Source: Membranipora membranacea
Taxonomy: Eukaryota > Bryozoa > Gymnolaemata > Cheilostomatida > Membraniporidae
NCBI GenBank assembly: GCA_914767715.1
Contig: OU612065.1
Location: forward strand, 12,584,001 to 12,648,000
DNA length: 64,000 nt
Reading direction: 5' to 3'
Part shown: positions 1 to 64,000 of the stretch, one piece after another
How positions within the stretch are numbered: the stretch's first letter is position 1
Layout of the letters: each line of letters begins with the position of its first letter
The notes under the pieces: model-generated
Told to the model about the DNA's origin: nothing
Database searches by the model: none
Seen by the model: only the letters and a program-made list of their open reading frames with translations
Made by a program: the position numbers and the translations under genes

Positions 1-898
1 TTCTAAAAATACAATTGTGATATTCAAAAAAAGGTACGTGAATACTGGTATGTTGATGACAATCAAGTAACAGGGTAGGTTATCTCCAGATTCTGTCTGG
101 CAGCAGGCAAGATTCTCACTCATCTAACCATCAAATATCAGTGCCAAACCGCATGAAAAAACAATCATGCAAACATAATCCAACTCATATCGATGCAACA
201 CCGATCTAGTTATAACCTGTCAGGTGTAATGAAATAAAATGGCTTCCTTAGATTGCCAAGTAATATCACACTACATATTTAGACTGCACTTTTGTTTGAA
301 AAATGACCGACTTTCCTCAATTTTTCCTAAGTATTTTTTAAATAAATCATGAGATCACTGAGGCAAGGCCGAATCACTGCCAATTCCAAGCATTAATCAG
401 TGAAGCATATTATAATCATATGACAGACACTACCATATGTGTATGTAAACATTGTTATGTCACAGTTTTGAAGAAGAGAAGAAAGTTGCACAGACCTCCA
501 TTATTTGAACCCTTGTTTGATCAATGCAGGTCTTTTGAAAAGATGTCTGCACTCAAATAAAAATTGTGCAAAATGCCAGGTGCCAAGGAGCTCACTTGAC
601 ACATCTATCTATGATCTTTTAGGTGGACACATCAGAAAAAAAAAAGAAGAGATGTGTACGGATGAATAGGTGAAAACCTTAATTAGACATCTTGTGTTGG
701 TACCATAGAATACATACACATTTACATTATCATGGACACATCAAAAGAAGTCCTAGTTATTATCAGAGCTATGTGGAAATAATACAATGACGCACTGCAA
801 CGCTGTTTGGTAAAGAAAATACCTCTAATTACTACATTCTCGCAAAAGAATCTGATTAGGGGGTTGATGTTTAAATAAATTCTGGACTACCCACTTAC
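1..898. other. Probable intron of NT5C2, no exon recognised
   Basis: This AT-rich stretch lies downstream (on the minus strand) of the fifth visible NT5C2 exon, which ends with a clear GTAAGT donor. I looked for the next conserved segment of the family, which follows the 'NTLFNLP' motif, and did not see it. The remainder of the gene is therefore likely beyond the left edge, and this is the start of an intron. Confidence 0.5.
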
Positions 899-3593
<2,695 letters not shown>

Positions 3594-6087
3594 GGTATCT
3601 CTCTAGCTTTATATATACACAATCTACAAAAGTAAATTGACCTATCAGAGCCTTGTTAGTGCCACACACCCTAGTATTATAATTTTGACGTCAGGGTTGT
3701 CAAGACAACATACTATGATGATCAAATTCCACAAACTCACGTGTGATGATGCAACACAAAAACTGGGAGGATATCCTTTGAATCTTCTTCCTCTTAGTGT
3801 ATGTATACTGATGCTATACATACATGTTAACCACAGTTAATATACAAAAATGATTAAAAATAAGTCAATATTAACAACATAATATGTTATTGGTAAATGT
3901 GGTGCTCATACTTCTGTATTATTGGGGCGCAATTCTCACGAACGCAGCTCACTCTCAGACTTTGATCATGTGGATACTACAGATATGCTGGCTTCAGTCA
4001 TATATTATTGAATGTTAGCGTCTCACATAATATGGGACAGACATAACTTTGAGGTATGTATAATTTGGGTTACCCAGATACGGACCCAGATACAGACTGA
4101 CGTACATAGATCACATGACCAGCACAGACATAATAACTTAAATCCGGAGTTGAAAAAGGATGACAGTTAATTGCAGGTTTAAAAAAAAAGAGTATTTCAT
4201 AAGCTTGTTTAAAAGCAATCATATAAAATACCCAAGGTGAAACTGGCAAGCGGTGTTAAACCGGCAATAGTGTCTTAAATAATATGTTGATTGAACATTT
4301 CTGTAAAGATAGCTGATAAGATAACAATCACGATTTTATGTTAAGTCTGAGTGAAGTTTTATTTCAATTGTTAGATGTAATTTGGTAGATTATATCTATC
4401 AATGAGTTAGTCAGAGTTGTCATAGCATAATAAAATGACATTCACTAATCCTTAAAACTGCTAAATCTGGCATTTTGGAAACAATGGAGTGGCATAGTGC
4501 TGGCTGCTTGGAGTGAGTGTTGCGGGAGTCTTCGGACAATGGTGGGAGTTCGTTTGATCTTGGTTTCGGTCCCCTTTGCTATCGTGCGATTGGTCTAGAG
4601 AACTGGTCAGCCTGGTGTCCCTATTGTTATGTTGCCCAACTCTGAACTCGGTGTCTAGGGTCAATTCGGTCCGCTATCAGTTACCTATCGAGTGCCAGAG
4701 GAAAATCATGTAATATATTATTTCTCCCTGCGTACACATTTAAATACTATTATTTACATTTTCTCTGACTGGAATATTTAAGATACGACTTTCCAAGTCA
4801 TAATCAAGAATGTACCATCATAAGAAAGCACACACTTGGAAGTAGCTAAAGGTACGATATTTTCCTTTTATTACCATATTTTTACACAAACTCTTGGTAA
4901 ACACTCCTTTGCAGCATTTCTTTCTGTATTTGCATACTTCGCATATACATGTATGCTTGTATTTGATATATTAATTCAAGCTTATTGACTCTAGAGCCTT
5001 ACCATTGTTTTTTATAACATCTTTTCAGACTTTACGGTGTATTTCACGACAAGATATTGCGTAGAATTAATAAAAGATTATCTACAAGATTATATCAGTA
5101 CCATCAGTCATCAGTAAACCTACCACTCTCATTATTCAAGTGCTGTGAACTAGCATAGATTGCTAAAATTTCCAAGAAATCTCCTACGCAGTTTCATTGA
5201 AAATTGATGTCTTAAGGGTTTTCTCGAATCGAAATAAGATCTTAAATAATAATCACCACAAAAGTGTAACCAGTAGTTTTCCGTCATGTTTTGACAGACC
5301 AACCATCATAGATCGTGCCAGAAACTGGTGCAACCAACTGAGCGCAACCAACAACTATTGTCTTAAGCTGTGTATACTTATTCCAATGCTGATTGATGGA
5401 AAAACTCAATTATTTAGAGAATTTTTTCGTAAATTGGTTCATGGAATTATTCCAGCAACCGAAGGTAAAACATTGTATTAACCTCATTTCCGAAATTCCA
5501 AGTAATGAACATTTTTTTCCAAATGATATTAATTTATAGCCAAGTTGATAGTATTCACCATTACGAACATCCGATGTCATGATCAACCCTGAACACCAGG
5601 CACTGAAATACAAGGCGCTGTAATGGCACATTATCAGGGTTGGTTGGTTAAAATCAAGGGTTAGTATCACATACAGCATCCTGGCACAAGGACGGCAAAT
5701 AGTATGTTGCCCAAAAACGCCAATTCTCACTCAGATTATTGACAGGTCAGAGCACACCTGGGGGCCCATCTGATGAATATACGTGCCAATAGAAAGTATT
5801 ATGACTGAACTTTGAAAATTACATATTCGGGCTGCTTTATATGATATGGTTTTAAGTCTTGGGTGCTTGTAGACTTACGCAGTACATATCTTTATCGTCT
5901 CAAACCGAACTCTATTAACTTGACTTGACTAGATTACAGTAAATAATAATTAACAGCTTCCTGGACTGCTTATGTGTATTATTATGTATTACTTCTTATC
6001 GAAATTAGTCTCATGATTTTTTTTAAAGTTGATTACAAAACTACAAAATACATACTCATTGCAAATAGGTACTTGGATACCGGTATA
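3594..6087. other. Intergenic DNA upstream of NT5C2, no gene seen
   Basis: AT-rich sequence with only short chance ORFs. The part at about 4470-4690 is richer in G and C than its surroundings and open on the minus strand for 67 codons, but the product is low-complexity and matches no family I know. The NT5C2 promoter should lie just above 3593; no clear core element is visible. Confidence 0.5.
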
Positions 6088-6665
6088 GATTTATTACAAC
6101 TGCTCCAACGCTCACGATGATAAATCATTCTTGTTCTGACAATTAATTGCAAATGCGTACACTGGCATGACCACCTATTACTACTGCTCTAACGCTCATG
6201 ATGATAAATCATTCTTGTTCTGACAACTAATTGCAAATGCGTACACTGGCATGACCACCTATTACTACTGCTCTAACGCTCACGATGATAATTCATTCTT
6301 GCTCTGACAATTAATTGCAAATGCATACACTGGCCTGACCATGTATTACTACTGCTCTGACGCTCATGATGATATATCATTCTTGCACTGACAATTAATT
6401 GCAAATGCGTACACTGGCCTGACCATGTATTACTACTGCTCTGACGCTCATGATGATAAATCATTCTTGCTCCGACAATTAATTGCAAATGCTTACACTG
6501 GCCTGACCATGTATTACTACTGCTCTGACGCTCATGATGATAAATCATTCTTGCTCCGCCAAGTAATTGCAAATGCGTACACTGACCTGACCACCTATGA
6601 CTACTGTTCTGACGTTAACAATTTTTATAAAAGACCTGCTCTGACAATTAATTGCAATGCATACA
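6088..6665. repeat. Minisatellite, 84-bp unit, about seven copies
   Basis: The landmark 'aacgctca' or its variants recurs at 6107, 6191, 6275, 6359, 6443, 6527 and 6611, exactly 84 bp apart each time. Each unit also contains 'attgcaaatgcgtacactgg'. Because 84 is a multiple of three, single frames stay open over several copies on both strands and give 28-residue repeat proteins. I regard these ORFs as by-products of the period, not genes. The last unit is diverged. Confidence 0.93.
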
Positions 6666-7889
6666 TTGTTGTTAGAAATGCATGTTATGACAATGCATAC
6701 ATTTCTCACTAATGGACAAAAGCCTGGGGCCCAACAATTACCGATATTGAGATATCGCCAGCAGTTTTCGAAAAAGCACATACAACGCTTACACGCTAAA
6801 GACCTGACACTCCTGCTAAGACTGTCATATGTCACAATCCATCCATGCATTGTTATGCATACCTATTGCTTTTTCATGCGTTGTTAAAACAATGTTGTCT
6901 GTTTTACAGCTATGAGCCCATATCTACCAGCAGGTCCCTGTTTTTATGTGCTCTTAATGTAGCAGGATATATTCATGAAATGATCTTGTCTAAGAACGTG
7001 TTGTATATATTTGTCAAGTAAAGCAGCTTGTTTGCTGGCGTGCATATATCTACAGCTACCATCTGTCTGTCTGCTTATTCAATAGGCAAAGGACCATGAG
7101 AGACATGGGAAGTGTTTATGCAATGGAGAGTCCCTAAGTCGATACAACACAGTGTACTCTCAGTTCTTAAAAGTCACAATGACCAGTCGTTGGCATGAAG
7201 GCTCACAAGACCATCACAGAGCAGCTATATGACATCCTGTGACTGTTGTGTGACAGACTCACACAGGAACTTGATGAGTTTGACGTGTTGTGAGGCTGAG
7301 GCCTACGATGCTGCTGTCTGTAGGCCTCGGACAAAAGCATAATTCTTATGATGGTACCAGAGCAACTGAACTCTATTCAAAGTGAATAGTTAGCACTTCA
7401 AGAGAGTGATAGCTCTATATGAGTGCCAAATTTCCTAACTAGGGATAGCACATCATTAGATAACTAGTCATTATTAGCATTATCATTATAGATACATATT
7501 GATGATAATTAATTTGAATTAATTGCAGTTGAGATTAAATTATTGTGAACAGCTGAGGCATGCAGCGCACGCATCTCTATTGTGGTTTATCCTACTCTCT
7601 AGATTTGTGGGGTATATCAAAACATAGACCCATAGGAGTGTGGTGCATTCCTATCCTATCATCGGGTTGTAGTTATCTGCCATACATGCACTTTGTACAT
7701 GTATTCCAGTTGTATTCAGAGTTGTCGACGCTGTGTGAACTGCTAGCCATGGGAGCTGCCATACTTCCCTGACCTACCTCTACATTTAAGATGAATTCTA
7801 CGAAGGACCGCAAGCGGCATCATCTTGTAGCTGTGGTCATCTGCAAAATTTTGTCTCAAAAACCAGATGACCATTGATCTCTAGGGCAA
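6666..7889. other. Intergenic DNA, no gene seen
   Basis: No recognisable coding sequence. A small hairpin (GAGGCCTAC and its complement) sits at about 7299-7329. Short ORFs are present on both strands, with no family resemblance and no splice context. Confidence 0.4.
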
Positions 7890-8300
7890 CTATTGACTAA
7901 GCGATGTCTTGAACGCCTCAACAGTGAGGAGATCGCGCTGCAGTAGTCTGTTGTAATCTCTCACAGTGTGAGGGAAGAAGCTGTTCTTGAGGATCTCGGT
8001 TCGGCATTGTGGTTGTATAAATTTTGTGTAGTCTCTAGATCGGCTTTGGTAGTCAGGGATGGTGAGGCCAGAGAAGTTGTTGGCTGCTTTGAAGAGGTGG
8101 ACGAGTCGATTAGTTTTTCTACTTTCCTCGCGTGTTTCCCATCTCAGTGAGCTTAGCATGGTAGTTACACTGGACTTCCTAGTGAATTCACTTGAAACAA
8201 ATCTCGCAGCTCGTCTTTGGCACATCTCTTCTCTAACACCTGAATAGACCGACTTGGCCTGTGATCTTGACAGACACTAGTTAAGTTAAGCAATTGTCTA
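7890..8300 (-). pseudogene. Remnant of a non-LTR retrotransposon ORF2 C-terminus
   Basis: The minus-strand reading frame ending at 7890 begins 'MCQRRAARFVSSEFTRKSSV' and continues through 'LRWETREESRKTNRLVHLFK', 'RSRDYTKF', 'NSFFPHTVRDYNRLL' and 'VEAFKTSL'. This order (RRAARF, then a W-x-x-L-like/E-x-R stretch, then SFFPRT-like, then W/YN-LP-like and FK) is typical of the region C-terminal to the reverse transcriptase in LINE ORF2 proteins. The upstream RT domain is not recognisable in frame: the sequence above 8300 is broken. It is a 5'-truncated, decayed insertion. Clade assignment (CR1-, L2- or RTE-like) is not possible from this fragment. Confidence 0.75.
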
Positions 8301-8912
8301 CTGACGTCAATGGTGAGTGTACTGCCTTGCCACTGAGCTGTATACCTGGACATCCTATCCAGAACCCACTAGAAATATTACAGGCACCTACTCTACTAGA
8401 GTGAGTGAACAACAGTCTTTCTAATCTAGGGGTCCATCTAACTCATGTACTAATCCCAGGGTTTAATTTACCTAACAACAAGGTTCCCTCACATGCCATC
8501 TGTAGGTTGTGTAAGTCCAGTGGTTGAATGTCCCAGAAGTGGTTGAGGCCTGGACCACTGGTCTGGTACTATGTTTCCTAATCCTAGTAAGTTGGTATAA
8601 ATAAGTATTACGCAATTATTTATACATGATAGTTTACTGCTAGGGAACTCCATGCATCAAACCAAGTGAGCTATGACATGCCTCTATGGAGCGCCTTTAA
8701 TGGTCTTACTTGTTGGTAATACAAATAGAGATCTCTCAGCAAGAATTTATATAAATATAAGTAATATAACTCACTCCTTGATATTATCATAAAGGCTTTT
8801 TGCATGAAGTTGCTTCAACCGGATGTTTTGGTATTGATTGTAGGTCACTGAAAAGTGGTGCATGCTGAATGACATAGAATTCAAAATATAGGTCAAGTAC
8901 AGATTTAAAGGT

Positions 8913-8955
8913 AAAGTGAAAGCGCATCCCTGCGCACATGTAGTGCTTTCACTTT
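8913..8955. repeat. Short inverted repeat
   Basis: Arms AAAGTGAAAGC at 8913-8923 and GCTTTCACTTT at 8945-8955 are perfect complements around a 21-nt loop. It could form a stem-loop in RNA or be a tiny foldback repeat. No role is evident. Confidence 0.6.
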
Positions 8956-9053
8956 CACTCCATCGGTGTGTTGTAAATTGTGCTCTATGTCATTTGTAAT
9001 TAAGCTCTTCAAGAGTGAACATTCATTTTTATTTTCCTAGTACCCATTAGTAT

Positions 9054-9278
9054 ATGATAAAGAGAGACAAACCCATTCTTAACTGGGACATAAGCTGCCA
9101 CAAAAGCATTGGATTTTGTGTTGGACTGACTGCCATAATGGATTTAGTTTCATATCATACTAATGAGACGTTAGCAAGAGACCATCTAAGGCAGCACGAG
9201 ACAGAACATCAGCTTCAGTTCTCTATATTTTCTCAGGAGAAATCGTTTGGTGACAGTTTGGAAGATATATGGAAGCTG
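9054..9278 (+). CDS. Candidate single coding exon, unassigned
   Basis: An open frame of 75 codons starts at ATG 9054 and reaches a good donor (CTG|GTGAGT) at 9279. The peptide (for example 'TNETLARDHLRQHETEHQLQ' and 'SFGDSLEDIWKL') looks like normal protein composition and unlike the repeats around it. I do not recognise the family. No acceptor with a compatible frame is visible upstream, so it would be a first exon. It lies about 4 kb before the CARF-like pseudogene on the same strand and could be its upstream exon or unrelated. It may equally be a chance ORF. Confidence 0.3.
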
Positions 9279-10100
9279 GTGAGTGAATCCTACTGTATCA
9301 AGTTTGAATTTGTAGCCACATGCTGTGAAAGGTGTTGTTGGTTTCTGTGGTGTGCCCATCTACAGCATGATATCAATTTCCAAGGAGGGGGATAGGGTTT
9401 AAGCAGAGCGATGCAACAAAATAATCTCAATGCAATGTAAGTAACCAGATTGGATTGTGACAGCTAACTGAGTTATGACAAGCCCTTCATAATTATTATT
9501 TCCCTAGCAAAACTATAGAGATGGGTTTGAGGCAAAAAAATAGATGAGCTGAGGGCATTTACAAGGAGTGTGTGGTGGATGAACTCTCACACCATATGAG
9601 TTCACTGAGTGTGCTCGGTCCTGCCTGTAAACTGAAATGAGCCTTGCATCAAATTTTTTCCCTGTCTTTGAATATGAATAGCCCATGCAATGTTATGTAC
9701 TATTTAAACTCGCACACTAATTTTTGATTGAGACAAATTACACCTTTCTCTCTAATGTAAATGCATCAGATCATGCGTGGCAAACCTTTTTTTCTGCTTT
9801 GGCCTCTTTTTGTTCGGGAGCATACCAATTGGCCGCACCACTTTTTGGACAAATTTTACTTGAGGTACAGAATAGGGAATATCCAGGTGTGTATCCATTG
9901 GTTTTCAAGTGGTAGAGCCAGGCGGAATGGGTGCCTTCATCCTAGGGGGTAAGGGCCTCTCCCAGAAATTTTTTTTTTAACAATTTGGAGGCAGTTTTTA
10001 GAGATTCCAGCCCTTTTCGGGAAAAAAACTAACAAGCAGGAAACTTTGATTAACAATATCATTTGAGGGACATCTTATCCGATCCCTACTGTGTTTGATA
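9279..10100. other. Intergenic or intronic DNA, no feature recognised
   Basis: Low-complexity AT-rich sequence with overlapping short ORFs near 9724-9952 in different frames and no family resemblance. Confidence 0.35.
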
Positions 10101-10107
10101 CTTTGAG

Positions 10108-10320
10108 TAGGAGGTGGCTCAGTTGGTTAGAGCACCACACCTTTAGCATGCAGATGCTGAAGGTTGAGGGCTCGAATCCCACTGCGGTCCATCGACTACT
10201 GGGGTTTGGTTGGCCCCCAGTGCTGTGCTCCAACCTGCCTGCAAACAGAGAGCAACCTGGCACAGATATTGCAGCCTCGCTACTAGGGCAACAAATTTTG
10301 GCGCCCATGTTTCAGTATGT
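10108..10320 (+). mobile_element. tRNA-derived SINE
   Basis: The head contains a near-consensus RNA polymerase III box A (TGGCTCAGTTGGTTAGAGC, about 10115-10133) and a box B-like GGCTCGAATCC about 50 bp downstream, between which 'TTTAGCATGC' resembles a tRNA-Ala(AGC) anticodon loop. The anticodon arm is too long to fold as a working tRNA. A non-tRNA body follows to about 10320. This head-plus-body structure is that of a tRNA-derived SINE. The 3' limit is uncertain and target duplications were not identified. Confidence 0.7.
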
Positions 10321-12494
10321 GGCATGTGACAAGACATTTGATTTTATCAGCCTTTTAATCAACCTTGGATTGAATATTTCGGTCAACTTATTGCGTAGGG
10401 TGGTAAATTGCTGCGAGCAATATTTTATAGTAATTAAAAGATCACATGGGAGTCCTAGGCGGTAGGAACTAGAGCTTGATTTAACTGTTAACAGTCAAGA
10501 AAATATGTGATTTTGGTTGATTGTCTGTGTATGGAATAATAAGAAAAGTCAAAATTCTCTGCAACCAATTTAGAACTTGTGATGTTAGGAGGCTGTGTTT
10601 TCTAGCCTTGCCCATTGACGTTGAGGTATGTTTTGAGGCAGACCATTATGCTGAGGAATAACTCACATGTTTCAGTTTTGAATTATATTTACTGGGTGAC
10701 CATTGATGATGAATATTGTGTGGAGAGGGAATAAATTTTCCTGATTTTTTCGATGTGAGAGTTGTATGCAGACCATTGAAATGTGTTGGTGTGATGGTGA
10801 AACATATGAAATTTTGTATAAACAGCCTAGGCATTCTAATAGTCATATTTGGCCACATCATTCAAATCCTTATCGTATATAGAGGTTTTTGTTCAGGTTA
10901 GAAGAGATAATTCTTACTTCATTTCCACTCATTGGTAGCTTTCAAGTAACTAAATCCTGTAGTATTGTTGGGGATTTCAGGTTGCAAGGCAAAAGTTTTC
11001 CACCTGTAGCAGTACAACATTCTGTCAAAATAAATGCAAGCTTATTTCCTAAAATTCGTCAATTTGTATCAATGTCATGAATCTCTGCTTTAACTTTCCC
11101 AATCATCATTGGTGTATTGTCACAAAAAATTATCCCCAAGCTAGCGAAATATTTTTGCACTCAGTAGAATCTCTACTTATCTGGTTGGTGGTAGGTGCGT
11201 GATGAAGAAATTAAAATTACATTGTGCAGACTAACGGATTTATATCTTGTTTTGACTCAGCTGTAGGATGCAGGTTATCTTCATTTCCAAGCGAATAATC
11301 ACACCAATATTCAACATAAGTGTTGGTACGTATTTAGGAAAATAGGTTTCTCATTGACCAAAGGAAACACTGGACACGGGCAAATGCTTAGATGCATAGA
11401 GCTTCAGGAATCCGCTGCAATTGAATAAACATATATTTGCCCTTATCTTTCTATAGGAAGAAAAATTGACTGGGATGATGGGGGTAGGGGTGGATGGTTG
11501 TGTGAATATGCACACCAATCTTCCAAGTGAAAAAGGCTGGATAAAATTACGATAATCTTTTGGAACACTATTCCCTCACCAAACAGGTGAAAGGATATAG
11601 CATTAATATTAAAACAGGTAGAACAATCTACTTCACTCTCACAATGATTGGTAATCTGGAGAATGCCAAGAGCAAGCTTTTATTGCTTTGCACTATCTAA
11701 ATTTGAGCATTGTTTATCATCTAAGATACCTAAAACATCTGAGACACTGTTTGTTTTGTTTATTGGGTATGAAACATCCTCATGTCTCTGGTACCTTTGG
11801 TGCAGGCATGGGTGTAATCAATGATATTGTTCTATTTCCATTCATACCAGCAAAAATAATTGCCAAGCTGCCTGACATATATGTTCTATGTTTGTGTAAG
11901 GAAGCTAATCCTGCTTATGAAGATTTAATCTTATTTTGTAATTACAACATATAATAGAAACACCTTTATTTATCAGCCCCAGATTTGGTTTGATCTTTTT
12001 AAATAATAGAACTGTTATGGATGGAGCCATCTTCAGCCAAAAATAATGTCATGAAAATAATTTTGTTCTAGGTGAAGTTTGACATTCTGGTTTAATTAAT
12101 TGGTCTGCATCACCTAGCCTGTTGGTAAAATAATATAATCTCTCACACCACTGCCTGTAATGGTCAAAAATTCTAAATCATTATTAGCAAGTGATGTAAT
12201 TTTTAGGCAATTGAGCTATGAAACTGCCCAAGCAAGTCATGCAAAATATTAATTATGTTCCGTTAGAGTATTAAATTCAGCCTCATATCTTTTTTAAATG
12301 GCAAATGACATAGCAAATAGTAATACCTCACTCATCTATAACAACATGTTGAAGACCAAGGAATCAAGTTGCTAAGGCCTAAAAACTAGTGACATCTATT
12401 TATACCTTATTCCACCAAACCCAGCTTACTTTCTGTTGTTCTGATATTCTGATCTATACTACTGTTTTTAAAAAAAAATTATTCCATAACACAT
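10321..12494. other. Long stretch without a recognised gene
   Basis: Short ORFs only (for example 10716-10901, 10889-11080, 11688-11954 on plus), none with a family resemblance or supporting splice sites. AT-rich throughout. Possibly old repeat debris. Confidence 0.4.
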
Positions 12495-12854
12495 AAGGAG
12501 GGACTAGCCCTGGTTACAGCAGTAGAGAAATACAAACATTACCTTGCAGATAAACACTTTTTGGTGCTCACTGACCACATTAGCCTCAAGTGGTTGAAAA
12601 GCATAAATGACACTAAGGGCAGACTAGGTCGCTGGTCACTATTGCTTCAGCCGTACAACTATGACATCAAACACAAAAATGGGAAAACTAATACCAATGC
12701 TGAGTGCCTTTCCAAGAGGCCTTATGAGCAGACAGAACCACAAACACCGCTTGACCTTGTTGACAACCTTCCTGTGCTCACCACAATTTTGGGTGAATCA
12801 GACATTAAAGGTGAATCACAAGCAGACAAACAAAGTAGGGGGCCTGCTAAATAA
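12495..12854 (+). pseudogene. Ty3/gypsy LTR-retrotransposon RNase H fragment
   Basis: The plus frame reads 'EGLALVTAVEKYKHYLADKH', then 'VLTDHISLKWL', 'GRLGRWSLLLQPYNYDIKH' and 'NTNAECLSKRP'. This is the RNase H-like C-terminal part of a Ty3/gypsy Pol, where the last motif corresponds to the usual 'N.AD.LSR' signature. Neither the reverse transcriptase upstream nor an integrase downstream is visible, and the frame ends at TAA 12852-12854. No LTRs were found, so this is an isolated, truncated fragment. Confidence 0.88.
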
Positions 12855-13199
12855 ACATTCACAACCCCGTAACACTGATGAGCCGAGGTAGAATGCCTAT
12901 GATGAAGAATGAAATTGATAGATAGGTTCTACATATTAGAATTGCAATAAGCTAGGAGTGGACCAAAGTTTGGTACTGGTGACCCTAGGATGGGTATATC
13001 ACAAAAGAGAATAATAGACAATTTGGTGAATTCACATTCATCTATAGTTGGAACTTAATTACTATGGTTGCAACTTAGTTATTATTGGGTATTGTAAATC
13101 AAGAGTTGTAATTCTCTGAAATATTATTTACTTGTGGGCTGGGGGCTATAGTTGCCTACCAAATACTAACAAATCATACTTGAATTATTTTCCTTGTAG

Positions 13200-15888
13200 G
13201 GCTCCTGCAAAAGAGAATAAATATTGAGAGAATTGACGGAGTGCACCAGGCTTTTTCGGTTGTGGGGTTACAGTATCTGGATTGCAGGCATGGGAAGAAA
13301 AGAAGGCCAGGTTTCTGTGAGCAGCGTACTGCAAGTTGCAAACAAAAAAAGTTGTGAGTAATAATATATGTATATATAGATACATGTATATGGTGTTCAG
13401 TTGTCAGTTATGTTGTTCGTTTTGTGTAATAAAGTAGCTGGGTAGAATGAAACCAAGGTAAAAAGCTTTGAGTCTGGTTGTAGAAATATACCCTAGAGTA
13501 AGAGTAGAATTGAAGATCGAAGCTTTTGTACTGTGATGTGATCAATTGGATTATTGCGGCATCTGACTAATTTATTGTTCCAAAAGGTGTATGTGTGAAA
13601 TATTTTTTGACAAAGAGATGACTACAGATAGTAACACCTCAATCATGCTGCTTGTACAACAACAGTTGATGAAGATAAGAAATTTTTCTTTTCTAGGATC
13701 ACCCTGATCCAGTGAAACGACGTATACGCATTCAGAACACGATGAAGATGAACTGTCCGGCTAAAGTTTCTATCAAAAAACTGGTACTCTATGATAATTT
13801 CAAGGTATGATTCTCAGTTTGCACTAAGTCTTTTGTTTTATTACAGTCATAATCCCACTCCTTAGGCATTATCAACATTAGAGTTCAGTTGTCATGAAAT
13901 ACAATATGTATTAGGTTTGAATAATCCTTTTCTTGCTACTTAAATCCTGAGCAGTTTGCAGCACTTGTCCATCCATATCATTTTTTTTCGAGTTAATGTT
14001 TAAAAGAGTATTTGAAATACAAATTTGTTTTCACTCCTTTTGCCTCTCAAATGACTGATCAGAGCTTTATTTTTATACCATAAATATCAACATCCAGGAT
14101 ACAAAACTTTTCTGTTATTTTTGGAAGGTGAACACAAAACTATTTTTCATCAAAGTTATCCTATATCAGTAATTATAAAAAAAATTAAATTGCTTGCATA
14201 AAGACCGTTTAATGTGTTATTCTAGAATCTAGACATTGAAGTTAGCAAACTCATGGTCTCGATTAATTGATCACTCTCTTAAATCTCTGAATAAGTAGTG
14301 GCCACAACAGCACTTGGTATACCACCAACTTATTATCAACTCCCTCCACATTGTTACAGCTGACCGATTCTGAGCCGACTAGTCAAATGCTCCGTGGAAT
14401 CCGGCATGGAGTGTCAGAATCACTAAAGGGCCCTGCGCCACACAACATATCCTTCAGCTACAATGAACGACAATTTCTTCATAATTTCAAAGGTGTTCAA
14501 TATTGAATTTCTTTCCTGTCCCAGTTTAGTCATCTTGTGTTTTTAAAGCTTTCCCTTATTTATCCATTCATTCTTGGGAAAAAAAACTCACCAGAATTCC
14601 TCGTCACCAGACTGAATAGCCAATATATAAAATACCCCATCATGACAAATCATGGAACAATTAAACATAGCTAAAATGAAAATTGCGAGGGTCTCTCTCC
14701 CTCTCCAATTGACAAACTATATACATTCTGAGTGAGTGATTTGGGAACAAGTTTCTCTACTTGAAAGACCAAACGAGCGATATTTGAATGAGTGCATCAC
14801 ACAGTCACACTCTGATTGAAAGACCCCTGACTGAGTTGTTCCATTGACAATGCTCCTATTTTATTCATATTACAGATAATGCTACAAGAACTAGCAGTTA
14901 AGTGTGCAGCTGGAGATGAGGAAGCTACATTTATAAAAGGTACTGAAGGGGCCATGTCTCGCTTGAAGAGAGCTGCTATGTCTCCAATATTGATTGGTGA
15001 TAAACAGGTGAGAAATAACTGACTTTTAATATAAATCACCACCACCACCGAATTATAAATTTGAAGTTATCCTGACATGCTCAAAGGACACATAACACCT
15101 AATATGTTAAGAAAAATGACCTCTACTTTCTGTTTTGGTTCTCTCTTATCAAATATTTAAAGTTGCAAATTTTATGTTGATGTGTCTTTTATTATCAGGA
15201 TCACAATTTACGAAAGTAGTGCTCCGATGTGCACGAGCTGGATTAGTGGGAGCGAACAGGAAATTTGCGCTAGAGGATTGGTTTTGGTTCAACTACTTGT
15301 CTAAGGTAAGCATACCAGCACTTCAAAAGGGTGTTCTAGTGATCAGACATACAAATAAGGGAGTATGTAACATTGAAATATCCATTATCATCGGCAAACA
15401 AATATGATGTCCAACCACGTATAGAGCCCTCAAATACGTATAAAATCAAGGAGTTGGAGGTTTTAACTCTAACTCTGTGATCAAACACAATCTGAATGAC
15501 AAGAGAGTAATGAGAAACTTGTTTTGTCAACTGGAATTAAGGTAACCTGTTTTATTTCAATCATCCTAGCTGCAAGGCACATTGCTGACTTTTACAGTTG
15601 TACTTATATTGGCAAGATGATTGAATCCATAAGGTTTTGAAGTTTTAGCTCTACAGTCATTCTCCAATGTGTATAAGAATAATTATTACAATGTTCAGCT
15701 TCCATCTTTTCTGGTCTGGACCTGGTTGGTAAATATCAAAATACACTTGCCTTGCTGAATTAACCTTTGATTTTATTGTTTTCTAGATTATTATCAATGG
15801 CATTCAACTAGCTGACAAAGTATCTCCTGGGGAAGCTGAAGAAGCATACCGAAAAAACCTAAACGAAGTGTTGTCCATCTCATTGTGA
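13200..15888 (+). pseudogene. CARF-like gene copy, probably decaying
   Basis: Exon-like blocks with GT-AG borders lie at 13200-13353, 13697-13804, 14360-14492, 14876-15007, 15199-15305 and 15787-15888. The second block reads 'RRIRIQNTMKMNCPAKVSIK', which resembles 'QNTKKLGCPAAIQISRCVIF' at 42247-42309 in the right-hand copy. The intron before the third block has the same phase and the same 'LT' start as that copy. The first block ('YLDCRHGKKRRPGFCEQ') aligns to its 'MHCLYGKDHHTAHKRKEKQ'. The frames do not all join: the first block needs one more A in its A-run to splice in phase, and the fourth block fits neither neighbour, although the third joins the fifth and sixth in phase and ends at TGA 15886-15888. 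The resemblance to the calcium-responsive transcription factor (CARF) domain is from memory of the family and is tentative. Confidence 0.45.
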
Positions 15889-15944
15889 GACGTATCATAC
15901 AAACTTGCATACCTTGCAATCATTCATTTTCCTATAAATGTTCA

Positions 15945-16150
15945 AAGACAAACCTACAAACCTGTTGTTTATTTCAATTTTATAGTCCACGACTTTTATG
16001 CCTTCTCTGCAGTATATTTACATAAACCTTTATTCTCAAAAGCAAACCTACAAACCTGTTGTTTATTTCAATTTTGTAACCCATGACTTCTGTGCCTTCT
16101 ATGCTTCTTATGCCTTTAAACCTACAAACCTGTTGTTTATTTCAGTATTA
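15945..16150. repeat. Three spaced copies of a ~30-bp sequence
   Basis: The phrase 'cctacaaacctgttgtttat' followed by 'ttca' recurs at about 15952, 16047 and 16124. Between copies lie similar 'cca(c/t)gacttctatgcctt' stretches, so the unit is an imperfect tandem repeat that has lost length in its last copy. Confidence 0.8.
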
Positions 16151-16429
16151 TTTTTACATGTAAGAAGGTGATCGGTATATCTTCAATAATATATATTAGT
16201 TGAACATCACTTAATTAGTCATACACAGATATTTGAATATTTTCAGGACTCGAGTGTACAAGATCCTAGTCCTAGTATCGTAACAAAATCGACATCATAA
16301 AGAGTTATCCACTCTCTGATCAGTGAAATCAGATCTATGTTGCATTCTACTCCTTGGTTTCAAACACTACTGAGTTGTTTTCTATATAAAAATATATGAA
16401 CTAACATGGTTAAGTGCAGTTGGTCAACC

Positions 16430-17960
16430 AGACCTTGAGCAATGCATTTGCTTGTGAATTGACAAGCAAATCCAGTCAAATAGACTAAATTTTCAAATCT
16501 ATGTTTTTCAATCCTACATAGTATGACATAGATTTGGTTGTAGGTCAGAGAGTGAACTCATAAAAATATTGTTGGCGTCCCTCGTCTGTTTCATATATAT
16601 ACCATCTACCGTTTATGATTCAATTACTATTTATGGCACATTCCATTCTCGCTGTTGACACTAGTTGCAATCATTAAAATTCTTTGGTCAGACACACTAC
16701 ATCATTTTGTACACACGCATAAGAATTAATACGATAAAGATTTTTTAGTAACACTGCGCGTTCACCTTATCTGGAGAAAAAGCAAGCCAAGTAGACTAAG
16801 TCCTCAAATCTATGTAAAATAACACAACATAGGATGACATTGATTTGGTTGTTTTGTTCAAAGAGGGGACAACTCGCTCATAAGAAAATCGATTTGGCGC
16901 TTCTCGTCTGTATTAATCAGGGACCAACTCCTTATATTAATCAAGCACTACAACCTTTTGAATGAATGTACACCTCAATGTATTGCTGTAAAATTAATGT
17001 TTTATGTACCATTGAGTTATCGTATCAGTTTCCCTTACAACCCGCGACACTCCGTATCCTCCTCGATGACACCAGTTGGAAACCCCCGAGCCCCTGAGCT
17101 TGACTTACGACGCATACATAAGAATTAATACAATTAATTGCTGTCAATAACATATTCAGACCGTGTTCAATATTTTTGATGTGTTTGATACAGCTGTTCA
17201 CTTTATCTGGAGAAAAAGCAAGCCAAGTAGACTAAGTCATCAATTCTATGTAAAATAACACAGCGTAGGATAACATAGATTTGGGTGTTTTGTTCAAAGA
17301 GGGGACAACTCACTCATAAAAAACCGATTTGGCGCTTCTCGTCTGTATTAATCAGGGACCAACTCTCTGTATTAACCAAGCACTACAAGCTTTCGAATGA
17401 ATGTAAACCTCAATGTATTGCTGTAAAAATATTTTATATGTGCCATTTAGGCATTGGATCAGTTCCCCTCGCAGCCCGCGACACCCCCTATCCTCCTTGA
17501 TAGTGAGACAAGCTGGAAACCCCAAAACCCTGAGCTTGACTTACTACATATACATAAGAATTAATAGAATTAATTGCAGTAAATCACAGATTCAGACTGT
17601 GTTTGATACTGCGGTTCGTTCGTCAGAGAAAAAAGCAAGCCGAGAAGACTAAGTCCCCAAATCTATGTAAAATAACACTACTTAGGATGACATAGATTTG
17701 GTTGTTTTGATGAAAGAGGGGACAACTCACTCAACATATTGAATGAGTCCCTGGGCCGTTTCAATCAAGATTAAGAACCTTTTGAACCAAGGTTAGCTTT
17801 CAAACTTAATACCAAGTGTAAATGCAAACTCTTCTGATATTTAAATCACCTGTACCTGGTTCAATATATTATATGTTTTATCAGTGGTAGTTGTCTCCTC
17901 CTTCCCACGCCGGCCAATTCTATGTCATCTACTTGAAATCTATGTTTGTTATGATCACGT
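16430..17960. repeat. Tandem repeat, ~420-436-bp unit, about 3.5 copies
   Basis: 'gagaaaaagcaagccaagta' recurs at about 16774, 17210 and (diverged) 17626. 'gatttggcgcttctcgtctg' recurs at about 16890 and 17327. 'gacatagatttggttg' and 'gaggggacaactc' also occur in every copy. The first copy (about 16430-16760) is shorter and more diverged. No coding potential is conserved between copies, so this is satellite-like DNA. Confidence 0.85.
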
Positions 17961-18147
17961 GTCCAAAATATTGACCTAATTCGCGAATTCTTTTGAAAAT
18001 AGCATTCACCCTGAAAAGTGACTATATGGCCACGCCCAAATTAGCTCGAGATCCTTGGACAAATAAGTGCGTCAGGAGCGGGTTCACTAAAATGCGGAAA
18101 TCCGTGATCACGCAAATTCACGTGCGTGTTGCGGAAATTTAGTGCGT

Positions 18148-18271
18148 ATTTCCGCATTTTAGTCAATCCTGTGTGGGATTGACTAAAATGCGGAAATCAC
18201 CTTGTGACCTACTTGTGACCTTGAAAAGCATATTTCCGCATTTTAGTCAAAATTGACTAATATGCGGAAAT
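18148..18271. repeat. Two subterminal palindromes of the transposon
   Basis: The first has perfect 22-bp arms at 18148-18169 and 18176-18197 around a 6-nt loop. The second has 18-bp arms at 18232-18249 and 18254-18271 with one mismatch and a 4-nt loop. All four arms contain ATTTCCGCATTTTAGTCA or its complement, which also occurs in the terminal repeats and near 24418-24434. Such arrays are typically transposase binding sites. Confidence 0.85.
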
Positions 18272-20410
18272 TTCAAATTTTAGTTTTTTTACCACTGAAT
18301 GTGGCCTGTGAGAAAAAAATTGATATGTGTTCTATGAAACCATCTCATAGGCTATGTGTATGGGCAATCTGGGTTAGAAATAATGTGTTGTAGTACAGCT
18401 GTAGCACTATTTATGTAAAGCGGAATTCCCAGTGAAAACTTCAGTGAATTATGTACATGAATATACAGGAGAAGATAACTCTAATATGATGATTTGTCAA
18501 ACAAAATCCCCATACTAGCTACTATTTCTGAAATGCAGATCTCGATAGAGGCAAGTTTTATTGAGGAGAAATGCTTTTATGGGCATATTATACATTGAGA
18601 GTGAAGATATAGGACACTAATATACATTGAGAGTGAAGCCATATAATATATGCAATTAGCAACCCGGGTGTTTACACATCGATAGTTAACCTGATATCTT
18701 ACAAGTGGTGACGTTGGGTGATTATCATGGTAGTAGCAAAAAAGTCATCGGAGAACAGAAAAACATCCATGAAAACATGTAGATCAGTCTATTGGTGATC
18801 AAGTCCTTCGTAGCGGAACCGTATACAGTAGAGCATAGCCACCCACTTTGACACCAAAGATCATTTTTCGGGAAAGGCAGGGTGGTCCTTGTCACAACAA
18901 TTCAAAGGAGTGTGTTTGGTTTTTCTTTCTGCTCTATTGAAGTGCAAATGAACCAATTATAACTTATAATATCTAAGCACATATTCAAGATTGCGTGATG
19001 AGACTGAGTAATTATAATTTTTATTTTCATAAGCCACACAATAATCATATTGATCAGCCTGTATAAAAGCACAAGTGAGTCCAACAATGTAGTTGGTAGA
19101 TATTTATAAAACAATTCATTGTTTCAGGTATTGATAGTGTAGATGCGTAATATCAGCCAATGTTTTACTAAAATCAGGGGTAGTTTATAAGCATACATAC
19201 ATCTGTAACTTTGTACTTAGCAAGATTAAACCTTGATTCACTGTGGTGTTTATGAAATAAAACTGACCTACATTAGATGAGTTGAATTTTGGCAGGAGGA
19301 AAAGTTTGACAATTCACAATCTGAAAATTATCGATAGACTACATTTACTTTGAAAAGCTCTCTTTCATTTCTATGAAGGTACCAGCTTTGATGGCTGGGT
19401 CTTTCGGCTCAAAGACACAATTTACGTTGATTGGAGAGTCTGTTGTGACCTTCTGAACAAGATGGACTAGAATCTATCGATCATGAGGCAGCTTCAGTCC
19501 ATAGCAAGAGTTATTCTCAGCAATCACAGAACTCGGTAGATGCGTCCCTAGAAGAAAATATAAAAATGCCAACTGTCAGCTAAGCAGTCTGGGGGCAACT
19601 TATCATCGGTTGTCCCCCTCATTGAACTTACATGTCAAAGAGAGAACAACTCTATGATTTGTCTCAATTTGAAGTGAAAAAAAACAGGGAGCAGGGAGGG
19701 TATCCCACCCGTCCTCCCTGCCGAAAAGGAGACTCCCTGATGGGACAGAAACAAACAGACCGCAGCTTCTTCCCTAATGATATTGAAAATGCTTTGACCA
19801 CCCCCTAGCTAAAAGCTGCTGGTTGATCATTGTGCGGGTCTCTAAAGGTCTAATGTTTCAGAATTCATTTCATATCTTTTACCTACAACTAGGGCATATG
19901 CCTCCAATCGGACAAATTATCCTGTCACAGTATCATATGACATAAGGTTATACTTTAGATACACACAGACCATCCTTGGTATTAAATCTAACTGCTAACA
20001 GCACGGTAGGTAAGTCTTTTGGACAAGAGCGATCAACTTCTAGCATGTCATGGCAAGATTGGCAGTCTTTTCTCAAGATCAGCTTCCAATATTAGAACTG
20101 TTTGTTTGACATGCTAGCTTCCTAGTCACTTTTGGTTCCGCACCACATGTATCACTTCCCACCCAGTTGTGAGATGCCTAGCGATTTTGGAGGTATTGAA
20201 ACATGTTTTTTTATGCACATTATACTCATCAAGCCCAAGGGTCTCGCAGTTATAAAATTGAAACTAAGACAGGCTATTTGTAAAATAATATTTGCTGCAG
20301 CAGGCCTGTATAATGCAAGTCCCTGACCGGCAGTAGCATGACGAAAAATTTCAAAGTGGGATTCTGAAGTATTGAACAATGCTGTGATTTGATTCAACAT
20401 TTATGACTCA

Positions 20411-20434
20411 AAATATATATATATATATATATAT
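20411..20434. repeat. AT dinucleotide microsatellite
   Basis: An uninterrupted run of alternating A and T about 24 bp long inside the 6.4-kb transposon. Confidence 0.9.
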
Positions 20435-20564
20435 CACCGACCTTATTGTGCACAGTTCTTCACCATTATAAATAAACATGCTGCATAACATCAGTATACT
20501 AATACTGCAAACCTGAGCAAGGAGTCTGGAAATCATCTGAAAAAGAAATATAAAATTTGTGGGG

Positions 20565-20710
20565 ATGGTGAGATGGTGCGATCGGTCAGCGCGCTTACTA
20601 TTCACTGCCAGGTGATTGGTGCCGCAGGATTTGTGAGTTCAAATCCCGTTGGGGGAGCTTTCAAGGCTGATTGTTCCAGCCCCCAGCACCCTCGGGTGTA
20701 TACCTTTTCT
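20565..20710 (+). mobile_element. Second tRNA-derived SINE
   Basis: Contains a box A-like stretch TGGTGCGATCGGTCAGCGCG and, about 45 bp further on, a consensus box B GAGTTCAAATCCC. A short body with 'ccagcccccagcaccctcg' follows. The sequence differs from the SINE at 10108, so it belongs to another family or subfamily. It interrupts one copy of an internal duplication, which gives its approximate limits. No target duplication was identified with confidence. Confidence 0.7.
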
Positions 20711-23700
20711 ATAATATGGGGAACCATTGTTATTGCCTGTTAAACACATTAATGGTTTTTTTACTCCAACCCTAGAATGTAAGGAAGGGTAATTTTGTGG
20801 CAGCAGGGAGGGTACATGTGATATGGAATTTCTACAGATAGTTACTCAAACCAAATTTTCAGGCCATGCAATCGGTACTACTGAAGCTGGATTTTTAGTC
20901 ATATTGAAGAGCATTTCTAGCACCTTACTTCTTAGGGGTGTATATCCTCTCTACCCAAGAGCACAAAAAAAAACCGTGTTTGAAGAGGATAGGTTCTTTT
21001 GAACTACCCAAAAGGAGTTTTAATAAAATGGCTTTGTGGAAATTGGGGTGTGCTAACATAAAGTCACCTCCTAACTAGCTTATTTATTTACTTCTCTTGG
21101 GTTATTTATGAAGGATGTACACAAACCAATTTTCAAAACTTAAGGCATTGCGCGAAGTAACATTATGAGATCGTACTGTTTTTTTAGCTTGTCTTCAAAA
21201 GCTAATATTTATATGGGTTATAAGGTAGTTTGAGTTTGAAGTACTGAACGATGGTTGGATTTCACACATGCGGCCACGGGATAAGTTAAGTTTCACATTA
21301 TACTTCTTTCTGACGGGTATTTCTTACCTGAATGTTATTCATCGCCATAACACATAAATATGCATCATAACATCAGCACACTCATAACCTCAACCTGAAC
21401 TGGAAATCTGGGAACAACCTGAAATATACAATATATAATATGTAGGAACCTTTGTTACCGTTAGTGGTTTGTTTACGCCAACCCAACAATGTAAGGGACT
21501 TGTGTGGGTGGGGAGGGTATAAATCAGATGGATTTACTGTAAGTAGTCTGTAAGATTACTCCACATACAACTGTGTGTGGGGCTTATCAAACTTGCTAAT
21601 TACCGGTATCAATCCTTTTCATAATAGCACACTATGTGATGTGCTCCGTATTTCAGGCCATTCAATCGACACAACAGAATTTCAGAAGTCATGGACCGGT
21701 GGATAGGGCACTCACTTATTTGAGGTATTTTGGACAATTGTTGTTATAAACTACCTGCTGTCAACCCTCTGTATCAGACTAATTATGTTGTCAGAAAAGT
21801 CTTGATCATGGGGCAAGAGCTATGATCAACACCTACTCCCACCATGTGATCATTCAGGGATTATGAAGCAACTGAGATAGGTCTAGAACATATCACTCGC
21901 AGCATGTAATGCCAAAAGTTATCAAAATTACCTCAACATAAAGTCTCTTTCCCATGTTTCCCACTCTTTGGATAGTCATGATCACGCATGCAGGATTGTC
22001 CTTGCATGGTATGATGCGTGCGAGTAAACAACCTGTATTCACTCACAGATTGAATTAACTTTTAGTGACACTCAGTTCTACAAGTACCAATAACAAACAA
22101 AATCAGTGCCAAGCGACTTCAAAAAACGCCTGCGATGGATTTTTGAGGTAAGATACAAACAATTGAACATCGTTGGACAAACTGATCAATGATGAGGATA
22201 CAGATATATTAGTTGTTCCACAATTGATGAATCAAATTGAATTAAGGGAGCTCAATGGGAAAAAAAATGAAAAACTGCTGATTTTTCACATAATATGTCA
22301 TAATATGACACTAATTACCTTACCACCAAGCAACTCAAGCTTTCTTCACATTATTCGGCAATTTTTTAAGTTTTATGACTAGGTCAACTTACAATGGCTT
22401 TTGCTTGTTAGACCAATGAACTCCCTCATTGGTTAGACAGGCACACTGTATAGTGTTGAGTACTGCAAACGAAACAGTGGCATTGCCTGTGAGTAACCAG
22501 TGAACATCTGACATCTTCGCTACCGCACATCTAAAATGGCAAGTGGTCTTCACCTTCATTTCAAAAGTTGCACTGAATTACTGATGCCAAATTCAATTGT
22601 ACATGGACAATCAGTGCAACTAAATATGCTACTTCTCAGCAATATGTTTAGAGATAATTTTACATTTTCAAGGCAAAGAGCAGCGAGGATGCCACTTTTT
22701 TTTGTAGTGCAAGTATTTCACTTTTTGGTTATCCATTTAAAAAAAAGACTATTGGGATTAATGCACTATAAGCTGTCTAATAAATAATTCTGTGAGCCAA
22801 AACCAAAGACCTAGGATCTCAATGACAAATTCATCAGCTTTAATGGTGAAAGAGGCGGTAAGTACATTAACACTAAGCTGTTCAGTGTAGGCATATGGCC
22901 CAAGTGTCATTTTTATTCCAAACGGTGCACTGTCTAGCGTGCTGATCTATGAAACTTAGTAATAGCATCTGAATGATGTGGAGCACAATTAAGTCAGGTC
23001 TAAATGGGTGGGCTTACAACCTCAGGCAAAAGGCTCGCACCACCCTCGGCTCGCACCACCCTCACCCTGCTTGCATCCTCACTGCTCACACATAAATTAC
23101 ATTCAAAGTTACCTTCTCAATAAGTGTGAGCAGACAACTCAGCAAACAAATCATCTAAAGCATATTTCTACACAGGGTCTGAAATATGCTGAAGTAATCT
23201 TATGGGAAAAATAAAAAGCCCACAGACATCTTTGTCATCTAGACTTGATTTTCCTACAAGACTAGAGGTAGCCTACTCACACTGATCTTTGTCTCAGTCG
23301 CAGTTCTCAATGGATAGAAATGAGTTTGAAGACCGCCGATCGCTCTTCTCACAGTAAACCATCGCCAGTAAGAGAAAGAAACCTTTTTCCTGCAACAAGC
23401 AAATATCATGCACTTACAGGCCTAGGTAATATCCGTACTGTTCAATGTTTTTTCTTCATATTCTTTCGATGCAATATGTTATGATCTTCAGATACAATAC
23501 TATAGATAAATTGACAAATTTCTAGTAATCTGAATACAACTACATGTACATTTCTAAAAACCACCAAGCTTCACTACTTTCAGCTTTCTAAAGTAGAGAT
23601 CATAAGAAGGAGGGGTGGATAGTAACCAAACCAAGCACAAGTGACAAGATCTTGGACTTGAGTTCCTACCTAGGCTTATATATAATATGTAAAATAAGGC

Positions 23701-24677
23701 TTGCAAGTAAGTCCCAGGCCAGGGGCACCATGGGACTATCGGCATCTTGAGAACTTACAAGCATGTAATTGTATACTTTGTCAATCCAATGCCAATTGCC
23801 AGAGTTAGCCTGTCTTGACAAACTTTGTTCGGGGGTGGGCGCCGAATAAAGCTTGTCAAGACGGGGTATGCATGGCAAAGTATACATGCTTATAACTTAT
23901 TTACACACAGTCACTTATCTAAGCACACAATACAGCACTGACTTGAGTAAGCGTTGGTATATAACAGCAGTGTAATGGTTTAGTTCAGTGAGTGGGAAGC
24001 CTACTAGACTTGTAACTAGTAAGCTGAGTAAGTTGTAGTAGTAATAGTACTACCTACAGTAAAGTACTAGAGAGAGAAGTGAAGTAATGATGCTCATTAT
24101 GATTATTAATATTTATATTATTTAATTTAATAATACAAACATTGGAAATATTAAGCTAAATTAGTGAGTGCTACCACTATACAAGGATGGAAACTGTTAC
24201 CTGAAACTTGCCAAGACTGGAAAGGAAAACTCTACAGCAGTATAGTCTTCACTAGCAGAGTAGAGTAGAGCATGCAGTTTTACAGAGCTTCTTCATGAAG
24301 AACACCACCAGGCATCATCCAAAATCCTGATCATGTTTTGGATTAGGCAGAAAATGAGTTGACTACCCCTGATTGGCTTGGTGGGATTCAATTAACCAAT
24401 TAGAATGTGTTTTCCTAATTTCCGCATTTTAGTCATTTCATCGTAAAACTGAGAAACACGCGTGCTAACGCGTACTTTCAAGAGAAATTCCGCATTTCCG
24501 CATTTTAGTGAACCCCCGTCAGGAGTGTGCCACCCACATTATAGTCATTTTTCTTCATAGAATATTATTATTTTTCAAAGCTCTTTAGACTAAGAAGTCC
24601 TCAAATTCTAACTCCCACACTAATAAACAAAACTAAATTGAAGACAGAGTGATTTATGTTAGGCCCTGATAAGAGCA

Positions 24678-24905
24678 GTGAAGAGCAGAGATGAAATGTA
24701 TATATTTGGTGACTTCAATGCCAAAACAGGAGGTTCACACACTGAATATCCAGAAAACAGCGGAAAGCATACGAATGGAGTGGTCACAAACACAAATGGT
24801 CTAGAACTCCTGGACTTGGCAAACAGGCATCAATCAGCTAATACTCACAGTCACCAACACCCTCTTCAATCACAAGCTTGCACATGTCACGACACGGGAG
24901 AATGA
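24678..24905 (+). pseudogene. LINE endonuclease fragment
   Basis: About 70 codons with the motif GDFNAKTG and the downstream 'LLDLAN' block of EEP-type endonucleases. The N-terminal catalytic glutamate region is absent because the element is truncated. The frame shifts near 24838: 'NTLFNHKLAHVTT' is readable in a different frame, and later segments are again interrupted by stops. The domain cannot be functional. Confidence 0.8.
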
Positions 24906-25492
24906 GATACACAAGGGGAGAACCACCAGACGAAACCCCTACAGAAACCAAATAGACTACATACTAGCACAAACCAAGCACAAATGAAAGATCTTAGACT
25001 CCAGATCACACAATGGGCTCGCTACTTTCCCAGACCACACACAGACTAGTGAGAGCGAGGATAAACATCAAACTGCAAACCATCAAACCAACAGGCCCAT
25101 TGCCTACGAAAAGCTATGTGATCCTACAGTCAAAGCTGAATATGCCTTCAATGTAAACTGATGGATAAAGAAGATGAGTACAACCGGAATGGAGTAACAC
25201 AAAACCCACAAGAGAAATGGAACATGATAGTAGAGGCAAACAACAAGGCGGCAGTAGAAGTCCTAGGTCACAGAAAACACAAACCGTATAACAGCCCTGA
25301 TATCATCCACCTATCAGAGAAGCAGAAACAACTACACCATCAAATGAACTCAACCACAAACAGAGAGAAGAGATTAGAAAAGAAAGAGTTGGCACCATCA
25401 GGGTACTGAGAAAGGCAGTTGTATGGGAGAGAGAAGCAGAGATTGAGAGGGAGATCAGCATCATCGAAAAATCAAAAGATGATTCAAACAGA

Positions 25493-27082
25493 ATGTACAA
25501 GGCTGTGAGAAATTTGGAAAGGATGAAGAAAAAGCAACCACTGCTGATACAAACTGAAGATGGACTAACAACAGAAACAGAAGAGCAGATAAAAGTGATT
25601 GGAGAATACTTCAGCAGCCTTTTCTCTGATGAGAACGAACCTGCCATAGAAGAGATAACACCTAGAAAGATGGAAAAACCTTTCACTGACACAGAGATCA
25701 AGAATGCGAAAAAGAAGCTGAAGAATGGCAAAAGCCCCGGCATAGACCAACTTAAAGCCGAACAACTAAAACATGGGCCAACAACCGCCTTCAGCATAAT
25801 TGCAGACATTCTAAATGAAGCAGCAAGAACAGACTCATTCCCAGATGAAATTCGTCAAGGCATTCTCATACCACTACAGAAACCAGGGAAATCTAAAGGA
25901 CTACCAGCCCACCTCAGACCAGTAGTGCTCTTGTCCATACTGAGAAAGATACTTGCAATCTGTATCCTAGACAGAGTTGGAACACGGATAGATGACAACA
26001 TCCCACTATCCCAAGCAGCCTACCGGCCAGGCAGAGGTACGACGGAACAAATATTCACCATGAAACTACTGGCAGAAAAAGCAGTGGCATCCACAGACTA
26101 CCACACCCACATACTGATGATGGATATGAGTAAGGCCTTCGACACAGTAAGGAGAAACACCATAATCCAAGACCTGAAATCAATACTACAACATGACGAA
26201 CTCCATCTAATCAAAGCACTCCTCAAGAACGTACAACTGGCAATTAAGGTAAACGGGCAGATAGGACCACTATTCACCACGAATATTGGCACTCCCCAAG
26301 GTGACTGCCTCTCTCCCATACTATTCACGCTATATCTGGCAAAATCACTGAAGCGGAATGCCCCAATACCAAGTCTGGAGCACTCATATAGTAGGCCTAT
26401 GAGTGATCCACCTGGTAGGAACATTCCGCTGCGGTACGCAGACGATATTTGCTGGATTGGTCTGAATAGTGCGGAAGGAGTAGAGCACACAAAGGTACAG
26501 GTACCATCTAGACTGGCAGAGAGGAATCTAAGGATCAACACAGAGAAGACAGAGGAATACAACATATCAAGAAACGGAGATAGTAAATGGAAGAAATGTA
26601 AATACCTCGGAACTCTATTAGACACACAAGCGGACATAGAGAGAAGGAAACAACTAGCGAATGGTGCAATCAACCGAATCAAACTGATACTAAAAGATAG
26701 GAGACTGCAAATAGGCATAAAACTGAGATCCTATGATGCCTATGTTAGCAGTGTCTTCCTATACAACAGCGAAACCTGGACACCCACACAGGGGAAAGAA
26801 GAGGAAGTAGATATATTCCATCGGCATCACATGAGGAACATACTGAACATCAGATACCCGGACATAATCAGCAATAAAGAACTACATGAAAAGACCAAGC
26901 AGAACAAATGGAGTGGAAGAATAGAGCAGCGGAGGCTTCATTTCTATGGGCATATCCTGAGATTGCCAGAAGAAACGCTGGTAAGGCAAGCACTCCAGGA
27001 GTTCGGAAACCCTCACAAAAGACCACGAGGAGCACCTAAACTAACCTGGCAGAAAAGGATTGACAAAGACCTGACAAAGTGA
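25493..27082 (+). CDS. LINE reverse transcriptase, 529-codon open frame
   Basis: RNA-dependent DNA polymerase of a non-LTR retrotransposon. The ORF contains the expected series: 'LKNGKSPGIDQLKAEQLKHG', 'LIPLQKPGKSKGLPAHLRPV', 'YRPGRGTTEQIF', 'DMSKAFDTVRR', 'GTPQGDCLSPILFTLYL' and the catalytic box 'YADDI' near 26436-26450, then a thumb and C-terminal part with 'KYLGTLLDTQADIERR'. The same frame is open upstream to about 25345, so the ATG at 25493 is unlikely to be the original start. The ORF ends at TGA 27080-27082 about 24 codons before the natural-looking TAA terminus. Long open reading suggests a fairly recent insertion, although the upstream endonuclease is already broken. Confidence 0.88.
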   Translation: MYKAVRNLERMKKKQPLLIQTEDGLTTETEEQIKVIGEYFSSLFSDENEPAIEEITPRKMEKPFTDTEIKNAKKKLKNGKSPGIDQLKAEQLKHGPTTAFSIIADILNEAARTDSFPDEIRQGILIPLQKPGKSKGLPAHLRPVVLLSILRKILAICILDRVGTRIDDNIPLSQAAYRPGRGTTEQIFTMKLLAEKAVASTDYHTHILMMDMSKAFDTVRRNTIIQDLKSILQHDELHLIKALLKNVQLAIKVNGQIGPLFTTNIGTPQGDCLSPILFTLYLAKSLKRNAPIPSLEHSYSRPMSDPPGRNIPLRYADDICWIGLNSAEGVEHTKVQVPSRLAERNLRINTEKTEEYNISRNGDSKWKKCKYLGTLLDTQADIERRKQLANGAINRIKLILKDRRLQIGIKLRSYDAYVSSVFLYNSETWTPTQGKEEEVDIFHRHHMRNILNIRYPDIISNKELHEKTKQNKWSGRIEQRRLHFYGHILRLPEETLVRQALQEFGNPHKRPRGAPKLTWQKRIDKDLTK

Positions 27083-27379
27083 GGTATTACCTCTCATCAG
27101 GTTGAGAAACTAGCCCAAGACCGCCAGGCTTGGAGGGTAATTGTAAGATCATAAAACAGCATTCTGAGATGACACATGCGCTGAATAGCGTGAAGTGTTT
27201 ACTGATTTACTGATGATTTATTTTAAAGTGTATTTTCACCGGGGATTTGAGGACTCGTGACTCCTTGAGATCACCAAAGAGTTGCAAACCTGCGCTTGTA
27301 TCAAAATTCATATTGGTTATGTTTTTTTCATGCCTAAACTGAGTGTAATAGCTTTTTATATATTTTACTTTCAGGACAG

Positions 27380-27500
27380 TAGTGCAAAACAAAATTTGTA
27401 GATAGACTAGTCTAGCTAGAAATTAGCCTGAGCATGCTGTCTAGCATACCAGGCTAATTTCTAGTCTATCTGCAAACTACTGTATTTTGCTTGCTCAGTC
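27380..27500. repeat. Foldback repeat
   Basis: 'GTAGATAGACTAGTCTAGCT' followed by 'AGAAATTAGCCTG' (27398-27430) is mirrored by 'CAGGCTAATTTCTAGTCTAT' at 27450-27469. Weaker complementarity extends outward into 'gtgcaaaacaaaat' and 'attttgcttgctc'. The inner loop is about 20 nt. Probably a small MITE-like foldback. Confidence 0.7.
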
Positions 27501-27696
27501 ATGGCAGCATAGGCATATTATTGAGTTTCAAGCATGTGTACTTTGTCCAAGGAGTAAATCGTTGCTCAGCTAAAGTCCAGGATCAACCATCCCTCTTTAC
27601 AAGTTTGTTTGGGGGTTGTTGCTCATGGAAATTCATTTGCAAACTATACATGCTTGTAGTATAATGCCTGATAGGCATCTGGTGTTACAAGCATGT

Positions 27697-27984
27697 CACT
27701 GAATTAGATTCTTCTCTTAGAATGGAAATAGTATCATAGCGTTATACAGTATAGGACACTAAACACAGGGACTCATCTGACTGTTATCTGATTGGCTGTC
27801 CCTAGTAGCATGAATAATAAGCCTGAGAAATTGTCTTGTTTACAAAATTGCAAACAGTAATTATACCCCTACAGTGTCGATGATTAGGGCATTTCTAGAT
27901 TGCAACTAGGGACTGGCTATTTTTGCAAGCCCTTTGTTTTGCAAAAAAAAGCTAATGATGCTATTCCAGACATGGAATTCAATG
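27697..27984 (+). mobile_element. 288-bp hAT-type MITE, copy 1
   Basis: Starts CACTGAATTAG and ends AATTCAATG, giving imperfect terminal inverted repeats (CAYTGAATT). The direct repeat AAGCATGT flanks it at 27689-27696 and 27985-27992. The 8-bp target duplication and CA-type termini indicate a hAT-mobilised element. A second copy in opposite orientation lies at 45126-45413 with its own different 8-bp duplication. No coding capacity. Confidence 0.92.
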
Positions 27985-28386
27985 AAGCATGTATATCGAT
28001 GATGTGACTATATACCAATGACAGGGTTTGTAGGACAATAGCTGCTTTCAGTCTGTCTTTTAGCATTGTCATTTTTAGATGGGGGGATGGGAAAAGCATA
28101 CTCATAGAACATGATACTCCATGACTTGATCCAGGCTCTATCTCACTTGATATATGATATGTATAATATGATGATTTATATTTATCGTTGCACCAACCAG
28201 TAAACTTACTAAAACATATGTTACACCTCTCGTCTCCGCACGGTACGGTGTAGGTCAGGAGGCTTTAATACAACTGTATGCCCACAGCTCTAAGCCAATC
28301 ATTTACTATTTGAGGAGATTTCTGCTCCTCTTGGCTTATTGTTTATCATGTATCCAAGTAAACTAAGTTCCCCTTGGCACAAGAAG

Positions 28387-28496
28387 TACACATGGGTTGC
28401 TGGTGGTGGCATATTATTATGAACAAAAACCTAACCACAGTTGGTTAGGCTGCGGTTGATAACGGAATGCCACTACCAGCAACCATGACATAATTT
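28387..28496. repeat. Foldback repeat with nested inner hairpin
   Basis: Outer arms ATGGGTTGCTGGTGGTGGCA (about 28391-28410) and TGCCACTACCAGCAACCAT (about 28468-28486) pair almost perfectly. Inside is a smaller hairpin CCTAACC...GGTTAGG. Likely a short foldback MITE upstream of GET1. Confidence 0.7.
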
Positions 28497-28867
28497 GAAC
28501 ACTAAACTATGTCTATACATTTTATACTTTGGTGTCACATCCTTACTTAAAAGTTACTAACAATCTATCATATCTTTTCATTTAAAACTTTTGTTCCATG
28601 AAGTTGGGATATGGGACAAGTCAACTGAACACTCTATTTTGAATACCATATTTTCAGGAGTTGACAAAAATGCAACACAAAGTTATCAAATAGGCCACGC
28701 AGGATAAGAATCTATGGCAATCACTGAATTCACATTTAAACGTAATTTTAATAAGATATGGACATCTGAGTGGATAAGGATGGGAGCATTTGGTATTACC
28801 CAGAGATAATCATTCAGTCTTGATAATGTTTTCTATGTGTTGTTGATAGATTTTCTTCTTTCGTTCT

Positions 28868-29431
28868 ATGCAGGTATACGAGATGGTGACATATCTTTTC
28901 TACCTCTGCTTGCTTCTACCACTCCTTGCTCGATTTCTACCATCAGTATGCGTTCATTTGTGGCTGAGGTTTAAGGGAAAAGCTAGCGTGGCGTCAGATC
29001 TAAAACTTGAAATTGAGGACCTCAAGCAGCAGCAATCAGAGATTAGTATGGTGGATGAGTTTGCCAAACATGCCAAGTTGAACAGAAAAATAACAGCTAA
29101 AACTAACGCTCTAAAAGAGATTCAGACCAATCAGGCATGGATTAGAATGAAGGCATATCTGTACTCAAAGATTGCTCTCTACGTCTTATCAGCTGTAACT
29201 TTCTTCGTGTTCAGATATGAGCCAGTATTGTTTTTTGATATAAGTGAATTTGCAGACCATAACAAATTGCTGTATGGATTTGCATATTTGATAGCATTTC
29301 CAACAGGAATCATCGGTGCTGTCGGAATGCCAGTTTCATTGTTTACATGTAATCGTGTTGTCACCCAGGTGCTCGGTTTTGTAATGCCAGACAAATCTAA
29401 GTCCGCAATGGTACATGAACCTGTGGAATGA
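28868..29431 (+). CDS. GET1: Guided entry of tail-anchored proteins factor 1 (WRB/GET1)
   Basis: ER membrane receptor subunit that, with CAMLG/GET2, takes tail-anchored proteins from GET3/TRC40 and inserts them. The 187-codon frame is uninterrupted. Order of features: hydrophobic segment at about residues 7-28; charged cytosolic coiled coil at about 40-80 with 'MVDEFAKHAKLNRKI', matching the family motif 'MMDEFARYARLERKI'; then hydrophobic segments at about 98-117 and 135-172 with 'AFPTGIIGAVGMPV' and 'CNRVV', as in human WRB ('LVAFPTR..GGVG', 'CNKVV'). The start could be 28868 or the in-frame ATG at 28883. A pyrimidine-rich stretch ending in CAG just before GTATACGAG could be a 3' splice site, which would favour the second ATG behind an upstream non-coding exon. 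The coding part visible here has no intron. Confidence 0.9.
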   Translation: MQVYEMVTYLFYLCLLLPLLARFLPSVCVHLWLRFKGKASVASDLKLEIEDLKQQQSEISMVDEFAKHAKLNRKITAKTNALKEIQTNQAWIRMKAYLYSKIALYVLSAVTFFVFRYEPVLFFDISEFADHNKLLYGFAYLIAFPTGIIGAVGMPVSLFTCNRVVTQVLGFVMPDKSKSAMVHEPVE

Positions 29432-31232
29432 TATCTGACTCAGGAAGTGCCAGTTGATCGTCTTATTTCTTTCTGGTTCATTCATGATCTATGAATATAT
29501 TTAATCGAACATGTTAATCATAATACATACTTCAGTATTTGCTCGGTTAATACATACAAACTTTATCAGAGGTTTGATTATTCTGCTTTTAAGAGGCTAG
29601 TGGAAACTAGCACCTTTAAATGTATAATAGGGAATAAGGACACTGTGGCAGTTGAATTCAAAGGCGGGGTCACGGGTGTCTTTGTGTTTACATACCATAT
29701 TCGATGACAATTTGGTGGCCTCACTCAATATCAGTGAATGAAATCAATTAGAAAATATTAGGACAATTTGGACTTCAGCAAAATGAATGGCACACTTTGA
29801 TGGGTGTTGGGAGAGATGTTAGGATTCCTGGATATTGTCAAAGGTTGCTTTAGCTGCCAGCTTGAGATATTGTCTCATGGCGGTCATTGACAGAGTTCAT
29901 TCAGGATGCATGTTATTGCTATCCTGAAAATCTCTCTCTATAAAAATTGCTTTATAATGTTCTGACTAAACCTGATGTGGTGCTTTACTCGATGAAGCCA
30001 ATGCAACCAACTGAGTTGGCAGTTTCTTTGCTATTCAACTCATTTTGTCCTATGTTATTTCCTCTAAATTATAACACCGTTATGTAGTCCGGGGAAATAG
30101 CTTGGCAGTCTCCAATGGGTTCAGATGTGCTAGAGCTTTGAGCTGTGGGTACCAATGAAAGAATGCAATCTTGAGCTTGTCTGCCTAGATCTGGTCAGTA
30201 TTCCCACCCTACACAGTTCTCATTTCTTTCTGATGGAAGGTGAATATAACTCTGTCTATGAAAACAACAGTTAGCTAGAGTTCCAAACAAGTACATATTA
30301 TTATTATGAATTTTATGGTACTAAAGCTATTATGTAAACATAAAGCTCATGAGGTGTGATTGACAGACTTGGCTAAGGAAAAAGGTAAGTCTCTAGCTTT
30401 ATATTTATAGCCAGGGTCACTTGCTTGAGGCAATGACTCCTATTAATATGTTGGGGGAGGGGGGTGTGTGCACAGTCAAACATTGCCAATGGTGGTTTTG
30501 CAGTAAATCTCTGGTCCTGTAGTGATTCAGTCTGTGGAACCACCACCAAGGTAGGTGGAACTTTCTACCTTAGCTTGTCCTGACAAGCTTTGTTCAAGCT
30601 TGTCAAGTCAGGCTCTATCTATGAGTTACCTGACAGAGTATTATTCAATAATAACTTATATATATATAACATATATATAAATGGTGTATGCTAGCCAATG
30701 TTTTGGCTCTGATCCACCAATCAGAACCAACACATTGGCTAGGTGTATGGTGTTGTCTCACAAGAGATATAAATTTCAGAACCTGGTCCTGTGGGAATGG
30801 AGGGGGGTAGTCTAAATACTACATATGTGTATACATCATGGGGTAACCAACGCTATGTTTTGCCAATCATTAGTGTCTTTGACTACTGTGATTTGTGAGA
30901 AAACATACTAGGTATTGACAACAAGGAGTAAAAAGACATTTCTTTTCGCCGAAGACACTTTGCCAACTGAATCACATTTTGCCAATCTCATTTTACCAAG
31001 CCATTTTCCCAACGACAATCGACAACAGCAAGCACACCAACCTATTGCGTCATCTCACCATCCTTGCACAAGCACACTGCCATCTTGTTCATTATAGAAA
31101 AAGCTAAGGCTCGGGTCTTGTGTAAGCAAGATCAAACCTCCTGATGTAATTGCAACAATTCTCTCTTGATGCATATTCTTACCTTTGAGATATATACTAG
31201 ATTAATTACACAATCTTGCCACAGAGTATCAA
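29432..31232. other. Intergenic DNA between GET1 and DCAF8
   Basis: No gene recognised. It contains a foldback near 30570-30610 (cttgtcctgacaagctttg / caagcttgtcaagtcagg) and another at about 30690-30742 (CTAGCCAATGTTTTGG ... ACATTGGCTAG). A similar 'cttgacaaactttgttcg' hairpin occurs at about 23815-23870. The last part should hold the DCAF8 promoter and 5' UTR. Confidence 0.5.
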
Positions 31233-38268
<7,036 letters not shown>

Positions 38269-38383
38269 AGTGCAAACTTAGTTCTACAGTATGTCATGAA
38301 GGCATATTGGGTTAATCGGTCGGTGCCAGTACAGAGGTAGTCTATGACTCTACATGTCATTGAGTTTGATATCCTGTCGCAAG

Positions 38384-38389
38384 AATAAA
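38384..38389 (+). terminator. Polyadenylation signal AATAAA of DCAF8
   Basis: First canonical AATAAA after the DCAF8 stop codon, 116 nt downstream, at a normal distance for a 3' UTR. Confidence 0.6.
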
Positions 38390-39413
38390 GCCACCCAGTC
38401 GAATCAAACATTGATTACTTCACTTCAGCCATATGTGCTGATTATTATAGCCAGCGTTCCCAGACTGCTTTTCACAAGGGAATTTGTCGCAAACTCCCTG
38501 GCATCACGGTTAAATAAGCTGGAGTTGCCTTTTCAGGTGTATATCAATAGCTGTACACAATTATAGTGATAAAATATTCTATATAATATAATATCACTAT
38601 GGGTGTATTTAGCTATGAATAGATTATTTTTATAAATACGTAAAATAATGCTGTTTTTTTTTCTACCAGATATTTGTGCTGTCGGATCAAGGAGTTAAAG
38701 ACTCCTTGGTTGGATCGACTTAGGTTACTTTTTTACCTTGGTATTTTTCTTGTTGGGATTTCCTGCTTCAGTCGCAGCTCCACGGTTTCATAATATGGTC
38801 TCTATATTATTGTATGCCAAATTCATGATAAATCCAAACTTCATCTTGGGACATGATAATATGTGTATCAAAATATAGGGAAATGATCGATGTGCTATTT
38901 TTACTTTTTTGTGCATACTTATACCAAAAATTGATAGCAGGCACATAATATCTTCCCTCTCTATATCTCCCTCAACCTGTACACTTTCAGATGTAAGCAT
39001 TCATCCCTGATTATCTGTTAATGGTCTAACCATGGAGTAAAAGAGTTTTTTACTCCTTGGTCTAACCATATACATATAAATATGTATTTATAATGTTTAT
39101 GGTTATGTATAATGCATAATAGGCAGTCTTCATAGTTCAAGACATAATCACCGCCTTTACCACTCTCTCTCCTCATAAAGGAGGATGATCATGTTTGCCC
39201 TCAGAGAGAATTGAGGTGTGCTATCTATCCGGGTAGAATCCCTCAGAGTCAGATGTCATTTCATAACTGAAAGGGGAAAAATGATAATTGACACAAAATT
39301 GAGAGTTGTGCCCTCAGTTTCAGGTTCAACTAGAATGTCACAACCACCCAACTAATTTTCATTATACCCGTTTCCGGTCATACAAAATCTGAATTATCCT
39401 ACACACACCAAAC
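38390..39413. other. Intergenic DNA downstream of DCAF8
   Basis: No gene seen. Two small hairpins built on the same word are present: CAAGGAGT...ACTCCTTG at about 38688-38710 and GGAGTAAAAGAGTTTTTTAC... near 39034-39060, both pairing 'ggagt' with 'actcc'. Confidence 0.5.
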
Positions 39414-39690
39414 GGAAGAGCTTGTTAGCCACATAGCAGGGTAGGTCGAGGCGCAGATTGCTAGTAGAGGCGTGGCTTGCTGCTCTTGTTTTATTGGCTA
39501 CTTATTGTATACAAACATTGTGAAAGCACATGGTTTTATCAGAATTGTGTATATTATGATGTCTTATACTTACAAACACTCTTTATATGCTTATGATATA
39601 TGTCTATGTAATAGCACATATAAATTCTGATATTGCCATTGACATATGCTCAGTTCTGTAGAAACATCCTATATTTTGCAACATGTGCCC
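39414..39690 (+). repeat. Left long terminal inverted repeat (outer part)
   Basis: Pairs with 45505-45781. The shared sequence runs from GGAAGAGCTTG through 'gcgtggcttgctgctcttg' to 'catcctatattttgcaa'. The match continues at 40950-41025 after inserted DNA. A candidate insertion duplication TGTGCCC is seen at about 39686-39692 and 40944-40951. Confidence 0.85.
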
Positions 39691-40363
39691 AGCCGGCACA
39701 ACTGTATCTAAACTATGTTGGAAAGATGTTTACCTTAGAGGCTGAACTACGTCTGCCTAATGTGGCAATCTGTCACACTATTATATGTTGGAATGGTGCA
39801 TTTTAGTAGATATTGTTACGATGCATAAACTGCCTCTGCTACACATCTAACTAGAGGCTTGTATATATAGTAACCATGCGTTTTCTTGATAGCAAATTTA
39901 TACACAATATAATATACCTCAATGTGTATTTCATTTTAATTACGATTTATTAGATTTCATATCAATTAGCAATTAGGAGGGTGTTTTACTCATTGTGAGT
40001 CAGTCCACTGTGGATGTTGAGTAGTAGGCCCATTAGACCATTGGACTTCCACTGCTGTAGGGTGAGTCATTGAGTAATTAGCAGTGTAACTCTTAGAAAT
40101 TATTATGAATACAATCTAGTTCAACTTTATTCGCAAAAAACATTAAGTGGTGCTTAATGCAGGTAATTTAAACCCTGGCTATATATTAACCTATTTCAAA
40201 ATACTGACATGTATTAATGTTTCAAAATTATTGAATAATGGTTTATTTAAATAATTATATTGCACTGTTGTGTTGTCACAAGGGCTTACCAAACGTTAGC
40301 AGCTTACCAGGGGAGATAAATGCAAGTAATGTCTAGAAATTCAACAGCTAAGCAGTTATAAAC

Positions 40364-40866
40364 GCATCGTTCCCATGCAGTTTAGAGACTAGATTGGATT
40401 TTAAGAAAATGGAATACGACAGTGCAAAATAGAATTGCACACAATTTGGAGCCACACAGAGTGGTAGCAAACAAATCGCAAAGCATTTTTTTCCCATATG
40501 ATGCCAGTATTCTTGCAAATTACTCTCTAGTAAAGTAGCTGTAGTTACTGCGCAGTTACCATATTGGAAAAAACTGTGTTGCTTTGTATGCACCATTTAT
40601 GCCTCTATGTGGACATAAATGCATCGTTCCCATGCGGTCTAGAGACTAGATTTGATTTTAAGAAAATGGAATAAAACAGTGCAAAATAGAATTGCACACA
40701 ATTTGGAGCCACACAGATTGTTAGCAAACAAATGGCAAAGCATTTTATCACATATGATGCCAGTATTCTTACAAATTACTCTCTAGTAAAGTAGCTGTAG
40801 TTACTGCGCAGTTACCATATTGGAAACAACTGTGTTGCTTTGTATGCACCATTTATGCATCTACAA
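40364..40866. repeat. Tandem duplication, 257-bp unit, two copies
   Basis: 'gcatcgttcccatgc' starts copies at 40364 and 40621. The two copies remain similar to the end ('gctttgtatgcaccatttat'), with roughly a dozen differences. It lies within the sequence inserted into the left TIR. No coding function is apparent. Confidence 0.9.
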
Positions 40867-41344
40867 GATATTGAATGTTAAACGCGTACCATGCAACACA
40901 GAAACAATCCAATTGCGACATTGGAAACATGTTGCCGCATACAATGTGCCCGCTGGGTGTACTACTAAAACATTTCCAACATTCCAGCTAGTGTAAGACT
41001 TTATTTCAGAAGAGCAGGAAAGACAAGGGACTACCTTCACAAATGACCACACAGCGAAGCAACTGAAAACACCACTTAGTGAGCTGAATTTTGGTGGGTA
41101 GCTTATTATACATCCTAGCCTTATTCAAAACTGGTGTTTGGGGATGTCGAAGATTCTTAACATTTTGCAGCCTCATTTCTTTTCATTTAAGCAGCGACAA
41201 GTGCTACCTTACTTGCATTTAATAATAAATCACAACGCTCGATGGTGCTGTCACAAACAAGGAAGAAACCACTGCAGTTGAATGATGGGAACAAATACTG
41301 CAGATATATTCAACTGAGAGTTCACATTTACCGTATTTGAAAAT

Positions 41345-43474
41345 ATGTTCTGTGTGTCTATTTTAGATCCTTTTGACTTTAGCAAACACCGACTGCGCTT
41401 TGATAATTGTGGGAGAGCCTTAGTGAATGTGTCTTCTGCGATCATGCATTGTTTATATGGAAAAGATCATCATACTGCTCATAAGAGAAAGGAAAAACAA
41501 AGGCGATCGGTAAGCTTACTATCACGTTCAAATATTTACCATGCCTAACCAAGAGGCTTGTCTACCCAGAAGTGTGCTACTCAGAAAAAACTTCTCGGGA
41601 ATATTTTTCAGTTTTGCAAGAGATTGGAATATGAATTGATACGATAATACTATCAGAGGTTCCTGACGATTTAATTCAACCATAGATTTGCATTAAACCT
41701 CTCGCACATCATGGCTGTGTAATTCCCCATTGATGTTTGCAAGTTGGTCGGCCCACTTTTTTACTGAGTGATCAGCACCTACATACTTACTCACCGTGAA
41801 ATAAAATTATTAAAAAACTTGCAATTTGATTTTGGATCCTTGATACCTATGCTGCATCACCTAGACATAATTGTGACTGGTTAGTTAACAAGCATCAATA
41901 GTAAATGAGCCGGAGAACAATTGTAGGAGGTAATCTGTCATATCCATTATTAACAAACACTGGAACTCCCCTTCGCCCATTACAATTCTCTGTTTACACT
42001 AATTTAGATTAAAACATATACAGACGACATAACTATCATCAAATACCAGCCGACACCTGCATCATAGGATTAGTCAATAGTAATACAATGCAATAATTTA
42101 CGGTTGAAAACTGGTAAAACTAGAAATAAAAACCAATCTTTCTACAATATGACTGCATAAGATAAATTGAAGTCAATTTTGCATTTCAATATTATGTTAT
42201 TTCAGATTGACATGGATCAAGATCATCCAGTGGTCAAGAAAACTCGGATGAGTACTCAGAATACTAAAAAGCTTGGATGTCCTGCTGCAATCCAAATATC
42301 CCGCTGCGTCATTTTTCAAGGCTTTGTTGTGAGTATCCCTAATGATTCGTTTAGCTTTTCACTGTTTCTATGCTGTTGTAATGTTGAAAACCTCGATCAC
42401 TTGATCACTTGATCTTTGCAAACAAACTAGACTTACTCACTGTATTGCTGTTGTAATGTTCCACAGAAGTGACAACCTCAATATTGTACACCTCCAATGG
42501 AGTGAAAATTGTACGGGAAATTGCATTAAAATGTATGTACACATGTGTGTATGTTGTGAGAAACCCAGTTACATTATCTTTGTTTCGGTCAACTTTTTAT
42601 TACCAATATCTCGCCTTACTGTAAATTTTCGCGAACATGGCTTTTTTATCTGCATTTGACAATTGCAGCTCACCCAGGATAAGTCTAATAAACATCAGCG
42701 AGTGAAACTAGCTACAGATCTGAAAGCTACAAGGTCAGAAGATATATGTTGGAGTTAGGAGTTCACCGTGTTAATTCCATCTGAGGAGGTCCACAAACCA
42801 TACCATTATACTGGAAAGGTATGGTCGTCCTGATGAATAATTAATCTTTAGCTACACAAGCTTTGTGGGTAAACTACATAGAGTTATTATATATAGAGTA
42901 TATATAGAGTACATAATATACATATTATATATAGAGTATATAATAACTCTATGGTAAATTATTATTGCCATGTAATATAACAGGCATAATATAATATAAC
43001 ATAATAATAATATAACAGGCCCATAGTTCTAGGGGAGGCAGGGAGGCTATGCCTCCCTGAGAATGTTAAATGCTAAAATTGCAACAATTGAAAATTCTAT
43101 GTCGGAGTCAGCTCATTTTGGACTTTCATCTACTATTTCTATTCCTCAACATCTTTCGAGGCTAGTGATACATCACGCTCTGAAGGATTATCGTCTCCTC
43201 TACCATATTTTCAAAACTACGGCCCTGGTATTATCTTAAGGTAATTCCTTGTGGGGTTATGCAGGGTCATCACGTCATTACATGTTCTTAAATCATATCT
43301 CTTTTCTAACAGGAAAACCCAACCTACCAGCCTATAGACCAACGAGTCAAAGAAAAGCTGAGGGATTTAATGACACATTCGACACTAGTTGATGCTACCA
43401 GTATACAGCAGCAGCTAAGAGACTATGTCCAGACACGGCTCTTCACCAGGGAAACAGCCCCTCCTACTTTGTGA
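41345..43474 (+). pseudogene. CARF-like gene, four exons, one in-frame stop
   Basis: Exons 41345-41509, 42206-42328, 42669-42818 and 43313-43474 join in phase 0 throughout with GT-AG borders. Conserved-looking parts are 'FDFSKHRLRF' and 'YGKDHHTAHKRKEKQ' (exon 1), 'NTKKLGCPAAIQI' (exon 2), 'VLIPSEEVHKPYHYTGK' (exon 3) and 'QPIDQRVKEKLRDL', 'QQQLRDYVQTRLF' (exon 4). From memory, the order resembles CARF (ALS2CR8)-type DNA-binding domains found in many invertebrate proteins. TAG at 42756-42758 interrupts exon 3 in the frame that is otherwise open on both sides, so the copy is probably inactive or polymorphic. Exon 4 ends at TGA 43472-43474. It may once have been joined to the Ulp1/PHD exons 270 bp downstream. 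Confidence 0.6.
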
Positions 43475-43744
43475 ATCATGATCCTAAACATATTATATTA
43501 TTTCAAATTATACTTGTGTTAGATTCTTATGTCATGACAGATTTATTCAATTGTAAAAGAAATGAAAAATAGTCAATATATTTCTGTTCAACATTATCGC
43601 ATCTCCAAAAATACCTGATGATCTTAAGCCTGATGACTACTAAGCAGCATCATTCCGGCAACAGTAATGAAGCATTGCCAACCCATGATAAAAACTTCCC
43701 AATTAACATATAAGTTTTTAATACATTATTTCTTCTTCCTGTAG

Positions 43745-44482
43745 GCCTAGAGAAAACACCTGCGAGCAGGATCTATGTAAAGCTGCTGATGGTACAAAAA
43801 CAAGGTAACAGCCATGACTGTGGCCTGCATGCTGTTGCTAACTTGGTCGAAGTTTTGTTTGGTGGAGACCCGCAGGAATCGAGCTACGACCAACTTTCAA
43901 TGAGACAGCACCTACACGACTGTCTGGCTCAGGGTCGTTTTAGTGTATTTCCTAAAGTTGATGTTGCCATGCCTCGCTGTAGAAGAACAACCAAAGTAAC
44001 ATGGTATCGGGTATGTAGGATCATTAACACCACAAGCACTCCCTTTCGGTTTTCTCAAAAGTGCCATATTTTAGATCTATAAACCTTCAACAATAATACA
44101 ATAAAAGTTACTAGTCCAATAAATATAAAAAAGTAGCTCACATTTGTGAATATTTTGGTAAAGATAACTTGAGCTAGACATTCTTCGATAAAAATTTGTA
44201 ATTTAACCTATTATGAAAGAAAATGTATGAACAGTACATAGATGTTCAGTACATATATTATACTCATGCAAAATTTTATTTATATTCTAGGTCTACTGCA
44301 CCTGCCGACTAACTTTTAATCGTTTTGGACAGGATACGGATGATATGATTGAGTGTGAGGAGTGCAAGGAATGGTTCCACAGGGGGTGCGTCCACATTCC
44401 CTGGACAGCCTTTGAGCCCCTCACAAACGAAGTGACCAACTTCAGGTGTAGAAGATGCCGGGGAGGGGCATTCTTGATTTAG
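43745..44482 (+). CDS. Ulp1-like cysteine protease fragment plus PHD finger, two exons
   Basis: Exon 43745-44010 reads in the frame 'LEKTPASRIYVKLLMVQKQG' followed by 'NSHDCGLHAVANLVEVL'. The Q-x(6)-DCG arrangement is the oxyanion glutamine and nucleophile cysteine of C48/Ulp1-type SUMO proteases. 'MRQHLHDCL' and 'FSVFP' follow, as in transposon-associated members. It splices (CGG|GTATGT to TTCTAG|GTC) to exon 44291-44482, which encodes a complete Cys4-His-Cys3 PHD finger: C-x-C, then CEEC, WFHRGC and CRRC, ending at TAG 44480-44482. The protease's catalytic His and Asp should lie upstream and are not visible between 43475 and 43744, so the start is unknown and the protease is incomplete here. 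It may be the 3' part of the CARF-like gene or a separate gene. Confidence 0.65.
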
Positions 44483-45125
44483 TATCAATACTTTTCTCTC
44501 TTTGCACCAATTTAATTATTAATTGACCACTTAATTCTTATGCCTTAAATTTTTTAACACATTTGACTACTCAGGCAGTAAATAAATGTGGGTTGTAAAT
44601 ATGTGGTTTCCGTGCTGGCATGTTTAGAGTTATTAAAGTTATGATTTTAACTCATGTAATTTACTGAATTCTTTTAATATTTAGCTTCATAATTGTTACG
44701 AGGGTGAAACATCATGTCTTTTACTCTTTATTGTATGTATCAGCTTATCAATTACTAATAAATGTCTTTATCAACCTAAAGATATTTGAATGTATACATA
44801 AATATTTATATTTATTATATTGTAAAATCATAGTCTGACCTCCTCAAAGTCAATGATGCCGGTAACAAACATATCATTGTTGTGTTCATGTTGAAGAGTA
44901 GTCAAGGCTTTCCAATTAATAGACCTTCTAAGGATGATTCATCTAATGAGATGAAACCAAGCACAACATGCATATTCCAGCTTTAGGCGTCACAGGGTTT
45001 TGTAAGCCAGAATGAGAAAAATCCGTACCCTCCTGAGGTTTCTAAGAGGCGTTGACACATTATTCTAAGCGCCACAATACCTACAAAGAATAACAGACAA
45101 GTTGTCAGAATTTATATGTGCCATT

Positions 45126-45413
45126 CATTGAATTCCATATCTGGAATAGCATCATTAGCTTTCTTTTGCAAAACAAAGGGCTTGCAAAAATAGCCAGTCC
45201 CTAGTAGCAATCTAGAAATGCCCTAATCATCGACACTGTATGGGGTATAATTACTGTTTGCAATTTTGTAAACAAGACAATTTCTCAAGCTAATTATTCA
45301 TGCTACTAGGGACAGCCAATCAGATAACAGTCAGATGGGTCCCTGTGTTTAGTGTCCTAACCGTATAACGCTATGATACTATTTCCATTCTAAGAGAAGA
45401 ATCTAATTCAGTG
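45126..45413 (-). mobile_element. 288-bp hAT-type MITE, copy 2
   Basis: Inverted copy of the element at 27697-27984, ending CATTGAATTCC on the left and AATTCAGTG on the right. The 8-bp direct repeat GTGCCATT flanks it (45118-45125 and 45414-45421). Same length as copy 1. It inserted into a partial duplicate of the larger transposon's TIR, so it is younger than that duplicate. Confidence 0.93.
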
Positions 45414-45504
45414 GTGCCATTACATAGACATACATCATAAGCAACTTTCCTGCTCTTCTGAAATAAAGTCTAACACTAGCTGGAATGTTGGAGATGTTTT
45501 AGTG

Positions 45505-45781
45505 GTACACATTTTGCAAAATATAGGATGTTTCTACAGAACTGAGCACATGTCAATGGCAATATCAGAATTTATATGTGCTATTACATAGACATATATC
45601 ATAAGCATATAAAGAGTGTTTGTAAGTATAAGACATCATAATATACACAATTCTGATAAAACCATGTGCTTTCACAATGTTTGTATACAATAAGTAGCCA
45701 ATAAAACAAGAGCAGCAAGCCACGCCTCTACTAGCAATCAGCGCCTCGACCTACCCTGCTATGTGGCTAACAAGCTCTTCC
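45505..45781 (-). repeat. Right long terminal inverted repeat (outer part)
   Basis: Reverse complement of 39414-39690 with about three differences. Further inside, 45440-45505 matches 40950-41025. A second, partial copy of a ~40-bp piece of this TIR ('cagaatttatatgtgc.attacatagacat') surrounds the MITE at 45126-45413. Confidence 0.85.
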
Positions 45782-48584
45782 ACACCAAGGGTAGGGGTTG
45801 GCAACGGTCTCAGACTACGTATAAAGATCAAAGGGCTGAATTTTTTTGAAATGTCATTTCTTGATGCAATGACATTTCTCCTACTGGATAAGGATTAATA
45901 CACTTCAAAATGACATAACAGAGGTAAGAAAGACTGTAGATTTGATTTATCACAATGAAAAGAGCCTATGAAATGGCGGTCACATTGTAATGATGTGCCA
46001 AAGATGTGGTGGTAAATCTTGAATATTTGCTTTAAAAATTGACTTATTTAAATTATGACTCAGTTTGTTGCTGTTGAATATTTGGGTCTAAAAGCCCCTT
46101 CTGAATTCTTATAAGATCTTCATTGTTCCCTCTTGTAAATAAGATATGTTGTCACTGCCCGATTTTGCTTGTAATCTTAGCTTTAATGTGATATTTTATA
46201 TTACTGAAATTTTCAATTTTAACCTTTTAAATGCAATGTAACTGCCACCTGATGAATTAGTAAACACAAAAAGTGATGTTGAATATTTGTTCTACACATG
46301 TTTGTGCCTTGGATTTCACTCATTGCCTATGATTTAGGGTGATGTGGTTCTTTAATTCTGGCTTATGATGACAACACCTCTTTTCCGCCTCACAATCTGA
46401 ACTCTTGACTGCCATTACCCTCTTGTTAGCTGTGTTGTGACATTAGCTTGATGTTGTGTCACATATGTGTGTTCCTATGCTATATATCACCCAGATTAGC
46501 TGTATCTGAGTATAATACTGTTATTTTTGTGTCCTTTGGGCCTTCTACTGGGAAACGTTCAGCTAAACAACCTGCCTAGTCTACCTCTACAAAATACTCT
46601 AGTAGTCAAGTTGCTACTAGCTAGGACTCTTTCTTCTTTTATAGGACACTGGAATGATTCTTACAGCTACTACCTCTAGCTACTGGTGCAGCACATGACT
46701 TGTGTGTGCTTATCAAAGAAACAGAATTGTCTTGCCAAGACAATAGAATGTAGCAGGTATTTTTGAAGTACAATATTCCTTGACAAAAGTATGGGCTACT
46801 AGTAGAGCTGCACACCAGGCAATTATGATAATGCAGCATTCGAAATCTGCAAAAGCCATGCAGCTCTATCTGCATCAGAGCTGTTGTAATGCCAATCAAG
46901 TTTAGCCTGGGCAGCCTAGCCTGCTCAGGCTAAATCAAGTCATTATTTTTCTGTTGTACAGTATTCACATGGCTTGGCAATATGGACACCTTTGGGAGTT
47001 GCAAGCTCTTTGACTGCATAATTATGGGGAGGACAACTCCAAAGTGTTGAACAAGTTGTCAATAAACAACCCAGTCTGATCTGGGAGGTCCAAACATCCT
47101 GGTCTGAGCAATTATTACATCTTGACCTGACTAATGTCAGAAGTCATCGATGATCAATAAGACTGCTTTCAATATTATGTTTTATTGTGTAACAGAACAT
47201 GGCTTTCAATGAAAATCATGACGTGATAATTTATATTTTACAGGTCAGCCAGCCTGTATAACAAGTCAGTCAATTCAAGTAAGAAATTCTGCGGGTGCCT
47301 ATTCCACAGTCGGAAAGAGCAGAAAGCGAGCAGTGTGACAATCTGTTGGTGATAACACAACATGGTTGGCTGGTTTACAAAGCGTAAACAGAGTCTATGG
47401 AATGGTGAAACACGGAAACTGAAAGGATTACTAATAAGACTCATTGACATGTCATGTTATGAGCTTTTCTTTATATTGAACTTCCTCATAGAATGAAGAA
47501 GAGTCGGCTTGATAAACTGTACCGTTTTTTATGTCCATATGCATGGAATAAAAAACTTTCGTCTTTACAGGGAAATGTAAACTCGTTAACTTGAAAAGTG
47601 ATCTACCTGCATATGAGCTGGGATGATACTAGCTGTCTTTTGAGAAAATGCTGCAATAAACCAAAAAATCCTGAAACTTTATTGCATCTGCATCTTGTTC
47701 AAGTAAAATTATCATGATGTGATTGACTAGACTTGGGTTGATTCATACCACCATGTCTACACTTAAAAACACTGAGTTGAAGTAAGAATATATATATAAT
47801 ATACTGTATATGCATAATAAATGTTTGCGAATAGAAAAGAAAATTGTAACATGTTGAATATGGCCAGGACATAGATTTCTATAGAACTGCTAGACACATC
47901 GAAGACCATCATTATTCATGCTATTTATAAAATCATTAGATACCTAAAACCAAGAGTTACTCCTTACTGACTGCACTGACAAGTTGACCTAGTGGGTATT
48001 TTCCCTTTATTATTATTGGCTCCTGATTATGTGTCTCAGGGATGAGTGGACTAGTTGCAGAGGTAGGAAGCTCATTGTGCTTGTACCCACCAAGAAGAGT
48101 ACAACCATTGAGGGGAGTTGCAGGGACAGAAAAAAAAGAGGATATTTTAGTGACTGAGTGGTCCAAATGGATCCCTAGACTGTCGGTGACCTATTACTGT
48201 TTTGGACACAATTGTCAGATTTATGTCATCTGCTATGCAGTTTGCATGAGAGAGAGAGACTCATCCACATTTAATTTGTCCAACATCTCCTCTAGTTGCT
48301 AGGATTTTGTAAACAATGATTGATAGTCTGATTTCTTCTCATGATAGGGAAAAGATAACACCAGTAATGTTTGTCTGTATTGTTTTCTAGGACTATATAG
48401 ACCTAGTCTATTATTTCCGAAGTAATATCATAAAATATCTATGACATAAAAAAATACATCGAAACAGGACTAAGACAGTACTATCAGTCTCGTTGCCTAC
48501 CCCTAAACTATGCCCTTGTCCACACCAAACTATTTCCAAATTTTAATTCCATAATATTTTCAATTAATCTCTGTAAGCAGCAAG
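45782..48584. other. Intergenic DNA upstream of RBM7
   Basis: No gene recognised on either strand. A short inverted repeat AGCCTGGGCAGCCT/AGCCTGCTCAGGCT lies near 46904-46931. The RBM7 promoter should lie near the end of this interval. Confidence 0.5.
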
Positions 48585-49899
48585 ATGCATAACAGGAGTG
48601 ATACAGCTCATGAGGATGAAGATAATGAACAAGAGGCAGAGGTAAACAGAACATTGTTTCTAAGAGGATTTGATGAGAAGACAACTGAAGATGAACTGCA
48701 TGAACTCTTTCTTCAGGTACTATTATCTATCCACTATCAATATCATATAAATTTATAATATATATATATATATCCTCAATGATAGCATTGATTGCTATGC
48801 AACAGTATGGAACCATTGATATGATTGCTCCAATATGGGTAATGTGTCCTAGTATTCATAAATAAGGGGGCATTATTATACCCAGGTTGAAGAAGTTCAA
48901 TATAATTCACTGTTTTTATTCAATATAGTATTGTGTTGTAGAGATGCCATCATACAACCAATAAGCAACAAGAGCTCCCCTGTTACTCCTTAATACAACA
49001 TATCAGCAATATGTAGTTGATTACTAGGACATCCTGTGGCAACAGCAATCTATGGCCTGTTAACAGCCAATCAACCAATGTCATGCTCTAAGACAGTAAC
49101 TATATTAACACTGGTTCCTTGCTTTACGCCAATCAGTACTCTACAAGTGGCCTTGCCTGCCGATAGTCAATGGGGATTTAATTGATAAATAGTGTAACTG
49201 CCGAGTTCCCCCTTTTATGAGGCAGATTCCGTATGTTGTAGACATGCAGATGAAAATATTTTGGTTTTGGTATTGCAGGCTGGTCCGATGGAGAAGGTTG
49301 CCATTCCGCAAGGCAAGAATATGGCATTCATCACATTTAAACACTCAGTCTCTCCTCCTTATGCAAAACAGTTGTTCAGCGATACAAGTCTTCATGGTAG
49401 AAGATTAAACATAAGCTTCAGAACTGGTAGTATTCATCTTCCTCAACAGCAAACAAGTGCTGGCCGCCAGGGTGCGCCATATCAAAGATCAGACTCATAT
49501 AACCGAAGAGGTGGATATCATTCAGCAAATAACTCCTACAACCAAAGAAATGGTAATTCTTCCTATGCTGGTCAGCCGAGCCAGAATCAATCTATGGGAC
49601 TGCTTAATGCTCCTGTCACCTATCCTGGATTTGCAGCAAACCCATTCCAAGCTAATCATCAGGCGGTATCCATTCAAGGGTACAGATCTTCAGCAGATAG
49701 TCGAGAATATGTACCTCAGTATGTCAGCATTGATAATCCCCACAATCACTTCAGAGGGGCTGTGCCAGTGAATCACCCAGACCATGCTGTATCACTTGAC
49801 GAGAGGAGACAAAGACTGTTACATCAGCAGAATTATGTGCACCAGACGGACACTCAACGCAACAAACATAACTCATACCACAGCAGGAGCAGACGCTAA
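48585..49899 (+). CDS. RBM7: RNA-binding protein 7-like (RRM protein of the NEXT complex)
   Basis: RBM7 recruits the NEXT complex (with ZCCHC8 and MTR4) to nascent RNAs for exosome decay in the nucleus. Exons 48585-48716 and 49279-49899 join in phase 0 and give 250 residues. An acidic leader is followed by the RRM at about residues 20-95: RNP2-like 'TLFLRGFD', 'ELHELFLQAGPMEKVAIP', RNP1-like 'NMAFITFKHSVSPPYAKQL' and 'LHGRRLNISFRTGS'. The line 'F.HEVSVPYA..L' and 'FRSGSSH' is characteristic of RBM7/RBM11. After the RRM the chain is low-complexity, rich in Asn, Gln, Tyr and Arg, and ends 'YHSRSRR', as in the family. The intron is 562 bp. RBM11 is a close paralogue in vertebrates, so the symbol denotes the RBM7/11 group. 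Confidence 0.88.
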
Positions 49900-50008
49900 C
49901 AAGGGTCTTTATTATCCTTCGCCATTAAATTTGTAGATATATTATATAACCTTACTAAAATTATCAGATGCTTGCAGTTCATGTATGCAGTGTCAATAAG
50001 AAGTTGAA

Positions 50009-50014
50009 AATAAA
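50009..50014 (+). terminator. Polyadenylation signal AATAAA of RBM7
   Basis: Canonical AATAAA 110 nt after the RBM7 stop codon. RBM7 and UBE2R converge here with 845 bp between stop codons. Confidence 0.65.
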
Positions 50015-50643
50015 CGAGATGATTTAAACACATGCACATTTATACCTGGTTCCGACATATTATATTTAATTTTTTTAGGTATAACACAATAGCAATAGAA
50101 GCATAAATGATTTTTACCAGCATAAAAAACAATGTTCTAGATTCTTGGTAATAACAGCACAAAATACGAATATTGACAAAATCAACAACTAACATAAAAA
50201 TAATTTTTCTGAAGCTCTACATAGTTAGGTAGTTCAACAGCCGTTGAATGTATTTCTTTGGATTCTATGAATTCAGATGTACCTACTTGGATGATTTTTC
50301 ATGTGCACAGCATACTAAAACAAAAACATAATATTATATGTGCACAAATTTGGTTCAAAATACTCAGCATACACTATTTAGAAGCATACACTTTAGGGCA
50401 GCATTCTTTGAAAAATGGAGAGGATGACAGCAAATAAATAATAGTGTCATTTAACACAAACAAGCCATGATTCTGATTTAGGACACATATTATTATTATA
50501 AGAATGCACCAGTTCTCTTATAGACCAAAGCATTTCAAGATAGAGAATCATCACATCCTTAGTCACCTGAAGACAGACTAGTAACGAAATTCTTTTGCCT
50601 CCCATGTGACAGCAGATTTTCAGAACTTGTGAGTTGTGTTTAC

Positions 50644-50649
50644 TTTATT
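50644..50649 (-). terminator. Polyadenylation signal AATAAA of UBE2R
   Basis: TTTATT on the plus strand, that is AATAAA on the minus strand, about 96 nt beyond the UBE2R stop codon. Confidence 0.55.
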
Positions 50650-50744
50650 TGCTTCCTCGGTTTCAAAAGTGCACAAATATCCTTGAATGAAGCAGGTTTT
50701 AGCAGGGAGGTCTTGTCAGGTATGTTTTGATTGTGAATTTCTGG

Positions 50745-53700
50745 TCATGACTCCTCATTTCCGCTGTCATCATCGTCACTTTCGTACACAAAGTCATCGT
50801 CATCACAATCATCCATATAATCATCGTCGTCATAGAAATCACAAAAGTCACTGCTATTATGGGTTTCTTTTGGTTTTGACTTTATACAATACTCGTCCAA
50901 TGTCTTTGGCACAACAACACCATCCTGCTCTGCCTCTGAGAACGTTGTTGCAACTTGTTTTCTAAAAGTAAGATGTAAAACCGGTGACCAAAAATACAAT
51001 CACAGCATAATATTGATAATCAGGCAACCAAAATTGTCATGTAATGCACCGAAGATGGTCTCTGTGCATTTTTTATTTTCTTAGGTTTGAATATTACACT
51101 ATGTTGCCCATTGTGTAGATCAAGTTTCCCTGTATCCAGGTTTGCTCCCCTTCCACTAACAAACCTGCAGCTGATCAGTGGGGGAAGCAATTCTGAGTGC
51201 AGGCAATCTGGATCAAATTTGATTTACCCATTATGTAATGTTATGTAATGTTATGTGTGGACATCCTTTCACTAACCTTATGATGGTCTCATACTCTTTA
51301 TCTTTGCCTTTTGAATCCCTGAATCTTCTGTACATAACTGAGGCGTCGACATTAGCAGGAGAAAATGTGTTTGGTTCGTTAAGTAGTGAAATAATACTGA
51401 GGAGGATTGTTCTGTAATATAAAAATACAAGCCTTAGTTGAACTCTGCTCTCATCTAACTTGTGTATAGTATGAAACCCTAGTCTCTCTACAAGTTAGCC
51501 ATTAAGGAAACACCACGGATTGCATCAAAATTACATCATCTCTCAGACTGTGAGTGACGAAACTGATTACTGACTCATGACTACAAGGATTTGTTTATTT
51601 CCTGATTCTATGATGCTGAGGAAGTTACACTCAGCACCAGTGCTTTGGTGTGACGATGTCCTGAGATTATACTACTGTGAGGGATCTCTAAAAGCCAAAA
51701 TCATCGAAATATTTACCGAATACCTACTGCAGATTGATTGTTTTAGCTACATTCCAATTCATATTAATTAGCCCATCATGCTGACGGGAAAACTTCTAAC
51801 ACAGCTTGCCAGTTCATGTGACACCTCATCAAATACACACAATGTGAGGTATGTACACTCACACTTACATTAGAATTCTCTATACATAACTCCAATTATA
51901 ATTCAGACACAAAATTTTGTTCTCTTCAAGTTCAACCATATCACAATGCTTAAATAATAATAATTGGCAAAATATGGTGGTCCTCGGAGGTTTGAATTGA
52001 GTGCATTGCACTGTAGTCTATATTTCTTAGGGGCCTAAGCTATATTCCAGATTCTAACCATCACCCCCCTGTCATTTGCTACTCTTATGCTAAATGTATT
52101 TTATTGGTTTTTTTTATGCCATCCTTTTCAGGGTGATCAGTGAAATGAGTTGGTGAAATGAGTATATAACAGGTTCTAATGCGATCCTGGAGAGGTCCAT
52201 GAGCGGAAAATCTTCTCAGTTTCGCTTCGGTAACAGTATACTCATAGCGAGAATATATCAATGATATCTTACCTAACATTTTGAGTTGGGTTCCATCTTT
52301 CTGAGGGGTGTTCACCACTCTGAGGATCATCAGTCGGTGGATGGAGTATCGATATACATACATCACCATTCTCATACACATTTGGGTGCCACATCTTAGT
52401 TATAAACTTGACTGTAGGAGGTGAATATGGGTAATCTGTCGGAAACTTCATCAGTGCCTATAATTTAAGAAACATAAATCTCTCATCGTTTGAAGGATAG
52501 GTTGGGAGCGTCAGGATAGTTTCTTTATTGTTATATTGCTTGGTACTGTAACTTTTGACTACATGTTGCCATATATTGTTTTGGCTTAGTCTATAACAAA
52601 CACATAAAGGTGTCTCCCCATGAAGGGCCCATAGGAAATCTTGTGTTCCATCAGTTTCTACTGTGTTAGTGTCTTCCACATACTCGGGCCTTCCTGCATA
52701 TTGACTGCATGCTGCTATACCTGTCATGATCATCAAACATATCACCACATTCCGACTGCTTCAGTTTCTCAACATGCTCAACATGTCTTATACCGAAAGG
52801 TAGCAATCAATCTGTCACCGTAAATTCAGTGAAACCACCTAATCAACCAGTTTAAATATAGGAAGCCCAACGCCCGACAGATTAGCGACAAAGGAATCAA
52901 TACAAATGCTATTAGGTGTACCAGAAATACTAGTGACTAGGCTGAAGCCAGGTCACAGGCATAAATCATGATTCATTAATATCAATGACAGTGTATGTCT
53001 CTATCATCATGATCGAATCAGCTGATTGCAACCTTTAGTGGAATGGATGAGTATATAAGAGCTTTATAGAGAGGAAAAATCAAACAAAGAAACAAATTGA
53101 TTAGCATATAATATATACATCTGGCTATCATTGCAGATTTGTCATTGGCTCATATTTTTATTCAGTCCTCTCAGTGTTGAAATAATATTGTAGGCCAGAA
53201 GCAGCTATAGCATAAGTTGTTATGGCACGGACGATATTTGATGGCAGGATACTTATCACGTTTTATACTTCATTGGTGTATGTTCTGTAAAATTCATCGG
53301 GTGTACCCAGTTGTAGTGGTCATATTTAGAAATTAAAAGGTGTGTTGTTTTGGCATTATATGTGTGGGGAAATAACTCCTATTCTGTGTAATCTAAGTAA
53401 TCTAATCATTAGGGAATTCAAGGTTGAAATTGCATTGTGGGATTTTGTTGACATGGCAATTAATTCACCAAGTAAACTTGGAGAGAAGGCTGCTCGTATC
53501 AGACCAGCACAAATTGAAAAATTTCAATTGAATTATGTCAAAATTCTTATGGGACTGGTATCAAAGATTATAAATACTTGATGGCAGGATACTTGATGTT
53601 AGTATGATATTGTATGGTCTTAAGACCACTGTCTTGGGGCAATTACAAACAACATTTTTGACGTTTCAATTGCCTCTTATGTCATTTTTTGGCTGGATAT

Positions 53701-56453
53701 CTTTTGCATAACACATGAGCAAAGAGTTCAATGAGTGCCTCACTTTTCAGAAAGAAACCAAACTGTCAGAGTCTGAAAAACTTAGATATGCCAGCTTCGC
53801 ATACTTTCCTAACATGCTAATGACATGATATGGGGATATGCGGTAGCGCTGTCTCTCATCAACCATCTCATGCAATGATAAAACATATACAATGTAGCAC
53901 CCAGTACTATAGTCTTGACTTGTGCCAACTGCATCAACCTCTTGACTTCCCACTAATGACATATCGATAGTGTGAATATTTGGGATATGCAGTAGTGCTG
54001 CGGCTGACCTCTTCAACTGGGTACACACTTTTTTCCTACATCAAATTTGTCTCACTCTATCATGTTTTGAGCAGTCTTATGTCTAGGCTGCTTTTTGTCT
54101 TGTTCTCGTTGAGATGTCGTGCTGTCGCTGACCACCTTTTAAAATGATGTGATATAATATCTTGTTAAAATCATACATATAGTCGTGTTTCCTGCTGACC
54201 ATATTAATCACTTAACATTTCACTTACCTAACCGATTGTGAAGAAAATTGCAGATATGCTGCCGCGCTGCCGCTGACATGATTGCTACAACCGGTTACAC
54301 TCTCAGTTTTGGATTCAGCAAGTTGTTCTACCCTAGATATACCCTTGTTTTAAACTCGTAACATTTCACTTATTATTAGCGATTTTGAGAAAAATTGCGA
54401 TATGCTGCCGCGCTGCCGATCTTCTGCTGACATGATTGCTACGACTGGGTACACTAGACCAAGTTTGGTCCATTTGCCTGCATTCCGAGCTGTGGCTCCC
54501 GATACCCTTGAAACACCTTTTATTTAAACTCTTAATATTTCACTCATTAAAAGCAATTTTTAGAAGAGATGAGGATATGCTGCCGCGCTGCCGCTGACAT
54601 GATTGCTACAACTGCGTACAACCTTAATTTTGGGTTCACCACGTTGTTCCCCCCTAGAAACACCTTTTATTGAATTCTTAACATTTCACTTATTATATGC
54701 AATTTTGAGAAATATTGCGGATTTGCTGCCGCAAGACAGTATCATACTAACCTCATAAAGATCTGACATTATACTAATTGAAAATTTTAAATTTGTCCTG
54801 ATCTAACACGAGCAGACTGCTGCAAGTTTACTTGGTAAATAAATTGGCAAGTCAACAAAATCCCCACAATGCTGTTTCAACCTGGAATTCCCTGAAGATT
54901 AGTTTAGTAAGATTACACAGAATAGGAGTCATGTCCCCACACATATAATGCAAAAACAAAACACCTTTTAATTTCTAAATATGACCACTACAACTGGGTA
55001 CACCCGGTGAATTTTACAGAAGAAACATCAATGAAGTATAATATGCGATCAGTTTCCTGCCATCAAAAATTGTCCGTGCCATTATTTTATAGAGCAGTTA
55101 CAGCTAGGCTGCTTCTGGCCTATTGACTAAGTAAACCAAGTGACCAAAACAAAGGAGCAAACAACAACAAAAAAACTTCAACAACACAAAACCATCACAA
55201 CCACAGCACTAGAGGGCCAATTTCACCGGCAGTTCAACTTCAATCCAATTGCTACACTGAGAAAATAGTTCGACAATATTTATCTTCTATTTATTGTGTG
55301 CAATAACAAAAAGGGCAAAAGGTGGTGATTTCTTAAAATCGAATAACAAAGACACAGTCACGGTTGGTCAATAATTGATTGACTAAACTGTCGAATCTTC
55401 AAAGCAATCAAACTCGCTCATTGATGGATCTAAACATGACACTCTTGGCCCTGTCTTAACAAAGCTAAATCCCAAAAAATGAAAATAAATTTTGCGATCA
55501 CATTACTCTGTTGGATAAGAGAGTCCAGTATAAGAAATTAAAATTACAACTGTCCAGGCATCCGTGCTTAGATGAAGAGGAACTGCTTAGTATGCCTAAC
55601 GTTCATAAGTATTTTTTGGGCTCTGTCGATCCCACCAGCCGAACAAGAAAAGTCAAACCTTTCACAACGGTGAATACAACAGTAGTTCATCAAAGACCGT
55701 ACCTCTGTAGCGGTAGGTAAACTGAGGAACAGAATATGAGGTTAGGGGTCTAAACTTCTTGGGATGAGAATTACAAGCGACATGATTCTGTTGCTTAAAT
55801 TAAGGAGTAAGAGAGCACTCATTGGGTAGATATCTCAAGTACTTTCACTACGGCAAAATGTTCTCGATATTATCCCGGCAGCCGGTACCTAATCAGTGTC
55901 AAATCAATAGCTCTCATATACACTGAATTTTTTCACCAAGTAACAGGAGTTTGAAGATGAATATCACAGTCACTTATCACAGAAGAAGGGACAGTCGCTT
56001 TTTTCTAACGAGAGAGTCAGTCGACTGAGTCACTCTGTACAGTCACCTACAACAAGAAGCGTTACGTGCGCTGAACGCCAACTTCATTAGTACTTGTGAC
56101 TGACATTACATTTACACATATTACTGTAAAACAACCCCAATCCTCTTTCAACATCAATAATGAGTTAAGTGACAAAATAATGTATTAATAGATAGATGAA
56201 ACCCATGAACCGTTACAATTACTCCACAAAAAACTACCCCCTCTCATTATCAAGATAAGCTACAGCACCATCATACCTTGAAGTATCCAGCTTCATAAAT
56301 AGTGCATGGAGGTCCAAATATTGCAACTTCCCAAGCAAACAGATTACTCTCATTAGCCAGTTTTACTCTGAACCCTTCAACTGGTTCTTCCATCATTTTT
56401 TTCAGTTCTAACTGTAAGGCTTTCACTGCTCCGGATGATGGGCTCTGAGCCAT
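50745..56453 (-). CDS. UBE2R2: Ubiquitin-conjugating enzyme E2 R (CDC34 family)
   Basis: E2 enzyme that works with cullin-RING (SCF) ligases to build K48-linked ubiquitin chains. Minus-strand exons are 56453-56277, 52457-52273, 51411-51277 and 50961-50745, in phase with GT-AG borders, giving 237 residues (human UBE2R2 has 238). The UBC fold runs from about residue 8: 'EEPVEGFRVKLANESNLFAW', 'VAIFGPP', 'YPYSPPTVKF', 'MWHPNVYENGDVCISILHPP' with catalytic Cys93 and the CDC34-type acidic insertion 'TDDPQSGEHPSERWNPTQNV'. The C-terminal tail is highly acidic and ends 'YESDDDDSGNEES', almost identical to vertebrates. Intron 1 is about 3.8 kb and contains a 1.9-kb transposon. UBE2R1/CDC34 and UBE2R2 are vertebrate paralogues; this is their invertebrate orthologue. 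Confidence 0.96.
53191..55122. mobile_element. 1.93-kb non-autonomous DNA element with long TIRs in UBE2R intron 1
   Basis: Ends are TAGGCCAGAAGCAGC at 53191 and its inverted copy GCTTCTGGCCTA ending at 55122. Inverted similarity continues for about 430 bp with indels (for example 'aattaaaaggtgtgttgttttg' opposite 'caaaacaccttttaattt'). TTG flanks both sides (53188-53190 and 55123-55125), a possible 3-bp target duplication. The centre is a tandem repeat. An 80-codon ORF at 53342-53581 is a by-product of the arm. No transposase. Confidence 0.8.
54240..54735. repeat. Tandem repeat, ~146-172-bp unit, three to four copies
   Basis: 'gatatgctgccgcgctgccg' recurs at about 54253, 54399 and 54571, with a fourth, shorter copy 'gatttgctgccgc' near 54720. 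Each is followed by 'ctgacatgattgctacaac.g' and 'cacttatta'. It forms the core of the long-TIR element in UBE2R intron 1. Confidence 0.85.
55511..55710 (+). other. Unassigned open stretch with a donor site, antisense within UBE2R intron 1
   Basis: About 69 codons are open on the plus strand ('DEEELLSMPNVHKYFLGSVD', 'VKPFTTVNTTVVHQRPYL') and reach CTGTAGCG|GTAGGT at 55711. Composition is protein-like and not repetitive. I do not recognise a family and see no upstream acceptor in phase. It could be an exon of an unrecognised gene nested opposite to UBE2R, or chance. Confidence 0.25.
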
Positions 56454-56778
56454 GATTGTTTTGGTGATTCCCAGATATTTGAATAGGCAGGTATCAGTCT
56501 GAGTCTTGGTGATTGTGCTGCTGGAGTAGTTGAGACTGTAAAAAATTAATGACTGGCTTCAGAGTGTCTCCAAGTGGAAATGCCTTTGTTTGTGTTTGGA
56601 ACAATCTGCTTCCGGTTTAATTTAAACAGGAAACAGCTGTTTACACCAATCAGATTGTAGCTCATGTAAACATTGCCATGCTTTGCAGATGTTGCAGGTG
56701 GAAGTTTTGAGTGGACTGAGTGGAACTGGAGAAGTGTGAGAAGTTTTTTTTATTCTACATGAACTCCCACTGCTAGCC
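56454..56778. promoter_or_regulatory. Divergent promoter region between UBE2R and PFK
   Basis: The start codons of UBE2R (minus) and PFK (plus) are 325 bp apart. The interval contains CTTCCGGTT at 56609-56617 (an ETS-type site) and ACCAATCAG at 56645-56653 (a CCAAT/NF-Y-type site). No TATA box is evident. Such compact divergent arrangements of housekeeping genes usually share a bidirectional promoter; this is inferred. Confidence 0.55.
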
Positions 56779-62669
<5,891 letters not shown>

Positions 62670-64000
62670 GTAAGTTTTTTTGATAAATATTTGTTGGTAT
62701 TCAGGTATTTGTTGCATACTTATGTGCATAAAGTGCGCAGACATCTTCTCAGGGCACATAGTAGCGATTTGGCTCTCACAGATCCGATTGTAGCCCAGAA
62801 ACAATTTGGGCAATAGGAATGAAAGGTCGAGCGATCTGAAAATGAGCATTTGAAATGAAATGAAATTTCAGCATAAGCGTTATAAACTATTAGAGAATTG
62901 ACCCAGCATGCATAAGGCATCTGGAACACAAACAACAAATGCAACAATAGTTTTAAATTATGCCAGTTGACAGACTCAGGAATTCACCGAAGAAATTAAT
63001 TTACATTTCTTGCCTGTACTGCAAATAACTTATTTTGTATATTGACACTTTATACCAGCACTAGCCATCAGGGTAGGCCCACAAATGTGCCCTATTCCAG
63101 GTGCTGAGTACTGTGGTTGTAAGTCAGCATGCTTATTTTGCGCAATGATAAAAATGTTTCTAAATGATGACTTTAAGACATTTGTACACACTATTACGTA
63201 TTTATGCAGAGCGTTGCGCATAAGTTTTTCATTCTATTTGCCGGTTTTGCGGGGATGTGGTTATGCTTTCATTGCCAAGTTTTAGATTGGGAGGGAAAAA
63301 TTGGGAAATTTCATTTGGAAATCCCAGAGCGGAATATATTTCCAGGTTAGTTTTTAAGATGATTAGATAGGGAATTGTAATCACTCCTCATCTGCCAATT
63401 AAAAACCAGTGCATGGGAGGGAGTTCCTTGAGCAAGTGCCAATTAATGTGTGTATGATTAATTTCAAAACAAATAATATGTCTTGGACGAACCAATTCAT
63501 GCCTACAAGGCTAGTATCCTCCCGGATCAAAATTGTCATCGGATTTCAAACTCCTGATAGTGTCTGTATTGAAAATTAAATCAAAGGAATTTCAAAAATT
63601 CAAATTTGCTAATACTGGGTGAATTTGGCTATTCTTGTAGAGGTGCTAAATTTAATTTTGTGAGGATGTAGGTTATCAATCGAACCCGACTGGCCTGAAT
63701 AGATCAACACGGTATTAGAAATGGGAAAAATTTCTTTTGGTGCTGAAAAGAGAGAGAAATATTTTCACACAGCAACAATCTTTCCACTAATTTACAGTGT
63801 TCACATGGTAGAGAGACTATTATTGATAAATAGTATATGATATATTATATATACATGAAATAAACATGAAAAAAATAAAGGTGTGAAGTATCTCAAAATA
63901 TCATCATGGACCAAGGGTTTGAAAACCTACTAAGTCATCGTTATGATTTTGCTGAAACATAAGGTTATATTCACATGCTTTTGCAGTAATTACATTCCAT
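62670..64000. other. PFK intron, no further exon recognised
   Basis: The next expected PFK segment (the 'NE...YTTDFI' region) is not found before the window ends. The stretch is AT-rich with short ORFs on both strands and no recognisable repeat family. Confidence 0.5.

What the first reader, a model, noticed from the sequence alone, without database searches (positions are those of the whole stretch)
39414..45781. Recently active long-TIR transposon carrying CARF-like, Ulp1-like and PHD-finger exons
Two inverted copies of at least 275 bp, nearly identical by eye, bracket 6.37 kb that contains exons for a CARF-like domain, a DCG-box protease fragment and a complete PHD finger. Genes with this domain mixture are common in sponges and cnidarians but are usually annotated as host genes of unknown function. 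Here the bracketing TIRs suggest they travel as transposon cargo or encode part of the mobilisation machinery. Ulp1 proteases are known passengers of several DNA transposon groups (for example Zisupton-like and some Mutator-like elements). No known transposase catalytic domain is visible, so the CARF-like part could itself be relevant. The TIRs and domains are seen; the transposon interpretation is inference.
Basis: partly seen in the sequence, partly recalled or inferred. Interest (0 to 1): 0.75.

Follow-up and report, generated by a model that had tools for sequence, protein, structure and literature searches.

The report
Deletion copy of a Mutator-like transposon
The inverted repeats mark a real multi-copy jumping gene of the Mutator type, and the odd mixture of protein pieces between them is the leftover head and tail of its own transposase, whose cutting core has been deleted, rather than captured host genes.

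Summary
The arms are 337-bp TIRs (331/337 identical once a nested 1,270-bp insert is set aside). The assembly (339 Mb, 18 contigs) holds 57 such termini, 25 pairs by my count. Of 23 copies with both ends read, 16 have a perfect 9-bp target duplication and 2 an 8-bp one, as in Mutator-like elements (MULEs). Copies differ in internal deletions. 'CARF' is Pfam ALS2CR8 (calcium-responsive transcription factor), not CRISPR CARF. In the same genome an 8.4-kb element with 35-bp TIRs encodes, in order, ALS2CR8, MULE DDE core, SWIM finger, Ulp1 protease and PHD; the window family's exons match it at 46-56%. Two same-family copies keep the first ~24 codons of the DDE exon, fused by deletion to the PHD exon. 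So the window element is a non-autonomous deletion derivative: the two ends of a transposase gene, catalytic core lost. No intact same-family core was found. An ALS2CR8-MULE transposase was not found in the papers searched and may link the CaRF transcription factor to transposons.

The parts
39405..39413 (.). Left target-site duplication ACACCAAAC
   Evidence: 7 of 9 match with 45782-45790; 2 of 462 mismatched flank pairs reach 7, none 8 or 9
39414..39687 (+). Left TIR, outer 274 bp
   Evidence: 271/274 identical to the right arm; family TIR genome-wide
39688..40957 (.). Nested 1,270-bp insert that splits the left TIR; 13-bp inverted ends (12/13), TG duplicated; holds a two-copy ~256-bp tandem repeat (40358-40863)
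   Evidence: absent from the TIRs of the other copies aligned
40960..41022 (+). Left TIR, inner 63 bp
   Evidence: continues the alignment to the right arm, 331/337 in all
41366..41509 (+). Exon with N-terminal part of ALS2CR8 domain
   Evidence: PF15299 E 0.006, below cut-off; 39% to L038; splice donor by eye
42206..42328 (+). ALS2CR8 exon 2
   Evidence: PF15299 E 8e-7 over cut-off
42669..42733 (+). Probable ALS2CR8 exon 3
   Evidence: splice signals by eye; frame kept in L031 and L034; no Pfam match of its own tested
43313..43471 (+). ALS2CR8 exon 4, truncated by deletion and ending in a stop
   Evidence: PF15299 E 1e-4, below cut-off; the longer version in L017 scores 7.8e-10
43745..44011 (+). 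Ulp1 (C48) C-terminal half with DCG box; His/Asp half missing
   Evidence: PF02902 E 0.03, below cut-off; 50% to L039, whose joined Ulp1 exons score 4.4e-8
44291..44482 (+). PHD finger exon with stop codon, spliced in frame to the Ulp1 exon
   Evidence: PF00628 E 2.8e-8; splice phase by eye
45101..45443 (.). Diverged subterminal repeat of TIR positions ~175-217, interrupted by the MITE
   Evidence: the same repeat recurs beside the TIR in other copies
45126..45413 (.). Nested 288-bp hAT-like MITE with 8-bp duplication GTGCCATT
   Evidence: second copy 27697-27984 with duplication AAGCATGT
45445..45781 (-). Right TIR, 337 bp
45782..45790 (.). Right target-site duplication ACACCAAGG

Best explanation
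A non-autonomous, internally deleted copy of a Mutator-like (MULE) DNA transposon. The parent encoded one multi-exon transposase in the order ALS2CR8 (DNA binding, by analogy with CaRF), MULE DDE core, SWIM zinc finger, Ulp1 cysteine protease, PHD finger. Copies such as this keep the long TIRs and the two ends of the gene but have lost the catalytic core and the His/Asp half of the protease. They can move only when a transposase made elsewhere recognises their TIRs, cuts them out and inserts them with a 9-bp stagger. Shown: TIRs, copies, 9-bp duplications, differing deletions, a DDE stub in sister copies, the domain order in relatives of the same genome. Inferred: mobilisation in trans; deletion by interrupted gap repair; roles of ALS2CR8 (TIR binding) and Ulp1/PHD (countering silencing, or transposase processing).
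For: 57 termini, reversed control 0; 16 of 23 copies with a perfect 9-bp and 2 with an 8-bp duplication; different internal deletions with 3-6 base overlaps at several junctions; L039/L046 element with ALS2CR8, MULE DDE (PF10551 5.7e-12), SWIM, Ulp1 (PF02902 4.4e-8) and PHD, each over its cut-off, 35-bp TIRs and a 9-bp duplication; L034 and L035 keep a splice acceptor and the first ~24 DDE codons fused to the PHD exon, L035 with family ends and a perfect 9-bp duplication; L047, 83% identical at its 3' part, keeps DDE1 and DDE2.
Against: The window copy has no DDE and no intact same-family DDE was found (37 matches, 46 of 46 candidates scored; 25 matches, 37 of 37), so the family's own transposase is reconstructed from stubs and relatives. 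L011, L027 and L030 show no duplication; L030's right end runs into an inverted TIR piece. The L039 duplication AAATTTTTT is T-rich, and ALS2CR8 exons 1-3 were not found in L039. The PF10551 genome search did not complete.
Confidence: 0.92

Rival explanations
1. Pack-MULE style capture: the element picked up fragments of host ALS2CR8, Ulp1 and PHD genes as cargo.
For: Ulp1 has been captured by plant MULEs (passages of PMC13317346); ALS2CR8 also occurs in this genome at loci without a detected DDE (L036, L040-L043).
Against: The same domains, in the same order, flank a MULE core in L038 and L039, and family copies L034 and L035 keep the start of the DDE exon between ALS2CR8 and PHD.
Confidence: 0.03
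2. The leftovers are kept for a job: a short ALS2CR8-PHD protein from deleted copies represses or protects the family (as KP does for P elements, recalled).
For: ALS2CR8 exons and PHD stay readable in most copies compared; stops in 2 copies for exon 1, 1 for exon 2, none for exons 5 and 6; one copy with an indel in exon 6.
Against: 34 non-synonymous against 13 synonymous changes over four exons, near the neutral expectation of about 3 to 1; copies are young, so open frames mean little; deletions differ and often remove Ulp1 or PHD.
Confidence: 0.06
3. It belongs to Rehavkus, the MULE-like group with PHD finger and 9-bp duplications, not to MULEs proper.
For: Rehavkus: 9-bp TSD, TIR 26-400 bp, PHD. 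L034 has a tandem array of roughly 59-bp units beside the family sequence (not followed up).
Against: No minisatellite before the 3' TIR of the window copy; relatives match PF10551 MULE and carry SWIM and Ulp1, which the Rehavkus row does not list.
Confidence: 0.06
4. An unrelated segmental inverted duplication.
For: None beyond two inverted arms in one window.
Against: 57 termini in the genome, different flanks, 9-bp duplications.
Confidence: 0.005

Closest known systems
Mutator-like elements (MULEs) of animals
   Same: Long TIRs, 8-11 bp duplications, DDE plus zinc finger (traits from passages and section 6 of PMC6446971); relatives match PF10551 and SWIM
   Different: ALS2CR8 at the N-terminus; the window copy has no DDE core; clade not determined
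Mutator transposases with Ulp1 and PHD of hydra and lancelet (Ginger paper)
   Same: Ulp1 and PHD are aligned for Mutator transposases, and Mutators of hydra and lancelet with Ulp1 are cited (passages of PMC2836005)
   Different: No ALS2CR8 mentioned there (0 occurrences)
Ginger1 transposons
   Same: Ulp1 and PHD at the C-terminus, TIRs 40-270 bp
   Different: Ginger1 has 4-bp CCGG/CCGT duplications, TGTNR ends and a Gypsy-type integrase; here 9 bp, GGAAGAG ends and MULE DDE relatives
Rehavkus
   Same: 9-bp duplication, long TIRs, PHD finger
   Different: No minisatellite before the 3' TIR in the window copy; relatives carry SWIM and Ulp1
Plant KIU/VANDAL MULEs with Ulp1
   Same: MULE carrying an Ulp1 domain (passages)
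   Different: There Ulp1 lies in a separate non-TIR element gene (VANC/KIU); here it appears to be part of the transposase gene

Membership tests
MULE | Target duplication of 8-11 bp | tested here: met
   16 of 23 copies perfect 9 bp, 2 with 8 bp; window copy 7 of 9
MULE | Long terminal inverted repeats | tested here: met
   337 bp
MULE | MULE DDE core in this copy | tested here: not met
   No such Pfam hit in the window exons scanned; it is non-autonomous
MULE | MULE DDE core in the family's parent | tested here: inconclusive
   ~24-codon DDE stub in L034 and L035; DDE in L047, an 83% relative: PF21056 27.1 bits (cut-off 27.2), PF10551 19.6 (cut-off 27.6); no intact copy
MULE | MULE DDE and SWIM in relatives with the same domain order | tested here: met
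   L038 and L039 PF10551, PF21056 and PF04434 over cut-off
Ginger1 | 4-bp CCGG/CCGT duplication | tested here: not met
   9-bp duplications
Ginger1 | TGTNR 5' end | tested here: not met
   Ends GGAAGAGC or GGGAGAGC, GGACGAGC once
Rehavkus | Minisatellite before the 3' TIR | tested here: not met
   Only two short arrays, at 42888-43017, in the window copy; an array in L034 was not followed up
Rehavkus | Rehavkus DDE placement | not tested
   No reference sequences held
Zisupton/KDZ | KDZ transposase domain | tested here: inconclusive
   No KDZ hit listed for the proteins scanned, which are exons only
CRISPR CARF | CRISPR-associated Rossmann-fold profile | tested here: not met
   Pfam lists ALS2CR8 and no CRISPR CARF family for these exons

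The most novel reading that the evidence does not exclude
ALS2CR8, the family of the animal transcription factor CaRF/CARF, is the N-terminal DNA-binding domain of a lineage of animal MULE transposases that also carry SWIM, Ulp1 and PHD, and host CaRF genes arose by domestication of such a transposase, as FAR1/FHY3 did in plants.
Probability: 0.3. Interest if true: 0.6.

Novelty: new variant of a known kind. Interest (0 to 1): 0.4.

Why it matters
The intact architecture ties a domain known from a transcription factor, a SUMO-protease-like domain and a chromatin reader to one DDE transposase, a combination worth testing for anti-silencing. The ALS2CR8 link suggests a testable origin for the CaRF transcription factor.

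Tried and rejected
Protein search with the six joined exons: 348 candidates, none at E <= 0.001. Terminal 24-mer in viral and prokaryote genome contigs: 0. PHD exon in viral contigs: 78 pattern matches, none confirmed. Phage records: no match. Considered and rejected or held unlikely: CRISPR CARF, Ginger1, Zisupton/KDZ, segmental duplication, gene capture, Rehavkus. Selection on four retained exons: no clear constraint. L044 holds a separate MULE (PF10551 1.7e-12) upstream of its ALS2CR8 hit; not counted as support. Literature: ALS2CR8 with transposase 0 papers; PF15299 0; 'calcium-responsive transcription factor' with transposase and domain 2 papers, of which I read passages of one, incidental, and saw only the listing of the other. 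In (20 of 233 listed; 10 of 31,401 listed) the only listed paper with the word ALS2CR8 was PMC5454887, seen as a listing. These cover the held open-licence library only.
Full report
The observation. The two arms exist at the stated coordinates: 274 nt, 271 of 274 identical. They are the outer part of longer arms. In the left arm a 1,270-bp insertion at 39688-40957, with 13-bp inverted ends (12/13) and a duplicated TG, splits the TIR; setting it aside gives 337-bp arms with 331 identities and no gaps. A second nested insertion, a 288-bp MITE at 45126-45413, has an 8-bp duplication and a 97%-identical second copy at 27697-27984 with its own 8-bp duplication. Without these two the element is about 4.8 kb.

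It is a transposon. The own genome (339,339,785 bases, 18 contigs, unnamed) gives 61 matches to the outer TIR, with only 40 of 192 candidates scored. A pattern search for a terminal 33-mer with up to 3 mismatches gives 57 termini, 28 and 29 on the two strands, control 0; by my reading of that list they form 25 pairs including the window copy (24 of them 1.6-6.4 kb apart, one about 15.6 kb) and 7 single ends. I fetched 24 regions around TIR hits. Twenty-one of them, and the window copy, had both ends placed; L023, L031 and L032 did not. Of these 22, 15 have a perfect 9-bp duplication and 2 an 8-bp one; the window copy and L025 have 7 of 9; L011, L027 and L030 have none, L030's right end being a guess that runs into an inverted TIR piece. 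Among 462 mismatched flank pairs none reaches 8 of 9 and 2 reach 7. L035, fetched later, has a perfect 9-bp duplication, making 16 of 23. Left and right TIRs of one copy differ by a median of 2 in 274 over 19 copies (L025, L026 and L030 left out), and left TIRs of different copies by a median of 1.5% over 231 pairs.

Copies are deletion derivatives. Aligned to the window element, other copies lack different internal stretches, for example window-equivalent 42750-43708, 43456-44425, 42642-43789, 42298-43636 and 41259-44442, with 3-6 base overlaps at several junctions and none at others. L017 (4,798 bp) keeps a longer ALS2CR8 exon than the window.

What the exons are. 'CARF' is ALS2CR8, Pfam PF15299. 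A genome search for PF15299 gave 22 hits with 105 of 105 candidates scored. I fetched 12 regions around hits outside the copies already held. L038 and L039 contain, in one orientation, ALS2CR8, a DDE core matching PF21056 and PF10551 over cut-off, a SWIM finger over cut-off and Ulp1 (for L038 by similarity to L039); L039, and L045 next to L038, show the PHD. L037 has ALS2CR8, DDE and SWIM and weak Ulp1 similarity. The L039/L046 element is 8,424 bp (C11:20288250-20296673 by my arithmetic), with 35-bp TIRs starting GAAAATCGC and a T-rich 9-bp duplication; ALS2CR8 exons 1-3 were not found in it by tblastn. The L038 locus has 46-bp inverted ends but I could not fix its duplication; a nested insert in copy L026 with those same ends has a clear 9-bp duplication, GAATTTATA, and a DDE fragment. 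Identities between the window family and L039 are 56% for ALS2CR8 exon 4 (L017 version), 50% for Ulp1 and 46% for PHD.

The missing core. L034 and L035 are copies of this family (96-98% in long shared stretches). Both keep a splice acceptor and the start of the DDE exon, then jump into the PHD exon. L035 has family ends and a perfect 9-bp duplication; L034 is partial. L047, 83% identical to the family at its 3' part, keeps DDE1 and DDE2 before its own deletion junction; its DDE1 scores 27.1 bits for PF21056 (cut-off 27.2) and 19.6 for PF10551 (cut-off 27.6), so below both. DDE searches of the genome found no intact same-family core: 37 matches with 46 of 46 candidates scored and 25 matches with 37 of 37 scored; besides L047 the only trace near this family is the L035 stub. 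So the family's own source gene is lost, or not in this assembly, or too diverged for these queries.

How it works. Best reading: a non-autonomous MULE moved in trans. Shown: ends, duplications, copies, deletions, domain order in relatives, DDE stub. Inferred: trans-mobilisation, abortive gap repair as the deletion mechanism, ALS2CR8 as the TIR binder, Ulp1/PHD as helpers against silencing or in transposase processing. The window copy has only the DCG half of Ulp1, so its protease should be inactive. Changes across copies in four exons (34 non-synonymous, 13 synonymous; neutral expectation about 3 to 1) give no clear sign that the leftovers are kept for a function.

Comparison with print. Ulp1 in Ginger1 and Mutator transposases, with PHD in some, is reported (passages of PMC2836005). 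MULE traits and clades come from PMC6446971 (passages and section 6). Plant KIU/VANDAL Ulp1 comes from passages of PMC13317346. PMC13359780 (arthropod MULEs) was only searched for terms: no Ulp1, PHD, SWIM or ALS2CR8 in its main text. ALS2CR8 as part of a transposase was not found in the searches, which cover the held open library only. Recalled, from no call: similar ALS2CR8/MULE proteins probably sit unannotated in cnidarian and sponge protein sets, and KP elements as repressors. That FAR1/FHY3 derive from MULE transposases is in the abstract start of PMC13306707 (listing).

The bold reading. Of the 12 regions fetched around ALS2CR8 hits, L037, L038 and L039 have a DDE exon in line with ALS2CR8 and L033 a weak one; L034 and L035 are family copies with the DDE stub; L036, L040, L041, L042 and L043 show no such DDE by tblastn with L039 queries; L044 has an unrelated MULE nearby. 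So in this genome ALS2CR8 occurs both in MULE transposases and apparently apart from them. That fits domestication of CaRF from a MULE, but capture in the other direction is not excluded.

Noticed in passing
27697-27984 and 45126-45413: A 288-bp hAT-like MITE, two copies 97% identical, each with its own 8-bp duplication; another copy, itself interrupted, sits in the TIR of L025.
   Followed up: partly
39688-40957: Nested 1,270-bp insert with CCCAGC(C/G)GGCACA ends, TG duplicated and a two-copy ~256-bp tandem repeat; superfamily not identified.
   Followed up: partly
35669-36188: A palindrome-like stretch of about 520 bp matching its own reverse complement at 79%.
   Followed up: no
53222-53540 and 54764-55082: Another inverted pair, 87% over 321 columns, with direct repeats between.
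   Followed up: no
6089-6668: Tandem direct repeats with a spacing of about 84 bp.
   Followed up: no
L034, about 2812-3819 counted on its reverse strand: A tandem array of roughly 59-bp units beside the family sequence; bears on a Rehavkus-like reading.
   Followed up: no
L026, about 4098-5292: A nested insert with L038-type ends, a 9-bp duplication and a DDE fragment; similar DDE fragments recur at about a dozen places in the genome.
   Followed up: partly
L044:8779-9270:-: A separate MULE transposase fragment, PF10551 1.7e-12.
   Followed up: partly
L041, L042, L043: ALS2CR8 hits without a detected DDE, near long ORFs that share an 'NPDF/NPNC'-like stretch by eye; perhaps host CaRF-like genes. 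Two of these ORFs have no Pfam hit.
   Followed up: partly
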